Source: Blattabacterium cuenoti (GTDB lineage: Bacteria; Bacteroidota; Bacteroidia; Flavobacteriales; Blattabacteriaceae). From it: a stretch of DNA of 64,000 bases. The number at the start of each line of letters is the position of its first letter. Within the stretch, counting starts at the first letter, position 1. The stretch covers positions 186,001 through 250,000 of the forward strand of contig NZ_CP059197.1 in NCBI RefSeq assembly GCF_014251735.1. Reading direction: 5' to 3'. Positions 1-64,000 of the stretch are shown in pieces. A program made the translations under genes and the position numbers. The notes under the pieces were generated by a model that saw only the letters and a program-made list of their open reading frames with translations, was not told the origin of the DNA and searched no databases.

Positions 1-84
1 AACCAATTTTTGTAATTCCTTATAATTTTTTCCTATTGGAATTCTCACTCTTATCCAATTAGGTTTTTTTTGAATGAAGTTCAT
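1..84 (-). CDS. lipA: Lipoyl synthase LipA, N-terminus only (cut by window edge)
   Basis: Minus-strand reading frame starting at an ATG at position 84 and open to the window edge (28 residues visible). The stretch KPNWIRVRIPIG followed by NYKELQKLV matches the N-terminal extension of lipoyl synthases (family pattern KPxWLRVKxPxGxxYxxLxxLV), which sits just before the first cysteine cluster. The radical-SAM cysteines themselves lie outside the window. LipA inserts sulfur into protein-bound octanoate. In this window GcvH and the E1 components PdhB and the fused branched-chain E1 belong to lipoate-dependent complexes, so the gene fits. The identification rests on a short stretch. Confidence 0.72.
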   Translation of the reverse strand, partial: MNFIQKKPNWIRVRIPIGKNYKELQKLV

Positions 85-165
85 GATAATTTTTTTATGA
101 AAAGGATTCTATTTGTTAAAAAACAAAAATGTAATTTTATGCACTTATTCTCCTAGTTATTTACT

Positions 166-173
166 CAAAGATA
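166..173 (-). promoter_or_regulatory. Predicted -7 promoter box TATCTTTG for lipA
   Basis: Minus-strand TATCTTTG matches the Bacteroidetes primary-sigma -7 consensus TAnnTTTG and lies about 80 bases before the lipA ATG. No good TTG -33 element is seen at the expected spacing. The same octamer occurs upstream of ilvE, trpE and rsmA in this window. Confidence 0.4.
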
Positions 174-192
174 ATAAAATCAATTTTTTTTA

Positions 193-200
193 TAAATTTG
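193..200 (+). promoter_or_regulatory. Predicted -7 promoter box TAAATTTG for the NIF3-like gene
   Basis: TAAATTTG matches TAnnTTTG and ends 21 bases before the ATG at 222, which would leave a leader of only about 15 bases. No clear -33 element is seen. The region is AT-rich, so a chance match is possible. Confidence 0.3.
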
Positions 201-221
201 TTTCTATTTGGTATTTTTTTT

Positions 222-1325
222 ATGGAAGTATTAGTAAGAGATATTGCTAAAAAGTTGGAAGATTTAGCTCCTATAGAATATGCAGAGTCCTATGACAATA
301 TAGGATTAATGGTTGGTTCATATGATCAAAAAGTAAAAAAAATATTGATAACTTTGGATCTGACGGAAGAAGTTTTTGCAGAGTCTTTAAATAAAAAATG
401 TAATCTTATAATATCCTTTCATCCTGTTATTTTTAAACCCATAAAAAGCTTAACTGGAGATTCTTTTTCAGAGAGAGTTTTAATTTCTGCATTAAAAAAT
501 GATGTATCTATTTATGTTATTCACACTAATTTAGACTTGATATGGGAGGGTACTCATTCTTATATATCTAAACTTTTACAATTAACTAGAGAAAAAGTAC
601 TTTTTCCTAAGATAGGATCTATAAAAAAATTAACTACTTATGTCCCAATTAATTACTCTGATAAAGTGAGAAGTTCTTTATTTGAGGCTGGAGCTGGAAA
701 TATTTCCAATTATAGTCATTGTAGTTATAATTTTGATGGATTAGGAAGTTTTATGGGGAACGAAAAAACAAAACCTTTTTTCGGAAAAAAAGAATGTTTT
801 CATATGGAAAAAGAAACTTGTATTAATGTCGTTTTTCCATCTCATAAATGGAATATAATTAAAGATGCACTTTTTAAAAGTCATCCTTATGAAGAAGTCG
901 CTTACGAGATTTATAATATTGAAAATATCAATCCATATCTAGGAATAGGAATAATCGGATATTTCCTAGAGGATATGAATGAATATGATTTTCTTTCTTA
1001 TTTAAAAAATAAGATGAATTTATCCTGTATTAGACATTCTCCACTTACAGGAAAAAAAATTCGAAAAGTCACGATGATAGCAGGTTCGGGTCGCTTTGGA
1101 ATTGAAAAGGCGATAAAGGAAAAATCCGATGTTTTCATATCTTCAGATTTCAAATATCATGATTTTTTCAAATCGGAAAAAAAAATTTTGATTGTAGATG
1201 TAGGGCATTATGAATTAGAAAAGAGCACTAAAAATTTATTGAAATCTTTTTTGGATAAAAATTTTATTCATATTCCTGTTTATGAATCAGAAATTCAGAC
1301 AAATCCAGTTAAATATTTTTATTGA
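222..1325 (+). CDS. NIF3-like dinuclear metal centre protein (YqfO/YbgI family)
   Basis: A 367-residue protein of the NIF3/DUF34 family, the long form with an inserted middle domain that is usual in Bacteroidetes and Firmicutes. The start is placed at the ATG at 222 (MEVLVRDIAKKL); an in-frame TTG at 198 would add eight hydrophobic residues that do not fit the family. Recognisable motifs are YDNIGLMVG near 24, SFHPVIFKP near 65, HTNLD near 101, SSDFKYHDFF, and GHYELE near 328-333. The family builds a two-metal site from an HH pair, an Asp of HTNLD and a C-terminal HxxxE. Here the first His of the HH pair is Phe (residue 66), while the other ligands are present. The biochemical role is not settled for the family (GTP cyclohydrolase- or hydrolase-like activities have been suggested). 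The stop overlaps the TTG-initiated extension of the next gene. Confidence 0.85.
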   Translation: MEVLVRDIAKKLEDLAPIEYAESYDNIGLMVGSYDQKVKKILITLDLTEEVFAESLNKKCNLIISFHPVIFKPIKSLTGDSFSERVLISALKNDVSIYVIHTNLDLIWEGTHSYISKLLQLTREKVLFPKIGSIKKLTTYVPINYSDKVRSSLFEAGAGNISNYSHCSYNFDGLGSFMGNEKTKPFFGKKECFHMEKETCINVVFPSHKWNIIKDALFKSHPYEEVAYEIYNIENINPYLGIGIIGYFLEDMNEYDFLSYLKNKMNLSCIRHSPLTGKKIRKVTMIAGSGRFGIEKAIKEKSDVFISSDFKYHDFFKSEKKILIVDVGHYELEKSTKNLLKSFLDKNFIHIPVYESEIQTNPVKYFY

Positions 1326-1333
1326 AAAATATT

Positions 1334-2128
1334 ATGGGAAATAAAATACAAGAAGTGGTTACCGTAGTAGATAAATTACGGGTGTTATATAATCTTCAAT
1401 TAATAGATTCTCGTATAGATGAAATACAAAATTTCCGTATAAATATACCTATAGAACTTAGTAGTTTGGAAGAAGAACTAGATCAAATGAAAAAAAAATT
1501 GGAACATCTTCAGGAAGACATTCTTTCTCTCAAACAGAATCTTGATAAAAGAAATAAAGAGGTTAAATCTTCAGAGATTTTGATAAAAAAATACGAAAAA
1601 CAAAAAGATAATGTAAGAAACAACAAAGAATTATATGCTCTTGATAAAGAAATTGATTATCAAAAATTAGAAATTCAATTATCTAAAAAAAGAATTCAAG
1701 AAATTAATCTGAACATTCAGAAAAATAAAGAAATATTAGAAAAAAAAGAAGAAGTTTTTAAAAATAAAAAAGAACATCTTTTTCATAAAAAAAAAGAATT
1801 AAATCAGATTCTTTTAGAGAATGAAAAAGAGGAAAAAATTTTACTAGAAAAATCTAATTTTTTTTCTAAAAAAGTAGATAATAATTTATTAAAAACTTAT
1901 CAAAAAATAAGAAATGGAGTGAAAAATGGAGTAGCTGTAGCTCCAGTACAAAGAGGGGCACCATTAGGTTCTTATCTTGCTATTACGCCTCAGAAATATT
2001 CCGAACTTATACAACGTAAGAAACTTCTAATAGATGAACATAGTGGAAGGATATTAATAGATGCGGAATTAGCTGAAGAAGAGAAGAAAAAATCTTTTGT
2101 TTTTTCTTCAAAAAAAAAGAAAAAATAA
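1334..2128 (+). CDS. Coiled-coil protein of the C4 zinc-ribbon family, with the zinc cysteines lost
   Basis: A 264-residue protein starting at the ATG at 1334 (MGNKIQEVV). Residues about 10-185 form a long Lys/Glu-rich coiled coil. The C-terminus (GVAVAPVQRGAPLGS, then LLIDEHSGRILID) lines up with the zinc-ribbon domain of the YbgI/NIF3-linked C4-type family, in which these places read RGACGGC and xxCExCGRILVD. All four zinc ligands are replaced (Pro, Ser, Asp and Ser), so no ribbon metal site can form, although the surrounding fold residues are kept. It follows the NIF3-like gene directly, the usual Bacteroidetes pairing. The C-terminal tail is Lys-rich. Function in the family is poorly defined, with roles in nucleic-acid or protein handling suggested; I do not assign one. 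Confidence 0.8.
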   Translation: MGNKIQEVVTVVDKLRVLYNLQLIDSRIDEIQNFRINIPIELSSLEEELDQMKKKLEHLQEDILSLKQNLDKRNKEVKSSEILIKKYEKQKDNVRNNKELYALDKEIDYQKLEIQLSKKRIQEINLNIQKNKEILEKKEEVFKNKKEHLFHKKKELNQILLENEKEEKILLEKSNFFSKKVDNNLLKTYQKIRNGVKNGVAVAPVQRGAPLGSYLAITPQKYSELIQRKKLLIDEHSGRILIDAELAEEEKKKSFVFSSKKKKK

Positions 2129-2145
2129 TATAATAGAAAATAATT

Positions 2146-2700
2146 ATGGTACGTACTTATTCTTCTGATGAAATTAAAATAAAAATCAAAAATTTTGAAT
2201 TATTAGAAACGGTTTCAGGAAAGAAAAAATTTCTTCAAGATTTTTTTTCCGATAATGCGACTGTGATTATGTTTATTTGCAATCATTGTCCATATGTAAA
2301 ACATATTAATACAGAATTGGTACGTTTAGCTAATGATTATCTCCATAAAGGAGTTTCATTTTTAGCTATCAATTCTAATGATATAGAAAAATATCCAGAA
2401 GATTCTCCGGAAAACATGCAAAAAATATCTCATCAATTAGGTTATCCTTTTCCTTATTTTTTTGATGAAAAACAAGAAGTCGCTAAGTATTATGGTGCTA
2501 AATGCACTCCTGAATTTTTTATATTTAACGGGGTAGGAGATTTATGTTATCATGGACAATTAGATGATTCTAGACCAGGAAATGGAATATCCGTTACAGG
2601 ATACGATATAAGAAAAGTATTAGAAGGACTGTTAAAAGGAATAGAAATATTTACAACTGCAAAACCTAGTTATGGATGTAATATCAAATGGAAAACATAA
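2146..2700 (+). CDS. Thioredoxin-fold protein, PRX-like (AhpC/TSA relative)
   Basis: A 184-residue soluble protein with the motif CNHCPYVKH (Cys45 and Cys48) after a short beta strand (ATVIMFI), followed by NTELVRLANDY, a DSPENM region and the cis-Pro-like segment AKCTPEFFIF near 123. This is the small thioredoxin-like branch often annotated as a thioredoxin family or AhpC/TSA-related protein, distinct from true peroxiredoxins. A further Cys lies in AKCTP. There is no signal peptide, so it is probably a cytoplasmic thiol-disulfide or peroxide-related reductase; its partner is unknown. It is 17 bases downstream of the coiled-coil gene and overlaps the convergent nrnA by 17 bases at the 3' end. 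Confidence 0.8.
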   Translation: MVRTYSSDEIKIKIKNFELLETVSGKKKFLQDFFSDNATVIMFICNHCPYVKHINTELVRLANDYLHKGVSFLAINSNDIEKYPEDSPENMQKISHQLGYPFPYFFDEKQEVAKYYGAKCTPEFFIFNGVGDLCYHGQLDDSRPGNGISVTGYDIRKVLEGLLKGIEIFTTAKPSYGCNIKWKT

Positions 2701-3697
2701 GATTTTTATGATAATTAGGAATAATACTTAAAAAATAATCGATAGATTCGGAAAGACTTTTTTCTAAAAGTCCTCCTGCTGCATTTTTATGTCCACCTCC
2801 TCCAAAATGCTTTCTAGCAAAGAAATTCACATCGAAATCTCCTCTTGAACGAAAAGAAATTCTAATAGGATATTTTTCTTTTTCCTCAAAAAATAAAACG
2901 GAAAAAACTATGTTTTTGATGCATAACCCATAGCTAATGATCCCCTCTGTATCTCCCTGTTTATATGGATAAGAATTTATATCAGAAGCCTTAATGCTTG
3001 TATAAGCCGTACGATATTTTTTTATCACTTTCAATTTTTTCAAAGCTTTAGACAAAAGTTTTAATTTATTTTCGCTATATTTTTCCTGTAAATGATTATA
3101 TATTTTTTCAATATCAATTCCCTTTTCTATTAATTTACCTGCAATAAAATGAGTTTCTGATGTGACAGAAGGAAAACGAAAAAAACCAGTGTCCGTCATT
3201 AAACCAACATATAAACATGTAGCTATATTTTTATCAATTTTATCTAAATTTTCCATATTAGATATCAATCTAAATACTAAAATACTAGTAGCTGCAACCG
3301 TAGGATCTGAAAACATAAAATCAAAATAAAAAGGATAAGGAGATGGATGATGATCTATTAATATTTTTTTTGCTTTAGAAGCTGTAAAAAATTCCTGCAA
3401 TATCTTTATCCTTGATAGATTATTGAAATCTATAAAAAAAATATAATCGGAATCCACAATCTTTTTTTTTATCAAAAATTGAGTATTCTCAGAGAAAACA
3501 AGAATATCCTTACTTCCAGGAAGCCATTTGAAAAATTCAGAACATTCTGTAGGAGATATTAAATCTACATCATGTTTAAGTTTTCTCAAATAAAATAAAA
3601 GTGCTAAAGAGGAACCTAAAGCATCTCCATCTGGATGAGTATGTGGGACTAATACTATTTTTTTTTTCTCATTTCCGTCAATAATAGAAAATAACAT
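2684..3697 (-). CDS. nrnA: DHH/DHHA1 phosphoesterase NrnA (oligoribonuclease / pAp phosphatase)
   Basis: A 337-residue DHH-family phosphoesterase. HTHPDGDALGSS (about 19-30) is motif I, IDFNNLSR (89-96) motif II, IDHHPSP (114-120) the DHH motif, and DTGFFRFPS the fourth. GGGGHKNAAGG near 299-309 is the DHHA1 substrate-binding loop. NrnA degrades short RNA oligonucleotides and converts pAp to AMP, completing mRNA turnover and clearing sulfur-assimilation by-product. The N-terminus is slightly short for the family, but every metal-binding motif is intact. It lies 8 bases from cca and reads in the same direction. Confidence 0.9.
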   Translation of the reverse strand: MLFSIIDGNEKKKIVLVPHTHPDGDALGSSLALLFYLRKLKHDVDLISPTECSEFFKWLPGSKDILVFSENTQFLIKKKIVDSDYIFFIDFNNLSRIKILQEFFTASKAKKILIDHHPSPYPFYFDFMFSDPTVAATSILVFRLISNMENLDKIDKNIATCLYVGLMTDTGFFRFPSVTSETHFIAGKLIEKGIDIEKIYNHLQEKYSENKLKLLSKALKKLKVIKKYRTAYTSIKASDINSYPYKQGDTEGIISYGLCIKNIVFSVLFFEEKEKYPIRISFRSRGDFDVNFFARKHFGGGGHKNAAGGLLEKSLSESIDYFLSIIPNYHKNLMFSI

Positions 3698-3705
3698 ATA
3701 ATTAA

Positions 3706-5124
3706 TTATTTTTTTTTCAATCCTAATTCTTCTCCTTTTTTTAACATAAGAAAATAAGCAGAATGAAATTCATTGGATATTCTTCCTTCTAAAATAGATT
3801 CCTTAATAAAATTTTTGATAATTCCTATTTTTTTACATGGATCAATATGAAAAGCATTCATGATATCGTTTCCTGATATAGGAGATTTCCAGTTTTGAAT
3901 ACGATCTCTCTCTTCCAGTTTTTTAATCCTTTCCATGAGAAGAAAGAAATTATTTGTATATCGATTTTTTTTTTCTATATTTTTCGTAGTGATATCCGCT
4001 ATACATAGTTTGATTAAATCTTCGATGTCTTCACCAATATCAAATAAAAATCTACGGATGGCGGAATCACTAGTGTTATCTCCTATTAACGCAATAGGTT
4101 TATAACTATGTTGTATCATTTTTTTTACATATCTCATAGGTTCTCCTTTTGGCAATTTCAAACGTTGAAATATTTTTGGAACCATTTTAGATCCTACTAA
4201 TTCATGTGCATGAAAAGACCAACCTATTTTTGGTAAAAATTTTTTAGTATAGGCTTTCCCTATATCATGAAGTAGAGCTACCCATCTTAACCAAATAGAA
4301 TTGGTTTCTTCTTGACTAATGTTATCTACTACTTGCAAAGTATGATAAAAATTATCTTTATGTTTATATCCGTTTTTTTCTTCTATTCCTTGCAATAAAG
4401 TTAATTCCGGTAATATCATTGATAATAATCCAGATTCATACAATAAAAATAATCCTATAGAAGGCTTTTTAGATAAAATAATCTTATTGAATTCTTCTGT
4501 AATTCTTTCCATAGAAATAATATTTATTCTGTTTCTATTTCTTTGAATAGATTGAAATGAAGATTTTTCAATAAAAAATTGAAGTTGAGTAGCAAATCGG
4601 ATAGCTCGCATCATTCGCAATGGATCGTCAGAATAAGTAACATCTGAATTTAATGGAGTTCTTAATATTTTTTTTTCTAAATCTGATAAACCTCCAAATG
4701 GATCGATTAATTCTCCGTAATTTTTCTCGTTCAAACTAATGGCTAAAGCATTAATTGTAAAATCTCTTCTATTTTGATCATCTTGCAATGACCCGATCTC
4801 TACGATCGGTTTTCTACTGGATAAATGATATGACTCCTTTCTAGATCCCACGAATTCTATTTTTTGATTGTTATATTCTAACATAGCAGTTCCAAAACGC
4901 TTAAATATATTTATTCTAGGAGAGGGATTAATGTGTTTAGAAACTTCTTTGGCTAATCTAATCCCTTCTCCTATAGTTAGAATATCTAAATCTTTGTATA
5001 CTCTTTTCCCAAGTAAAAAATCCCTAACATAACCTCCGACTACATAACAATCTTGTTGTATTCTTTTAGCAGAAAGACTAATAATATGAAATATATCTCT
5101 ATGAATAGCAGAAAATAACTTCAT
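3706..5124 (-). CDS. cca: CCA-adding tRNA nucleotidyltransferase with HD domain
   Basis: A 472-residue class II nucleotidyltransferase. GGYVRDFLLG (30-39) and the catalytic DLD (45-47) form the head; RRDFTINALA (119-128) and DDPLRMMRAIRFA (166-178) are the neck and nucleotide-recognition motifs. An HD-type phosphohydrolase domain follows, with ALLHDIGKA around 283-291. Bacteroidetes carry this cca/poly(A)-polymerase-like protein with an HD domain. It adds or repairs the 3' CCA of tRNAs. The tRNA-Lys gene in this window has no encoded CCA, which makes the enzyme essential here. It lies between nrnA and tsaC on the same strand with 6-8 base gaps, probably one transcript. Confidence 0.93.
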   Translation of the reverse strand: MKLFSAIHRDIFHIISLSAKRIQQDCYVVGGYVRDFLLGKRVYKDLDILTIGEGIRLAKEVSKHINPSPRINIFKRFGTAMLEYNNQKIEFVGSRKESYHLSSRKPIVEIGSLQDDQNRRDFTINALAISLNEKNYGELIDPFGGLSDLEKKILRTPLNSDVTYSDDPLRMMRAIRFATQLQFFIEKSSFQSIQRNRNRINIISMERITEEFNKIILSKKPSIGLFLLYESGLLSMILPELTLLQGIEEKNGYKHKDNFYHTLQVVDNISQEETNSIWLRWVALLHDIGKAYTKKFLPKIGWSFHAHELVGSKMVPKIFQRLKLPKGEPMRYVKKMIQHSYKPIALIGDNTSDSAIRRFLFDIGEDIEDLIKLCIADITTKNIEKKNRYTNNFFLLMERIKKLEERDRIQNWKSPISGNDIMNAFHIDPCKKIGIIKNFIKESILEGRISNEFHSAYFLMLKKGEELGLKKK

Positions 5125-5130
5125 GGAAAT

Positions 5131-5703
5131 TTACATGCGTAATATTTTCACTTTATTTGAAACAATTTTTAGTATAGAAGAACTACTATAACTAGATATT
5201 TCTTTTCTACGTAAGTTCACCGCATAATCTATATTATTTAAAATAGAAGGACTGATTTCATCAAATGATTTAGGAGTAGGAAATCCTGATAAATTAGCAG
5301 AAGTAGATATAATGGGTCTATCTAGATTTTGAATTAAACGAGAACAAAAAGGATCCATGGTTAAACGGATGGCTAAAGTATTATCTTTAGTATTTAATTT
5401 AGAAACTATTTTTCTAGGATTTTCGTATACGATAGTGATAGGTTTTTTTCTATGATTTTCCTGAAGTATTTTTTTGACGAAAAAAGGAATTTCCTCTACT
5501 AATTCGCATAAACGATCCATGCTTTCTACTAAAAGAATCATAGTTTTAGAAAAACTTCTATTCTTTATTTTATATATTTTTTCTATAGCTTTTATATTAA
5601 AAGCATCACAACCTAATCCCCATACAGTATCTGTAGGATATAATAAACTTTTTCCTTTTTTTAATATTTTTACACTTTTTTCTATTTCTTCGTAAAAAGA
5701 CAT
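5131..5703 (-). CDS. tsaC: Threonylcarbamoyl-AMP synthase (Sua5/YciO/YrdC family)
   Basis: A 190-residue YrdC-fold protein. YPTDTVWGLGCDAF near 22-35 is the signature strand-loop, with KNRSFSKTMILLV downstream for the Lys/Arg-rich ATP and bicarbonate pocket, LAIRLTMDPF, and ISTSANLSGFPTP near 142-154. It makes threonylcarbamoyl-adenylate from Thr, bicarbonate and ATP, the first step of the t6A37 modification of ANN-decoding tRNAs such as tRNA-Lys. It is the short YrdC-only form without the Sua5 C-terminal domain. It lies between cca and dapD, with 15 bases to dapD. Confidence 0.9.
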   Translation of the reverse strand: MSFYEEIEKSVKILKKGKSLLYPTDTVWGLGCDAFNIKAIEKIYKIKNRSFSKTMILLVESMDRLCELVEEIPFFVKKILQENHRKKPITIVYENPRKIVSKLNTKDNTLAIRLTMDPFCSRLIQNLDRPIISTSANLSGFPTPKSFDEISPSILNNIDYAVNLRRKEISSYSSSSILKIVSNKVKILRM

Positions 5704-5718
5704 GAAAATTAAAAAAAA

Positions 5719-6537
5719 TTACAAAACAATATTATGAGTTCTCAAGGCTTCATTTAAAGAGGTTTTTTTATTGGTACTATCTTTTCTTTTTCCTATAATA
5801 AGAGCACATGGAACATGATATATTCCTGAAGGAAATTTTTTTGGAAAAGACCCAGGAATAACTACAGAATATTTAGGAATGAAACCTTTCCTCTCAACAG
5901 GTTTATCATTTGTGACATCAAATATTTTAGTAGAAGCGGTTAAAACTACATTAGCTCCTAACACAGCTTCTCTCTCTATAATAACTCCTTCGACTAAAAT
6001 ACATCTAGATCCAATAAAAACATCGTCTTCAATAATCACTGGAGAAGCTTGTATAGGTTCTAAAACTCCTCCTATTCCAACTCCACCACTTATATGCACT
6101 CTACTTCCAATTTGAGCACAACTCCCTACTGTAGCCCATGTATCCACCATCGTTTTTTCTCCTATATAAGCTCCTATATTCACGTAAGATGGCATAAGAA
6201 CCACTCCATGAGAAATATAAGATCCATAACGTGCTACAGCAGTGGGTACTACACGAATCCCTTTCTCTTTAAATTTATTCTTAATCGGAATTTTGTCATA
6301 AAATTCTAATGGACCTAATTCGACCACATTCATCTCCATAATGGAAAAATACATAATTATCGCCTGTTTTATCCATTCATTTACCCTCCATTTTCCATTT
6401 ACAAACTCTGAAACTCTTATGGTTCCTTTTTCTAAAAGATCCATAACATGAATCACACGACGACTACTGTCTGTAGACAATTCTTTTCTATTTTTCCAAG
6501 CTGTTTCTATATCTAATTTAAGCTGATCTATTTTCAT
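5719..6537 (-). CDS. dapD: Tetrahydrodipicolinate N-succinyltransferase DapD
   Basis: A 272-residue left-handed beta-helix acyltransferase. The N-terminal helical domain includes KWRVNEWIKQAII (about 49-61). The hexapeptide-repeat core contains GSYISHGVVLMPSYVNIGAYIG, MVDTWATVGSCAQIG and SGGVGIGGVLEP, which are diagnostic for DapD, and ends with YHVPCALIIGKR. It succinylates tetrahydrodipicolinate in lysine/meso-diaminopimelate synthesis, so the organism uses the succinylase branch, for lysine supply and peptidoglycan. It is first of the probable dapD-tsaC-cca-nrnA transcript, with a predicted promoter just upstream. Confidence 0.95.
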   Translation of the reverse strand: MKIDQLKLDIETAWKNRKELSTDSSRRVIHVMDLLEKGTIRVSEFVNGKWRVNEWIKQAIIMYFSIMEMNVVELGPLEFYDKIPIKNKFKEKGIRVVPTAVARYGSYISHGVVLMPSYVNIGAYIGEKTMVDTWATVGSCAQIGSRVHISGGVGIGGVLEPIQASPVIIEDDVFIGSRCILVEGVIIEREAVLGANVVLTASTKIFDVTNDKPVERKGFIPKYSVVIPGSFPKKFPSGIYHVPCALIIGKRKDSTNKKTSLNEALRTHNIVL

Positions 6538-6561
6538 GAAATCCTAAAAACCTTTAAAAAA

Positions 6562-6592
6562 CAAAATTAGTAAAAATAAAATAAGATAACAA
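6562..6592 (-). promoter_or_regulatory. Predicted dapD promoter (TTG - 20 bp - TAATTTTG)
   Basis: On the minus strand, TTG (6592-6590) is followed after 20 bases by TAATTTTG (6569-6562), close to the Bacteroidetes -33/-7 arrangement (TTG, about 19 bases, TAnnTTTG). The transcript start would fall near 6556, roughly 20 bases before the dapD ATG. Confidence 0.5.
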
Positions 6593-6595
6593 GTA

Positions 6596-6603
6596 TATAT
6601 TTG
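6596..6603 (+). promoter_or_regulatory. Predicted -7 promoter box TATATTTG for ruvX-def
   Basis: TATATTTG matches TAnnTTTG and ends 16 bases before the ruvX ATG at 6620, implying a leader of about 10 bases. It sits a few bases from the -33 region of the divergent dapD promoter, so the two promoters would overlap. Confidence 0.4.
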
Positions 6604-6619
6604 TTATATTTTTACAAAA

Positions 6620-7048
6620 ATGACAAGAATATTGGGAATAGATTACGGAAAAGTAATAACAGGTTTATCTATAACAGATCCTTTACAAAAATTTGCATTT
6701 GGACTAAATGCCATTCCGACTAAAAATTTAATGAATTTTTTAGCTATTTTTATAGCTAACGAACCTATAAAAAAAATTGTTATAGGATTACCCAAAACAT
6801 TAAACAACAAAAATGCTTTAATAGAAAAATCTATTCAGAACTTTATTTCTGAATTTCATAAAAAAAATCCTAAAATTAGAATAGATCGAATAGATGAACG
6901 TTTTACATCTAAAATGGCCTTTTATACTATGATAGAATTAGGTTTGAAAAGAAAAAAAAGAAGACAAAAAGGAATTATAAACAAAATTAGTGCAACAATT
7001 ATTTTACAATCTTATCTTACAAAAAGAGAAAAAAAAATTAATCTATGA
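6620..7048 (+). CDS. ruvX: Putative pre-16S rRNA nuclease / Holliday junction resolvase-like RuvX (YqgF)
   Basis: A 142-residue RNase H-fold protein with GIDYGKVITGLSITDP (6-21), VIGLPKTLNN (54-63), DERFTS (92-97) and KGIINKISATIILQSYL (117-133). Length and order match YqgF, which matures the 16S rRNA 5' end and has been proposed to resolve Holliday junctions. The last motif normally reads with an Asp (xVDxxSAxxIL); here that position is Asn121 (codon AAC), so one of the acidic metal ligands appears lost. The other acidic residues (Asp8 and the Asp-Glu of DERFTS) are present. The gene overlaps def by 4 bases (ATGA). Confidence 0.85.
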   Translation: MTRILGIDYGKVITGLSITDPLQKFAFGLNAIPTKNLMNFLAIFIANEPIKKIVIGLPKTLNNKNALIEKSIQNFISEFHKKNPKIRIDRIDERFTSKMAFYTMIELGLKRKKRRQKGIINKISATIILQSYLTKREKKINL

Positions 7049-7587
7049 TATTACCTATAGTCGTTTATGGAAATCCTATTCTCAGAAAAAAATGCATAGA
7101 CATAGACATTAACTCTTGTAGAAAAAAAATACAGGAATTAGTCAAAGATATGTTTGAAACTATACACAAAGTGAAAGGAATTGGATTGGCTGCTCCTCAA
7201 ATTGGGAAAAATATACGACTTTTTATAGTTGAGACTCCCTATTTATTAGAAAATGGAAAGGATATCAATAATTATAAAGAAGTTTTCATTAACGCTAGAA
7301 TATTAAAAATTCATGGAGAAGAATATGAATTTAATGAAGGTTGTCTTAGTATTCCTGGTATCATGGGACATGTCAAAAGAAAATCTCACGTATTAATAGA
7401 ATACTATGATCATAACTGGAAAAAAAAGAAAAAAACTCTAAAAGGAATATGTGCTCGAGTGATTCAACATGAGTATGATCATATGGAAGGGAAACTTTTT
7501 ATAGATTATTTATCTTCTAGAAAGAAAAAACTCATAGAAAAAGAATTAAAGACCCTATTGGATAGAAACAAAAACCCTAAAATGTGA
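7045..7587 (+). CDS. def: Peptide deformylase
   Basis: A 180-residue deformylase with the three family motifs intact: [10 protein letters not shown] (45-54), EGCLSIPG (98-105, with metal ligand Cys100) and QHEYDHMEG (141-149, with His142, Glu143 and His146). It removes the formyl group from the N-terminal methionine of new proteins. ruvX-def adjacency is common in Bacteroidetes. Translation is probably coupled to ruvX through the ATGA overlap. The 3' end overlaps the convergent rplT by 11 bases, with no room for a separate terminator. Confidence 0.96.
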
Positions 7588-7924
7588 TATATTCTACTAT
7601 TTTTTTAAAAGTATTCGGATCATTCATAGAAAAATCGGAGAGAACTTTTCTGTTAAGTTTAATGTTTTTATCAGATAATTTTTTCATAAATACAGAATAA
7701 GACATTCCATATATACGAGCTCCAGCGTTTATACGTTGAATCCAAAGAGATCTAAAATATGTTTTCTTTTTTTTTCTTCCTGAAAAAGCATAGCTAAAAG
7801 ATTTCTCTACGGCGTTTTTAGCCACGGTATAAACCTTGCTTCTTGCTCCATAAAATCCTTTTGCATATTTAAGTATTTTTTTACGTTTTCGTCTAGAGTA
7901 AACCGCATTTGTAGATCTCGGCAT
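7577..7924 (-). CDS. rplT: 50S ribosomal protein L20
   Basis: A 115-residue basic protein with the normal L20 length. It begins [23 protein letters not shown], and the globular part contains [13 protein letters not shown] and [12 protein letters not shown], as in L20. It binds 23S rRNA early in 50S assembly. It is last in thrS-infC-rpmI-rplT, the conserved order. No L20-binding leader structure could be recognised upstream of rpmI. Confidence 0.97.
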
Positions 7925-7936
7925 AACTTTTATAAG

Positions 7937-8125
7937 TTAAAATTGTTTTTTTATATTCTTTTTATCTGAACCTTTCAATAAAGAAAATTTAGAAAGATGA
8001 CGTTTTCTTTTTTTCGATTTTTTAGTCAAAAGATGATTTTTAAATGCCTGTTTTTTTTTTATATGGCCATTAGCTGTTTTTTTAAATCTTTTTTTTGATC
8101 CTGATTTTGTTTTCAATTTAGGCAT
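7937..8125 (-). CDS. rpmI: 50S ribosomal protein L35
   Basis: A 62-residue, very Lys/Arg-rich protein beginning [20 protein letters not shown] and continuing with [16 protein letters not shown], the characteristic L35 sequence. It is 12 bases upstream of rplT and 11 bases downstream of infC in the same orientation, forming the classic infC-rpmI-rplT unit. Confidence 0.97.
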
Positions 8126-8136
8126 ATAAAATATTA

Positions 8137-8712
8137 TTAAAACTTCTTTGGAGCTAAGATCATATACATTCTTTTTCCTTCCATAACAGGCATTTGTTCC
8201 ACTCTTCCATATTCTTCAATTTCTTCTGCAAATTTTAACAATTTTATTTTTCCTTGATCTTTATATACTATTGAACGACCTTTAAAAAAAACAAAAACTT
8301 TCACTTTATCCCCACGCATTAAAAATTTTTCCGCACTCTTTATTTTCACTTTTCCATCATGATCTCCTATTTGTGGACCAAATCGAATTTCTTTAGTATT
8401 TACTTTAATTTGTTTTGCTTTAAATTGTTTCTTTTTTTTCTTCTGCTCATATAAAAATTTTTTATAATCCAGTATTTTACATACTGGAGGATCCACTTTA
8501 GGATTAATTTCTACCAAATCTAATTCCTTATCTATAGCAAATTGAAGAGCATCCTGGATAGAATAAATCCCGTTTTCTACTATATTACCAACTAAGCGTA
8601 CTTGATCAGAATCAATATGGGTATTAATGCGATGTCCCTCTTTTTTTTGTGGTAATGGACGATATATCCTCTTTTTTTTATGCCCTCTAGAAAATTTCTT
8701 TTTTATGATAAT
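8137..8712 (-). CDS. infC: Translation initiation factor IF-3, probable ATT/ATC/ATA start
   Basis: The IF-3 frame is open from about 8712. Read upstream of the internal TTG at 8517 it continues through [31 protein letters not shown] and HRINTHIDS, exactly the missing N-domain, and before that [13 protein letters not shown], as in Flavobacteriia IF-3 N-termini. The rest ([52 protein letters not shown]) is the linker and C-domain. Complete length is about 191 residues, normal for the phylum. At the proper 5' end the only candidate starts are consecutive ATT, ATC and ATA codons (8712-8704), 9 bases after the thrS stop. No ATG, GTG or TTG occurs in frame there. E. coli infC starts with AUU, which lets IF-3 repress itself. 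Starting at TTG 8517 would delete most of the N-domain and is unlikely. Confidence 0.88.
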
Positions 8713-8721
8713 TTTATAAAT

Positions 8722-9948
8722 TTAATTAGTTTCTTTAAAAATAGCATCTATTCCATTATAAATAGTAAATATTCCTATATGACCTAATCCATGACGTCGT
8801 AATGAAATCATTTTATTTTTTTCTTCTTTCTCCCCCAAAATAATCATATAAGGAATTTTGTTTTCTTCAGAATCCCTGATTCTCTTATCAATTTTCTCGT
8901 TTCTGTCATCAATAAACACACGAATATTATGATTTAACATCAAATTTAAAATTTTTTTTGCATAAATTATATATTTATCACTTATAGGAAGAATAACGGC
9001 TTGATTAGGAACCAACCACAATGGAAGATTTCCTTTTGTGTGTTCTATAAGAATGGCAATCAGACGTTCCAAAGAACCCAAAGGAGCACGATGAATCATA
9101 ACTGGACGATGTCTTTCATTATTTTTTCCCTTATAATATAAATCAAATCTTTCAGGTAAATTATAATCTACTTGAATAGTCCCTAGTTGCCAATTTCTTC
9201 CCAAAGAATCTCTGATAAGAAAATCTAATTTAGGACCATAAAAAGCGGCTTCTCCATAATGAACGGATGCATCTATTTTTTTATCTTTAACAGCTTGTAG
9301 AATAGCATTTTCAGCCATTTCCCAATTTTTGTCTGATCCAATATAGTTATGGATTTTTTTGGGATCTCTCAATGAAACTCTAATCGTATATTCCAAAAAA
9401 CCTAAACGACGAAATACGTAAAAAACTAAATTTATGACTTTTTTAAACTCTTCCAATAGCTGATCATACGTACAAAAAATATGAGCGTCATCTTGTGTAA
9501 AACATCTTACTCTTGTAAGACCATGAAGTTCTCCACTTTGTTCATACCTATAAACGGTTCCAAATTCTGCAAAACGTTTAGGAAGATCTCTATATGACCA
9601 TTCTTGAGAACGATAAACTTCACAGTGATGAGGACAATTCATTGGTTTTAATAGAAATTCTTCTTCTGAATGAGGAGTTTTAATCGGTTTAAAACTATCT
9701 TTTCCATATTTATCCCAATGTCCACTTCTCACATATAATTTCTTATGTCCAATATGTGGAGTCATAATCATCTCATATCCTGATTTTTTCTGAATATCCG
9801 TTAAAAATTCTTCCAAATTTCTTCTGAAAATTGTTCCTCTAGGTAACCATAATGGCAATCCCGTTCCAACTCTATCAGAAAAAACAAAAAACTTTAGTTT
9901 TTTCCCTATTTTTCTGTGATCTAGATCAGGAACTGAATATTTATTCAT
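8722..9948 (-). CDS. thrS: Threonyl-tRNA synthetase lacking TGS and editing domains
   Basis: A 408-residue ThrRS from the ATG at 9948 (an in-frame TTG at 9960 would add four residues). It begins at what is about residue 240 of a normal bacterial Thr[21 protein letters not shown] is the entry to the catalytic domain. Motif 1 and the zinc site follow (MNCPHHCE with Cys105; His in DDAHIF; His in MIHRAPLGS), then motif 2 ([11 protein letters not shown], 133-143), motif 3 ([11 protein letters not shown]) and the anticodon-binding domain ([15 protein letters not shown] to the end). The TGS domain and the N2 editing domain that hydrolyses Ser-tRNA(Thr) are absent. Only about 57 bases separate this start from the glpF stop, so they are not hidden upstream. 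It charges tRNA(Thr). It heads the thrS-infC-rpmI-rplT unit. Confidence 0.94.
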
Positions 9949-10005
9949 TATACAAATCAAATAAGTAAACTACAACTTTAACAAAAAAAAAGTTACGAGT
10001 TTTTT

Positions 10006-10749
10006 TCATTTTATTGATAAATATAATGCAGCTGCTATTACACTACCAATAATAGGTCCTAATACAGGAACAAAAGCGTAATCCCAGTTGCTATTTGCTT
10101 TTCCACCAGATATAGGAATTATAGAATATATAATTCTTGGACCTAAATCACGAGCAGGATTAATAGCATAACCCGTCGTACCTCCTAAAGATAATCCAAT
10201 TCCTAATATAATTAGAGCTGATGGAAAAGCTCCTAAATATCCTAATCCTGCAAGGGAATATTTTTTTTTATGAAAAAAAATGGATTCTTCTGCAAGATAT
10301 AAAGTCACAAACATAAAAATAAAAGTCGCTAATATTTCACTCAATAAATTATAATATAAATTTCTTATAGAAGGACTTGTAGTGAATACAGATAATTTAT
10401 CTTGTTCATTTTTAGTTTCTGAAAAATGATCTTTATATAAAATCCAGACTAATAAAGATCCCAACATTGCCCCTATCAATTGAGATGCAATATAAACAGG
10501 AACAAGATTCCATTTCAATTTTCCAATTATAGCAAAACCTATCGTGACAGAAGGGTTTAGATGTCCACCACTATAAGGTGCGGAAACTAATATTCCCATA
10601 AAAACAGCTAATGCCCATCCCATAGTAATAGTAACCCATCCACCATCTCCATGTCCTTTTGTTTTAGACAATAGAACATTAGCCACTACTCCATTTCCTA
10701 AAAAAACCAAGATCATGGTTCCTATAATCTCTGCAGATATTTTTGTCAT
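10006..10749 (-). CDS. glpF: Glycerol facilitator / aquaglyceroporin (MIP family)
   Basis: A 247-residue six-helix MIP channel. The first half-helix motif is NPS (GGHLNPSVTIG, 61-71), a conservative change from NPA; the second is intact (GYAINPARDLGPR, 193-205). The Asp after the second NPA (NPARD) is typical of glycerol facilitators rather than water-only aquaporins. The gene lies just ahead of glpK in the minus-strand reading of the block and probably brings glycerol in for phosphorylation. In transcript order the block is glpD-glpK-glpF, with 25 bases between glpK and glpF. Confidence 0.92.
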   Translation of the reverse strand: MTKISAEIIGTMILVFLGNGVVANVLLSKTKGHGDGGWVTITMGWALAVFMGILVSAPYSGGHLNPSVTIGFAIIGKLKWNLVPVYIASQLIGAMLGSLLVWILYKDHFSETKNEQDKLSVFTTSPSIRNLYYNLLSEILATFIFMFVTLYLAEESIFFHKKKYSLAGLGYLGAFPSALIILGIGLSLGGTTGYAINPARDLGPRIIYSIIPISGGKANSNWDYAFVPVLGPIIGSVIAAALYLSIK

Positions 10750-10774
10750 TTTATTTTTATATTAAAGAACAACT

Positions 10775-12265
10775 TTATTTACTAGACCAAGAACGTGTTG
10801 TTTTGATTGCTTTTTTCCAACCTTGAATTCGTTCCCAACGACTTGACATCCCTTTTGGTTCAAAAACATGTTCTAATTGCCATTTATCTTGAATATCTTC
10901 CAAACTCGTCCAGTAATTAACAGCTAATCCAGCTAAATAAGCGGCACCCGCTGCTGTAAGTTCAGATATTTTGGATTTAACTACTTTTACATTCAAAATA
11001 TCAGATTGAAATTGCATTAATAATTTATTAACCGTTGCTCCTCCATCTACACGAAGTTCTTTTATAGAAATCCCAGAATCTGCTTCCATAGCTTTAAGCA
11101 CATCCATATTTTGAAAAGCAATACTTTCCAAAGCCGCACGTACAAAATGAGCAGAAGAAGTTCCCCTAGTAATTCCAACAATAGTCCCTCTAGCTTTTTG
11201 ATCCCAATAAGGAGCCCCCAAACCAGAAAAAGCCGGAACCATATACATCCCTTCCGTATTATCTACTGAAGATGCTAATTTTTCCGCTTCACTTGAAGAT
11301 AACAGTAAACCTAACCCATCTCTAAGCCATTGCACAACTGCTCCAGCAATAAATACACTTCCTTCTAAAGCATATTGAACCTTATCTTTAATTTTCCAAG
11401 CAATGGTAGTTATTAAATTATTTCGAGAGAAAACAGGATTTTCTCCAACATTCATTAACATAAAACAACCTGTTCCATAAGTATTTTTGACCATTCCAAT
11501 TTTAGTGCACATTTGACCAAATAGAGCGGCCTGTTGATCTCCAGCAATTCCAGATATTGGAATTTGATGGGATAAAATATGACCCGTTGTATAACCAAAA
11601 ATTTCACTAGAAGACTTTACTTCTGGAAGCATTGTTTTTGGAATGTCAAATAATTTGATTAAATCTTGATCCCAACTAAGAGTATGAATATTAAAAAGCA
11701 TGGTTCTAGATGCATTAGTGACATCCGTTACATGAATTTCCTTACCGGTTAAATTCCATATTAACCATGAATCTATAGTTCCGAAAGCTAATTTTCCAGA
11801 ATTTGCTTTTTTCCTAGCTCCTGGAACATTTTCTAATATCCATTTAATTTTAGTAGCAGAAAAATAAGGATCTATAATAAGACCGGTTTTTTTGCGAATC
11901 ATTTCAGTCAAACCTTCACATTTCATCTGATCACAATAACTAGATGTACGTCTGTCTTGCCATACGATCGCATTAGAAATAGGTTCTCCCGTTTTTCTAT
12001 CCCATACAACGGTTGTTTCTCTTTGGTTAGTAATTCCTATAGCAACAATGTTACTACCTTCTAAATTTGCTTTTAAAATTGCCTCTAAAGCTACTGAAGC
12101 TTGTGTAGACCATATTTCTTCTGCATTATGTTCTACCCATCCAGGATAAGGATAAATTTGTGTAAATTCTCTTTGAGCTACGGATATAATATTTCCAACC
12201 CAATCAAAAACAATAGCTCTAGAACTAGTAGTTCCTTGATCTAATGATAGCACATATTTTTTCAT
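10775..12265 (-). CDS. glpK: Glycerol kinase
   Basis: A FGGY-family kinase of about 496 residues. The start is placed at the ATG at 12265 ([17 protein letters not shown]), since this is the usual N-terminus; an ATG two codons earlier (12271) is equally readable. Visible motifs are the phosphate-loop [19 protein letters not shown], the substrate loop [30 protein letters not shown] and the C-terminal ATP-site segment [18 protein letters not shown]. It forms sn-glycerol 3-phosphate from glycerol and ATP in the cytoplasm. It lies between glpD and glpF in one unit, feeding both respiration and phospholipid synthesis. Confidence 0.97.
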
Positions 12266-12308
12266 AAGCATATAATGATGGTATTAAACTTCTCTCTGAC
12301 TTAAAATA

Positions 12309-13913
12309 TTAAACTACTGGATAATAATATTGCATAGCTAACTCTTTGAAAGCAGCTACCTGTGATTTTTCCCATGTTTTATCTCGAGAAAGTTCTTGAG
12401 CCATTAATGCTGCTACTCGTGGTGCTATATCTATCGCTTTTTTAGCATTTAAAAATAATAAACGAAACCTTCTTGCTAAAACATCTTCAATCGTTCTAGC
12501 CATTTCATAACGGACCATCCATCTCACTTCTGCTTCAGTACAATAATAAGAAGGACACTTAGATATTAAGGACTCTCCCCATAGAGGATTTTCCTCAATT
12601 AATTTTTGAATATGAGATTCATCTTCACCATATTTTTTCCAATGAAAATTATGATTCTTGCATGAAGAGATGGATCCATAAATTTTCATATTTTTTGTGA
12701 TAGAAGGAACTTTATTTAATTTCCCTATCTCAATAGCTTTATTGACAGTTTCTTCTGCCATTTTTCTATATGTCGTCCATTTTCCACCTATGATAGTTAC
12801 TAGTCCAGAAGGACTAATCATAAGTTTATGAGATCTAGATATATCTTTAGTCTGAGTGGTAGAAGAAGAAGAAAAATGACGGGGAACAAAAAGAGGACGC
12901 AAACCTGAAAAAGCACTTAGAATATCCTTTCTTTTCGGTGTATATACAAAATATTGCTTAAAAGTATGTAAAATAAAATCTATTTCTTCTTCTAAAGGTT
13001 TAGGTTCAAGATCACTTTTATCCAAAAAAGTATCTGTAGTTCCTATTAAAACATGATCATACCATGGTACACTAAAAAGAATTCGACCATCCGTCGTTTT
13101 TGGAATAACTATCGCATTGGAACTGCTAAAAAATGACTTATTTAAAACAATATGCGTCCCTTGACTAGGTTTTATTAAAATGGGCCATGTAGATTCATCC
13201 ATTTTAGAAATAGAATCTGAAAAAACCCCTGTGGCATTAATAACTGTTTTTGAATAAATAGAATACTTTTTTTTGGTTTCAAGATCATAAGCTATCACTC
13301 CAGATATTTTTCCTATTTCTTTAATAAGATTTTTTACTTGAAAATAATTTAATACTACTCCTCCTTGCTGAACACAAGTTTGGGCTATATTAATAGCCAA
13401 ACGAGCATCATCAAACTGTCCATCATAATATAAAATACCTCCTTTCAAACTATTGGGTCGAATTTCAGGAAACATTTTCAGTGTTTCATTTCTAGATAAA
13501 AATTGAGATTTTCCAAAACTCAGAGAACCAGCTAACCATTCATAAAATTTCAAACCAGCCCAATATAAAAGCCCCATTCGCCAACTAAAAATAGGAATAA
13601 CAAATCGTTGTTTTTTTACCAAATGAGGAGCATTTTTCAACAAATGTCCTCTTTCCTGTAAAGCTTCATAAACTAATTTTATATCTCCTTGAGCCAAATA
13701 TCGTATTCCTCCGTGAACTAATTTAGTACTACGACTAGAAGTTCCCTTAGAAAAATCAGACTGTTCCAAAAGAAGAGTTTTATATCCTCTAGAAGCTGAA
13801 TCCAAAGCGATTCCCAATCCTGTTGCCCCACCCCCAATAACAACAACATCCCAAATATTTATATTTTCTAAAATACCTAAAAATCTTTCTCTATTTAAAA
13901 AACCTTTCATCAT
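12309..13913 (-). CDS. glpD: Aerobic glycerol-3-phosphate dehydrogenase
   Basis: A 534-residue flavoprotein. An N-terminal FAD Rossmann motif DVVVIGGGATGLGIALDSASRG (about 21-42) is followed by SSRSTKLVHGGIRYL (60-74), typical of GlpD/GlpA. DGRILFSVPW and IGTTDT mark the substrate domain, and a C-terminal cap domain contains CTEAEVRWMVRYEMART. It oxidises glycerol 3-phosphate to dihydroxyacetone phosphate and passes electrons to menaquinone at the membrane, ultimately to the cbb3 oxidase encoded near 57 kb. It is first of the glpD-glpK-glpF transcript, with 146 bases of leader or intergenic DNA upstream. Confidence 0.95.
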   Translation of the reverse strand: MMKGFLNRERFLGILENINIWDVVVIGGGATGLGIALDSASRGYKTLLLEQSDFSKGTSSRSTKLVHGGIRYLAQGDIKLVYEALQERGHLLKNAPHLVKKQRFVIPIFSWRMGLLYWAGLKFYEWLAGSLSFGKSQFLSRNETLKMFPEIRPNSLKGGILYYDGQFDDARLAINIAQTCVQQGGVVLNYFQVKNLIKEIGKISGVIAYDLETKKKYSIYSKTVINATGVFSDSISKMDESTWPILIKPSQGTHIVLNKSFFSSSNAIVIPKTTDGRILFSVPWYDHVLIGTTDTFLDKSDLEPKPLEEEIDFILHTFKQYFVYTPKRKDILSAFSGLRPLFVPRHFSSSSTTQTKDISRSHKLMISPSGLVTIIGGKWTTYRKMAEETVNKAIEIGKLNKVPSITKNMKIYGSISSCKNHNFHWKKYGEDESHIQKLIEENPLWGESLISKCPSYYCTEAEVRWMVRYEMARTIEDVLARRFRLLFLNAKKAIDIAPRVAALMAQELSRDKTWEKSQVAAFKELAMQYYYPVV

Positions 13914-13997
13914 GATTTACTCATTCATGTACATATAAATTCATCCAGAACAGGATACTCCCATTGGGATCTTAAAAAAACATTCATATCAAACGAA

Positions 13998-14005
13998 CAA
14001 AATTA
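13998..14005 (-). promoter_or_regulatory. Predicted -7 promoter box TAATTTTG for glpD-glpK-glpF
   Basis: Minus-strand TAATTTTG matches TAnnTTTG in the 146-base gap between ffh and glpD. It would give a leader of roughly 75 bases. A weak inverted repeat (ATCC...GGAT) lies in that leader near 13949-13962. No clear ffh terminator is visible in the same gap. Confidence 0.4.
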
Positions 14006-14059
14006 AAAATATTTTCAATAAAAGAAAATTTTTATTAAAATTAATCCAATATAAATAAC

Positions 14060-15412
14060 CTATATCCTATTTTCTTTATTAATCATTTTCGATAAAAAAT
14101 TTTTTATTATTTGTGATCCAGAATTAGCATTAATAGTTTTCATCATTTTACTTATATTATAAAATTTTTTTAAAAAAAGGTCAATCTCCCTTAAGGAAAC
14201 TCCAGAACCTTTTGAAATTCTTTTTTTTCTTCTCACATCATCAAGCATTTTTGGATGATTTCTCTCATATGGAGTCATAGATAGAATTATAGATTCTATC
14301 TCTTTGAAAGAATCTTTTTTTTCGTTCTTATGCTCAAAAAATCTATCCATGCCAGGAATCATGGACATAAGATTTTTCATACTTCCTATTTTTTTCACTT
14401 GTTGAAGTTGCTCCAAAAGATCATCAAAATTAAAACGATTTTTTGAAATCTTCTTATAAATATTTTTAGTTTCTTCCTCGTTAAATTGTTCTTGAACTTT
14501 TTCTACTAAAGAAACGATATCCCCCATTCCTAAAATACGATTAGCTATTCTTTCTGGGTAAAAAATTTCTATATCTTCTATTTTTTCTCCATTACTAATA
14601 AATTTTATAGGTTTTCCAATGACACTAGACATAGTAATAGCTACTCCTCCTCTACTATCCCCATCTAATTTAGTCATTACTATCCCATCAAAATTCAGAG
14701 TATGAGAAAAAATTTGAGCCGTATTTATAGCGTCTTGTCCGGTCATGGAGTCTACAACGAATAAAGTTTCATCAGGATTATAATCCTGATAAATTTTTTG
14801 AATTTCATTCATCATCTTTTTATCAATAGCTAATCGACCTGCAGTATCAATAATAACGACATTATATTTTTTTTCAGAAGCGTAAATAAGAGATTTTTCA
14901 ATAATCTCTATTACATTCTTATTTCCTTTTAAAAAGAAAACAGGAAGATGAACTTTATCTGCAATAATTTTTAGTTGATCTATGGCTGCAGGACGATAAA
15001 TATCTGCAGCTACTAATAAAGGATTTTTATTTTTTTTTCTACACAAAAAATAAGCAAGCTTAGAAGAAAAAGAAGTCTTTCCACTTCCTTGTAAACCACA
15101 AATCAAAATAATGGAAGGGTTATTAGAAATATTTATTTCTCTATTTTTTTCTCCCATAAGGGAAACTAACTCATCATATACAAGTTTTATAATTAGTTGT
15201 CTTGGATTTAAAGAAGTTAGTACTTTTTTACCTATAGATTTTTCTTTAACTCTTTGAACAAAGGTTTTAGCAATTTTGTAATTAACATCAGCATCAATAA
15301 GAGCTCTACGAATTTCTTTCATAGTCTCTGCAATATTTGTTTCAGTTATTCTACTATTTCCCTTCAAAATATGAAAAGCTTTATTCAATTTTTTTTGTAA
15401 ATGTTCAAACAT
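14060..15412 (-). CDS. ffh: Signal recognition particle protein Ffh (SRP54)
   Basis: A 450-residue SRP GTPase of standard length. The N-domain spans about 1-95. The G-domain P-loop is GLQGSGKTSFSSKLA (106-120), followed by DIYRPAAIDQLK, the G3 motif DTAGRLAIDKKMM and TKLDGDSRGG. The methionine-containing M-domain (about 300-445) includes MSMIPGMDRFF and RRKKRISKGSGVS, the helix-turn-helix that binds 4.5S RNA. It targets ribosomes making membrane proteins to FtsY at the inner membrane. It is 16 bases downstream of argS in the same orientation. Confidence 0.97.
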   Translation of the reverse strand: MFEHLQKKLNKAFHILKGNSRITETNIAETMKEIRRALIDADVNYKIAKTFVQRVKEKSIGKKVLTSLNPRQLIIKLVYDELVSLMGEKNREINISNNPSIILICGLQGSGKTSFSSKLAYFLCRKKNKNPLLVAADIYRPAAIDQLKIIADKVHLPVFFLKGNKNVIEIIEKSLIYASEKKYNVVIIDTAGRLAIDKKMMNEIQKIYQDYNPDETLFVVDSMTGQDAINTAQIFSHTLNFDGIVMTKLDGDSRGGVAITMSSVIGKPIKFISNGEKIEDIEIFYPERIANRILGMGDIVSLVEKVQEQFNEEETKNIYKKISKNRFNFDDLLEQLQQVKKIGSMKNLMSMIPGMDRFFEHKNEKKDSFKEIESIILSMTPYERNHPKMLDDVRRKKRISKGSGVSLREIDLFLKKFYNISKMMKTINANSGSQIIKNFLSKMINKENRI

Positions 15413-15428
15413 AAACGTTTATTTTTTT

Positions 15429-17177
15429 TTACATACGATCAAGCATTTTGATGCCTAATAAATTCATTCCAGATTTTAAAATATTCCCTGTCACATGAAT
15501 AATATTCATACAAATATTACTATGAATGACATCTAAAGGGTTTATTATTCTTGTATTTTGATACAAATGGTTAAATATCTTAGCTACTTCATATATATAA
15601 TTAGCTACTAAAGAAGGATTCAAATCTATTGCAGATTTTTTTAATATTAATGGATATTTTTGAATAATTTTAATCATATTTTTTTCATGTATATCCAATT
15701 CTGCATTAGACCAATCCTTATGAGTCAAGGAACACAAATAAGTAAATTTTCGTTCAATAGAACGAATTCTCGAATAAGTATATTGGATATATGTAGCTGT
15801 CTTCCCCTTAAGATCTATAGATTTATCAGGATCAAAAATGATCCTTTTTTTAGGATCTACTTGCAAAAAATGGTATTTTATAGCTCCTACTCCTATTATT
15901 TCTGCATATTTTTCCTGTTCTTCTTTAGGAAAATCTTTTAAAAAATTTTTTTTTACAATAGAAGACATTTCTAATATCAAACTATCAGCATCTATAATAT
16001 TTCCTTTTCTGGATTTCATTCTACCACTTGGTAAATCTACCATTCCATAAGAAAGATGAGTTAATTTTTTTACCCATATGCATCCTAAACGTTTCAGGAT
16101 AGTAAAAAGTACTTTAAAATGATAATCTTGTTCTTTTCCTACAATATAAATGAGTTGATCAATATCATACTTTCTAAAACGTTCTACAGCAGTTCCTATG
16201 TCTTGGGTTATGTATACAGAAGTTTCATCTGATCGTAATAAAAGTTTTTGATCAAAACCTTCTTTAGTTAAATCAACCCAAATAGACCCATCTTTTTTTT
16301 GAAAAAAAATTCCTTTTTTCAAACCATTTTTTATGATATTTTTTCCAATTTCATAAACATCACTTTCATATTCTACTTGGTCAAAAGTTATTCCTAATTT
16401 TTTATAAGTTTCTTTGAACCCATCATAAACCCATTTATTCATTATATTCCAAATATTTCTAGTTTCATCATCTCCTGATTCCCATTTTTTTAATAAATTT
16501 CTAGCCTTTTTTATAATTGAAATATGATCCTGATTATTTTTAGAAAATTTTTGAACTTCTTCACAATAAATTTTCTCAAATAAATTATAATATTTTCCCA
16601 CGAAATGGTCTCCTTTCATACCTATCCTATCAGGGGTATCTCCTTTTCCCAATTCTTTCCAAGCTATCATAGACTTACATATATGTATTCCTCTATCATT
16701 AATTATCTGTATTTTAGTTGTTTTATATCCAACCATCTTCAATATTTCGGATAAAGAATCACCAATAAGACTATTTCTTATATGACCTAAATGAAGAGGT
16801 TTATTTGCATTGGGAGAAGAATATTCAATCATGATATTTTTATCAGACAATTTTAAATCATCAAAATTTTTATTTAACATCTTTATAAGAAGATAAAGAT
16901 AATAACTGTCCTTAAAAATAAAATTTAAAAAACCTCCAACAATAGAAAAACTAATCATACCTTTTAATTGATCCCTTACGTAATTTCCAATATCTTTTCC
17001 AATTTCTTCTACAGGTTTTTTTAATATTTTAGACAAATAAAATAAAATAAAAGTAACATCTCCTGGATGTTCTTTTTTAGTATATTGAAAATCTAATCTA
17101 GGACAATGGTCCAATCTGTATAAAATAGAGATGGATTTTTTGATTGATTCCTCTATGGATGGAAAATCATCATTCAT
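15429..17177 (-). CDS. argS: Arginyl-tRNA synthetase
   Basis: A 582-residue class I synthetase. The ArgRS-specific N-terminal domain (about 1-105) is followed by YSSPNANKPLHLGHIRNS (119-136) containing the HIGH-type HLGH. VDLPSGRMKSRKGNIID stands in place of KMSKS, and a C-terminal helical anticodon-binding domain includes YIQYTYSRIRSI. It charges tRNA(Arg). The gene is followed 16 bases later by ffh and preceded 3 bases earlier by the ilvE stop, so ilvE-argS-ffh are probably cotranscribed. Confidence 0.96.
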   Translation of the reverse strand: MNDDFPSIEESIKKSISILYRLDHCPRLDFQYTKKEHPGDVTFILFYLSKILKKPVEEIGKDIGNYVRDQLKGMISFSIVGGFLNFIFKDSYYLYLLIKMLNKNFDDLKLSDKNIMIEYSSPNANKPLHLGHIRNSLIGDSLSEILKMVGYKTTKIQIINDRGIHICKSMIAWKELGKGDTPDRIGMKGDHFVGKYYNLFEKIYCEEVQKFSKNNQDHISIIKKARNLLKKWESGDDETRNIWNIMNKWVYDGFKETYKKLGITFDQVEYESDVYEIGKNIIKNGLKKGIFFQKKDGSIWVDLTKEGFDQKLLLRSDETSVYITQDIGTAVERFRKYDIDQLIYIVGKEQDYHFKVLFTILKRLGCIWVKKLTHLSYGMVDLPSGRMKSRKGNIIDADSLILEMSSIVKKNFLKDFPKEEQEKYAEIIGVGAIKYHFLQVDPKKRIIFDPDKSIDLKGKTATYIQYTYSRIRSIERKFTYLCSLTHKDWSNAELDIHEKNMIKIIQKYPLILKKSAIDLNPSLVANYIYEVAKIFNHLYQNTRIINPLDVIHSNICMNIIHVTGNILKSGMNLLGIKMLDRM

Positions 17178-17180
17178 AGA

Positions 17181-18242
17181 TTACAGAAATATTTTTAATT
17201 TTAAACGCCATCCAAAAGGATCTTCCGATAAGTTATGCTGAATGTTTAATAGTTTTTTTTTCAAAAAAATAGATATTCTTTCTTCATCTGGTATATCTGG
17301 TAAATAAAAATTTTCTCCTTGATAACTAATAGTTTGAAAATAATTAACCACTACAGCTGTTCCACAACCAAAAGCTTCTTTTAATACTCCTTTTTTTAAT
17401 CCATCTATTATTTCTGAAACACTTAAATCTCTTTCTTGTATATCTAGTCCTTCTTTCTTAGCTAAAGAAAGAAGACTTTGACAAGTGATTCCACTTAATA
17501 TATTTTCATTAGCTCGTGGAGTAATGAGTTTATTTTTCAACCAAAAAAAAACATTCATCGTTCCCGATTCTTCAATCCATGTGTGAGTGGAGGAATCAGT
17601 CCATAATATTTGATCGAAGCCTTCTTCTCTTGCTAATCTAGTAGGATAAAAAGAAGAAGCATAGTTCCCAGCAGCTTTAGTAAATCCAACTCCTCCTGAT
17701 GCAGAACGACTATATTTTTCTTCTATTTTTATTTTTAATGGATATTCATAATAAGCATCTGCAGGGGTAGATATAATCATAAATAAATAATCCTTAGATG
17801 GTTTAGCCGATAAAACTCCATCCATTGCAATTAAGAAAGGACGAATATATAAAGATTGTCCATAATGTTTTGGTACCCAATCTCGATCTATATCTATTAA
17901 TTTTTTTAATCCATTCATAAATATGGATTCTGGAATAGAGGGCATTTCTAAACGTTTAGCAGATCTATTTATTCTTTTAAAATTTTCTTCTGGACGAAAT
18001 AAAAAAACTTCTTCATTTTTATCTTTATAAGCTTTCATTCCTTCGAAAACTGCCTGTCCATAGTGAAATACAAGAGATTTTGGAGAAATGTTTATATTTC
18101 CAAATGGTTTAATGATTGAATTTTTCCATTCTCCATTTATAAACTCTGAACAAAACATGTGATCTGAACAATGATTTCCAAAAGAAATATTGTTAAAATC
18201 TATCTCATCTATCCTAGAATGTAAGGTTTTTTCTATTTTCAT
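17181..18242 (-). CDS. ilvE: Branched-chain amino acid aminotransferase IlvE
   Basis: A 353-residue class IV PLP aminotransferase. Motifs are YGQAVFEGMKAYK (61-73), FRPEENFKRINRSAKRL (82-98), YIRPFLIA, and GGVGFTKAAGNYA (183-195) with the PLP lysine near 189. WIEESGTMNVFF and GITCQSLL follow. It interconverts Leu, Ile and Val with their 2-oxo acids using 2-oxoglutarate/glutamate. It lies 54 bases downstream of the fused branched-chain 2-oxo acid dehydrogenase E1, the enzyme that acts on the same 2-oxo acids, and has its own predicted promoter inside a palindrome. Confidence 0.95.
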   Translation of the reverse strand: MKIEKTLHSRIDEIDFNNISFGNHCSDHMFCSEFINGEWKNSIIKPFGNINISPKSLVFHYGQAVFEGMKAYKDKNEEVFLFRPEENFKRINRSAKRLEMPSIPESIFMNGLKKLIDIDRDWVPKHYGQSLYIRPFLIAMDGVLSAKPSKDYLFMIISTPADAYYEYPLKIKIEEKYSRSASGGVGFTKAAGNYASSFYPTRLAREEGFDQILWTDSSTHTWIEESGTMNVFFWLKNKLITPRANENILSGITCQSLLSLAKKEGLDIQERDLSVSEIIDGLKKGVLKEAFGCGTAVVVNYFQTISYQGENFYLPDIPDEERISIFLKKKLLNIQHNLSEDPFGWRLKLKIFL

Positions 18243-18258
18243 AACGGCAAAAAAGACT

Positions 18259-18276
18259 TTATCTTTTCAAAGATAA
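18259..18276 (-). promoter_or_regulatory. Perfect 18-bp palindrome overlapping the predicted ilvE -7 box
   Basis: TTATCTTTTCAAAGATAA (plus strand) is a perfect inverted repeat of two 8-base arms around TC. On the minus strand it contains TATCTTTG (18275-18268), a match to TAnnTTTG, 25 bases before the ilvE ATG. It could be an operator over the promoter, or a chance palindrome in AT-rich DNA. Confidence 0.4.
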
Positions 18277-18296
18277 TTAATAATAAAAATAATTTT

Positions 18297-20747
18297 CTAA
18301 CTATCATGCATGATTTTTAATACTTTTTCTACAATATTTTCAACAGATGGTTTTGAAAAATAATCTCCATCAGATCCATAAGGAGGACGATGTTCTTGAG
18401 CCGTAATTGTAATAGGAGGACTATCTAAATAATAGTATCCGTTTTGTTCTTCTAATATTTTTTGAAGTATATAAGCAGATGCACCTCCTGGGACATCTTC
18501 GTCTATAATTAATAATCTATTTGTTTTTCTTAAGCTTTTTCCAATATCCTTTTGAAGATCAAAAGGCAATAGCGATTGAATATCTATTATTTCAGGATAA
18601 ATATTGATTTTAGATAATTCATCTGCAGCCTCATGAACAATTCTCCATGTAGAACCATAAGTAACAATCGTAATATCTTTTCCTATTCTAGTCACTTCTA
18701 CTATTCCAATAGGAGTTCTAAAATAACCTAAGTTTTCTGGAAGTTTTTCCTTTATTCTATAACCATTGAGACATTCAATGACTAAAGCTGGATCATCTCC
18801 AGCTAAAAGGGTATTATAAAAGCCCGCAGCTTTTACCATATTTCTTGGAACAAGTACTAAAATTCCTCTTAAATAATTGATTATTCCTCCCATAGGAGAA
18901 CCAGAATGCCATATTCCTTCTAAACGATGTCCTCTTGTTCGAATAATAACGGGAGATTTTTGCCCACCTTTTGTTCTGTATTGTAAACAAGCAAGGTCAT
19001 CACTCATAATTTGTAAAGCATACAGAATATAATCTAAATATTGAATTTCAACTATAGGACGAAGTCCACGCAAAGCAAGACCAATCCCCTGTCCAAGAAT
19101 AGTAGATTCACGTATTCCCGTATCAAAAACTCGTGATTCTCCATATTTTTTTTGAAGACCTTCTAGTCCTTGATTTACGTCTCCAATTTTCCCGACATCT
19201 TCTCCAAAGATTAAAAGATCAGGGTATAATTCTAATAACTTATCAAAGTTATCTCTTAAAACGATTCTTCCATCTACTTCACAAGCATTTTTCTTGTCAT
19301 ATACCGGAAAAATTTCGGTAATTTTTACGGAAGATTTTTCAGAAATGCTATATAAATGTGAAGAATAATTCTCTTGTTCTTTATGGTATTTTTTTTTCAA
19401 CCATTTTATCAGACATTCTTTCTGATAAGACTCTTCTTTCGAAAGAAGATACAAAGATCTTCGTACAAGACGAAAGATTGATTTTTTCGTATGTAACTGT
19501 TTAATCGTAAGCAATTCTTTGACATATTTTTTTATCCATTTTTTACGTGGAAAAGTATATTCCAATTTTTGCAAAATACTAACAGCTTCATTCTTTATTT
19601 TTTCAATAGGCTTTTGAAACGCTTCCCAAGCTTTTTTTTGTTCTTGAAGAACATATTCTTTGGCTTCTATATCTATTTTATCCAGATCATCTACATCCGC
19701 AATCTTTTGAACAATGTCCGTATTTGTTTGAAACTGAAAATTCAAAATCCAATCCCTAAATTTTTTGATTCCATCGTTTTTTATTTCCCATTCTAAACGC
19801 TCTTTAGATTTATATCGTTCATGTGATGAAGAGGTCGAATGTCCTTGTGGTTGAGTGAGATCCGTAACATGTATTACAACTGGAATATGCTCATGACGAG
19901 CTATTTTATCTGCTTGTACATATGTTTTTGTAAGATCCATGTAATTAGATCCATTTACACGAATAATTTCTATTCCATTTTCTTTTTGAGTTCTCTGAAA
20001 TCCGGATAAAAGATCGCTAATATTTCGTTTTGAAAATTGATACTTATTAGGAACGGATATTCCATATTCATCATCCCAAATAGAAAGGATAATAGGTATT
20101 TGTAATACGGAAGCGGCATTCACCGTTTCCCAAAACAAACCTTCAGAAATGCTTGCATTTCCAATGGTTCCAAAAGCTACTTCATTTCCATTATGAGAAA
20201 ACATTTTATGTGTTTTTTTCAAATTTCTTAAATTTTTGTAAATTTTCGAAGCTTGAGCAAGACCTAATAGTCTTGGCATTTGTGCAGCTGTCGAAGACAT
20301 ATCTGCACTAGAGTTTTTCTGGTTAATGAGGTTTTTCCAACTTCCATCTTTGTTCAGAAGACGTGTTCCAAAATGAGAAGTCATCATCCTACCAGAAGAA
20401 ACAGGTTCTGCTTCTAAATTAGAATGTGCATATAATTGAGAAAAAAAACTTTTTACATTTAAAACTCCAATAGCCATCATAAAAGTTTGATCTCTATAAT
20501 ATCCGGATCTAAAGTCTCCATTTTTAAAAACTTTAGCCATAGCTAGTTGAGGGATTTCTTTTCCATCTCCAAATATTCCGAATTTCGCTCTTCCATTTAA
20601 TACTTCTTTACGACCTAAAAGACTGGTTTCACGACTGATTCTTGCTAATTTATAATCATTCAAAATCATTTTTCGAAACAAATCGAAAGAGGTTTTTCCT
20701 TCATATCCCCCTATACTAGATTTTATACTATTTTTATTCATGATCAT
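18297..20747 (-). CDS. 2-oxoisovalerate-type dehydrogenase E1, fused alpha and beta subunits
   Basis: An 816-residue fusion. The N-terminal part (about 1-440) is an E1-alpha thiamine-diphosphate domain: HFGTRLLNKDGSW, FGTIGNASISEGLFWETVNAA (192-212), WDDEYGISVP. The C-terminal part (about 480-816) is E1-beta: FGEDVGKIGDVNQGLEGLQ, RESTILGQGIGLALRGLRPI, HSGSPMGGI, DEDVPGGASAYI. Such fused E1 proteins are usual in Bacteroidetes and assigned to branched-chain 2-oxo acid dehydrogenase. It decarboxylates oxo acids from Leu, Ile and Val to acyl groups on a lipoylated E2 (not in the window). In E1-alpha the metal-binding GD of the ThDP motif reads GN (Asn197). Adjacent ilvE supports a branched-chain substrate, though pyruvate use cannot be excluded. 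Confidence 0.88.
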   Translation of the reverse strand: MIMNKNSIKSSIGGYEGKTSFDLFRKMILNDYKLARISRETSLLGRKEVLNGRAKFGIFGDGKEIPQLAMAKVFKNGDFRSGYYRDQTFMMAIGVLNVKSFFSQLYAHSNLEAEPVSSGRMMTSHFGTRLLNKDGSWKNLINQKNSSADMSSTAAQMPRLLGLAQASKIYKNLRNLKKTHKMFSHNGNEVAFGTIGNASISEGLFWETVNAASVLQIPIILSIWDDEYGISVPNKYQFSKRNISDLLSGFQRTQKENGIEIIRVNGSNYMDLTKTYVQADKIARHEHIPVVIHVTDLTQPQGHSTSSSHERYKSKERLEWEIKNDGIKKFRDWILNFQFQTNTDIVQKIADVDDLDKIDIEAKEYVLQEQKKAWEAFQKPIEKIKNEAVSILQKLEYTFPRKKWIKKYVKELLTIKQLHTKKSIFRLVRRSLYLLSKEESYQKECLIKWLKKKYHKEQENYSSHLYSISEKSSVKITEIFPVYDKKNACEVDGRIVLRDNFDKLLELYPDLLIFGEDVGKIGDVNQGLEGLQKKYGESRVFDTGIRESTILGQGIGLALRGLRPIVEIQYLDYILYALQIMSDDLACLQYRTKGGQKSPVIIRTRGHRLEGIWHSGSPMGGIINYLRGILVLVPRNMVKAAGFYNTLLAGDDPALVIECLNGYRIKEKLPENLGYFRTPIGIVEVTRIGKDITIVTYGSTWRIVHEAADELSKINIYPEIIDIQSLLPFDLQKDIGKSLRKTNRLLIIDEDVPGGASAYILQKILEEQNGYYYLDSPPITITAQEHRPPYGSDGDYFSKPSVENIVEKVLKIMHDS

Positions 20748-20815
20748 TAATACTAATTTTTTTTGTATGAAAATACAGTTTTCATATTTTCTTACAAAAA
20801 AGAAAAAATGAAGTT

Positions 20816-20823
20816 TATTTTTG
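20816..20823 (+). promoter_or_regulatory. Predicted -7 promoter box TATTTTTG for ndk
   Basis: TATTTTTG matches TAnnTTTG, 27 bases before the ndk ATG, in the 103-base divergent gap between the fused E1 gene and ndk. No convincing -33 element is visible, and the surrounding poly-A/T makes chance matches likely. Confidence 0.35.
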
Positions 20824-20850
20824 ATATATTGCTTAAAAAAAAAATAAACA

Positions 20851-21285
20851 ATGATCTCTCACATGATGGGGAAAATCACATTGGCTGTTATCAAACCGGA
20901 TTCTGTTGAAAAAGGATATATAGGGCCTATTATGTCTCATATAGTCAATGCAGGGTTTTATATTCGGGCGCTGAAAATGACGGATATTTCTAAAAAATCT
21001 GCCAAGAAATTTTATGCAGAACATAAAGAAAGTCCATTTTTCGATTCTTTAGTGAATTTTATGTCTTCTGGACCAATAGTTTGTATTATTCTCGAAAAAG
21101 AAAATGCAGTAGAAAATTTTAGAACTTTAATAGGAAATACAAATCCTATTCATGCAGCCGCAGGAACGATACGAAAATTATATGCAAGTTCTTTAGAAAA
21201 AAATGCGATTCATGGATCAGATAGTAATCAAAATGCTTTTAGAGAATGTCTCTTTTATTTCTCTCATCGAGAAATTTTCTGGTAA
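20851..21285 (+). CDS. ndk: Nucleoside diphosphate kinase
   Basis: A 144-residue kinase with ITLAVIKPDSVEKGYIG (about 9-25), ALKMTDISKKSA, FYAEHKESPFFDSLVNFMSSGP and NAIHGSDSNQNA, where His121 is the phosphohistidine. Length and motifs are normal. It equilibrates NTP and NDP pools. The start at 20851 gives MISHMMGKIT; the ATGs at 20863 and 20866 (MMGKIT) are closer to the usual N-terminus and may be the real start. It stands alone, followed by the lemA unit. Confidence 0.96.
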   Translation: MISHMMGKITLAVIKPDSVEKGYIGPIMSHIVNAGFYIRALKMTDISKKSAKKFYAEHKESPFFDSLVNFMSSGPIVCIILEKENAVENFRTLIGNTNPIHAAAGTIRKLYASSLEKNAIHGSDSNQNAFRECLFYFSHREIFW

Positions 21286-21339
21286 TTCAACTTAATTACA
21301 AAAATTTGTATTTTGGTAATATAGAATTAGGAAGATAAA

Positions 21340-21942
21340 ATGAAAAAAAGTTTTTTAATTACGATTTATACTATTTTAATCTTAATATTTATAATCAGTT
21401 TATGGATAACTGGAACATATAATCAACTAGTCAAATTAAATGAGAATATCAAAACACAATGGAGTCAAGTGGAAAACGTTTATCAAAGACGAGCAGACTT
21501 GATTCCAAACTTAGTAAAAACGGTAAAAGGATCCGCTTCTTTTGAAAAGAACACTCTGAATCAGCTAATAGAAGCAAGAGCAAAAGCCACTTCCATGAAT
21601 ATAAATCCAAATAATTTAAATCAAGATCAAATAAGCAAGTTTCAAAGAGTACAAGAAGGATTACAAAGTTCTCTTAGCAGATTATTATTAATTGTAGAAA
21701 ATTATCCTCATCTAAAATCCACACAAAATTTTTCCGAATTACAAAATCAACTAGAAGGAACAGAAAATCGTATTAATGTGGAAAGAAACCGTTTTAATGA
21801 TCAAGTAAATCATTTTAATACTTATAGAAATAAATTTCCAAAAATTATCATCGCGAATTTTTTTCCTCAATTTAGAGAAAAAGGATATTTCCAATCTCAA
21901 ATCGGATCAGAAAAAGCTCCTATTGTAAATTTTCAGGATTAG
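21340..21942 (+). CDS. lemA: LemA family membrane protein
   Basis: A 200-residue protein with one N-terminal membrane helix (about 5-26) followed by TYNQLVKLNENIKTQWSQVENVYQRRADLIPNLV, written here in pieces: NQLVKLNENI, WSQVENVYQRR, ADLIPNLVKTVKG. This is the LemA signature, and the rest is an antiparallel helical domain. The function in the family is unclear; LemA proteins often sit beside TPM-domain proteins, as here (17 bases apart). The topology suggests a short N-terminal cytoplasmic tail and an outward-facing helical bundle. Confidence 0.92.
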   Translation: MKKSFLITIYTILILIFIISLWITGTYNQLVKLNENIKTQWSQVENVYQRRADLIPNLVKTVKGSASFEKNTLNQLIEARAKATSMNINPNNLNQDQISKFQRVQEGLQSSLSRLLLIVENYPHLKSTQNFSELQNQLEGTENRINVERNRFNDQVNHFNTYRNKFPKIIIANFFPQFREKGYFQSQIGSEKAPIVNFQD

Positions 21943-21959
21943 CAAACAAAAGATTTTAG

Positions 21960-22706
21960 ATGAAAAAAATCCTAAAAGGAATTATTAAATTCTTACTCAT
22001 TTTACTACTAATTTTCACAAATTCAGTACAAGGACAATTGAATATCCCTGAAAATCCAAAAAAAATATATCCCGTTAACGACTATGCAGGAGTATTATCA
22101 CACATTCAAATACAAGAATTAAATGAAAGACTCATTCAATATTCAAAAAAAACATCCACAGAAATTTTAATTTCTATTGTTCGAGATCTTTATGGAGAAG
22201 ATCCAAATTTTTTAGCTTCTAAATGGGGAAATAAATGGCATATTGGAAAAAAATATAAAAACAATGGAATTATCATCTTATTATCTATAAACGATAAAAA
22301 AATATCCATTCAAAATGGATACGGAATAGAGCCATACTTGACCGATTTTACCACTCGACGCATCATCCAAAAAATAAAACCTCTTTTAAAGAAAAATCTA
22401 TACTATAAAGCTATAGATATAAGTATTAAAGAGATATTTAGAATCATGAAAAATGAATATATAAACAAGGAAAACAAAAAAAATCATTTTTCCAAATGGA
22501 ATTTTGTTTTTTCTATTAGTGTTTTTTTGATGATGTTTTTTTTCATATGCTTATGTAAAAAAAGAATAGATCCTTCATTATTAAATACATTATTTTTAAC
22601 GAATATTCTACTATTCAAAAAAAAATATTCCGATAATGAAGATAGTTTTGATGGATTCGGAGAAGGTGGAAATTTTGGAGGTGGTGGATCATGCGACAAC
22701 TGGTAA
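21960..22706 (+). CDS. TPM-domain membrane protein (YgcG-like)
   Basis: A 248-residue protein. It has a signal or anchor helix at about 8-22, then a TPM domain (about 35-165) with NDYAGVLSHIQIQELNERL, TEILISIVRDL, KNNGIIILLS and the signature IQNGYGIEPYLTD. A second membrane helix (about 180-198) and a Gly-rich tail FGEGGNFGGGGSCDNW follow, as in YgcG/TPM proteins (usually GGGGASGSW). It is paired with LemA; roles in membrane-protein or photosystem repair are known for plant TPM relatives, but none is established here. In many Bacteroidetes a further TPM gene follows; here convergent valS ends one base after this stop. Confidence 0.88.
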   Translation: MKKILKGIIKFLLILLLIFTNSVQGQLNIPENPKKIYPVNDYAGVLSHIQIQELNERLIQYSKKTSTEILISIVRDLYGEDPNFLASKWGNKWHIGKKYKNNGIIILLSINDKKISIQNGYGIEPYLTDFTTRRIIQKIKPLLKKNLYYKAIDISIKEIFRIMKNEYINKENKKNHFSKWNFVFSISVFLMMFFFICLCKKRIDPSLLNTLFLTNILLFKKKYSDNEDSFDGFGEGGNFGGGGSCDNW

Positions 22707-22707
22707 T

Positions 22708-25347
22708 CTAATCTGTATTTTTTTTTGTTAAAAATTCTTCAAGATAAGCTATACTTTTCAAAGTATCACTTTCTTTCTTTTTTTCTTTTAAAAGGATTTC
22801 TTTTGGAACAGACCTCACATATTTATTGTTGGATAAATTATTCCGGATCATAGATAATAAATTATAAAAATATTGAATTTTTTTTTGAATCTGAATAAGA
22901 TCCATTTTCTTATAAGAAGACTTGATAGATAAAAAGTATTTATCCGTTCCTAAAAAAAAGGAAAAAAATTGTTCTTTTTTAGGTTTTTTTAACACATGAA
23001 TTATTTGAGATAAATTTGCTAATTTTAATATTATAGAATGGTATTCTTTCTCTGCTCCTTCTTTCACATAAAATAAAACTAAGCTTTTTTTATAAGGAAT
23101 ATTTATTTTATTTCTTATAGAACGTATTTGAGATATAATTTGAACAGCCCTATCAAAAGAAACTAAAACATTCTGATTATAGGATTTTTTTTTAGGCCAA
23201 GAAGAAATAATTAACGCTTCCTCTCTTGTTCTTTTTTTAAGAAGATTCCAAATTTCTTCTGAAAGAAAAGGCATATATGGATGTAATAATTTTAACACAT
23301 TCTCAAACCACTTAATTGTATTTGAATAAACGGATTTCGATATACATTTTCCAGAAACAGGCTTAATAATTTCAAGAAACAAAGAACAAAAATCATTCCA
23401 AATTAACTTGTATAAAATCATCAATGATTCATCAAATTTATATTGATGAAAATATTTTTCAAAAATTTCCAAAACATGATAAAAACGATTTTCAAACCAT
23501 ATAATAGCCTTTTTAGATGCTTCAGGAAAATTTTGATTTTTTTCTTCTATATCCCAACTTTGTATCAAACGAAAAGCATTCCATATCTTATTAGAAAAAT
23601 TTCTTCCTTGTAAACAGATATTTTCCTCAAAATGAAAATCTTTTCCTGCACTAGCTCTGAGCATAATTCCCATACGAACGGCATCTGCTCCATATTTTTC
23701 AATTAAATCTACAGGATTTGGAGAATTATTTAGAGATTTAGATATTTTCTGATTTTTATCATCTCTTACTATTCCAGTAAAATAAACCTTCTTAAAGGGT
23801 TTTTTTTTTCGGAAAAAAAAACCAGCCATAATCATACGTGCAACCCAAAAAAACAAGATATCTGAACCTGTGACCAAATCTTCAGTCGGATAATAATAAG
23901 ATATTTCTTGATTATGAGGATGAAGAATTCCATCAAACACAGACATAGGTAAGATCCAAGAAGAAAACCATGTATCTAGAACATCTGGTTCTTGTTTAAT
24001 TTGATCATAGTTTAAATGAGGATCATGACTCTTCATTTTCGCTTTTATTAACGCTTGTTCCAAGTTTTCTGCTACTACAAAATCATTTTTTGAATTTCCA
24101 TAATAATAAACGGGAATACGATGTCCCCACCACAATTGTCTAGATATATTCCAATCACGAATTTTATCCATCCATTGAAAATAAATTTTTTTAAATCTAC
24201 TTGGATAAAATTGTATATCTCCATTTTTAACCGCTTCTATAGCAGGAACAGACATTTTTTTCATCTTTAAAAACCATTGAAGAGACAATTTTTGTTCTAC
24301 TACGGTTTTTGTTCTTTCTGATAATCCAATTTTGTGATTAAAGTTATCTACCTTAGCTATAAACCCTAAACTAGATAATTCTTTTATTATATTTTTTCTC
24401 ACTTCAAAACGATCCATTCCTTGATAATGAAGACCTTTTTCATTGATAGTCGCATTTTCATTAAAAATGTCAATTATGTCTAAATGATATGTATCAGCAA
24501 TCGCTTTATCGTTTATGTCATGAGCTGGAGTGATTTTTAAACATCCTGATCCAAAATATGGATCTACATATGAATCTTGAATAATAGGAATCAATCGGTT
24601 TATTATTGGTATTCTAGCGTATTTTCCCTTTAAATGAAAATAACGATTATCATCTGGATGGAAACAAATCGCTGTGTCCCCAAACATTGTTTCAGGACGA
24701 GTCGTAGCAATAGTCACAAAATATTTTTCCCCTTCTATTGGATATTTTATATAAAAAAGTTTTCCTTTTTGTTCTCGATAGAATACTTCTTCATCAGAAA
24801 TAGTAGTTTTCGCTTCTGGATCCCAATTGACTACACGATACCCCCTGTATATATATCCTTTATCATATAAATCTATAAAAACTTTTGTAACAGATTTGGA
24901 CAAATTATTGTCCATAGTAAATTGAACCCGGTTCCAATCACAAGAACAACCCAATTTTTTTAGTTGATTTAAAATAATGTTCTTATGTTTATCAGACCAT
25001 TCCGAAACATGTGATAAAAATTTATCTCTTCCTATAAGGATTTTAGACAATCCTTTTTCCTTTAATTGATGAACTACTTTTGCTTCTGTAGCAATAGAAG
25101 CATGATCCATCCCAGGAATCCAACATGGATTGTATCCTTTCATTCTTGCATATCTAATCAATACGTCCTGTATAGTATTATTCAATATATGTCCTATGTG
25201 AAGAACTCCAGTAATATTCGGAGGTGGCATCAAAATTGTATAAGGATCCTTATTTCCTGGTAAAGAAAAAAAGTAATCCCCTTTCATCCAATGATGATAG
25301 ATTCTTTTTTCTACAGATTTTGGATCATATTTAATTGGAATGTCCAT
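22708..25347 (-). CDS. valS: Valyl-tRNA synthetase
   Basis: An 879-residue class I synthetase from the ATG at 25347 (MDIPIKYDPKSVEKRIYHHW). A longer frame from 25431 would overlap folA and adds unrelated sequence. HIGH motif: PPPNITGVLHIGHILNN (41-57). The CP1 editing domain is kept, shown by TIATTRPETMFGDTAICFHP and the following HDxND region (PAHDINDKAIA). DDKNQKISKSLNNS is the KMSKS variant. An anticodon-binding helical domain and a C-terminal coiled coil (LIQIQKKIQ to YLEEFL) complete the normal length. It charges tRNA(Val). ThrRS in the same window, by contrast, has lost its editing region. Confidence 0.96.
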   Translation of the reverse strand: MDIPIKYDPKSVEKRIYHHWMKGDYFFSLPGNKDPYTILMPPPNITGVLHIGHILNNTIQDVLIRYARMKGYNPCWIPGMDHASIATEAKVVHQLKEKGLSKILIGRDKFLSHVSEWSDKHKNIILNQLKKLGCSCDWNRVQFTMDNNLSKSVTKVFIDLYDKGYIYRGYRVVNWDPEAKTTISDEEVFYREQKGKLFYIKYPIEGEKYFVTIATTRPETMFGDTAICFHPDDNRYFHLKGKYARIPIINRLIPIIQDSYVDPYFGSGCLKITPAHDINDKAIADTYHLDIIDIFNENATINEKGLHYQGMDRFEVRKNIIKELSSLGFIAKVDNFNHKIGLSERTKTVVEQKLSLQWFLKMKKMSVPAIEAVKNGDIQFYPSRFKKIYFQWMDKIRDWNISRQLWWGHRIPVYYYGNSKNDFVVAENLEQALIKAKMKSHDPHLNYDQIKQEPDVLDTWFSSWILPMSVFDGILHPHNQEISYYYPTEDLVTGSDILFFWVARMIMAGFFFRKKKPFKKVYFTGIVRDDKNQKISKSLNNSPNPVDLIEKYGADAVRMGIMLRASAGKDFHFEENICLQGRNFSNKIWNAFRLIQSWDIEEKNQNFPEASKKAIIWFENRFYHVLEIFEKYFHQYKFDESLMILYKLIWNDFCSLFLEIIKPVSGKCISKSVYSNTIKWFENVLKLLHPYMPFLSEEIWNLLKKRTREEALIISSWPKKKSYNQNVLVSFDRAVQIISQIRSIRNKINIPYKKSLVLFYVKEGAEKEYHSIILKLANLSQIIHVLKKPKKEQFFSFFLGTDKYFLSIKSSYKKMDLIQIQKKIQYFYNLLSMIRNNLSNNKYVRSVPKEILLKEKKKESDTLKSIAYLEEFLTKKNTD

Positions 25348-25371
25348 AAATTTAAAAATATATAAAAAAAA

Positions 25372-25884
25372 ATGAAAATTATACTTATTTCTGCTGTTTC
25401 TAGCAATGGTTTTATAGGAAAAAATAATCAATTAATGTGGCATTTACCTAATGATTTAAAACGTTTCAAAAATATGACTTTTGGAGAAACCGTTGTTATG
25501 GGTCGGAAAACTTTTGAATCCATTGGGAAAATTCTTCCAGGAAGAAGAAACATTATACTAACAAAAAAAAATAAAATAGATTTATTATCCTCGACTAATA
25601 ATACCGATCATCTCTGTCCTTTAGAGGTTTATTCTTCTTTGAAACAGGTTTATGACTTAACCTATAAGAAAATATTTGTGATAGGAGGAGAGAAAATATA
25701 TGCTTCCACTATAGAAAAAGCCCATGTCATAGAATTAACTGTCATTCACCAAAAATTTTACGGAGATGCAAAATTTCCAAAAATTCATCTTAGCAAGTGG
25801 AAAAAAAAATATGAATCTTTTCATGAAAAAGATAAAAATCATTTATATAATTATAGTTTTATACGATATGAAAGAAAGGGCTAA
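25372..25884 (+). CDS. folA: Dihydrofolate reductase
   Basis: A 170-residue DHFR with ISAVSSNGFIGKNNQLMWHLPNDLKRFK written in parts: SSNGFIGKNNQL, MWHLPNDLKRFK with the catalytic Asp near 27; then TVVMGRKTFESIG and IFVIGGEKIYAS, the NADPH-binding elements. It reduces dihydrofolate to tetrahydrofolate. folD and metF lie further along in this window, so much of one-carbon metabolism is present. Its 5' end is 25 bases from the divergent valS start, and its 3' end is 7 bases from the convergent bifunctional-nuclease-family gene. Confidence 0.96.
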   Translation: MKIILISAVSSNGFIGKNNQLMWHLPNDLKRFKNMTFGETVVMGRKTFESIGKILPGRRNIILTKKNKIDLLSSTNNTDHLCPLEVYSSLKQVYDLTYKKIFVIGGEKIYASTIEKAHVIELTVIHQKFYGDAKFPKIHLSKWKKKYESFHEKDKNHLYNYSFIRYERKG

Positions 25885-25891
25885 TTATTTA

Positions 25892-26515
25892 TTATTCTCT
25901 TCTATCTAGTTCTTTTTTGATCCTAGCTGCCAATTCATAACACTCATTGACCACTGCATGATTTAATAAAGCGTTAAGATCTCTTTCTGTCATTTTCTCT
26001 AAATCTTGTTGACTTTTTTCTTTGTTAAAAACAAGTGGAACAGAATTTTCCATTCCTCCTTCTGAAGGTTGCTCATTTTCTTTATTATCGATAGGAAATC
26101 CATTTTCGAAATAAATTCCAGCCTTATCAAATATTTCTTTTGTAGTATAAATGGGAGCTTGAAATCGCACAGCTAAAGCTACTGCATCGGATGTTTTGGA
26201 ATCTATCTTATGTTCTTTATTTTCTCCTTCAAACAATATATAAGAAAAAAATATCCCATTTACTAATTTATATATTACAACTGCTTTTAACTTTATATGA
26301 AATACTTTCGCAAAAGTGAGAAATAGATCATGTGTAAAAGATCTGGATGGATCTCTTTTTCCTAAAGCATAAGCAATAGATTGAGCTTGCAAACTCTCTA
26401 TGATAATAGGAAGTTTTATTCTTCCAGATTCTTCTTCCAATAATAAAACATATATCCCAGATTGTATTTGACTTAAGGATATTCCACGTATAGCTAATCT
26501 GATGAGTTGTTCCAT
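25892..26515 (-). CDS. Bifunctional nuclease family protein (BFN/DUF151) with UVR motif
   Basis: A 207-residue protein. The DUF151/BFN domain (about 1-135) has LLEEESGRIKLPIIIESLQAQSIAYALG and FFSYILFEG (first one seen as LLEEESGRIKLPI then IESLQAQSIAYALG), followed by SDAVALAVRFQAPIYTT, the usual core. A C-terminal UvrB/UvrC-like motif (about 168-205, ALLNHAVVNECYELAARIKKEL) follows. BFN proteins are reported with nuclease activity in plants and are implicated in redox responses in bacteria; the substrate here is unknown. It sits between convergent folA and the divergent lipoprotein gene. Confidence 0.88.
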   Translation of the reverse strand: MEQLIRLAIRGISLSQIQSGIYVLLLEEESGRIKLPIIIESLQAQSIAYALGKRDPSRSFTHDLFLTFAKVFHIKLKAVVIYKLVNGIFFSYILFEGENKEHKIDSKTSDAVALAVRFQAPIYTTKEIFDKAGIYFENGFPIDNKENEQPSEGGMENSVPLVFNKEKSQQDLEKMTERDLNALLNHAVVNECYELAARIKKELDRRE

Positions 26516-26542
26516 AGAATATATATCGATATATTATATCAT

Positions 26543-26559
26543 CAAATATACTAAATTTG
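26543..26559. promoter_or_regulatory. Back-to-back divergent -7 boxes (TATATTTG minus, TAAATTTG plus)
   Basis: Minus-strand TATATTTG (26550-26543) and plus-strand TAAATTTG (26552-26559) are separated by one base. Both match TAnnTTTG and point away from each other, toward the BFN gene (28 bases away) and the lipoprotein gene (about 140 bases away). Their -33 regions would overlap the opposite start site, so only one could be occupied at a time. For the lipoprotein a nearer promoter is also possible. Confidence 0.35.
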
Positions 26560-26698
26560 GAAGTAAATTTTATGGATTATTCATTTTAAAATAGAAATAT
26601 ATAAAATTCTTTGTAAAAATTGTTGTTATATGTAATAATTTTTTTTATATATTTAAGAATCGTAACTATAACTATGTAACTATTTAAAATTTTTACTT

Positions 26699-27397
26699 AT
26701 GAATACTTCTATTAGATTTATAATTCCAACAATTTTTCTATCGTTAGGAGTTTGTCTTATCTCCTGTAATGATGAGATCACTTCTGCTGATGAATCTGGA
26801 TTAAAAAATAAAAAAACAACGGAAGATTCACCTTCTATTCCTCCTCCAGATCCTTCCTTTGCTAGCTCTAATCCAACAAGCCCTCCACCATCTACTCCTA
26901 TACATCCTTTCCCTTCCATTCCTACTGACCCTACTAATGGTGGTGGAAATACACCACCTTCTTCAATTCCTGTTAATATTGATCCCGAAGATTTATCTAA
27001 AAGAATAAAAGAGATAGGTGAAAAAATAGAAAAATTAGAAAAAGAGAGTGAATTTCATCATAATGAATTTTATCATATGGTTGGGGTACAAAAAGTAATA
27101 TTGAATGAAGTGAAAAGAAAAAAAACGGTGATGAAATCTAAACCTTATGGTTCAGAAGAACAATTAAAAGCTCAAAAAGAATTTGAAGAGCAAAAAAAAT
27201 TAGGGAAAGAAAAATTAAAAATACTTAAAGAAAAAAATGTGTTTTTGAGTCAACTAACTAAATCGATAACAGAAGCTAAAAATGAACAACTCGCTCTTCA
27301 GAAAATGCAAGAAGATTTACAAAAAAGAAATAAAAATAAAACAACCAACAACAACGAGAATACAGATCAAACAACAACACAGGACAAAAAGAACTGA
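26699..27397 (+). CDS. Hypothetical lipoprotein with Pro-rich linker and coiled coil
   Basis: I do not recognise this 232-residue protein. It starts with a lipoprotein signal (MNTSIRFIIPTIFLSLGVCLISC), with lipobox LISC and Cys at about 23. A Pro/Ser/Thr-rich segment (about 45-95, PPPDPSFASSNPTSPPPSTP and similar) looks extended or disordered. Residues about 98-215 are Glu/Lys-rich with heptad-like spacing (RIKEIGEKIEKLEKESEF, ELKILKEKNVFLSQL-type), a probable coiled coil. The tail is Asn/Thr/Gln-rich. By its signal it should be anchored in the inner or outer membrane and face the periplasm or surface. It is monocistronic, with its own upstream region and a strong terminator, suggesting independent, possibly high expression. 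A structural tether, as for Lpp-like lipoproteins, is only a guess. Confidence 0.75.
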   Translation: MNTSIRFIIPTIFLSLGVCLISCNDEITSADESGLKNKKTTEDSPSIPPPDPSFASSNPTSPPPSTPIHPFPSIPTDPTNGGGNTPPSSIPVNIDPEDLSKRIKEIGEKIEKLEKESEFHHNEFYHMVGVQKVILNEVKRKKTVMKSKPYGSEEQLKAQKEFEEQKKLGKEKLKILKEKNVFLSQLTKSITEAKNEQLALQKMQEDLQKRNKNKTTNNNENTDQTTTQDKKN

Positions 27398-27421
27398 TTG
27401 ATTGATTATTCTCAAAAAAAA

Positions 27422-27462
27422 AACGGAAAAGGCAGATATTAGATTATACTTCCTTTTCCGTT
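27422..27462 (+). terminator. Intrinsic terminator after the lipoprotein gene
   Basis: A perfect 11-bp stem (AACGGAAAAGG at 27422-27432 with CCTTTTCCGTT at 27452-27462) encloses a 19-base loop and is followed by a T-rich run including nine consecutive T's near 27477-27486. It is 25 bases after the lipoprotein stop and before pdhB, and is the clearest terminator after a gene in the window. Confidence 0.75.
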
Positions 27463-27529
27463 ATTATTTTATATTGTTTTTTTTTACTTCTTACCTTACT
27501 TAACAGTTGAGAACTTTTACATTTACATT

Positions 27530-28510
27530 ATGATGAAAGAAAAAACTTTTCGTGAAGTCATAGCAGAAGCGATGAGTGAAGAAATGAGAAGAGATGACGC
27601 TGTATATCTTATGGGAGAAGAAGTGGCTCAATATAATGGAGCTTATAAAGCTTCTAAAGGGATGCTCGATGAATTCGGCCCAAAAAGAGTTATTGATACA
27701 CCTATATCAGAATTAGGATTTTCTGGAATAGGAGTAGGTTCTGCCATGAACGGTTGTAGACCTATTATTGAATTTATGACTTTTAATTTCTCTTTAGTCG
27801 CCATGGACCAAATTATTAATAATGCGGCAAAAATACGTTATATGAGTGGAGGTCAATGGAATATCCCTATTGTTTTTAGAGGTCCAACTGGATCTGCTGG
27901 ACAATTAGGAGCTACACATTCTCAATCTTTTGAAAGTTGGTATGCGAGTTGTCCTGGATTAAAAGTAGTAATTCCATGTAATCCATATGATGCAAAAGGA
28001 CTTTTAAAATCCGCTATAAGAGATAATAATCCCGTAATTTTTATGGAATCTGAACAAATGTATGGGGATAAAATGATGGTTCCAGAAGAAGAATATATTC
28101 TTCCTATTGGAAAAGCTGAAGTAAAAAAAGAAGGAACAGATATTAGTTTAGTTTCTTTTGGAAAGATTATGAAAATGGCCTTAAACATTGCCAATAAATT
28201 AGATAAAGAAAACATTAGTGTAGAAGTCATAGATATTCGGACTATTCGTCCATTAGATTATGAATCTATACTTTTTTCTGTGAAAAAAACTAATCGTTTA
28301 GTAATTTTAGAGGAATCATGGCCATTTTCTTCAATAGCATCGGAAGTCTCTTACATTATACAAAAAAAAGCATTTGACTACCTAGACGCTCCTATCAGCA
28401 GAATCACTCTACTTGATACTCCTGCACCTTATGCATCTAATTTAATTAAAGCTTGGTTCCCAAATGAAGAAAAAATAATAAAAGCTATAAAAGAAACCCT
28501 TTACATTTAA
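27530..28510 (+). CDS. pdhB: Pyruvate dehydrogenase E1 component, beta subunit
   Basis: A 326-residue E1-beta. It begins MMKEKTFREVIAEAMSEEM; YLMGEEVAQYNGAYKAS and DTPISELGFSGIGVGSAM mark the ThDP and subunit-interface region, with IPIVFRGPTGSAGQLGATHSQ in the centre (seen as FRGPTGSAGQLGATHSQ) and LEESWPFSSIASEVSYII near the C-terminus. This is the separate PDH beta subunit, distinct from the fused E1 at 18.3-20.7 kb. It converts pyruvate to acetyl units on lipoylated E2. The alpha and E2 genes are not in the window, so the PDH genes are scattered. It abuts convergent metF with no spacing. Confidence 0.94.
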   Translation: MMKEKTFREVIAEAMSEEMRRDDAVYLMGEEVAQYNGAYKASKGMLDEFGPKRVIDTPISELGFSGIGVGSAMNGCRPIIEFMTFNFSLVAMDQIINNAAKIRYMSGGQWNIPIVFRGPTGSAGQLGATHSQSFESWYASCPGLKVVIPCNPYDAKGLLKSAIRDNNPVIFMESEQMYGDKMMVPEEEYILPIGKAEVKKEGTDISLVSFGKIMKMALNIANKLDKENISVEVIDIRTIRPLDYESILFSVKKTNRLVILEESWPFSSIASEVSYIIQKKAFDYLDAPISRITLLDTPAPYASNLIKAWFPNEEKIIKAIKETLYI

Positions 28511-29470
28511 TTAATATACAGCTTGAACTATCTTATAAATATTTTCTGGTTTATCCATGGTGTAATAATGGATCACCTCTACTCCAGAATCTTTTAGTTC
28601 TTTAGATTGTTGGATAGCCCATTCAATTCCAATATGAGAAACCATTTTTTTATCTTTTGCTTTTTCAATTTCCTTCACTAATTCATGAGGAATATTTAAA
28701 TAAAAACGAGAAGGAAGACTATTTAACTGTTTTTTAGAAGTAATTGGTTTAATTCCAGGTATTATAGGCACAGAAATTCCCTCTGATCTACATTTTTTGA
28801 CAAAAGAAAAGTATTTTTTATTGTCAAAAAACATTTGAGTCACAATATAATTAGCCCCTGCTTCCACTTTTTTCTTTAAAAAGAATAAATCACTTTCCAT
28901 ATTTGGTGCCTCGAAATGTTTTTCTGGATATCCAGCTATCCCAATACAAAAATCAAATAATGGAGAGTCTTTTTGTTCAAAAGTATTATCAAGGTACTTT
29001 CCATTATTCAAGTTTTGAACTTGTTCAACCAATTTGACAGCATATTGATGACCGTCTTTTTGCGCAAAAAAACTCTTTTCAGATTTTAGAGGATCTCCTC
29101 TAAGAACTAAAACATTATCTATTCCCAAAAAATTTAGATCTATCAAAGCATTTTCCGTCATTTGTCTATTGAACCCGCCACAAATAAGGTGTGGAACCGC
29201 ATCTATTCCATATTTATTCATAATAGCCGCACAAATTCCTACAGTTCCTGGACGTCGTGAAATAGTTCTTCTTTGTAAAAGTCCGTTTTCTTTTTCTACA
29301 TAAACAAATTCTTCACGATGATATGTGACATCAATAAAAGGAGGATAAAATTCCATTAGAGGATCTAATGTATAAAAAATATCTTTGATATCATGCCCTC
29401 TTAAAGGTGGTAATATTTCAAAAGAAAATAAACTCTTTTTAGCTTTAGCTATATGATCAGTTACTTTCAT
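28511..29470 (-). CDS. metF: 5,10-Methylenetetrahydrofolate reductase
   Basis: A 319-residue MTHFR TIM barrel. FSFEILPPLRGHDI (about 16-29) holds the catalytic Glu; VDVTYHREEF-like FIDVTYHREEF, PHLICGGFNRQMTENAL, NVLVLRGDPLKSE, IGIAGYPEKH and YIVTQMFFDNKKYFSF are standard MetF motifs binding FAD and folate. It makes 5-methyl-THF for methionine synthesis. Neighbouring serS lies 16 bases upstream in the same orientation. With folA and folD, folate one-carbon flow is well represented. Confidence 0.95.
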   Translation of the reverse strand: MKVTDHIAKAKKSLFSFEILPPLRGHDIKDIFYTLDPLMEFYPPFIDVTYHREEFVYVEKENGLLQRRTISRRPGTVGICAAIMNKYGIDAVPHLICGGFNRQMTENALIDLNFLGIDNVLVLRGDPLKSEKSFFAQKDGHQYAVKLVEQVQNLNNGKYLDNTFEQKDSPLFDFCIGIAGYPEKHFEAPNMESDLFFLKKKVEAGANYIVTQMFFDNKKYFSFVKKCRSEGISVPIIPGIKPITSKKQLNSLPSRFYLNIPHELVKEIEKAKDKKMVSHIGIEWAIQQSKELKDSGVEVIHYYTMDKPENIYKIVQAVY

Positions 29471-29486
29471 AACATAAAAAACTTTT

Positions 29487-30761
29487 TTATTTAATATTAT
29501 TAAATCCTGTATAAGGAACTAAAACCTTAGGAATATTAATTTGATTGACTGTTTGATGATTTTCCAATAAAGCGGCCATAATCCTTGGTAAAGCAAGAGC
29601 GCTCCCATTAAGAGTATGACATAATTCCATTTTTCCTGTAATGGTTTTATATCTAAGATTTAATCTATTAGATTGAAAATTAGTACAATTAGAAATGGAA
29701 CTTACTTCTAACCATTTTTTTTGTGCCATAGAATAAACTTCAAAATCATAAGTTATTGCAGAAGCAAATCCTAAATCTTTTCCCATTAAACGAATAATAC
29801 GAAACGGCAATTCCAAAGATTTCAAAATGTTTTGAACATGGAAAATCATTTCCTCTAAATAATAAAAAGAAGTATCCGAAGTAGTAACTTGAACAATTTC
29901 TACTTTTTCAAATTGATGCAATCTATTTAATCCTCGTACTTTAGATCCATAAGATCCAGCTTCTCTTCTAAAACAAGATGTGTAAGTAGTTGCTTTTATA
30001 GGTAAGTCTCTATAATTTAATAGATGATTTCTATAACAATTCATAAGAGGGATTTCTCCAGTTGGAATAAGATAAAAATTGTCTTTTTCTATTAAATACA
30101 TTTGACCTTCTTTATCCGGGATTTGTCCTGTAGAATAGGCTGATATTTCATTAATAAGATAAGGGAAACTATACTCTTTATAGGAAGCTCCTATATTTTT
30201 ATCTAAGAAATATTGAATTAAACTTCTTTGCAGTTTAGCCCCTTTTCCAATATATACGGGAAATCCAGATCCACATATTTTTGTACCTATGGATAAATCA
30301 AATAACTGAAATTTTTTTGCTAACTCCCAATGAGGAAGGGCATTTTCAATTTTTATTGAATGATGAGCTTCTTCTTGAAAAATAAAATCGTCTTTTTCTA
30401 GATTTTTTTTTACTACTTCATCAGGAATATTAGGAATTTGATATAATTTTTTTTCTAAATCTTGAATAAGATTTTTTAATTGAATATGAAGATTTTTTTT
30501 TTTCTTTTTTAATGAAATTGATTCCTCTTTTAAAGATTTTATTTGAACTTCTTTTCCATTTTCATCACCTATAATATGACTTATTTTTTTGGAAATTTTA
30601 TTTTCATTCTCTGAGATTTTATTGATCTCATATTGTATTTTTTTTTTGCTTTTATCTAAGTTTAATATTTCATCTATTAAGTGTTTTTTATCAAATTTTC
30701 TTTTTTCTAGTCCTGATAAAATTTTTTCCCTGTTTTTACGTATAAAAGAGACTTGAAGCAT
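29487..30761 (-). CDS. serS: Seryl-tRNA synthetase
   Basis: A 424-residue class II synthetase. The N-terminal tRNA-binding coiled coil spans about 25-110. Motif 2 is TSCFRREAGSYGSKVRGLNR followed by LHQFEKVE (about 256-283), and motif 3 is HTLNGSALALPRIMAALLE near 385-403. YSTGQIPDKEGQMYLIE precedes the TxE serine site LIPTGEIPLMN. Full length. It charges tRNA(Ser); serine also feeds one-carbon metabolism. The start is 68 bases from divergent rsmA. Confidence 0.97.
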   Translation of the reverse strand: MLQVSFIRKNREKILSGLEKRKFDKKHLIDEILNLDKSKKKIQYEINKISENENKISKKISHIIGDENGKEVQIKSLKEESISLKKKKKNLHIQLKNLIQDLEKKLYQIPNIPDEVVKKNLEKDDFIFQEEAHHSIKIENALPHWELAKKFQLFDLSIGTKICGSGFPVYIGKGAKLQRSLIQYFLDKNIGASYKEYSFPYLINEISAYSTGQIPDKEGQMYLIEKDNFYLIPTGEIPLMNCYRNHLLNYRDLPIKATTYTSCFRREAGSYGSKVRGLNRLHQFEKVEIVQVTTSDTSFYYLEEMIFHVQNILKSLELPFRIIRLMGKDLGFASAITYDFEVYSMAQKKWLEVSSISNCTNFQSNRLNLRYKTITGKMELCHTLNGSALALPRIMAALLENHQTVNQINIPKVLVPYTGFNNIK

Positions 30762-30817
30762 AGAGAAAATTAAAATCGTATTTATAAGTGTTTACAAGAT
30801 ACAAATAATATATTTTC

Positions 30818-30825
30818 TATCTTTG
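30818..30825 (+). promoter_or_regulatory. Predicted -7 box TATCTTTG immediately before rsmA
   Basis: TATCTTTG, identical to the boxes before ilvE, trpE and lipA, ends only four bases before the rsmA ATG at 30830. A start site 5-8 bases after the box would coincide with the start codon, giving a leaderless mRNA. No clear -33 element is seen. Confidence 0.4.
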
Positions 30826-30829
30826 CATA

Positions 30830-31603
30830 ATGCGTGAATCTTTTTTTCATAAAAAATTTGATCAATATTTTTTAAGAGATAAAAATATAGCTAAGAAAAT
30901 TGTTAATAATCTTTCTTTTCAAAATTATAATACTGTAGTTGAAATAGGTCCAGGATTAGGAATATTAACTCGTTATTTATTAACTCCATGGCATAAAGTA
31001 TTTTTAATAGAAATTGATAAAAAATTAATCCTTTTTTTAAGAAAAAATTTTTCAGTTTATAAAAATCAAATTATACACAAAGATTTTTTAAAATGGGATC
31101 CTGAAGAAATGAATCTAAAAAATTTCGCAATAATTGGGAACTTCCCTTATAGGATTTCTTCTCAAATATTATTTCAGATATTAAAATATAATCAATATAT
31201 CCCAGAATGTATTGGAATGTTTCAAAAAGAAGTAGCAGAACGTATAACATCTCATGAAGGGAATAAAACCTATGGAATTTTATCTGTTCTCGTACAAACA
31301 TTTTATGATGTGAAATACCTCTTTACAGTCAAAAAACATGTTTTTTTTCCTATTCCAAATGTAAAATCTGCCGTAATTTCCTTAAAGAGAAAAGAAAGAA
31401 AAATTATCTGTAATAAGGATCTTTTATTCCAATGTGTAAAAATTGCTTTTAATCAAAGAAGGAAAACATTGAAAAATGCTTTACAATATTTTATTAAAGA
31501 AATACCAAATTCTTATAATCTCCCATTCTTAAATAAAAGAGCAGAACAATTATCTGTAAAAGATTTTCTTCAATTAACAAAAGAAATAGAAAATAGAAAA
31601 TGA
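30830..31603 (+). CDS. rsmA: 16S rRNA dimethyladenosine transferase RsmA (KsgA)
   Basis: A 257-residue methyltransferase. VVEIGPGLGILTRYL (36-50) is the SAM-binding motif I, EIDKKL near 61 motif II, and IGNFPYRISSQIL (102-114) the NxPY-type active-site motif IV. FNQRRKTLKNAL lies in the C-terminal rRNA-binding domain. It dimethylates A1518/A1519 of 16S rRNA. The N-terminal family motif (KxFGQNFL) reads KKFDQYFL, with Gly and His/Asn changed. Its stop overlaps the folD start (ATGA). Confidence 0.94.
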   Translation: MRESFFHKKFDQYFLRDKNIAKKIVNNLSFQNYNTVVEIGPGLGILTRYLLTPWHKVFLIEIDKKLILFLRKNFSVYKNQIIHKDFLKWDPEEMNLKNFAIIGNFPYRISSQILFQILKYNQYIPECIGMFQKEVAERITSHEGNKTYGILSVLVQTFYDVKYLFTVKKHVFFPIPNVKSAVISLKRKERKIICNKDLLFQCVKIAFNQRRKTLKNALQYFIKEIPNSYNLPFLNKRAEQLSVKDFLQLTKEIENRK

Positions 31604-32487
31604 CTCAATTATTAAATGGAAATAAATTAGCAATCGATATAAGAAAAGAAATTTCCAAGGAAATAGAAAAAAACATACGAAATAAAAAAAAGCGACTTCC
31701 TCATCTTGGAATCATTTTGTTAGGAACTAATAGTTCGAGTTTAACCTATGTAAACAGTAAAATACAAGAATGCAAAAATATCGGAATAGAATCTTCATTA
31801 ATCCATTTGCAAAATGATAGTTCAGAAAGGGAATTATTAAAAGAAATTCAAAAAATGAATAATAATCCGTTAATAGATGGTTTTATAGTTCAATTACCTC
31901 TTCAAAAACATATCAATTCAGATAAAATAATTATGTCTATTAATCCAAAAAAAGATGTAGATGGATTTCATCCAGAAAATTTTGGCAAAATGTCTTTGGA
32001 TATGAAGGCTTTTGTTCCTGCAACTGCATTAGGCATATTAACTATTTTAGACAGATATAAAATAGAAATATCTGGAAAACATACTGTGGTTATTGGAAGA
32101 AGCCGTATAGTAGGAAGACCTATAAGTATTTTGATGAGTAGAAAAAACTATCTTGGAAATAGTACGGTTACTCTTACTCATAGTCATACTCCAAATATAG
32201 ATTACTATACAAAACAAGCTGATATCATTATAACTGCGGTTGGTAGTCCTGGTTTTTTAACAGGACAAATGATTAAAAAAGGAGCTATAGTTATAGATGT
32301 CGGTATAACTATAGTAAAAAATGGTAAAAAATCATTTTTAAAAGGAGATGTTGATTTTAATAGTGTTTATGGAAAAGCTTCTTATCTAACCCCTGTTCCA
32401 GGTGGGGTTGGCCCTATGACCCGCATTATGCTTATCAAAAACACTTTAATGGCAGCATTAAATAGATTAAATAATGAAAATCAATAA
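31600..32487 (+). CDS. folD: Methylenetetrahydrofolate dehydrogenase / cyclohydrolase FolD
   Basis: A 295-residue bifunctional enzyme with TYVNSKIQECKNIGI (catalytic Lys), IDGFIVQLPLQKHI, KDVDGFHPENFGKM, VVIGRSRIVGRPISILM (NADP loop), ADIIITAVGSPGF and LTPVPGGVGPMTRIML, all standard. It interconverts methylene-, methenyl- and formyl-THF. It overlaps rsmA by 4 bases upstream and queE by 14 bases downstream, so rsmA-folD-queE form a translationally coupled operon. Confidence 0.97.
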   Translation: MTQLLNGNKLAIDIRKEISKEIEKNIRNKKKRLPHLGIILLGTNSSSLTYVNSKIQECKNIGIESSLIHLQNDSSERELLKEIQKMNNNPLIDGFIVQLPLQKHINSDKIIMSINPKKDVDGFHPENFGKMSLDMKAFVPATALGILTILDRYKIEISGKHTVVIGRSRIVGRPISILMSRKNYLGNSTVTLTHSHTPNIDYYTKQADIIITAVGSPGFLTGQMIKKGAIVIDVGITIVKNGKKSFLKGDVDFNSVYGKASYLTPVPGGVGPMTRIMLIKNTLMAALNRLNNENQ

Positions 32488-33088
32488 TGTTTCTTTTCCT
32501 ATTAAAGAGACTTTTTATTCTATACAAGGAGAAGGTTTTTTTTCTGGAATAGCAGCTTATTTTATTCGTTTTGAAGGGTGTAATATACAATGTGATTGGT
32601 GTGATACAAAAAGTAGTTGGAAAATAGAAAAAAAGGATTTTTTAACAGTTCATCAAATTATTAATCATATCAATGAAAAGGTAAAAACTATTGTAATTAC
32701 TGGTGGAGAACCTATGATGTGGAATTTAACTCCTTTAACCAGTATTCTTAAAAAGAAAGGATATCGCATTCATGTTGAAACTTCTGGTTCTTATCCAATT
32801 CACGAAAAAGATATAGATTGGATAACCATTTCTCCTAAAAAGAAAAAACGTCCTTTAAAGGAAAATTATGAAAAAATGAATGAGTTAAAAATAATTATTT
32901 GTAATGATAGCGATTTTTCTTTTGCAGAAGAACAAGCTTTTTATGCTAAAAAATCCAATTGTGTATTATGTTTGCAACCTGAATGGAAAAACAACATTAA
33001 AATACTTCCAAAAATAATTTCTTATATAAAAAATCATCCTAAATGGAAAATATCTCTTCAAATTCACAAAATATTAAATATTCCTTAA
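32474..33088 (+). CDS. queE: 7-carboxy-7-deazaguanine synthase QueE (radical SAM)
   Basis: A 204-residue radical-SAM protein. FYSIQGEGFFSG (14-25) is the QueE N-terminal motif. The cluster CNIQCDWC (Cys36, Cys40, Cys43) is CX3CX2C, followed by VITGGEPMMW (the GGE SAM motif) and HVETSGSYPI. ISPKKKKRP and LCLQPEW complete the QueE pattern. It makes 7-carboxy-7-deazaguanine in queuosine synthesis. Other queuosine genes are not in the window; retention here suggests wobble-base modification is kept. The 3' end overlaps convergent hisIE by 4 bases. Confidence 0.9.
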   Translation: MKINNVSFPIKETFYSIQGEGFFSGIAAYFIRFEGCNIQCDWCDTKSSWKIEKKDFLTVHQIINHINEKVKTIVITGGEPMMWNLTPLTSILKKKGYRIHVETSGSYPIHEKDIDWITISPKKKKRPLKENYEKMNELKIIICNDSDFSFAEEQAFYAKKSNCVLCLQPEWKNNIKILPKIISYIKNHPKWKISLQIHKILNIP

Positions 33089-33696
33089 TGGTTTTTACTT
33101 TTATGTCTCTTTTCTAAAAGATTAATTACATCATGGATGGTCACCCCTTTACTATATAAAAGAAGAAGATAATGAAATAATAAATCCGCAGATTCATTCA
33201 AAAAAAGACTTGGATTATCATCTTTAGATTCAATAATCATTTCAACAGCTTCTTCTCCTAATTTTTGAGATATTTTATTAATACCTTTTTTGAATAATTT
33301 AACAACATAAGAATTTTCATCTTTTTGATTGACTCTATTAGAAATTATATTCTCCAAATGAAATAAAAAATTCATTTTGTTCATTTCTTTCCAACAGGTA
33401 TCCGTTCCTTTATGGCAAATAGGACCTGTAGGTTCTGCTTTAATTAATAAGGCATCTTGATCACAATCAATCAATATATTTTTAATTAAAAGATAATTTT
33501 TACTAACTTCACCTTTTGTCCACAGTCTTTTTTTAGATCTACTATAAAAAGTCACTTTTTTTTCTTCAATACTTTTTATATACGCTTCTTCATTCATATA
33601 ACCAAGCATTAAAACTTTATTAGTTTTGTAATCTTGAATAATAACAGGAATCAAGTCGTTTTTAAAATTTATTCTTTTTATTGAAACATATTTCAT
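33085..33696 (-). CDS. hisI: Bifunctional phosphoribosyl-AMP cyclohydrolase / phosphoribosyl-ATP pyrophosphatase HisIE
   Basis: A 203-residue fusion. The HisI part (about 1-112) contains PVIIQDYKTNKVLMLGYMNEEA, TFYSRSKKRLWTKGE, DCDQDALL (metal) and CHKGTDTCW (zinc cysteines). The HisE part (about 115-200) contains KLGEEAVEMIIESK and ESADLLFHYLLLL. It performs steps 2 and 3 of histidine synthesis. It is the last gene of the operon hisG-D-C-B-H-A-F-IE, 8 bases after hisF. Confidence 0.96.
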   Translation of the reverse strand: MKYVSIKRINFKNDLIPVIIQDYKTNKVLMLGYMNEEAYIKSIEEKKVTFYSRSKKRLWTKGEVSKNYLLIKNILIDCDQDALLIKAEPTGPICHKGTDTCWKEMNKMNFLFHLENIISNRVNQKDENSYVVKLFKKGINKISQKLGEEAVEMIIESKDDNPSLFLNESADLLFHYLLLLYSKGVTIHDVINLLEKRHKSKNH

Positions 33697-33704
33697 TTTT
33701 TCAT

Positions 33705-34466
33705 TTATTTTTTAGTTCTGACGGGAATATTATGATAGTTTAAATAACATTTTAATTCAGGTATTTCTATTTCTTTATAGTGAAAAATACTCGCAGCTAG
33801 AGCTGCATCGGCTTTTCCACTTTTAAATACTTGATAAAAATCTTCTAATTTTCCAGCACCACCTGAGGCTATAATAGGTATAGAAAGTTTCTCAGAAATT
33901 TTTTTAGTGATATCTAAAGCAAATCCGTTTTTTGTTCCGTCATGGTTCATCGATGTTAATAATATCTCTCCGGCTCCCCTATCAGCTCCTTCTTGAGCCC
34001 AATCTAAAGCTTTTATACTGGTATAAACTCTTCCTCCATTTAAATATACCCTCCATTCATTTTCTTCATATTTTGCATCAATTGCTAAAACGATACATTG
34101 ACTTCCAAATCTTTTAGAAAGAATTTCTAAAATTTTTGGTTTTTTAAAAGCTGCAGTATTAATAGATATCTTATCTGCTCCGGCATTTAATAATAATTCC
34201 ACATCTTTTTCTTCCTCTATTCCTCCTCCTACTGTAAAAGGAATATTAATATGACGAGAGATTTCTCTAACTAAACTGGATAAAGTCTTACGTTTTTCAT
34301 TTGTCGCTGTGATATCCAAAAAAATTAATTCATCCGCACCTTGTTGCGTGTACCAACTGCCCAATTTTATGGGATCTCCAGCATCTTTTAGATGTTGAAA
34401 TTTCACTCCTTTTACAGTTCTTCCATTCTTTATATCTAAACAAGGTATAATACGTTTAACTAACAT
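33705..34466 (-). CDS. hisF: Imidazole glycerol phosphate synthase, cyclase subunit HisF
   Basis: A 253-residue TIM barrel: [18 protein letters not shown] (6-23, catalytic Asp11), [44 protein letters not shown] (second catalytic Asp), [18 protein letters not shown] and [13 protein letters not shown]. It closes the imidazole ring and releases AICAR, using ammonia from HisH. Both catalytic Asp residues are visible. It is positioned 8 bases after hisA. Confidence 0.98.
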
Positions 34467-34474
34467 AAATAATT

Positions 34475-35200
34475 TTATTTATATTCCTTCCAATTTCTAA
34501 GTTCTGACAACGATATCTTATTTTCGTATATGGCCTTTCCGATAATAACTCCATGACATCCTAAATCGTCTAATTTTTTTAGATCCTCTATATCCCTTAC
34601 TCCTCCACTTGCAATAAATTCAATATCGGGAAATCTTTGAATGATCTCCTCATATAAGGAAAAAGAAGGACCAGAAAGGTTCCCATCTTTATATATATCC
34701 GTACAAAAAATTTTTCTTACCCCATGACTTTTTTTTTCTTTTAAGAAATCCCAAAAAGAAATTTCATATAATTTCGTCCATCCATTAACAGCTATTTTAT
34801 TGTCTCTAACATCTACTCCGAGAAGTATTTTTTCTCCTCCATAAGTATGGATCCATTTTTTAAAAAGAAATGGATCTTTCACTGCAATACTCCCAACAGT
34901 TGCCATGCTACCTCCATTTTCAAATACAATACGTACATCCTCATCTGTATGAATTCCTCCTCCGAAATCAATAATTAAATGTGTGAATTTTGCTATTTTT
35001 TCCAAAACTTTCCAATGAATGACTTTTCCTTTTTTTGCACCATCTAAATCAACTAAATGTAATCTAGATATTCCATGATCTTCTAGTAAAAAAGCAACAT
35101 CTAACGGATCATTATTATAAATTTTTTTTCTTTTATAGTCTCCCTGTATCAAACGAACACATTTTCCATCAATAAGATCTATAGCTGCGATAATCTGCAT
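34475..35200 (-). CDS. hisA: ProFAR isomerase HisA
   Basis: A 241-residue TIM barrel homologous to His[19 protein letters not shown] (5-22) has the catalytic Asp8; [39 protein letters not shown] and [13 protein letters not shown] (second catalytic Asp) follow, with [12 protein letters not shown] near the end. It isomerises ProFAR to PRFAR, the fourth step of histidine synthesis. It lies between hisH and hisF in the operon. Confidence 0.97.
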
Positions 35201-35231
35201 TATATGAGTAATTTATATTATTATTTATATT

Positions 35232-35822
35232 TTATAATCGAATAAAGTTTTCCAATATTTTATGTCCTACATAAGAAGATTTCTCTGGATGAAATTGTAC
35301 AGCATAAAAGTTTTTTTTTTGTATTGCAGCACTATACGAGATGATATAATCTGTTTTAGCTACGGTATTTTTTCCCAAAGGGGCATAATAACTATGAACA
35401 AAATATTGATAACTTCCATCTGGAATATTTTCAAATAAAGGTCCTTTTAGCTTGTGAATTGTATTCCAACCAATTTGAGGAATTTTTTCATTTTTATTTT
35501 CTGAATGAAATTTTTTCACGAACAAATCAAAAACCCCTATGCAAGTAGTACTACTTTCTTCTGAATACTTGCATAGCAATTGCATTCCCAGACATATTCC
35601 TAGTACAGGTTGTTCTAATTTAGATATTATTATATCTAATTTTTTTTCTCTCAAGTATTTCATAGCAAAATTAGCTTCTCCTACTCCAGGCAGAATAATT
35701 TTCTCTGCATTTTGAATATATTTTGGTGAATCGGTAACAATAGCTTCTACTCCTATTCTTTCCAAAGAAAAAAGAACAGATTGAACATTTCCAGCAGGAT
35801 ATTTTACAATAATCGTTTTCAT
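35232..35822 (-). CDS. hisH: Imidazole glycerol phosphate synthase, glutaminase subunit HisH
   Basis: A 196-residue class I glutamine amidotransferase. KIILPGVGEANFAMKYL, the nucleophile loop VLGICLGMQLL (Cys near 78), IPQIGWNTI, YQYFVHSYY and VQFHPEKSS (catalytic His and Glu) give a complete triad. It supplies ammonia to HisF. It lies 21 bases after hisB and 31 before hisA in reading direction. Confidence 0.97.
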   Translation of the reverse strand: MKTIIVKYPAGNVQSVLFSLERIGVEAIVTDSPKYIQNAEKIILPGVGEANFAMKYLREKKLDIIISKLEQPVLGICLGMQLLCKYSEESSTTCIGVFDLFVKKFHSENKNEKIPQIGWNTIHKLKGPLFENIPDGSYQYFVHSYYAPLGKNTVAKTDYIISYSAAIQKKNFYAVQFHPEKSSYVGHKILENFIRL

Positions 35823-35843
35823 AATTTTTTCATTAAAACATTT

Positions 35844-36983
35844 TTACAACATGCCTTTAGAACTAGGTAATTTTTTATTATTGGTCATTTTTATGGCCAT
35901 TTTAATAGCTCTAGCAAAAGCTTTAAAAATAGATTCTATCTTATGATGATCATTTCTCCCAATAGCGTGAACATAAAGATTACATTTTGCAGATGATGAA
36001 AAAGATTTAAAAAAATGAATAAACATTTCCGTAGGAACTTTCCCTATCTTGTCTCTAATAAATTTTGCATTCCAAGTTAATTGACTTCTACCTCCAAGAT
36101 CTAATGCAACTGTAGCCAAACAGTCATCCATAGGAAGAGTAAAAAAACCATAACGTTCTATTCCTCGTTTATCTATAGATTGATAAAAAATTTCTCCTAA
36201 AGTAATTGCTGTATCTTCAATGGTATGATGTTCATCTACCTCAAGGTCTCCTATTGTATGAATATTTAGATCAATAAGACTGTGAAAAGCCATTTGTTCC
36301 AAAAGATGATCTAAAAAACCCAATCCTGTTTGTATTTCTGCTTTTCCTTTTCCATAAGGTTGAATAGTTATTTTTACATCTGTTTCTAATGTTTTTCGTT
36401 TATGTTGAAAAATTTTTTTAGTAGATACAGATTTTAAATATTCATAAATTCTTTCCCAATTATCGGTTTCTAACGCGATGACCTTTTCTAAGGATTTTTT
36501 TTCTATAGATAAGTTTTTTTCTTCTACAAGAAGATGAGGATTGATCCATATAGATTTACATCCTAAATTTTTAGCTAACAACACATCAGTTAATCTATCT
36601 CCAATAACAAACGAATTTTCAAGATTGTAATCCAAATGAAAATAAGAAGTTAGCATTCCTATTCCAGGTTTTCTTGTAGAAGAATTTTCTTCTGGAAAAG
36701 TTCTATCTATATGAATAGAAGAAAAATGAATTCCTTCCGTTTTTAATATTTTTAGAATATGATTATGTATAGGCCAAAAATTTTTTTCAGGAAATTTATC
36801 CGTTCCTAATCCATCTTGATTGGTAACCATTACAAAATCATAATTTAATTCATGAGCTATTTTGGTTAAAAAAAATATAACTCTTGGGTAAAAATTCAGC
36901 TTTTCAAGAGAATCAATTTGATAAGTAGGTGGGGATTCTTGGATGATAGTTCCATCTCTATCAATAAATAATATTCTTTTCAT
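35844..36983 (-). CDS. hisB: Bifunctional histidinol-phosphatase / imidazoleglycerol-phosphate dehydratase HisB
   Basis: A 379-residue fusion. The N-terminal HAD phosphatase (about 1-165) starts ILFIDRDGTII with nucleophile Asp8 and Asp10, then VMVTNQDGLGTD and GDRLTDVLLAKNLG. The C-terminal dehydratase (about 190-379) has IQTGLGFLDHLLEQMAFHS, DEHHTIEDTAITLGE (metal histidines) and a second metal cluster in IGRNDHHKIESIFKAFARA. Both halves look intact. It gives steps 6 and 8 of the pathway. It starts 34 bases after hisC. Confidence 0.97.
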   Translation of the reverse strand: MKRILFIDRDGTIIQESPPTYQIDSLEKLNFYPRVIFFLTKIAHELNYDFVMVTNQDGLGTDKFPEKNFWPIHNHILKILKTEGIHFSSIHIDRTFPEENSSTRKPGIGMLTSYFHLDYNLENSFVIGDRLTDVLLAKNLGCKSIWINPHLLVEEKNLSIEKKSLEKVIALETDNWERIYEYLKSVSTKKIFQHKRKTLETDVKITIQPYGKGKAEIQTGLGFLDHLLEQMAFHSLIDLNIHTIGDLEVDEHHTIEDTAITLGEIFYQSIDKRGIERYGFFTLPMDDCLATVALDLGGRSQLTWNAKFIRDKIGKVPTEMFIHFFKSFSSSAKCNLYVHAIGRNDHHKIESIFKAFARAIKMAIKMTNNKKLPSSKGML

Positions 36984-37017
36984 TATCCTTTTTTTATATC
37001 CTGATATGTTGAAACAT

Positions 37018-38103
37018 TTAAATACAATTTTCAGAGTATTCTTTGATTTGATCTATTAAATATTCATTTTCTTCATGAGTTCCTATTGTGATTCTTAAAC
37101 ATTCATTACACAAAATGATTTTTGAACGATCTCTAACTACAATATTTTTTTCTATCAAATATCTATAAAGGTTTTTTGATGAAAAGGAAACTTTAACTAG
37201 TAAGAAATTGGAGGAACTAGGATAAACTTTTTGTATAATAGGAATTTTACTTAATGCCTCCTCCATATATTTCCTTTCTGAAAGGATACTTTTTAAGTAG
37301 TAAAAAAATAGATCTTTATTATCAAGTGCCTGAATAGCTATTTTTTGCGAAATATTACTGACATTATAGGGATGTTTAATTTTATTCATCCATTGAATAA
37401 TATTCTCAGAAGTAATAGCTATTCCTATTCTTAATCCAGCCAATCCCCAAGATTTAGAAAGCGTTTGCAAAACGATTAAATTAGGATATTGATCTATTTC
37501 TAGAGAAAAAGATTCTTGATCTGAAAAATCAATATAAGCTTCATCCAAAACAACGATTCCTGTAAATTTATTTATAATATTTTGAATATCTTTTTTTTTC
37601 AAATCATTTCCAGTCGGATTATTCGGAGAACAAATAAAAATTATTTTGCTGTATTGATTAATAGTCTTTTCTATTTGTTTCAAATTTAATTGATATTCAT
37701 TCTCAGTTAAAAAAACTTTGACTACATCTACTCCATGAATTTTTCCACTTACTTCATACATTCCATAAGTAGGAGGAAAAATAATAGAATGATCTATTTT
37801 TGGACGAGAAAAAATACGATAAATTAAATCAATAATTTCATCACTTCCATTTCCCAAAAATATTTTAGATGAAGGAATATTTTTCACCTCAGATATTCTT
37901 CTTTTTAATTCTTTCTGTAATGGATCTGGATATCTGTTATATGAATTATAAAAAGATAAAGGAGCTCCAAAAGAATTCTCATTTGCATCTAAAAAAATGG
38001 AATTCTTTCCTTGGCTGTATTCTTCTCTAGCAGATAAATAAGGATCCACATTCAGAATGTTGTCCCGAATTAAAGATTTTAAATCAAAATTATTACTATT
38101 CAT
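37018..38103 (-). CDS. hisC: Histidinol-phosphate aminotransferase HisC
   Basis: A 361-residue class I/II PLP aminotransferase: FLDANENSFGAP, IFLGNGSDEIIDLIYR, FICSPNNPTGNDL, VVLDEAYIDFS, LIVLQTLSKSWGLAGLRIG (PLP Lys in LSKSWG) and LRITIGTHEENEYLI (substrate Arg). It converts imidazoleacetol phosphate to histidinol phosphate. It lies between hisD (9 bases) and hisB. Confidence 0.97.
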   Translation of the reverse strand: MNSNNFDLKSLIRDNILNVDPYLSAREEYSQGKNSIFLDANENSFGAPLSFYNSYNRYPDPLQKELKRRISEVKNIPSSKIFLGNGSDEIIDLIYRIFSRPKIDHSIIFPPTYGMYEVSGKIHGVDVVKVFLTENEYQLNLKQIEKTINQYSKIIFICSPNNPTGNDLKKKDIQNIINKFTGIVVLDEAYIDFSDQESFSLEIDQYPNLIVLQTLSKSWGLAGLRIGIAITSENIIQWMNKIKHPYNVSNISQKIAIQALDNKDLFFYYLKSILSERKYMEEALSKIPIIQKVYPSSSNFLLVKVSFSSKNLYRYLIEKNIVVRDRSKIILCNECLRITIGTHEENEYLIDQIKEYSENCI

Positions 38104-38112
38104 GATACATTT

Positions 38113-39405
38113 TCATTCATTTTTTAATCGAATATCAATAGATTTTTTATGTGCTATTAAGCCTTCTGTAGAAGATAGAACACTAACACATTTTGATAAA
38201 CCTCGTAATCCTTTTTTAGAAATCTTTTGAAAAGTTATTTTTTTGATAAAACTATCTACAGATACTCCACTATAAGACTTTGCATAACCATAAGTAGGAA
38301 GCACATGATTGGTTCCAGAAGCATAATCGCCCACACTGACTGGAGAATAATTACCCAAAAATACAGATCCAGCATTTTTTATTTTCCCACCCCAATAAGA
38401 AGCATTATGACAATTAATGATTAAATGTTCTGGAGCCACTTGATTGATCAAATCAATGCTTTCTTCCAAAGAAGAAAGAACAATCATTTTGCTTTTTTCC
38501 AATGATTTTTTCATAATATTTTGTCTAGTGGAAAAACTAGTTAATTGTTTTTTTAATTCTTTTTTTATTTTTTCCATACAGGATATACTTATGGTAATTA
38601 GAAGAATATAACTTTCTGGATCATGTTCTGATTGAGAAATTAAATCAGAAGCCACATACTCTGGATTTGCTGTTTGATCTGCTAAAATAACCACTTCTGA
38701 AGGTCCAGCCGGCATATCTATAGATACTATTCCTTTTTGTGCTACAATTTGTTTAGCTAATGTAACATAAGAGTTTCCTGGACCAAATATTTTATAAACA
38801 GAAGGAACACTTTCAGTTCCATATGCCATAGCTGCAATAGCTTGAGCTCCTCCTATTTTATATATCCGATTGATTCCTATATATTTAGCTGTATATAAAA
38901 TGGATGAATCTATTTCTCCATTTCTATTTGGAGGAGTGCATAAAATAATATCTTCGCAACCAGCTAATTTACTAGGAACTCCTAACATTAATACAGTAGA
39001 TAATAAAGGTGCAGAACCTCCAGGAATATACAAACCGACTTTTTCTATAGGAACAGATTTTCTCCAACAAATAACTCCTGGAAAAACTTCTATTTTTGAT
39101 TCTTTCTGTATTTGTTGTTTATGAAAAGATTGGATATTTTCATATGCTACTTCAATAGATTTTTTCAAACAATCTGAAATGTTTTTACTGGATTTATTTA
39201 TTTCTTCTTCCGTAATTTGAATATGTTTTAAATTCACATGATCATATTTTTTTGTATAGCTTTTTAGAGCTATATCTCCGTATAGTTTTACATTATTTAT
39301 AATAGGTAAGACAAAATCACTCAATCTAGAAACATCTCGTATAGATCTTTTTATAATAAATTTCCATGTTTTGAATGGAGGATGTATGTACACTTGAATG
39401 TCCAT
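38113..39405 (-). CDS. hisD: Histidinol dehydrogenase HisD
   Basis: A 430-residue NAD-dependent dehydrogenase. VPIEKVGLYIPGGSAPLLSTVLM, IYKIGGAQAIAAMAYGTE, IFGPGNSYVTLAKQ, DMPAGPSEVVILAD, SDLISQSEHDPES (zinc ligands Gln/His) and the C-terminal NHVLPTYGYAKSYSG (catalytic region) are all present. It makes the last two oxidations to histidine. It is second in the operon, 12 bases after hisG. Confidence 0.98.
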   Translation of the reverse strand: MDIQVYIHPPFKTWKFIIKRSIRDVSRLSDFVLPIINNVKLYGDIALKSYTKKYDHVNLKHIQITEEEINKSSKNISDCLKKSIEVAYENIQSFHKQQIQKESKIEVFPGVICWRKSVPIEKVGLYIPGGSAPLLSTVLMLGVPSKLAGCEDIILCTPPNRNGEIDSSILYTAKYIGINRIYKIGGAQAIAAMAYGTESVPSVYKIFGPGNSYVTLAKQIVAQKGIVSIDMPAGPSEVVILADQTANPEYVASDLISQSEHDPESYILLITISISCMEKIKKELKKQLTSFSTRQNIMKKSLEKSKMIVLSSLEESIDLINQVAPEHLIINCHNASYWGGKIKNAGSVFLGNYSPVSVGDYASGTNHVLPTYGYAKSYSGVSVDSFIKKITFQKISKKGLRGLSKCVSVLSSTEGLIAHKKSIDIRLKNE

Positions 39406-39417
39406 AAATAGTATCTG

Positions 39418-40275
39418 TTAAAGTATAATTTTTTCTATTGGAAGTACTAATATATCTTGTGCCCCAAGCGCTTTTAAATTTTCTACAATTCCCCAAAAAT
39501 CATTTTCATTGACTACAGAATGCACAGAACTACATTCTGAATTTGCTAATGGAAGAATAGCTGGACTTTTAATTCCTGGAAGATAAGATATTATTTTTTC
39601 TAATCGTTCATTAGGGACATTTAAAAGAATATATTTGTTGTTTTTAGCTTTTTTTACAGCTCGTATTCTAAATAGAAGTTTATCCATGATGATGTTTTGT
39701 GGTGATCCCAAATGAAGATGAGATGCGAGAACAGCTTCAGATTGAAGGATGGTTTCTACTTCTTTTAATCCATTCATGAAAAGTGTAGAACCGCTACTCA
39801 CTAAATCACAAATACAATCTGCTAATCCTATTCCAGGAGCAATTTCTACTGCCCCAGATATTTCGTGAATTTCCGCTTTGATATATTTTTTTTCGAAAAA
39901 TTCTCTAACTAAAAAAGGATAACTAGTTGCAATACGTTTTCCATTTAAATCATTTATATTTTTGTATATCAAAGATTTAGGAACTGCTATGGAAAGACGA
40001 CATTTTCCAAATCCCAAAGTTTCTTTTATTTGTATTTTTTTTCTTTTCTCTAAAAGCACATTTTTTCCTACAATTCCTATATCCGCTACTCCATCTTCTA
40101 AATATTGAGGAATATCATCATCTCGTAGAAAAAGGATTTCCAGCGGGAAATTAAGAGCTGTTGTCTTTAATTTATCTATACCAATATTAATCTCAATGCT
40201 GCAATCTTTAAGCAACTTGATGGAGTCCTCATAAAGACGACCTGATTTTTGAATAGCTATTTTAAGTTTATCCAT
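39418..40275 (-). CDS. hisG: ATP phosphoribosyltransferase HisG (long form)
   Basis: A 285-residue HisG of the long type, with the C-terminal regulatory domain (about 215-285) that binds histidine. KLKIAIQKSGRLYEDS (3-18), DIGIVGKNVL, RIATSYPFLVREFF, GAVEIAPGIGLADCICDLVSSG and VHSVVNENDFWGIVENLKALGA are visible. It commits PRPP and ATP to histidine and is normally feedback-inhibited by His; keeping the regulatory domain suggests allosteric control survives. It heads the his operon, with a hairpin 12 bases ahead of the ATG. Confidence 0.97.
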   Translation of the reverse strand: MDKLKIAIQKSGRLYEDSIKLLKDCSIEINIGIDKLKTTALNFPLEILFLRDDDIPQYLEDGVADIGIVGKNVLLEKRKKIQIKETLGFGKCRLSIAVPKSLIYKNINDLNGKRIATSYPFLVREFFEKKYIKAEIHEISGAVEIAPGIGLADCICDLVSSGSTLFMNGLKEVETILQSEAVLASHLHLGSPQNIIMDKLLFRIRAVKKAKNNKYILLNVPNERLEKIISYLPGIKSPAILPLANSECSSVHSVVNENDFWGIVENLKALGAQDILVLPIEKIIL

Positions 40276-40287
40276 ATAAAAAATAAT

Positions 40288-40312
40288 AAAAGCTTACAAA
40301 AAGTAAGCTTTT
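40288..40312 (-). terminator. Terminator-like hairpin in the hisG leader (possible attenuator)
   Basis: A perfect 10-bp stem (AAAAGCTTAC at 40288-40297 with GTAAGCTTTT at 40303-40312) has a 5-base loop. In the minus-strand transcript it is followed by ATTATTTTTTAT and then the hisG ATG. The region is a divergent gap (hisG and xth point away), so it has no upstream gene to terminate on the minus strand. Because the stem is symmetric, T's also follow on the plus strand. I found no histidine-rich leader peptide. Confidence 0.5.
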
Positions 40313-40348
40313 TATTTTAGTAATCTTTATAGATTTAATGCATTACAG

Positions 40349-40356
40349 CAAATATA
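40349..40356 (-). promoter_or_regulatory. Predicted -7 promoter box TATATTTG for the his operon
   Basis: Minus-strand TATATTTG matches TAnnTTTG. Transcription from near 40343 would give a leader of about 68 bases that includes the hairpin at 40288-40312. The -33 region is weak. Confidence 0.4.
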
Positions 40357-40408
40357 AAAAACTATTTTGAATATTCTTTAACATTTTTGAAACTCTATTG
40401 ATTCATTA

Positions 40409-40438
40409 TTGTGAAAATGATTTATATGATTACTTTTA
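40409..40438 (+). promoter_or_regulatory. Predicted xth promoter (TTG - 19 bp - TACTTTTA)
   Basis: TTG at 40409-40411 is followed after exactly 19 bases by TACTTTTA (40431-40438), one mismatch from TAnnTTTG with ideal spacing. It ends 22 bases before the xth ATG. Confidence 0.45.
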
Positions 40439-40460
40439 ATTAATAAAATCTTTTTTTTAT

Positions 40461-41225
40461 ATGAAAATTGTTAGTTATAATATTAATGGAATTAGATCTG
40501 GAATAAATAAAGGATTACTCGATTGGATTGAATCTTATAAACCAGATATTCTATGTTTACAAGAAATAAAGGCATCTAAAGAACAAATTAAAACAAACTT
40601 ATTTGATCATCTTGGTTATTATCATTATTGGTCCCCTTCAACGAAAAGAAAAGGATATAGTGGGGTAGGCATTTTATGCAAAGAAAAACCTCATCACGTA
40701 GAATATGGAATAGGAATAGAATCTATTGATACAGAAGGTCGAGTTATACGTATTGATTTAAAAAAAATATCAGTGATAAGTCTTTATATTCCTTCTGGAA
40801 AACATCTAAAAAATAGATTAAATTTTAAATTATATTTTATGGATAATTTTTTTTCTCACATAAAAAAAATTCAAAAAAAATTAAAACATCTAGTCATTTG
40901 TGGAGATTATAATATTTGTCATCATGAAATAGATATCCATGATCCTATACGAAATAGAAAAATATCCGGTTTTTTACCAGAAGAAAGAAAATGGATGAGT
41001 AAATTTTTGAATTTAGGATTTATAGATAGTTTTAGAAATTATGTGAAAGAAGCTAATCATTATAGTTGGTGGAGTTATTATTCTAATGCCAAGAAGAATA
41101 ATAAAGGTTGGAGAATTGATTATGCAATGGTTAGTAGGTCTTTAGAAAAGAAAATGAATAAAGCTTATCTATTACCTGAAATCGCATATTCAGATCATTG
41201 TCCAACTGCATTAGAAATAAATTAA
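40461..41225 (+). CDS. xth: Exodeoxyribonuclease III (AP endonuclease)
   Basis: A 254-residue Mg-dependent endonuclease-exonuclease-phosphatase fold: KIVSYNINGIRSGINKGL (2-19), PDILCLQEIKAS (catalytic Glu), GYSGVGILCK, VICGDYNICHHEIDIHDP (catalytic Asp/Asn), WRIDYAMVS and YSDHCPTALEI (final Asp-His pair). It cleaves at abasic sites in base-excision repair. It stands alone between the his leader and tRNA-Lys. Confidence 0.96.
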   Translation: MKIVSYNINGIRSGINKGLLDWIESYKPDILCLQEIKASKEQIKTNLFDHLGYYHYWSPSTKRKGYSGVGILCKEKPHHVEYGIGIESIDTEGRVIRIDLKKISVISLYIPSGKHLKNRLNFKLYFMDNFFSHIKKIQKKLKHLVICGDYNICHHEIDIHDPIRNRKISGFLPEERKWMSKFLNLGFIDSFRNYVKEANHYSWWSYYSNAKKNNKGWRIDYAMVSRSLEKKMNKAYLLPEIAYSDHCPTALEIN

Positions 41226-41242
41226 AAAAAAATAGGAAATAT

Positions 41243-41314
41243 GACCTGACTGGGATTCGAACCCAGGACCCTTACATTAAAAGTGTAATGCTCTACCAGC
41301 TGAGCTATCAGGTC
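41243..41314 (-). tRNA. tRNA-Lys (anticodon TTT)
   Basis: A 72-base minus-strand cloverleaf. The acceptor GACCTGA pairs with TCAGGTC, the D arm is GCTCAGCTGGTAGAGC, and the anticodon stem TTACA/TGTAA surrounds loop CTTTTAA with anticodon TTT. The T arm CTGGG-TTCGAAT-CCCAG is perfect. CCA is not encoded. It lies between xth and aroK, opposite to both, with its own predicted promoter. Confidence 0.97.
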
Positions 41315-41326
41315 TTCATAATTTAT

Positions 41327-41334
41327 CAAATATA
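41327..41334 (-). promoter_or_regulatory. Predicted -7 box TATATTTG for tRNA-Lys
   Basis: Minus-strand TATATTTG ends 12 bases before the tRNA 5' end, a normal distance for a tRNA promoter with a few-base leader. This gene cannot be read from either neighbour, so a local promoter is required, which supports the match. Confidence 0.55.
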
Positions 41335-41349
41335 CTATAATAAATTTTT

Positions 41350-41865
41350 ATGAAAGTTACTCTAATCGGATATATGGGGAGTGGAAAAACTTCTATAGGA
41401 AAAATTTTATCTAGAGAATTAAAATTGGATTTCTATGACTTAGACGCTATTCTTGTAGAGGAGCAAAAGGATTCTATTTATAATATATTTAAAAAAATAG
41501 GAGAAAATCATTTCAGAGAAATAGAACATTTAATGGTTAAAAGATTTTTAAAAACACATCAAAAATATATTTTGTCTGTTGGTGGTGGAACCCCTTGTTA
41601 TCATAATAATATGGATTTATTAAATAAATTTTCAAAAACTTTTTATCTGAAAACTCAGAGTTATATTTTATTTAAAAGATTATACAAAGAAAAAGAAACT
41701 AGACCTTTAATAGCTCATTTATCCAAGAAAGAATTATTTCAATTTATCATTCAACATTTATCTAAAAGAATCTTTTTTTACGAAAAATCTTATAAAAAGA
41801 TAGAGGTTACTGGAAAATCTAAATGTCAAATAGTTCAAGAAATTCTAAAACATTTATATATATGA
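41350..41865 (+). CDS. aroK: Shikimate kinase
   Basis: A 171-residue P-loop kinase: LIGYMGSGKTSIGKIL (5-20), FYDLDAILVEEQ with the shikimate-binding Asp, FREIEHLMVKRFL, ILSVGGGTPCY (substrate loop) and ETRPLIA (lid). It phosphorylates shikimate on the way to chorismate, the precursor used by trpE in this window. The stop overlaps the tilS ATG (ATGA). Confidence 0.95.
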   Translation: MKVTLIGYMGSGKTSIGKILSRELKLDFYDLDAILVEEQKDSIYNIFKKIGENHFREIEHLMVKRFLKTHQKYILSVGGGTPCYHNNMDLLNKFSKTFYLKTQSYILFKRLYKEKETRPLIAHLSKKELFQFIIQHLSKRIFFYEKSYKKIEVTGKSKCQIVQEILKHLYI

Positions 41866-43184
41866 ATAATTTATCATATGATCATTTTTTTTTAGATAAA
41901 ATTATAAAATCTTTTTCATTAGGAGAAAAGAAAAAAATTTGTGTAGCTGTAAGTGGTGGATTGGATAGCATGGTTCTTCTGAATTTATTACTTCTTGTCC
42001 CTAATCTTACATTAGGAGTAGCTCATTGTAATTTTACTCTTAGAGATAAAGAATCTAATGAAGACGAAAATTTTGTGAAGAATTTTTGTGTGAAAAAACA
42101 TATTTTATGTCACGTCAAAAGATTTAACACTTTTGATTTTTCGAAAAAAAAAAAGTTTTCTATACAAATGGCAGCCAGAAAACTTAGATATGATTGGTTT
42201 GAGGATTTATTAAAAAAACATTCTTATGAGAATATGGCATTGGGACATCATTTAAGTGATTCAGTAGAAACTTTTTTTATCAATATAATGAGAGGGACAG
42301 GACTCAAAGGGCTATTAGGTATTCCTATAGAGAATAGAAAATTTATTCGTCCTCTTTATAGTTTTACTAAAGAAGAAATTTTGCAATATGCTAAAATGAG
42401 AAAAATAAATTGGAGATTAGATAGTAGTAATCAAGAAAATAAATATTTAAGAAATAAAATACGTTTAATCACATCTACTTTTCCAGATTATTTCTACAAA
42501 GGATTTAAAAAAAGTATAAAATATCTCCATAAGGAAAATTTAGTTATAGAGAAAGAAGTAACAAAAATTCACAATAAGATTACTTTAGAGAAAAAAGAAA
42601 ATCCATTTTTTTGGAAAATTAAATGCGAAAAAATTAAGGAATTACAACCATTATCTTTTTATTTATTTAAATTATTTTTTCCATATGGATTTTCTAATAC
42701 AGAAAATTTAAAAAACCTCCTTTATGCACAATCTGGAAAACAACTATTCTCAAAAAAATATAGGCTGATCAAAAATAGAAATTTTTGGATTTTGGTAAAG
42801 AATAAAAATATTTCAAAAAAAATATATATTATATCGAATCTAAAAGATTATAGAAAAATTTCTTTGCCTATTCATATAAAATTTTTTTTGGATCCAAAAA
42901 AAGAAAATATAACAGAAGCATCCTTCATCGATTTTGATAAAATTGAATTTCCTTTACAATTAAGAACATGGAGAAAAGGTGATTTTTTTTTTCCTGTAAA
43001 TATGAAAGGAAAAAAAAAATTAAGCAAATATTATAAAGATAAAAAATTTTCTATTTTTGAAAAGGAACATACCTGGTTATTAGTTAATGGAAATGATAAA
43101 ATTATTTGGATTATAGGAAATCGTTTAGATGATAGATTTAAAGTAACAGAAAAAACAAAGAGAATATTGGGAGTAAAAATATAA
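41862..43184 (+). CDS. tilS: tRNA(Ile)-lysidine synthetase TilS
   Basis: A 440-residue N-type ATP-pyrophosphatase. The start at the ATG at 41862 overlaps the aroK stop as ATGA; a frame from 41823 would add 13 residues inside aroK. CVAVSGGLDSMVLLNLL (27-43) is the PP-loop, followed by VAHCNFTLR, QMAARKLRYDWFEDLL, LGHHLSDSVETFFINIMRGTGLKGL (read in parts) and the C-terminal domain LRTWRKGDFFFP. It converts C34 of tRNA-Ile(CAU) to lysidine so that AUA codons can be read, important in this AT-rich genome where ATA is frequent. Confidence 0.95.
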   Translation: MNNLSYDHFFLDKIIKSFSLGEKKKICVAVSGGLDSMVLLNLLLLVPNLTLGVAHCNFTLRDKESNEDENFVKNFCVKKHILCHVKRFNTFDFSKKKKFSIQMAARKLRYDWFEDLLKKHSYENMALGHHLSDSVETFFINIMRGTGLKGLLGIPIENRKFIRPLYSFTKEEILQYAKMRKINWRLDSSNQENKYLRNKIRLITSTFPDYFYKGFKKSIKYLHKENLVIEKEVTKIHNKITLEKKENPFFWKIKCEKIKELQPLSFYLFKLFFPYGFSNTENLKNLLYAQSGKQLFSKKYRLIKNRNFWILVKNKNISKKIYIISNLKDYRKISLPIHIKFFLDPKKENITEASFIDFDKIEFPLQLRTWRKGDFFFPVNMKGKKKLSKYYKDKKFSIFEKEHTWLLVNGNDKIIWIIGNRLDDRFKVTEKTKRILGVKI

Positions 43185-43230
43185 TTGATTTATTACACCT
43201 TATTCATGCAAATCCCATTAGTATTTTTTT

Positions 43231-43238
43231 TAATTTTG
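43231..43238 (+). promoter_or_regulatory. Predicted -7 box TAATTTTG for serC
   Basis: TAATTTTG matches TAnnTTTG in the 76-base gap between tilS and serC and ends 22 bases before the serC ATG. No good -33 element is visible. Confidence 0.35.
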
Positions 43239-43260
43239 GAAAGAATTAGTTATTCTATTT

Positions 43261-44325
43261 ATGAAAATACATAATTTCAATGCAGGTCCTTCTATTTTAC
43301 CAAAACAAGTGATTATAAAATCAGCTCAATCTGTCGTTGATTATAATCAATGTGGATTATCTTTACTTGAAATATCTCATAGAAGTAAAGATTTTTTAGA
43401 AATAATGGAAAAAACTACTGATTTAGTAAAACGTGTGATGAATTTAAATGAGGACTATGCTATTTTATTTCTTCAAGGAGGAGCTACATTGCAATTTAGT
43501 ATGGTCCCGTATAATTTAATGAAAAAAGAAGCAGCTTATTTAGACACAGGAATATGGGCTTATAATGCAATTAAAGAAGCAGAAAAATTTGGAAAAGTAA
43601 GAATCCCTTTTTCTGGAAGAAAAAAAGACTATACATATATATCAAAAACTTATCATGTTCCAGATGAAGTAGATTATTTTCATTGCACTTCGAACAATAC
43701 CATTGTAGGTACACAAATAAAAAAATTTCCTCATACTACTATCCCAATAGTTTGTGATATGTCCTCCGATATTTTTAGTAGAAAATTAAATTTTTGTCAA
43801 TTTAGTTTAATCTATGCTTCTGCTCAAAAAAATGTCAGTTCTGCAGGAATGACTATTGTTATAGTAAAAAAAGAAATTTTAGGAAAAATTAAAAGAAACA
43901 TTCCTTCTTATCTTGATTATAATATTCATATAAAAAATAACAGGATTTTAAATACGCCAAATGTATTTTCTATTTATACCTCTATGCTAACTCTAGAGTG
44001 GATAGAAAATAAAGGAGGTCTTTCAATTTTAGAAAAAGAGAATCAAAAAAAAGCCAAATTATTATATGATGAAATAGATAACAATAATTTATTTGAAAAT
44101 AAGATTCATAAAGAAGATCGTTCGAATATGAATGTTTCCTTCTTTTTAAAGAAAAAAAATCTAGAAAAAGAATTTAATTCCATGTGGAAAAAAGAAAATA
44201 TTGTCGGATTAGATGGTCATAGATCTTTAGGAGGATATCGTGCGAGTATATATAACGCACTTCCATTAGAAAGTGTCCAATTTTTAATTGAAATAATGAA
44301 AGAATTTGAAAAAAAATTTTCGTAA
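43261..44325 (+). CDS. serC: Phosphoserine aminotransferase
   Basis: A 354-residue class V PLP aminotransferase: HNFNAGPSILPKQV (4-17), LLEISHRSKDF, ILFLQGGATLQFSMVPYNL, VDYFHCTSNNTIVGTQ, VCDMSSDIFSR and YASAQKNVSSAGMTIVIV with the PLP lysine in AQKN. GLDGHRSLGGYRASIYNALP is the C-terminal substrate region. It makes phosphoserine (and acts in the PLP pathway in some bacteria), the serine branch feeding glycine, one-carbon units and tryptophan synthesis. Confidence 0.96.
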   Translation: MKIHNFNAGPSILPKQVIIKSAQSVVDYNQCGLSLLEISHRSKDFLEIMEKTTDLVKRVMNLNEDYAILFLQGGATLQFSMVPYNLMKKEAAYLDTGIWAYNAIKEAEKFGKVRIPFSGRKKDYTYISKTYHVPDEVDYFHCTSNNTIVGTQIKKFPHTTIPIVCDMSSDIFSRKLNFCQFSLIYASAQKNVSSAGMTIVIVKKEILGKIKRNIPSYLDYNIHIKNNRILNTPNVFSIYTSMLTLEWIENKGGLSILEKENQKKAKLLYDEIDNNNLFENKIHKEDRSNMNVSFFLKKKNLEKEFNSMWKKENIVGLDGHRSLGGYRASIYNALPLESVQFLIEIMKEFEKKFS

Positions 44326-44336
44326 AAATCAAAAAA

Positions 44337-45005
44337 ATGAAAGACATTGAATATAGATTTTTTTCCATAAAAAAATCCATACCTAAAAACATTAAAATTT
44401 TAGCTGTATCTAAAAACCAAAATATCTCTTCTATAGAGAAACTCTATCAAATAGGACATAGAGATTTTGGAGAAAACTATGTTCAAGAAATGATCCAAAA
44501 ATATCAAAAATTACCAAAAGATATTCGTTGGCATATGATTGGAGTGATTCAGAAAAATAAATTGAAATACATAGCTCCTTTCATTTATCTCATCCATAGT
44601 GTTCAAAATATGGAACATATTCAAATAATTAATAAAGAAGCATTAAAACATAATCGTGTGATCAACTGTCTATTACAAATAAAAATTTGTAATGAAAAAA
44701 ATAAAGCAGGCATAACCAATCAAGAAGCTGATAATATCATGGGTAATATTATATTTCATAATATGAAGAATGTCAAAATTATTGGATTAATGGGAATGGC
44801 TACTCTTCATGGTAGTGTTCAAACAATAAGACAGGAATTTTATTCTTTAAAAAAATTATATGATGAATATCAAAAAAAATACCAACATTATATCCTTTCT
44901 ATGGGAATGAGTAATGATTATCCCATAGCTATAGAATATGGGAGCACATATATTCGGTTAGGATCATCTATTTTTGGAAAAAGAGAATTAACTACCCAAA
45001 AATAG
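44337..45005 (+). CDS. PLP homeostasis protein, YggS/PROSC family
   Basis: A 222-residue alanine-racemase-like barrel: KNIKILAVSKNQNISSIEKLY (PLP Lys in VSKNQ, about 25), GHRDFGENYVQEMIQKY, IRWHMIGVIQKNKLKYI (normally WHFIGxLQxNK), LIHSVQNMEHI, ILSMGMSNDYPIAIEYGSTYIRLGSSIFG. It binds PLP and buffers free cofactor rather than catalysing a defined reaction. It is 11 bases after serC, a PLP enzyme, and overlaps convergent trpA by 14 bases. Confidence 0.93.
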   Translation: MKDIEYRFFSIKKSIPKNIKILAVSKNQNISSIEKLYQIGHRDFGENYVQEMIQKYQKLPKDIRWHMIGVIQKNKLKYIAPFIYLIHSVQNMEHIQIINKEALKHNRVINCLLQIKICNEKNKAGITNQEADNIMGNIIFHNMKNVKIIGLMGMATLHGSVQTIRQEFYSLKKLYDEYQKKYQHYILSMGMSNDYPIAIEYGSTYIRLGSSIFGKRELTTQK

Positions 45006-45762
45006 ATTTTATATACTCTCGAATGCTAGATTCCAATCTATTTTTATTTAGTGATTGAATGAAAGAACTTCCTATTATTCCTCCATTTGCATATTGACAT
45101 GAAAGATCAAAGCTTTTTTTATCTTGTATTCCAAATCCAATTAGTTTAGGTACATGTGGAGAAAGTTCTTGTATTCTATTAAAATAGGAAATTTGCTTTT
45201 CTCCAAAAAAAATAGGTTTTCCAGTTACAGAATTAGAAGAAACTAAATATAGAAAACCATCGGTAATTTTACTTAACAAGTAAATTCTATCTGGATCTGT
45301 TTTTGGTGTAATCAAAAATATCATAGATAACAAATGTTTTTTAAACATCTTTTGATATTTTTCTACGAAAACATTGACAGGTAAATCTGGAAAAATTAGT
45401 CCAGATATTCCGGATTCTTGACTTTCTTTTAAAAACTTTTCTTCTCCAAATTGATAAAACTGATTGTAATAACCCATAAGAATAATAGGAGTTCTTATAG
45501 AATCTTTAATCTTTTTTATTTGTGAAAATAACAAAGAAACATTCATTCCATTTTTTAACGAAATTTCATTACTATTTTGAATGACAATTCCATCTGCTAA
45601 AGGATCCGAATAGGGAATACCTATTTCAATTAAATCGACAGGAAGATCCTGTAAAGTAGTTACTATTTTTTCTGTACTACTTATGGTTGGATAACCTGCT
45701 GTGAAATAAATGCACAATATATTTTTCTTTTTTAATTCAAAAAACTTATGTAGTTTGTTCAT
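44992..45762 (-). CDS. trpA: Tryptophan synthase alpha subunit
   Basis: A 256-residue TIM barrel from the ATG at 45762 ([26 protein letters not shown]), which overlaps the trpB stop by 17 bases; an upstream in-frame start at 45834 lies within trpB and adds unrelated residues. [15 protein letters not shown] holds the catalytic Glu, GLIFPDLPV the catalytic Asp, and [13 protein letters not shown] and [11 protein letters not shown] follow. It releases indole from indole-glycerol phosphate for TrpB. Last gene of the trp operon. Confidence 0.96.
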
Positions 45763-46948
45763 ATTTAGAAAACTTATCAAAAAACTTATTATAGACATTA
45801 ATATCCTTATCTCCCCTTCCCGATAAATTAACAATAATAATATCGCTCATTTTAAACGGTATTTTTTTTAATGCAGCTAATGCATGAGCACTTTCCAATG
45901 CCGGAATAATCCCTTCTAATCGGATCAATTCATATCCTGCTTGCAAGGCTTCCTCATCTGTAGCATATAAAAAATTTACACGTTTTTTCAAAAAAAGATT
46001 TGCATGCATAGGACCGATTCCTGGATAATCTAAACCAGCTGATATAGAATAAGTAGGAAGAACTTGACCATCTTTATCCTGTAAAATAATGGTCATACTT
46101 CCATGTAATATCCCTTTAGTTCCGCAATGTATAGAAGCAGCTGTTTTTTTTGTATGTACACCTAAACCAGCTGCTTCCACTGCAATGAGATTTACAAAAT
46201 TATGATCTAAAAAATGATAGAAAGATCCGGCTGCGTTACTTCCTCCACCGATACAGGCGATAACATAATTTGGAAATTTACATCCTTCTTTCTCTTCTAA
46301 TTGTTTTTTTATTTCTTCACTTATAATTGATTGAAAATCCGCTACCATTTGAGGATACGGATGAGGACCTATTGTAGATCCTATTAAATAATAACATTCT
46401 GAATCATTGATCCAAAAACGAATTGCTTCATTAACTGCATCTTTAAGTGTTTTGTCTCCACTAAGAACCGGAATGACTTGAGCTCCAAGAGATTTCATTC
46501 GAAGGACATTGGAATATTGACGTTCCATATCTTTTTCTCCCATAAAAATAATACATTCTAAATTCATTAAAGCACAAGTAGTAGCTGTTGCTACTCCATG
46601 TTGTCCTGCACCTGTTTCAGCGATAATTTTTTTTTTGCCTAATGTCTTAGCTAATAATGTTTGACCTACCGTATTGTTAATTTTATGGGATCCAGTATGA
46701 TTTAAATCTTCTCTTTTAAGATAAATTTTAGCTCCATATTTATCGGAATATCTTTTGCTAAAAAATAAAGGAGTAGGTCTTCCTACGTAATTCTTTAATA
46801 TATCTTTAAATGATTTTTGAAATTCTGTACTTTTAATAATTTTACGATAATGAGTTTGTAATTCAATTATGTGCTCCTGTAACATTTCAGGAATAAAAGC
46901 TCCTCCAAATGAGTCATAATATCCATTTTTATCGGCTAAGTATTTCAT
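45746..46948 (-). CDS. trpB: Tryptophan synthase beta subunit
   Basis: A 400-residue PLP enzyme: YGGAFIPEM-like [51 protein letters not shown] (PLP Lys in GSHKIN, seen in parts), [34 protein letters not shown] and [13 protein letters not shown] (phosphate loop). It condenses indole with serine. Its start codon overlaps the trpF stop by one base (TAATG), indicating translational coupling. Confidence 0.98.
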
Positions 46949-47577
46949 TATTCTCTTATTTTTTTCATAAAACTATTTACTGCTATATTATTTTTTTTTC
47001 CTGGCTCTATTTCAAATTGGCTATTAATATCAATTCCAAACATTTTAGAATGCGAATGAAAAAAATTTTTAATTTTATCAAAATCCTTCATTCCTAGGCC
47101 ACCACTTAAAAAAAACGGAATATCAAAATTATATTCATATAATTTTTCCCATCTAAATTTTTTTCCACTTCCTCCATAGAATCTAGTTTTAGTATCAAAT
47201 AAAAAATAATCACATAGGGATATATAATCCTTGACTTTTTTGAAGGAAAAAGAATCTTCTATACTAAAGGTTTTTATCAATTTTAAGTTTTCTTTTAGTA
47301 GATATTCACAATAAAAAGGACTCTCATTTCCATGTAATTGAACAAAATCCAATTTTTTTTCTTTACTAATTTTTAATACATTATATTTTGATTCATTCAC
47401 GAAAACTCCCGTTTTCAATATTCCTTTTTTTAATTTTGGAGGCATGAAATCATATCCAACAAATCTAGGAGAACTAGGATAATAAATAAAACCTAAAAAA
47501 TCTGGAAATAAATCAGATATCTCTTGTACATGAAATTTCATTCCGCATACTTTTATTTTTAAATGCCTAAATTTCAT
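46948..47577 (-). CDS. trpF: Phosphoribosylanthranilate isomerase
   Basis: A 209-residue TIM barrel: [18 protein letters not shown] (catalytic Cys near 11), [60 protein letters not shown] (catalytic Asp in LFDTK) and [15 protein letters not shown]. It performs the third step of tryptophan synthesis. It overlaps trpC by 11 bases and touches trpB. Confidence 0.95.
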
Positions 47578-48382
47578 TATTTATGTGATTTTTATTTTCG
47601 TAATTTTTTAATGCTTTAATCATATTTCTACAACTATTTCCAGGATCTTTATCTCTCATGAAATTTTCTCCAATTAAAAAACCTTGAAATCCATTTTTTC
47701 GTAAATCCAGAATACTTTTGATATCCGTAATTCCACTCTCTGCTATTTTCATATAATTTTTAGGAATTTTTGAAACTAGTTTTAAACAATTCTTGGAATC
47801 TACAATAAAGGTTCGCAAATTTCGATTGTTAATTCCTATGATATCTGAATTATCTGTCAATTTTTCTATTTCTTTTTCAGAATGTATTTCTATAATTACT
47901 TCTAAATCAATACTTTTTGCTAATGAAGTCAAATTTTTAATTTTTTTCTTAGAAAGAATTTCTGCTATCAATAAAATAACATCAGATCCTATAGATTTGG
48001 ATTCTATAATTTGATATTCATCAATAATAAAATCTTTTCTTAATAAAGGAATAGAAACAATTGAACGTGTTTTTGTTAAATTTTCATTTTTTCCAGAAAA
48101 AAATGAAAAATCCGTAAGAATGGATATTCCACTAGCGCCAGCTTCTTCATAATCTTTGACCACTTTTTCCATGGATACTGTATCATTAATTATTCCTTTA
48201 GAAGGAGACTTACGCTTAAATTCTGCAATAATCCCAGTCCTACTTTCTTCTATTCTCCTAACTAACGAAATAGATTTTCTATTAAAGAAAATACTATTTT
48301 CCAGTTTTTGGATGGGATATAAGATTCTATTTTTAGATACTTCTTTTTGCTTTACAAAAATAATTTTATCAAGAATATTCAT
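47567..48382 (-). CDS. trpC: Indole-3-glycerol phosphate synthase
   Basis: A 271-residue TIM barrel: IIAEFKRKSPSKGIIND (catalytic Lys in FKRKSPSKG), YEEAGASGISILTD, LLRKDFIIDEYQI, DVILLIAEIL, DIIGINNRNLRTF, IAESGITDIKSI and FLIGENFMRDKDPG. It closes the indole ring. It overlaps trpD (ATGA) upstream and trpF downstream. Confidence 0.97.
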   Translation of the reverse strand: MNILDKIIFVKQKEVSKNRILYPIQKLENSIFFNRKSISLVRRIEESRTGIIAEFKRKSPSKGIINDTVSMEKVVKDYEEAGASGISILTDFSFFSGKNENLTKTRSIVSIPLLRKDFIIDEYQIIESKSIGSDVILLIAEILSKKKIKNLTSLAKSIDLEVIIEIHSEKEIEKLTDNSDIIGINNRNLRTFIVDSKNCLKLVSKIPKNYMKIAESGITDIKSILDLRKNGFQGFLIGENFMRDKDPGNSCRNMIKALKNYENKNHINNEI

Positions 48383-49371
48383 AAATCTAACAACTTTTTG
48401 AGAATATTTTTTGCTTTTCCACTTTCCAGAGAATATTTTGCTTTATCATAATTATGTTCAAAACTATCTTTATTTAAAAGACTCAAGGCAAATGTTGCGT
48501 TGATCAAAACAACTTCATTTTGAGCCACACTCCCTTCTCCGGACAATACTCGAATAAATATTCGTGTATTTTCTTCCGTATCTTTTCCACCTTTTAATTC
48601 CTCAGGATTTACCTTTTTTTTTCCTAATTCTTCTACAGAATAAAATTTTTCTCCATTTGTGGAATAACATTTTATATCTCCAGTAAGTGAAATTTCATCA
48701 TAACCATCTAAACTGTGAACGATCGCGTAATTATTATCCGTATTTTGATATATATAATAGTACATTCTGGCTAATTCTAGATTGTGAACTCCTAATAATT
48801 GATTTTTTGGTTTTCCAGGATTCAATAATGGTCCAAGTATATTGAAAAAAGTTCTTATGCCTAGTTCTTTCCTTACAGAAGACACGAGGTCTAATGTCGG
48901 ATGAAATATAGGTGCATGTAAATAACAAAATCCCACTTCTTCTAATTGTTTTCTTAATTCTTCTTCTTTATTCGTGAAATGATAACCTAACTTTTTTAAA
49001 AGATTTGAAGATCCAGTTCTAGAGGAAAAACCAAAATTTCCATGTTTGATCACTTTTTCTCCTGCTCCTGCAACGATAAAACATGCTAAAGTAGAAATAT
49101 TGAAAGTATTTTTTCCATCTCCACCTGTTCCAACAATGTCAATAGCGTGAAAATCTGTTAGATTCACTGGAATACATAATTCCATCAAAGCTTGCTGAAA
49201 TCCTAATATTTCTTCCAAAGAAGGTTTTCTCATGTTATAGACTGTTGCCATGGCTATGGCTTGAATAGGATTTATTTTTCCTTTTGATAGATCTATGAGA
49301 ATGTTTTTAGCTTCTTCTTTTGTAAGAATTTTTTCTAAAAATAGATGATTCAGTGTTCTTGTCATAATCAT
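48379..49371 (-). CDS. trpD: Anthranilate phosphoribosyltransferase
   Basis: A 330-residue enzyme. The start is placed at the ATG at 49371, overlapping the trpG stop as ATGA (an in-frame TTG at 49386 adds five residues; ATG 49365 is also possible). DIVGTGGDGKNTFNISTLACF (PRPP loop), KHGNFGFSSRTGSSNLLKKLG, FHPTLDLVSSVRKELGIRTFFN (seen in parts) and LGPLLNPGKPKNQLLGVH are typical TrpD. Second step of the pathway. Confidence 0.96.
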   Translation of the reverse strand: MIMTRTLNHLFLEKILTKEEAKNILIDLSKGKINPIQAIAMATVYNMRKPSLEEILGFQQALMELCIPVNLTDFHAIDIVGTGGDGKNTFNISTLACFIVAGAGEKVIKHGNFGFSSRTGSSNLLKKLGYHFTNKEEELRKQLEEVGFCYLHAPIFHPTLDLVSSVRKELGIRTFFNILGPLLNPGKPKNQLLGVHNLELARMYYYIYQNTDNNYAIVHSLDGYDEISLTGDIKCYSTNGEKFYSVEELGKKKVNPEELKGGKDTEENTRIFIRVLSGEGSVAQNEVVLINATFALSLLNKDSFEHNYDKAKYSLESGKAKNILKKLLDL

Positions 49372-49946
49372 TTCATATTCAACCAATTACTTATTATTTT
49401 TTCTCCATATGGAGTTAAAATAGATTCTGGATGAAATTGAACTCCACGTACATCATAAAATCTATGACGTAAAGCCATAATTTCTCCTTTATCTCCAATG
49501 GCAGTAATCTTAAGATCTTTAGGAAAATTATGTGGAGAGATAATCCATGAATGATAACGTCCAACTTGGATCTCTCTAGGAATTTTTTGAAAAAGAATTT
49601 CTTGTGGATCGACAATTTTAATTAAACTAGTCATTCCATGATAAACTTCTTTAGTGTTTAGTAAAGTGGCACCAAATACTTCTCCTATAGCTTGCTGACC
49701 TAAACAAACTCCAAAAATACTTTTAGTGGAAGCATATGTTTTTACTAAAGGTTTTAAAATATGTGCCTCATCAGGTATCCCAGGTCCTGGAGAAAGAATT
49801 ATTTTGCTATATTTTTCTATATCCGAAAGTTTAATTTCATTGTTTCTAGATACTTGTACAGGATTTTTTGTAAGTTTTTTTACTGCGTGAACAAGATTGT
49901 ATGTAAAAGAATCATAATTATCCAATATTAGTATTTTACTTATCAT
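49368..49946 (-). CDS. trpG: Anthranilate synthase component II (glutamine amidotransferase)
   Basis: A 192-residue class I amidotransferase: ILILDNYDSFTYNLVHAV (4-21), IILSPGPGIPDEAHIL, IFGVCLGQQAIGEVFG (nucleophile Cys near 81), YHSWIISP and VQFHPESILTPYG (catalytic His and Glu). It gives ammonia to TrpE. Separate trpG, not fused to trpD. It lies 15 bases after trpE. Confidence 0.97.
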   Translation of the reverse strand: MISKILILDNYDSFTYNLVHAVKKLTKNPVQVSRNNEIKLSDIEKYSKIILSPGPGIPDEAHILKPLVKTYASTKSIFGVCLGQQAIGEVFGATLLNTKEVYHGMTSLIKIVDPQEILFQKIPREIQVGRYHSWIISPHNFPKDLKITAIGDKGEIMALRHRFYDVRGVQFHPESILTPYGEKIISNWLNMK

Positions 49947-49961
49947 ATATCATAACTTAAT

Positions 49962-51368
49962 TCATATATTTTTAGCTAATTCTATAGCCATAAATAAGGC
50001 CATAAGTTTATTATTCACTTCTTCCAACTCTTTTTCTTCTTTAGAATCGGAAACTATACCTGCTCCAGCTTGAAAAAAAAGAATATTGTTTTTACTGACA
50101 AAAGAACGAATAACAATAGCTGTATTAATATAATTATTATTCAATCCAAAAAATCCAATAGCTCCACCATATACTCCTCTATGTTGATTCTCTATCTGAT
50201 CAATCAATTCCATAGCTTTGTATTTAGGTGCTCCAGAAAGAGTTCCTGCAGGAAAAGAATCCCCAAATACTTTTATAATGGATATATTTTCTTCTAATTG
50301 TCCAGATACCTTGGATACCATATGTAATACATGTGAAAATTCTTGTATTTCCTTAAAATATTCTACTCTTACATTGGAGGAATTTCTACTTAAATCATTT
50401 CTTGCTAAATCAACTAACATAACATGTTCTGCATTCTCTTTAGGATTCTTAAAAAGATCTTCAGATAATCTTTTATCTGTATTTTCATCTCCTGATCTTC
50501 GTATCGTTCCTGCTATAGGATTTATATAAGCGATTTGATTATGAATTACTAATTGAGATTCTGGAGAAGAACCAAACAACTTGTAGTTTCCATAATCGAA
50601 ATAAAACAAATACGGAGAAGGATTAATAAATCGTAAAGCACGATATACATTAAACTCATCTCCTTTAAATTTTTGTTGAAATTGACGAGATAGGACAATT
50701 TGGAACACATCTCCACGTAAACAAGCTTTTATTCCTCTATATACCATTTTTTGATATTCATGATCTGTGACGTTAGACGAACGACTTCCTATAGATTTAA
50801 AGGAAAAAACAGAAAAATTTTTTCTTCTAACTAATTCAATTAATTGATCTATAGATATATTTTCAATATTAGGAAATTGATGTTCTATTAGATACATTTC
50901 ATTGTAAAATGGATGAAATATTATTAAATTTCCATAAAATCCAAATCGGATTTGTGGTAATTTATAAGATTCCTTAATAGGAGCATGAAATTGAATATTT
51001 TCAAAATATTGAATACTATCGTAAGATATATATCCATAAAACCCAGAATAATAAATGGAAGTGTTTTCGCTTTGAAATTTTTGGAAAAAATCATCAATTA
51101 AAACTGGAATATCCAATCTATTATTTATAAAAATATGTTTATGAACACAATTTGGATACGATATACGTACTACATTTTTATCTAAAATCAATTCCGAAAC
51201 TGGATTAATACAAAGAATGGAAGAATATCTTTTTTTAATAGAACAATTGGAAGTTTCTAATAATAAAGTTTTCGGAAAACGATCTCTTAGTTTTAAATAT
51301 AATTCTATTGGTGTAGTACTATCAGCCAAAATTTTTTTCTGAATAGTTCTAAAACTAAATTTGAACAT
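49962..51368 (-). CDS. trpE: Anthranilate synthase component I
   Basis: A 468-residue chorismate-utilising enzyme. The C-terminal catalytic domain shows LRGDVFQIVLSRQFQQKF, NPSPYLFYFDYG, IAGTIRRSGDENTDKRL, EHVMLVDLARNDLSRNS, SHVLHMVSKVSGQL, FPAGTLSGAPKYKAMELID and QAGAGIVSDSKEEKELEEV. The N-terminal part has the short feedback-site-like segment TTPIELYLKLRD and LLLETS. It converts chorismate to anthranilate with TrpG and is normally inhibited by tryptophan. First gene of the operon, with a terminator-like hairpin in its leader. Confidence 0.97.
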   Translation of the reverse strand: MFKFSFRTIQKKILADSTTPIELYLKLRDRFPKTLLLETSNCSIKKRYSSILCINPVSELILDKNVVRISYPNCVHKHIFINNRLDIPVLIDDFFQKFQSENTSIYYSGFYGYISYDSIQYFENIQFHAPIKESYKLPQIRFGFYGNLIIFHPFYNEMYLIEHQFPNIENISIDQLIELVRRKNFSVFSFKSIGSRSSNVTDHEYQKMVYRGIKACLRGDVFQIVLSRQFQQKFKGDEFNVYRALRFINPSPYLFYFDYGNYKLFGSSPESQLVIHNQIAYINPIAGTIRRSGDENTDKRLSEDLFKNPKENAEHVMLVDLARNDLSRNSSNVRVEYFKEIQEFSHVLHMVSKVSGQLEENISIIKVFGDSFPAGTLSGAPKYKAMELIDQIENQHRGVYGGAIGFFGLNNNYINTAIVIRSFVSKNNILFFQAGAGIVSDSKEEKELEEVNNKLMALFMAIELAKNI

Positions 51369-51392
51369 GGTTTATAGTATTTTGACATGATG

Positions 51393-51420
51393 AAAAAAAG
51401 GCTGCCATAAAGACAAGCCT
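51393..51420 (-). terminator. Terminator-like hairpin in the trpE leader (possible attenuator)
   Basis: On the minus strand AGGCTTGTC (51420-51412) pairs with GGCAGCCT (51406-51399) through eight pairs with one bulged T and a TTTAT loop, followed directly by seven T's. It ends 24 bases before the trpE ATG. No gene lies upstream on this strand (the porin is divergent). No leader peptide with Trp codons was found. Confidence 0.55.
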
Positions 51421-51510
51421 CAGAAATATTGTTGATATATCCCCCTTTATTCAAGGACTGACAATGAAATGAAGATTATCTATTTTTTTACTTTCGAATT
51501 TACCTAATCA

Positions 51511-51518
51511 CAAAGATA
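51511..51518 (-). promoter_or_regulatory. Predicted -7 promoter box TATCTTTG for the trp operon
   Basis: Minus-strand TATCTTTG matches TAnnTTTG. Transcription starting near 51505 would give a leader of about 137 bases that contains the hairpin at 51393-51420. The -33 region is not convincing. Confidence 0.42.
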
Positions 51519-51585
51519 AATAAATTTTTCATATCTATGGATATTTATAAGTAGTAGAATTGCTAATTCAATTACAATTAATTAT

Positions 51586-53394
51586 ATGAAAATATTCATT
51601 TTTACTTTCTTATTTATAGGATTTAATGTCTCTTCATCGAAGGAAATAAAAACTATGGATACAAAAAATTTTTCTATGAATATTTATCATCCCATTCCTC
51701 AAGATTATCAATACTGGACCGAAGAAAATCCTCAAAAAAATAATTTAGATATAACATCTCTTTCTATAGAAAAATATTATTCTCATAATTTTTTTAGACA
51801 AGATAACTTTGGTTCATTTCAATATCAGGAAAAAGATATCTTCATTCCTTCTTTTAATAATAAGAATCCCAACGTTTTTTTATCTCGTGAAAAAATTCGA
51901 TTTTTTGACGTAAAGACTCCGCTTTCAGAGATTTTTTATATGAAGTTTCCTTATAAAATACTGGGTGGGTTCTTTACTCAAAGCCTTAATAAAAGAACAA
52001 ACTATTCTATAGAATATAGAAATCTTTTTTTTCAAAAAAAACCACAAATAGAAAAACATAATAGTTTTTTCTTAATCACATTTACTACCGATCAAAATCA
52101 TTCACCCGATCATTATAAATTATGGGGACATTATCTATCTCAAAATTTTTATAGGAAAAGAGAAACAAAAAAAATGTTTTGGAACACGACGAATCATGTA
52201 AATTACTTTCAAGAAAAAAAAAATTTCTTTTATCAAAGAATGGATATAAGTTTTATTCGAAAAATTTTTCCTTTTTCATCTTGGATTAAATTAGAAAATG
52301 GAAAATCTTTTTTTTTGAAAAACCATATAGAATACACAAAATATTTAAAAACTCATTTTTCTTCGAAAAAAGAATTTCCAAACAATATGATCAATATATC
52401 ATATTTAAAAAATGAGTGTTTTTTAATTTTGAATCAGGAAAAATTAAATACAGAAATAGGAGTTTCTTATGATAAGATCCGTTATCAATTATTTTCAAAT
52501 CATTTATTCTATGAAGTTTTTCTTAATAAGAAAGAGGATCGAGATGTAAATATATTTACAATGGAAACAAAAGTCCATTATCTTATTAACAACATGTTTA
52601 AATTTCATTCCAATGGAAAATGGATGATAGAAAATAGGGATAAATCTAGAAACCATTTGCAAGCAAATATTCAATTGGATACAATTTTTTTTCCAAAATT
52701 TTATTTTTTAACGAATTTAAACATCAACAAGAATATCTTTCCTTCTTTTATCAATTTATTTTTTTTCCAAAAAGATAATAACTGTTATAATAGAAAACAG
52801 AATAATAATATTGTATTAAACACAAAATCAATAGATTTATCTATATTTTATAAAAATATGGATTGTTCTTTTCAAATATCTCAAATAAACCGTCATTATC
52901 AAAAGGATAATGATAATAATAACCATTCTTTATCTTATTGGAAGTATATATCTTCCTGTATATTGAAAATAGGAGTGATTCATCACCTATGGAAGCTTCA
53001 ATTTAACCATATGATTTTATGTCAAAAACAAAATTCGGATCAATTAATTTTTTCCATTCCAAATTTTATTTCAAGAAATACCATCTTTTACAAAGATCAT
53101 TATTTTCATCAAGCATTATTAATCCAAACTGGATTTTCTATTCATTATTTTAGTAAATTTTTTTATCAAGATTTTTCCTATCCATTTGATCTGTTTCATT
53201 TTTATTTAGAAAACGAATGTTTACCAAAAAAAATAGGAGGAAGTCCTTTTGTAGATTATTTCTTGAATTTCAAGTTATTTAGAACTAACTTTTATGCGAG
53301 TATACAAAATATAGGCTTTCCTGAAGAGAATCAAAAAACTAAACAATCAAATTTATTTATTAAAATAGGTTTGTTATGGAACCTTTTTACTTAA
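51586..53394 (+). CDS. Putative outer-membrane porin (Porin_10-like)
   Basis: A 602-residue protein with an N-terminal signal peptide (about 1-18, MKIFIFTFLFIGFNVSSS). The pattern IYHPIPQDYQYW, LDITSLSIEKYYSHNFFRQDNFGSF, FDVKTPLSEIFYMKFP and GGFFTQSLNKRTNYSIEYRNLF matches the start of Flavobacteriia putative porins (Porin_10), in which TPLTELFF and SIxYKGLRS follow. The rest has alternating hydrophobic and aromatic beta strands (for example FLILNQEKLNTEIGVSYDKI), as expected of a barrel, and is unusually rich in Phe, Asn, Lys and His. Presumably a general diffusion channel; its substrate is unknown. It is 192 bases from the trp leader, and its stop touches the next frame. Confidence 0.72.
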   Translation: MKIFIFTFLFIGFNVSSSKEIKTMDTKNFSMNIYHPIPQDYQYWTEENPQKNNLDITSLSIEKYYSHNFFRQDNFGSFQYQEKDIFIPSFNNKNPNVFLSREKIRFFDVKTPLSEIFYMKFPYKILGGFFTQSLNKRTNYSIEYRNLFFQKKPQIEKHNSFFLITFTTDQNHSPDHYKLWGHYLSQNFYRKRETKKMFWNTTNHVNYFQEKKNFFYQRMDISFIRKIFPFSSWIKLENGKSFFLKNHIEYTKYLKTHFSSKKEFPNNMINISYLKNECFLILNQEKLNTEIGVSYDKIRYQLFSNHLFYEVFLNKKEDRDVNIFTMETKVHYLINNMFKFHSNGKWMIENRDKSRNHLQANIQLDTIFFPKFYFLTNLNINKNIFPSFINLFFFQKDNNCYNRKQNNNIVLNTKSIDLSIFYKNMDCSFQISQINRHYQKDNDNNNHSLSYWKYISSCILKIGVIHHLWKLQFNHMILCQKQNSDQLIFSIPNFISRNTIFYKDHYFHQALLIQTGFSIHYFSKFFYQDFSYPFDLFHFYLENECLPKKIGGSPFVDYFLNFKLFRTNFYASIQNIGFPEENQKTKQSNLFIKIGLLWNLFT

Positions 53395-53432
53395 TGCTAT
53401 TAATACACAAAAAATCCGTAATTTTATCCATA

Positions 53433-54086
53433 ATGAAAGAAGTTTTTTATTTTTTATTTTTCTTTTCCATAACTTTTCTATTGTTATATTCAAAAGGAGA
53501 AAAAAAAGAGGAAATAGAAATACAAAATGTTATTAAGTATATTAAAAAATATGCTTTATTTGCTGTTGAGGAAATGGAGAAATTTGGAATACCAGCTAGC
53601 ATTAAATTAGGACAGGGAATTTTAGAGTCATCTGTTGGAAATAGCTCATTAGCTAAAGCTACCAATAATCATTTTGGAATAAAATGTGGAAAAAATTGGA
53701 TAGGAGATGTTTATTATCACGATGATGACTTACCAAAGGAATGTTTTCGTAAATATAATTCTGTACGAGAATCTTTTGAAGATCATTCCAAATTTTTGCA
53801 AAAACCACGTTATTCTGAATTATTTTTGCTTAAAAAAAAAGATTATCAAGGTTGGGCTATAGGCCTTAAAAAAGCGGGTTACGCTACTTCATCAAATTAT
53901 GATGATCGATTAATTTATCAAATAGAAAAGTATTTTTTATGGAAATTAGATCAAGAAACATCTCAAGGAATAGAAAAACGATTAGATAAATATTTAATGA
54001 CAATAATGAATCCACGATCTTCTATTTTTGATTCTTTTTTTTATAAAATTTTTCTGTTCTTTATTAAAATAAAATTATTAAAATGA
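53433..54086 (+). CDS. Glucosaminidase-domain peptidoglycan hydrolase
   Basis: A 217-residue protein from the ATG at 53433 (MKEVFYFLFFFSITFLLLYSKG, a signal or anchor helix). An ATG at 53394 overlapping the porin stop (TAATG) would add 13 residues. The glucosaminidase domain (about 35-190) has IPASIKLGQGILESSVGNSSLA (catalytic Glu near 65), NNHFGIKCGKNW, CFRKYNSVRESFEDHS and the WAIGLKKAGYATSSNYDDRLI end. It cuts glycan strands of peptidoglycan. Bacteroidetes homologues often carry C-terminal LysM repeats, absent here. Its stop overlaps gcvH (ATGA). Confidence 0.88.
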   Translation: MKEVFYFLFFFSITFLLLYSKGEKKEEIEIQNVIKYIKKYALFAVEEMEKFGIPASIKLGQGILESSVGNSSLAKATNNHFGIKCGKNWIGDVYYHDDDLPKECFRKYNSVRESFEDHSKFLQKPRYSELFLLKKKDYQGWAIGLKKAGYATSSNYDDRLIYQIEKYFLWKLDQETSQGIEKRLDKYLMTIMNPRSSIFDSFFYKIFLFFIKIKLLK

Positions 54087-54472
54087 ATCCCAATAATTTA
54101 AAGTATAGTAACAATCATGAATGGATAGGCTTAGAGGTTAATAAAGAAAAAGCCTATATTGGAATTACTCATTTTGCCCAAAAGGAATTAGGAGATATTA
54201 TCTACTTAGATATAGATGATACTATTATCGGAACGGAAGTTCAAGAAGGAAATGTTTTTGGAACCATAGAAGCCGTTAAAACAGTGTCAGATTTATTCAT
54301 GCCTGTTTCCGGAAACATACTAGAACTTAATAAAGTTTTATTATCAAGACCAGAGTATATAAATAAAAATCCTTATGAAAAAGGTTGGATCCTTCAAATA
54401 AAAATTTTGGATATAAAAGAATATGATCGATTAATGTCTTTCGAAGAATACAAAAAATATATAGGAGAATAA
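54083..54472 (+). CDS. gcvH: Glycine cleavage system H protein
   Basis: A 129-residue lipoyl carrier: YSNNHEWIGLEVNKEKAYIGIT, GDIIYLDID, VFGTIEAVKTVSDLFMPVSG with the lipoylated Lys66, LNKVLLSRPEYINKNPYEKGWILQI. It shuttles the aminomethyl group between P, T and L proteins, making methylene-THF from glycine. GcvP and GcvT are not in the window. Lipoylation depends on LipA (left edge). ATGA overlap with the glucosaminidase gene. Confidence 0.97.
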   Translation: MNPNNLKYSNNHEWIGLEVNKEKAYIGITHFAQKELGDIIYLDIDDTIIGTEVQEGNVFGTIEAVKTVSDLFMPVSGNILELNKVLLSRPEYINKNPYEKGWILQIKILDIKEYDRLMSFEEYKKYIGE

Positions 54473-54488
54473 ACAATTCCTTTCCTTA

Positions 54489-56708
54489 ATGAAAAAAACG
54501 GAAAATTTTGATTTTCTTGATAATGAAAAAATAGCAGAAAAAATAATTGACTTTAAAGATCAAAATATTACTTTTGTTCGTTTTTTTATCCCTTCGATTT
54601 ATTGTAGTTCGTGCATTTCTGTTTTGGAAAACCTATCTAATCATCATAAATATATTCTTGAGTCTACTGTAGATTTTTCCAATAAAAAAGTTGGAATAAT
54701 ATTCAATAATAGAAATATGAAATTAAGTGAATTGGCTATTTTTCTTGAAAAAATAGGTTATAAACCATCTATCAATTCGGAATCTATCGAAGATAATCAG
54801 GAGAAAATATTTGACAGAAAATTGATAGGAAAATTAGCTATTTCTTTTTTTTGTTTTGGAAATATTATGCTTTTAGCTATTCCAGAATATGTAGGGGCAT
54901 ATTATGAAGATAGATGGTTTTTAGAGCACCGTAATTTTTTCCGTTACTTAATGGTCATTCTTTCTTTACCGGTAGTTTTATTTTCTCTTGTGGATCATGT
55001 CAAATATGCTCTTTTAGGATTAAAAAAACACATCTTTAATATGGATATCCCTATTACTATAGGAATAGTTGTTCTTTTTTTATGGAGTTGTTATGAAGTT
55101 TTCTTAGATATCGGATCTGGATATTTTGATAGTCTTGCTGGTTTTTCTTTTTTTTTACTTCTTAGTAGAATGTTTCAAATTCATACTCATAGAAGAATTC
55201 TATCTTTTGACCAAAATTACAAATCTTTTTATCCTATTTACGTATCAAGAATTTGCAATAATAATAAAGAAGAAAAGATTTTACTATCCTCTTTAAAAAA
55301 AGGGGATATCATTGCAATCAGAAACGAAGAAATTATTCCTGTAGATTCTATTCTAATGAAAGGAATCGCATCATTAGATAATAGTTTTATCACGGGTGAA
55401 TCTCATTTAATTAATAAAAAAATTGGAGAACGGATCTATGCTGGATCTAAACAAAAAGGAGAGATTATTTATTTAAAAGTAATTAAAAATATAGATCAGA
55501 GTTATTTGAGTTTATTATGGAACAAAAAAAAATTCCATCATAAAAAATTACTCCATTTAAATTCCATATCTAATAGATTTAGTAAATATTTCACTCCTAT
55601 TATTTTAATGATTTCTATCATAACAGGAATGTATTGGTCTTTTATTAATGTATCAAAAGTCTTTCAAACTACTTTTTCCGTATTAATCATCACTTGTCCT
55701 TGTGCATTAGTCCTTTCAAGTCCATTGATTTTTGGAAGCATTATCCGATTTTTTTCTAAAAATGGATTTTATGTAAAAGATATTTTTACCATGGAACGAA
55801 TTTCTCATATAAGAACTTTAATTTTCGATAAAACAGGAACGATTACGGATCCGAATAAAGAAAAAGTTTTTTTTGTCGGAAATCAGCTTAGACACAAAGA
55901 AAAAAAAATGATCGCCTCTTTATTAAGAAATTCTAATCATCCTTTAAGTAAAAGAATCTTTACAGAGTTATCTATAAAAGAATATTACTATATAAATAAT
56001 TTTCAAGAAATTATAGGTCAAGGAATGCAAGGGGTTATTCAAAATGTTTCAGTAAAAATTGGATCTCCAAAATATTTAGGGATTACAATAAACAATTGTA
56101 AAGAAACAACTGTAGCTGTTTCTATAAACGAAAAATTTTTCGGTTATTTCTTATTTAGAAACTTTTACCGTCAGGGAATAGAAAAAATATTCCAAAATTT
56201 GAAAAAATATAAAATTGTTATTTTATCCGGAGATAATAATGAATTAGAAAAAAAATATTTAGAATCTATTTTGCCAAAATCCAGTGAAATTATTTTTGAT
56301 CAAAGTCCAGAAGATAAATTTAATTATGTAAAAAAAATCCAAATAGATGGAGAACAGGTAATGATGATTGGAGATGGAATCAATGATTATGCTGCATTAA
56401 ATCAAAGTGAAGTTGGCGTTTCCATATCAGAAAATCCCAGTAGTTTTTTTCCTAGTTGTGATGCATTTATTCAATCAAATTATTTGGATAAAATTTTTTT
56501 GTTTTTAAAAATATCCAAAATAGCTACTAGATTGGTAATTGTTAATTTTATAATTAGTTTGTTTTATAATTGCATAGGAATCATGTTTGCTGTTACCGGT
56601 CATTTAAAACCTTTCATCGCTGCTATTTTAATGCCTTTAAGTTCTTTATCCGTTATTACATTTTCTATCGTATCTACTTGGATAGTTTCACGTAGATTTC
56701 TATCTTAG
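54489..56708 (+). CDS. ccoI: Heavy-metal P-type ATPase (CcoI/FixI-type copper pump)
   Basis: A 739-residue P1B ATPase. One N-terminal metal-binding domain with IYCSSC (Cys39, Cys42); membrane helices from about 110; the phosphatase loop TGESHLINKK; the membrane metal motif ITCPCALVLSSP (CPC near 402); the phosphorylation site FDKTGT near 446-451; the P-domain GDGINDYAAL near 628. Sitting directly before ccoS and ccoNO identifies it as CcoI, which loads copper for the cbb3 oxidase. It is a little shorter than usual and has only one MBD. Confidence 0.92.
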   Translation: MKKTENFDFLDNEKIAEKIIDFKDQNITFVRFFIPSIYCSSCISVLENLSNHHKYILESTVDFSNKKVGIIFNNRNMKLSELAIFLEKIGYKPSINSESIEDNQEKIFDRKLIGKLAISFFCFGNIMLLAIPEYVGAYYEDRWFLEHRNFFRYLMVILSLPVVLFSLVDHVKYALLGLKKHIFNMDIPITIGIVVLFLWSCYEVFLDIGSGYFDSLAGFSFFLLLSRMFQIHTHRRILSFDQNYKSFYPIYVSRICNNNKEEKILLSSLKKGDIIAIRNEEIIPVDSILMKGIASLDNSFITGESHLINKKIGERIYAGSKQKGEIIYLKVIKNIDQSYLSLLWNKKKFHHKKLLHLNSISNRFSKYFTPIILMISIITGMYWSFINVSKVFQTTFSVLIITCPCALVLSSPLIFGSIIRFFSKNGFYVKDIFTMERISHIRTLIFDKTGTITDPNKEKVFFVGNQLRHKEKKMIASLLRNSNHPLSKRIFTELSIKEYYYINNFQEIIGQGMQGVIQNVSVKIGSPKYLGITINNCKETTVAVSINEKFFGYFLFRNFYRQGIEKIFQNLKKYKIVILSGDNNELEKKYLESILPKSSEIIFDQSPEDKFNYVKKIQIDGEQVMMIGDGINDYAALNQSEVGVSISENPSSFFPSCDAFIQSNYLDKIFLFLKISKIATRLVIVNFIISLFYNCIGIMFAVTGHLKPFIAAILMPLSSLSVITFSIVSTWIVSRRFLS

Positions 56709-56749
56709 CTGAGATAAAATAAAACTTGTTTATTTGTATTATTGATTAT

Positions 56750-56905
56750 ATGGATATATTAATTATTATGATATTGTCTAGTCTTTCTTTAGGAGTAATT
56801 TTTCTTATAATTTTTTTAATAAGTCTTTATTATGGTCAGTTTGATGATTATGAATCTCCTCGAATTAGAATTTTAATAGATGATACTTATAAAGAAAAAA
56901 ATTAA
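56750..56905 (+). CDS. ccoS: cbb3-type oxidase assembly protein CcoS
   Basis: A 51-residue protein too short for routine ORF lists: ATG at 56750, TAA at 56903-56905. It starts MDILIIMILSSLSLGVIFL, one membrane helix (about 3-27), then YYGQFDDYESPRIRIL, matching the CcoS signature SGQFDDLExxxxRIL. CcoS is needed for haem and copper insertion into CcoN. Position between ccoI and ccoNO is the usual one in Bacteroidetes. Confidence 0.9.
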   Translation: MDILIIMILSSLSLGVIFLIIFLISLYYGQFDDYESPRIRILIDDTYKEKN

Positions 56906-56923
56906 TAATAATTCTATATTATT

Positions 56924-59119
56924 ATGATTATGAAAATAGAAACGAACTATTACAACAATCGTATTGTAAAAGCTTTCCTGTATGCTACAATATTTTGGGC
57001 TGTTGTTGGATTTTTTGCAGGTTTGGTCATTGCACTTCTCTTATTTTATCCAGAATTACCCGAATTTTTATTGGGGAGTAGATTAAAAAATTCTCAAGGA
57101 GTCATGGGATTTGGCCGTTGGAGAATGTTACATACTAGTACGGCTGTATTTGCTTTTGTAGGGAATGTAATTTTTACAGGTTCTTATTATTCTTTACAAC
57201 GTCTATTGAAAACAAGAATTTTCAGTGATATTCTTAGTTGGATTCATTTTTGGGGATGGCAAATTTTCATTTTTTTTACTTGGATTACTTTTTTGTTTGG
57301 AATCAATACTAGTAAAGAATATGCTGAACATGAATGGCCTATAGATATATGGATTTTTTGTATTTGGATTATTTATGGGATAAATATGATAGGAAGTATT
57401 TTAAAAAGAAAAATACAACATCTATATGTAAGCATTTGGTTCTTTTTGGGAACATGGGTTGCTGTAGCCATGTTACACCTATTTAATAATCTTGAATTAC
57501 CTATTGATCTTCTCTCTTTCAAAAGTTATTCTATATATGCAGGAGTTCAGGATGCTTTAATGCAATGGTGGTATGGACATAATGCTGTTGCATTTATTTT
57601 AACGACTCCTATACTTGGATTAATGTATTATTTTGTTCCAAAAGCTTCTAATCAACCTATTTTTTCATATAAACTTTCTATTATCCATTTTTGGTCCTTA
57701 ATATTTATTTATATCTGGGCTGGTCCACATCATCTCATGTATACATCTCTTCCTAATTGGGCTCAAATGTTGGGAACTATTTTTTCTATTATGCTCATTG
57801 CTCCTTCTTGGGGTGGAATGTTAAATGGATTACTCACTTTAAGAGGAGATTGGGAAAAAGTGAAAAAAGATCCTGTTTTAAAATTTTTTGTGGTAGGAAT
57901 TATTTGTTATGGAATGGCTACTTTTGAAGGGCCTATGTTAGCTACTAAAACCTTAAATTCCATTGGACATTTTACAGACTGGATTATTGCTCATGTTCAT
58001 TTAGGAACTTTAGGTTGGAATGGATTCATGGCTTTTGGAGTAATTTATTGGTTGACACAAAAATTATGGAATACAAAACTGTATTCTATATCATTAGCAA
58101 ATATTCATTTTTGGTTAGGAATGTTGGGTATCATCTTATATATTTTTCCACTGTATTGTGGTTCCGTATTACAAGCTGAAATGTGGAAAAAATTTAATCC
58201 TGATGGAACTTTAGCATATAAAAACTTTTTGGATACAGTTATATCAATTATTCCTTTTTATCAAATAAGATTTATCGGTGGGATGATCTATTTTATAGGT
58301 TTTATTATAATGATTTATAATCTATATAAGACGATGAATGCAGGATCCTTTGTTAATGATGAGGCTTTTCAATGGATTCATTTGTACGATAAGAAAATCG
58401 AAAAAAAAGAAAAATTTCATAGTTGGTTAGAACAAAAACCCATATTATTCACTATTTTTTCTTTCATAGCAGTCGCTATTGGAGGATTTATAGAGATAAT
58501 TCCTACTTTAGTGATAAAATCGAATGTTCCTACTATTTCTAGTATAAAGCCTTATAAAGCTCTTGAATTAGAAGGTCGAGATTTATTTGTAAGGGAAGGT
58601 TGTAATGCTTGTCATAGTGCACAGGTTCGTCCTTTTCGAGATGAAGTCGTTCGTTATGGAGAATATTCAAAAGCTGGAGAATTTGTATACGATCATCCAT
58701 TTCTATGGGGGTCTAAACGTACTGGACCTGATCTAGCCAGAGAGGGAGGAAAAAACCCTAATTCTTGGCATTTCAACCATATGTACAACCCACGCTCTAC
58801 ATCTCCAGGATCTATTATGCCTAGATATCCTTGGCTTATTTGTAACAAATTAGACAGATCTAATACAGAAAAAAAAATAAAAGCTATGGTTAAATTAGGA
58901 GTTCCGTATACTTTGGAATACATAAAAAATATGCATCAAGATATGGATATTCAAGCTAATAAAATTGTATCTGATATTTATAAGGAATACCCAAGTTTAA
59001 AAAAAGAAATAGAAAGACAGAAAGAAAAAGAAAAAGATAAATTTATTCCTTTGGAAAAAAGAGAGATTATAGCACTTATTGCTTATTTACAACGTTTAGG
59101 TATAGATATTAAATCTTGA
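56924..59119 (+). CDS. ccoN: cbb3-type cytochrome c oxidase, fused CcoN-CcoO
   Basis: A 731-residue fusion (ATG 56924; 56930 also possible). CcoN (about 1-495) has some twelve helices and the haem/copper His-rich regions: MLHTSTAVFAFVGN, QWWYGHNAVAFILTTPILGLMYYF (parts), YIWAGPHHLMYTSLPNW, THIxHVHLGTLGWNG-type IIAHVHLGTLGWNGF. CcoO (about 500-731) begins with a membrane anchor (FTIFSFIAVAIGGF) and carries one c-type haem site GCNACHSAQVRPF near 559-571, then GPDLAREGGK. The fusion is common in Bacteroidetes. It reduces oxygen with high affinity at the inner membrane. Confidence 0.96.
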   Translation: MIMKIETNYYNNRIVKAFLYATIFWAVVGFFAGLVIALLLFYPELPEFLLGSRLKNSQGVMGFGRWRMLHTSTAVFAFVGNVIFTGSYYSLQRLLKTRIFSDILSWIHFWGWQIFIFFTWITFLFGINTSKEYAEHEWPIDIWIFCIWIIYGINMIGSILKRKIQHLYVSIWFFLGTWVAVAMLHLFNNLELPIDLLSFKSYSIYAGVQDALMQWWYGHNAVAFILTTPILGLMYYFVPKASNQPIFSYKLSIIHFWSLIFIYIWAGPHHLMYTSLPNWAQMLGTIFSIMLIAPSWGGMLNGLLTLRGDWEKVKKDPVLKFFVVGIICYGMATFEGPMLATKTLNSIGHFTDWIIAHVHLGTLGWNGFMAFGVIYWLTQKLWNTKLYSISLANIHFWLGMLGIILYIFPLYCGSVLQAEMWKKFNPDGTLAYKNFLDTVISIIPFYQIRFIGGMIYFIGFIIMIYNLYKTMNAGSFVNDEAFQWIHLYDKKIEKKEKFHSWLEQKPILFTIFSFIAVAIGGFIEIIPTLVIKSNVPTISSIKPYKALELEGRDLFVREGCNACHSAQVRPFRDEVVRYGEYSKAGEFVYDHPFLWGSKRTGPDLAREGGKNPNSWHFNHMYNPRSTSPGSIMPRYPWLICNKLDRSNTEKKIKAMVKLGVPYTLEYIKNMHQDMDIQANKIVSDIYKEYPSLKKEIERQKEKEKDKFIPLEKREIIALIAYLQRLGIDIKS

Positions 59120-59126
59120 AATATTA

Positions 59127-59312
59127 ATGATAAGTTTTTTGAAAAAATATTTAGCAACAGAAAAATCTATTGGAATATTTCAATCTATTATGTTAATTTT
59201 ATTCTTATTTGCTTTTTTTTTCATTTTGTTTTTGGTTTTTTCAAAACCTAAGAAATATTATCAAAAAATAAGTATACTTCCTTTGGAAGATAAAAAACAG
59301 GAGTCTATATGA
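59127..59312 (+). CDS. ccoQ: CcoQ-like small membrane subunit
   Basis: A 61-residue protein with one helix (about 20-40, IMLILFLFAFFFILFLVF) followed by SKPKKYYQ and a polar tail ending LPLEDKKQESI. The size and the position between CcoNO and CcoP are diagnostic of CcoQ, which stabilises the complex; its sequence is poorly conserved. The stop overlaps the ccoP start (ATGA). Confidence 0.82.
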   Translation: MISFLKKYLATEKSIGIFQSIMLILFLFAFFFILFLVFSKPKKYYQKISILPLEDKKQESI

Positions 59313-60190
59313 GATCAAAAATTCCTTTTTTTATTATTATTCCTTCGGTTTTATCCGTTATAATGTTTATGTTCTATGTGTTTTTAGGTTTTAATCATCA
59401 AATTTACATAGTTCATCCAGTTACTATATCCTTTTTTGTTGTTATAACGATATTGTTATTTATTTTAGATTCTATTGAGAATTTAATCTTTCGTAGAAAA
59501 CTAAAATTTCTTACAGAAGAAGAAAGACGAAAAATTTTTGAAGAAAATGAAGGAAATTATTTTTATAGGCTCTATAAATTTATATTTCATGATCCTAAAA
59601 AAAAGAGTCAAGAGGTAAAAAAAATAGATCATGGATTTGATGGGATTCTGGAATTAGATAATAAATTGCCGATGTGGTGGGTTCATCTTTTTTATCTTAC
59701 AATTATTTTTTCTACAATTTATTTTTTTTCTTGTTTATTCACAGATTTTTCTAATCCTTATAAAGAATATGAAGTCGCTTATCAAAATCAACTTAAAGAA
59801 ATAGAAATTTTTGAAAAAAATACGCCACAAGTAACTGTAGAAAATGCTTTTTTTGATCAAAAATTTGTTGATAGCGGAAAAACTCTTTTTGAAGAAAATT
59901 GTGCGACTTGTCACCAATCGGATGGAAGTGGAAACATAGGTCCTAATTTAACAGATGATTACTGGATAAACATAATGGATAAAAATTTATTTAAGAATAT
60001 ATTTTCTATTATATGGTATGGAAGCAAGAATAATCCTACTATGCGTGCTTTTGGTCAATCAGGTGAGATTAAAGGAAATGATATTCAGAAAATATCTAGT
60101 TATGTTTATTTCATCAATACACAATTAAAGAAGCCTATAAAAAATAAAGCTCCTCAAGGTAAGAAAATTATAGATTGGGATAAATTGTGA
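59309..60190 (+). CDS. ccoP: cbb3-type oxidase subunit CcoP, mono-haem form
   Basis: A 293-residue membrane c-type cytochrome. Two N-terminal helices (about 5-26 and 38-60), a linker, a third helix near 123-143 preceded by the CcoP N-domain motif DGILELDNKLPMWWVHLFYLT, then a single haem domain: FEENCATCHQSDGSGNIGPNLTDD (CxxCH at 198-202, in parts) with Met ligand in PTMRAFGQ. Most proteobacterial CcoP have two CxxCH; only one is seen. It receives electrons for CcoNO. Confidence 0.92.
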   Translation: MRSKIPFFIIIPSVLSVIMFMFYVFLGFNHQIYIVHPVTISFFVVITILLFILDSIENLIFRRKLKFLTEEERRKIFEENEGNYFYRLYKFIFHDPKKKSQEVKKIDHGFDGILELDNKLPMWWVHLFYLTIIFSTIYFFSCLFTDFSNPYKEYEVAYQNQLKEIEIFEKNTPQVTVENAFFDQKFVDSGKTLFEENCATCHQSDGSGNIGPNLTDDYWINIMDKNLFKNIFSIIWYGSKNNPTMRAFGQSGEIKGNDIQKISSYVYFINTQLKKPIKNKAPQGKKIIDWDKL

Positions 60191-60225
60191 ATGAATTTAT
60201 GAAATAAACGTTATAAGTTTGGATA

Positions 60226-60678
60226 ATGAAAATAAAATTCAGTTGGGAAACAGGAATTGTATTATCTTTGGTTATTTTTATAATTTTCATCACTTATATT
60301 GCGTTTTTTTTTCCTCATGTAGGAAGTGAACTTGTATCAGATAAGTATTATGAAGAAGAAATGAGATATCAAGAAATTATAAATGAAAAGAAAAATGTAT
60401 TAAAACTTCCTAATAAAATTAAAATATTCATCTTATCTTCTGGAATTAAAATTATATTTCCACCAATATTAGATAATATTCATGGTTTTTTTACTTTATT
60501 CCGATCTTCGTCTAAAGATTTAGATATCACCAAGTCTTTTAAGATGTTTAGATCTTCAAGTAAGATATTATTTATTCCAAAAACACTTTTGAAAAAAGGA
60601 TATTATAAACTTATAATCAGATGGAAATCTGGTGAAAAAAGATTCTTTTTTGAGAAAGATTTGTTTTGGTTATCATAA
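60226..60678 (+). CDS. ccoH: FixH/CcoH family protein
   Basis: A 150-residue membrane-anchored protein: FSWETGIVLSLVIFIIFI (helix about 10-32), FFPHVGSELVSDKYYEEEMRYQEIIN, typical of Bacteroidetes FixH, then a beta-rich periplasmic domain. It is thought to help assemble the oxidase. In many Bacteroidetes ccoG lies between ccoP and ccoH; here ccoP is followed directly by ccoH after 35 bases. Confidence 0.85.
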   Translation: MKIKFSWETGIVLSLVIFIIFITYIAFFFPHVGSELVSDKYYEEEMRYQEIINEKKNVLKLPNKIKIFILSSGIKIIFPPILDNIHGFFTLFRSSSKDLDITKSFKMFRSSSKILFIPKTLLKKGYYKLIIRWKSGEKRFFFEKDLFWLS

Positions 60679-60742
60679 ATAATATTTACTTACTTGTACT
60701 ACCTTTTTTTATCTGTTTTCAGAATTATTAATATTTAGCATA

Positions 60743-63022
60743 ATGAGAAAAAATATAAATAGTCTTCGTGAAGAATCTTTAAACTATCATAGTCAATTTC
60801 CTTCTGGAAAAATTCAAATTTCTCCCACAAAAAAATATAGTAGTCAAAGAGATTTATCCCTAGCGTATTCTCCAGGAGTGGCGGAACCTTGCAAAGAAAT
60901 AGCTCGTTCATCTATAGAAGTATATAAATACACCTCTAAAGGAAATCTTGTAGCTGTTATTACTAATGGAAGTGCCGTTCTTGGTCTTGGAAATATAGGA
61001 GCTTTAGCTTCTAAACCTGTTATGGAAGGAAAAGCTCTTTTATTTAAAATATTTTCTGGAATTGATGTATTTGACATAGAAATTGATGAATCTGATCCAG
61101 AAAAATTCATAGATGTGGTAAAAGCTATAGCTCCAACTTTTGGAGGAATCAATTTAGAAGATATAAAAGCTCCAGAAGCATTTGAAATTGAACGAAGGTT
61201 GAAATCTGAACTAAATATTCCAGTTATGCATGACGATCAACATGGAACGGCTATTATTTCAGGAGCTGCATTACTGAATGCTATCACTTATGTTGGAAAA
61301 AATATTCAAGACATAAAAATGGTAGTTAGTGGAGCCGGAGCTGCCGCTATTTCTTGCACAAGGACATATAAACAACTTGGAATGAAATCTGAAAATATTC
61401 TTATGTTCGATAGCAAAGGTTTATTACATGTTTCACGAACAGACTTGAATCAAGAAAAGAAAGAATTCTCTGTAAACACTTCTTTAATTCAAAATTTAGA
61501 AGAGGCTATTAAAAACGCCGATGTTTTTATAGGTTTATCCGTAGGTGGGATATTAACTCCAGATATGTTAAAAAGTATGGCTAAAGATCCGATTGTATTT
61601 GCTATGGCAAATCCTGATCCTGAAATTGATTATAATCTAGCCGTAAAAATACGTCCAGACGTTATTGTAGCTACTGGAAGAAGTGATTATCCAAATCAGG
61701 TAAATAATGTACTAGGATTTCCTTATATTTTTAGAGGAGCTTTGGATGTACAAGCTAGTATGATCAATGATGAAATGAAATTAGCAGCTGTTCATGCTAT
61801 TGCTTCTTTGGCAAAGGAACCTGTTCCAGAACAAGTAAATATTGTTTATAATAAAAAAAATATTTCTTTTGGAAGAGAATATATTATTCCTAAACCTTTT
61901 GACAATCGATTGATTACTCGTGTTGCACCTGCTGTAGCTAAAGCAGCTATGGATTCTGGAGTAGCGAGAAATCCTATTTTAGATTGGAAAGTCTATCAAG
62001 AAAAATTACTCGATAGAATGGGATACGAAAGTAAAATGCTTCGAATGATTCAAAATAGAGCACGTACAAATCCGAAAAAAGTAGTCTTTTGCAATGGAGA
62101 AGAATATGACGTTTTGAAATCCGTTCAGATTTTAAGTGAAGAAGGGATAGTATCTATTCCTATTGTTTTAGGAAATGAAGATCGTATAAAACGTTTAATA
62201 CGTGAAAATAATTTAGATGTAGAATTAATCATTATAGATCCTGAAAAAGAAGAACATAGAGAAAAATTAGAATATTACGCTAACATTCTTTGGAAAAGAA
62301 GAAATAGAAAAGGATTAACTCTATACGATGCAAAAATTCGCATGCGAACCAATGATCACTTTGGAGCCATGATGGTGGATCAAGGAGAGGCAGATGCCGT
62401 AATTACAGGATATTCCAGGAGTTTTTCATTAAGTTTACGACCTATGTTAGAAGTTATTGGAAGAGCTGATTCTGTTCATAAAACAGCAGGAATGATGATT
62501 TTGTTAACGAAACGTGGTCCTTTATTTTTAGCCGATACGGCTGTCATTCCAAATCCAACTAGTGAAGAATTAGCTAGAATTGCTCTAATGGCGGCTCATG
62601 TTGTTAAAGGTTTTGATATAGAGCCCCATATAGCTATGTTATCCTTTCAAAATTTTTCATCAAGTTCTAAAACTTCTTCTAAAGTATCCCAAACTGTTGC
62701 TTTTTTACATAAAAAATATCCAGATCTAATAGTAGATGGAGAGTTACAACCTGATTTCGCTTTGAATGAATTTTTATTAGCCAGCAAATTTCCTTTTTCC
62801 AAACTTGTTAAAAAAAGAGCAAATATTTTTATTTTTCCAAATTTAGAATCAGGAAATCTAACTTATAAATTTATTAGGGGGTTAGGGAATATTCAAACTA
62901 TTGGTCCTGTGATGTTAGGAATGAGAAAACCCGCACACGTAATGCAAATGCAATCAAATATAGAAGAAATAGTGAATTTAGCCACTTTATCCGTAATAGA
63001 TGCACAAATTAGAAAAAATTAG
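60743..63022 (+). CDS. maeB: NADP-dependent malic enzyme fused to a phosphotransacetylase-like domain
   Basis: A 759-residue MaeB. The malic domain (about 1-430) has SLAYSPGVAEPCKEI, NGSAVLGLGNIGALASKPVMEGKALL (parts), DSFGGINLEDIKAPE-type TFGGINLEDIKAPE, VMHDDQHGTAIISGAALLNA and VSGAGAAAISC (NADP fold). The C-terminal PTA-like domain (about 440-759) has RMRTNDHFGAMMVDQGEADAVITGY (parts) and DTAVIPNPTSEELA; in this family it is regulatory rather than catalytic. It decarboxylates malate to pyruvate with NADPH, which PDH can use. The 3' end overlaps convergent murI by 14 bases. Confidence 0.96.
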   Translation: MRKNINSLREESLNYHSQFPSGKIQISPTKKYSSQRDLSLAYSPGVAEPCKEIARSSIEVYKYTSKGNLVAVITNGSAVLGLGNIGALASKPVMEGKALLFKIFSGIDVFDIEIDESDPEKFIDVVKAIAPTFGGINLEDIKAPEAFEIERRLKSELNIPVMHDDQHGTAIISGAALLNAITYVGKNIQDIKMVVSGAGAAAISCTRTYKQLGMKSENILMFDSKGLLHVSRTDLNQEKKEFSVNTSLIQNLEEAIKNADVFIGLSVGGILTPDMLKSMAKDPIVFAMANPDPEIDYNLAVKIRPDVIVATGRSDYPNQVNNVLGFPYIFRGALDVQASMINDEMKLAAVHAIASLAKEPVPEQVNIVYNKKNISFGREYIIPKPFDNRLITRVAPAVAKAAMDSGVARNPILDWKVYQEKLLDRMGYESKMLRMIQNRARTNPKKVVFCNGEEYDVLKSVQILSEEGIVSIPIVLGNEDRIKRLIRENNLDVELIIIDPEKEEHREKLEYYANILWKRRNRKGLTLYDAKIRMRTNDHFGAMMVDQGEADAVITGYSRSFSLSLRPMLEVIGRADSVHKTAGMMILLTKRGPLFLADTAVIPNPTSEELARIALMAAHVVKGFDIEPHIAMLSFQNFSSSSKTSSKVSQTVAFLHKKYPDLIVDGELQPDFALNEFLLASKFPFSKLVKKRANIFIFPNLESGNLTYKFIRGLGNIQTIGPVMLGMRKPAHVMQMQSNIEEIVNLATLSVIDAQIRKN

Positions 63023-63815
63023 AAATATGTCTTTTTACAAGTTTTCCAAAAAGAATTTTAATTTGTTCGTTAAAAAACGGAGAAATAGAACTAGATGTAT
63101 AAAAAATGGGATTATTATTCCATGTCGAATGAAGGCATAATAAATTATTTTCATATAATTTATTTTTGATTTCCTGAACTACAATTTTTGGAATGTCAAT
63201 TAAACGGACTTTTCCATGGTAAAAATTATCTATTTCCTTTTTCAGAAATAAATAATGAGTGCAAGCCAATAATAACGTATCTATTGATTTAAAATGATTT
63301 AAATATTTTTTTATAAGATAATTTATCTGATTTTTTTCAAATCCATTCTCAATGATTGTAGCTAATAAAGGCGTAGATATTTGAACAATGTCTAAATGAG
63401 GACAATATTTTTTAATGTTTTTTTGATAAAAGTTAGAACGAATTGTAGCAGGGGTCGCCATTATCCCTATTTTTTTAGAATAAATTAACACTTTATTTTT
63501 TACTATAGGTTCTATAACATTGAATATTAATATTTTTTTCAAAAATTCTTTTTGTATGATATCTAAAGCATTAGATACTATAGAATTACAAGCTATTACT
63601 ATAGCTTTACATTTTTTTTCATAAAGAAAAGAAGCTATTTTCATAGAATGATTTCTAATAAATTCTTTAGACTTATTTCCATAAGGCATGTTTTTAGTAT
63701 CTCCAAAATAAATTATACATTCATTAGGCATATAATTTTTAATTTCTTTGGCTATAAGGAGTCCTCCAATTCCAGAATCAAATATTCCTATCGGAGAACA
63801 TGGACTTATTCTCAT
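63009..63815 (-). CDS. murI: Glutamate racemase
   Basis: A 268-residue Asp/Glu racemase: IGIFDSGIGGLLIAKEI (9-25), IIYFGDTKNMPYGNKS (34-49), AIVIACNSIVSNA with catalytic Cys76, IMATPATIRSNFY and LLLACTHYLFLKK with the second catalytic Cys near 185. It makes D-glutamate for peptidoglycan, consistent with the glucosaminidase and DapD genes. An ATG at 63815 is used. The downstream edge reading is a membrane protein in the same orientation, 28 bases before this start. Confidence 0.95.
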   Translation of the reverse strand: MRISPCSPIGIFDSGIGGLLIAKEIKNYMPNECIIYFGDTKNMPYGNKSKEFIRNHSMKIASFLYEKKCKAIVIACNSIVSNALDIIQKEFLKKILIFNVIEPIVKNKVLIYSKKIGIMATPATIRSNFYQKNIKKYCPHLDIVQISTPLLATIIENGFEKNQINYLIKKYLNHFKSIDTLLLACTHYLFLKKEIDNFYHGKVRLIDIPKIVVQEIKNKLYENNLLCLHSTWNNNPIFYTSSSISPFFNEQIKILFGKLVKRHISNFF

Positions 63816-63843
63816 TTTTTATGATTTTAAAATGAAAAAAAAA

Positions 63844-64000
63844 TCAAATCAATAAATGAAATGGAAAACGAATAAAAATAGCAAATAAAGATAAAATAAA
63901 TAAAAATGCGGCTTTATTAGTAATTTTTCCTTTTTTATTGAATTCTATATAAGATAAAATAAATAAAAAAAAACCAATTATCATCATGATCGGATGTTCG
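63844..64000 (-). CDS. C-terminus of a haem-b-like membrane protein (window edge)
   Basis: An open minus-strand frame from the window edge to a TGA at 63844-63846 (52 residues visible), too near the edge for a start. EHPIMMIIGFFLFIL, then YIEFNKKGKITNKAAF and LFILSLFAIFIRFP are two hydrophobic helices joined by a Lys-rich loop, matching the C-terminal half of a small four-helix Bacteroidetes protein usually labelled cytochrome b or b561-like (pattern EHxxMMLIAIVFITIG, KxTDKxKF). The assignment is by recalled pattern, and the function is undefined. Confidence 0.5.
   Translation of the reverse strand, partial: EHPIMMIIGFFLFILSYIEFNKKGKITNKAAFLFILSLFAIFIRFPFHLLI

Follow-up and report, generated by a model that had tools for sequence, protein, structure and literature searches.

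The trpE leader of the cockroach symbiont Blattabacterium cuenoti contains a hairpin followed by a run of T residues that is probably a relic, namely, the intrinsic terminator of a ribosome-mediated trp attenuator of the Flavobacteriales, which would have lost its leader peptide and antiterminator and would now cause unregulated, partial termination. In the 64,000-nt stretch of the genome that was analyzed (the window), the hairpin AGGCT(T)GTC-TTTAT-GGC-AGCCT lies on the minus strand at positions 51420–51399, and folding and conservation support a structure of eight pairs with one bulged T and a five-base loop. Read 5′ to 3′ on that strand, A51420 and GGCT (to 51416) are followed by the bulged T51415, GTC (51414–51412), the loop TTTAT (51411–51407), and a 3′ arm composed of GGC (51406–51404) and AGCC (51403–51400), with T51399 pairing with A51420. 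The stem-closing T51399 is also the first base of a run of seven T residues directly 3′ of the stem (51399–51393, minus strand), and a 24-base spacer (51392–51369, minus strand), which contains AAATACTATAAACC (AAATACCATAAACC in most relatives), separates this run from the ATG of trpE (51368). trpE (49962–51368, minus strand), identified as the gene for anthranilate synthase component I from the ORFs, their translations, and trpE relatives, is the first gene of the operon trpE-G-D-C-F-B-A, which extends down to about 44992 on the minus strand; the genes other than trpE were named from their translations. The gap at 51369–51585 is divergent, with trpE on the minus strand and a 602-aa ORF on the plus strand, and therefore no upstream gene terminates there. 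On the opposite strand, the homopolymer run precedes the hairpin instead of following it; therefore, terminator action is possible only towards trpE. A preliminary description of this DNA had reported an eight-pair stem ending in seven T residues, 24 bases before trpE, in a divergent gap where no gene needs terminating; the former held up against the sequence, folding, and shuffled controls, and the latter agrees with the orientation of the two flanking genes.

When folded alone, the trpE-leader hairpin had an energy of −10.9 kcal/mol (z −3.3), and 0/200 shuffles were equally stable. In a search for hairpins with T tracts in the 150 nt upstream of trpE, it had an energy of −10.4 kcal/mol, which was matched by 0/60 shuffles; the whole trpE leader of the window species was not unusually structured (z −0.5). 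The sequence features that define an intrinsic terminator, a stable GC-containing hairpin and then an immediate U tract, are both found here. A simple terminator pattern scan of the window missed the hairpin, probably because of the bulge in its stem, and an Rfam search of the window returned one tRNA only, with no family, the trp leader included, above the gathering cut-off at the hairpin. A genome-wide scan (642,499 bases, 27.7% GC) showed that hairpins with T-rich tails are frequent and mostly intragenic. Because such hairpins are common in an AT-rich genome, energy alone is weak proof of the trpE hairpin. Among the intergenic hits at leader positions, the trpE hairpin was near the strongest, with that of the ilvD leader slightly stronger (−10.7) and that of hisG close.

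At the level of sequence, the decisive evidence for the trpE hairpin is its conservation across the genus. The comparison covered the window genome and 32 other genomes, with trpE in all 33; left out were G026, in which trpE is only a broken remnant (L034), and G007, G027, and G035, from which a true trpE is apparently missing. In the aligned upstream regions of most species, the hairpin and T run occupied equivalent positions, with the consensus AGGCTTGTC-TTTAT-GACGGCCT-T(5–9), and by manual count the terminator is kept in 23/33 genus members, counting L009, in which the stem is weakened, and L011 and L027, in which it is rebuilt. Stem pairing was preserved in 97% of the cells of the aligned set, compared with 18–50% when the partners were slid. 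Formal covariation in the stem was weak (120/500 shuffles were as good) because the stem rarely varies; one case of a clear double change was found in L010, where a G-C pair has become A-U with the pair kept, and in L017 and L020 the stem is re-paired differently, without the bulge. Among the core-set species, which were selected for hairpin presence, identity was 0.93 in the stem 5′ arm, 1.00 in the T tract, and 0.50 in the upstream spacer. RNAalifold applied to 18 leaders predicted the terminator and nothing else.

Thus, the comparison of trpE leaders that had been proposed as a check showed a conserved stem and T run, though the hairpin was lost or badly weakened in 10/33 lineages, corresponding to roughly eight changes when traced on the trpE tree, and left no trace in L003, L006, L023, L029, L030, and L032. 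The species losing it still have an open trpE reading frame, and hairpin loss is not tied to trpE loss; because these lineages dispensed with it while trpE remained open, the hairpin is dispensable, and its repeated loss speaks against its being essential. The same losses, including the six loci without a trace, are compatible with a decaying remnant that has no present function and has been conserved merely through too little elapsed time. We consider this very improbable, because the stem and T run are intact beside a leader with about 50% pairwise identity and many indels, the stem stays GC-rich despite the low GC content of the genome, and the pair in L010 was kept via changes on both sides, while L017 and L020 have re-paired the stem.

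The comparison also took in nine free-living relatives from the order to which the genus belongs (Flavobacteriales), each with a full trpE. In 9/9, the leader encodes a short peptide containing two to four Trp codons (WW, WWW, or more), including MNFWWNTY in L035, MRTILNNTWWWSNLRQTS in L038, MINSKLNNWWWPVLTQYVGQSRYKNI, MNRTISNNWWWTSFNPEEKR, and others, and 9/9 also had a terminator 14–84 nt before trpE, with energies of −10 to −19 kcal/mol. Except in L035, a possible antiterminator overlapping the terminator 5′ arm was present (8/9 relatives, −12 to −15 kcal/mol). L035 is placed as sister to the genus in the trpE tree (support 97/91), and its terminator, GGCTTGTC-TGTA-GACAAGC-T7, shares its 5′ arm with the genus consensus. 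Because this sister has nearly the same stem, the genus hairpin is read as a descendant of the ancestral terminator, most simply of one of the L035 type. The genus stem (eight pairs and a bulge, −9 to −10 kcal/mol) is weaker than those of most relatives. A comparative attenuator survey from 2010, cited in PMC4833913, may already describe Flavobacteriales trp attenuators. The genus leader resembles the ribosome-mediated trp attenuator (the trpL type, with E. coli as the paradigm, and the Flavobacteriales form with NNWWW peptides) in its position before trpE, in the order of promoter, leader, and terminator, and in its hairpin with a U run, and its stem differs little in sequence from that of its closest free-living relative.

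The near fixation of the hairpin sequence across the genus might also be expected if the stem, lying in the 5′ untranslated region, served to shield the trp mRNA or to keep the trpE start exposed rather than to terminate transcription. The hisG hairpin of the same genus, discussed below, may begin about 20–30 nt from the predicted start (L068 and L053), a typical place for a stabilizing 5′ hairpin. However, the core set, in which every species was selected for hairpin presence, shows full conservation of the T tract, which is needed for termination only, and 9/9 free-living homologues use the same kind of hairpin and T tract as a terminator, which makes this role improbable.

In contrast to the ribosome-mediated attenuator, the genus has neither a Trp-codon peptide nor an antiterminator above chance. 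Upstream of the hairpin in the window, TATCTTTG (51518–51511, minus strand) matches the Bacteroidota −7 element TAnnTTTG, at the same position in most genus members, and known promoter spacing predicts a start site a few bases downstream, at about 51506 (minus strand). The leader of about 90 nt between the −7 element and the hairpin (51510–51421, minus strand) has no ORF with Trp codons. Leader ORFs with at least two Trp codons were found in 0/33 genus members, compared with 9/9 free-living relatives, and the single-Trp frames in genus leaders were isolated and not conserved. The leader ORF search therefore bears out the earlier statement that no Trp-codon leader peptide lies between the predicted start site and the hairpin, whereas the alternative antiterminator stem for which a search had been suggested did not emerge above chance: the mean z against shuffled leaders was −0.3, and species-specific matching was not detected, with 1873/10000 permutations as good (p 0.19). 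In a few species, antiterminator-like pairing was about as stable as the terminator, at −9 to −10 kcal/mol. The undetected antiterminator is soft evidence, because the antiterminators of individual free-living relatives do not always exceed shuffles either (that of L035 does not) and the leader is AT-rich. With no Trp-codon peptide and no above-chance antiterminator, there is therefore no visible Trp sensor, and because it fails both tests, the trpE leader is not classed as a working trp attenuator. Regulated control of trp in the genus is not supported.

About 18 species conserve two leader blocks, the A box AATGTCATT and the B box AATGGTATTC, with pairwise identities of 0.83 and 0.82, respectively, compared with 0.50 for the spacer. 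The strongly conserved blocks AATGTCATTTC and AAATGGTATTC, both absent from the window species, lie within about 60 nt 3′ of the −7 element in some 18 of the genus trpE leaders (e.g., L004, L007, and L022). The A and B boxes can form a 10-pair stem, and the B box can pair with AATACCAT just before trpE. Together with the antiterminator-like pairing in a few species and the many genus ilvD leaders that keep mutually exclusive folds without a leader peptide, these features could belong to a still-regulated attenuator with a non-standard sensor, in which the A box, the B box, a mini-ORF (ATG GTA TTC TTC AAT TAA), or an alternative fold toggles the terminator. We consider such a sensor unlikely, because no covariation was detected for A:B (p 0.43), B:tail (p 0.26), or the antiterminator (p 0.19), because the window species has the hairpin yet lacks both boxes, and because the mini-ORF has no Trp codon. 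As a candidate structure, the A:B 5′ hairpin was rejected (mean z −0.3 against shuffles, in addition to the lack of covariation), as was the B box as a motif common to several operons, since its matches in the genus were mostly trpE leaders and the others were scattered one-mismatch hits. A long-range pairing of AATGGTATT with AATACCAT before trpE was perfect in many species, but the own-against-cross permutation was not convincing (p 0.04 over all 33, 0.29 in the core set, and 0.26 with clean segments); we do not accept this pairing as established and retain it as a lead.

The relic-terminator reading of trpE has a counterpart in the window, where the hairpin AAAGCTTAC-TTTTT-GTAAGCTTT with a T-rich tail (40289–40311, minus strand) precedes hisG (39418–40275). 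In free-living relatives (L044, L048, and L069), the hisG leader combines stretches of consecutive His codons with a terminator; the genus has lost these codons and retains the hairpin AAGCTTAC-N-GTAAGCTT together with the T-rich stretch after it. The hisG stem is kept in nearly all genus members (loci L045–L073) and, among those read, is clearly missing only in G035. The distance from the promoter element to the hairpin is often no more than a few tens of bases, and in some leaders only about 20–30 nt separate the predicted start site from the stem (L068 and L053). In the trpE and hisG leaders alike, the peptide has been lost and the terminator kept between the promoter and the first gene, although the hisG hairpin, from a His-codon attenuator, is more strongly retained and has a perfect stem (AAGCTTAC/GTAAGCTT) and a shorter leader. 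A third retained leader terminator precedes ilvD (G000:C1:97425–97451, plus strand; loci L107–L136): the leaders of the relatives L140 and L141 combine a terminator with the coding sequence of a peptide rich in Ile and Val (MMQISIIITSVIVVNV...), and most genus members have CCCTACT...AGTAGGG and then CTTTTTGA, with no Ile/Val leader ORF seen in the genus ilvD leaders. Many of these leaders also keep a stable hairpin further upstream, which was significant, and many have the pairing CTATTCAAGT:ACTTGATAG, which is exclusive with the terminator; in the own-against-cross test of this alternative pairing, 0/10,000 permutations were as good, a result inflated by the relatedness of the species. The ilvD leader is thus a possible peptide-free switch. 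Further hairpins with T runs lie downstream of a promoter element resembling TATATTTG and upstream of the start of a phosphoadenylyl-sulfate-reductase-like gene (L142) and a metE-like gene (L143), and Rfam gave no match in the loci containing them.

The preliminary description had suggested a control mode shared by trpE and hisG. Common ancestry and retention of the hairpins stand, also for ilvD; working control of trp, for which neither a sensor nor an antiterminator was found, does not, and each hairpin comes from its own ancestral attenuator. As far as the sequences can tell, the link between trp and his is one of shared history, and it extends to ilvD. A bolder view is that the trp, his, and ilvD attenuators lost their peptides and kept their terminators (and, in ilvD, exclusive folds as well) to form a peptide-free RNA switch that regulates the provisioning genes of a genome with few regulators; we regard this as distinctly unlikely.

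If the trpE hairpin is a relic terminator, it would correspond to segment 3:4 of the ancestral attenuator. Transcription would begin near 51506, and RNA polymerase would have transcribed about 110 nt on reaching the hairpin with its tract of seven U residues. A fixed fraction of trp transcripts probably still stops at the U tract, which would yield a short leader RNA and lower the expression of trpEGDCFBA without sensing Trp-tRNA.

Among the papers searched, we found none on leader terminators in this symbiont genus. In Buchnera aphidicola, genes are without leader sequences and attenuation systems are not used (PMC3091783), and this symbiont has been described as having lost attenuation (PMC3229713), while in Serratia symbiotica, leader peptides and attenuators are eroding (PMC4122931). 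Both Buchnera and the genus studied here are reduced, amino-acid-providing symbionts that have lost leader peptides; unlike in Buchnera, the terminator survives in the trp, his, and ilvD leaders of this genus. These leaders suggest a course of switch decay under genome reduction in which the sensor is lost first and the off-signal persists, in parallel in no fewer than two amino-acid operons, and probably in three. Should these terminators still be active, they would set a fixed output for nutrient genes on which the host depends, and selection on expression level alone, without sensing, would become testable in an obligate symbiont.
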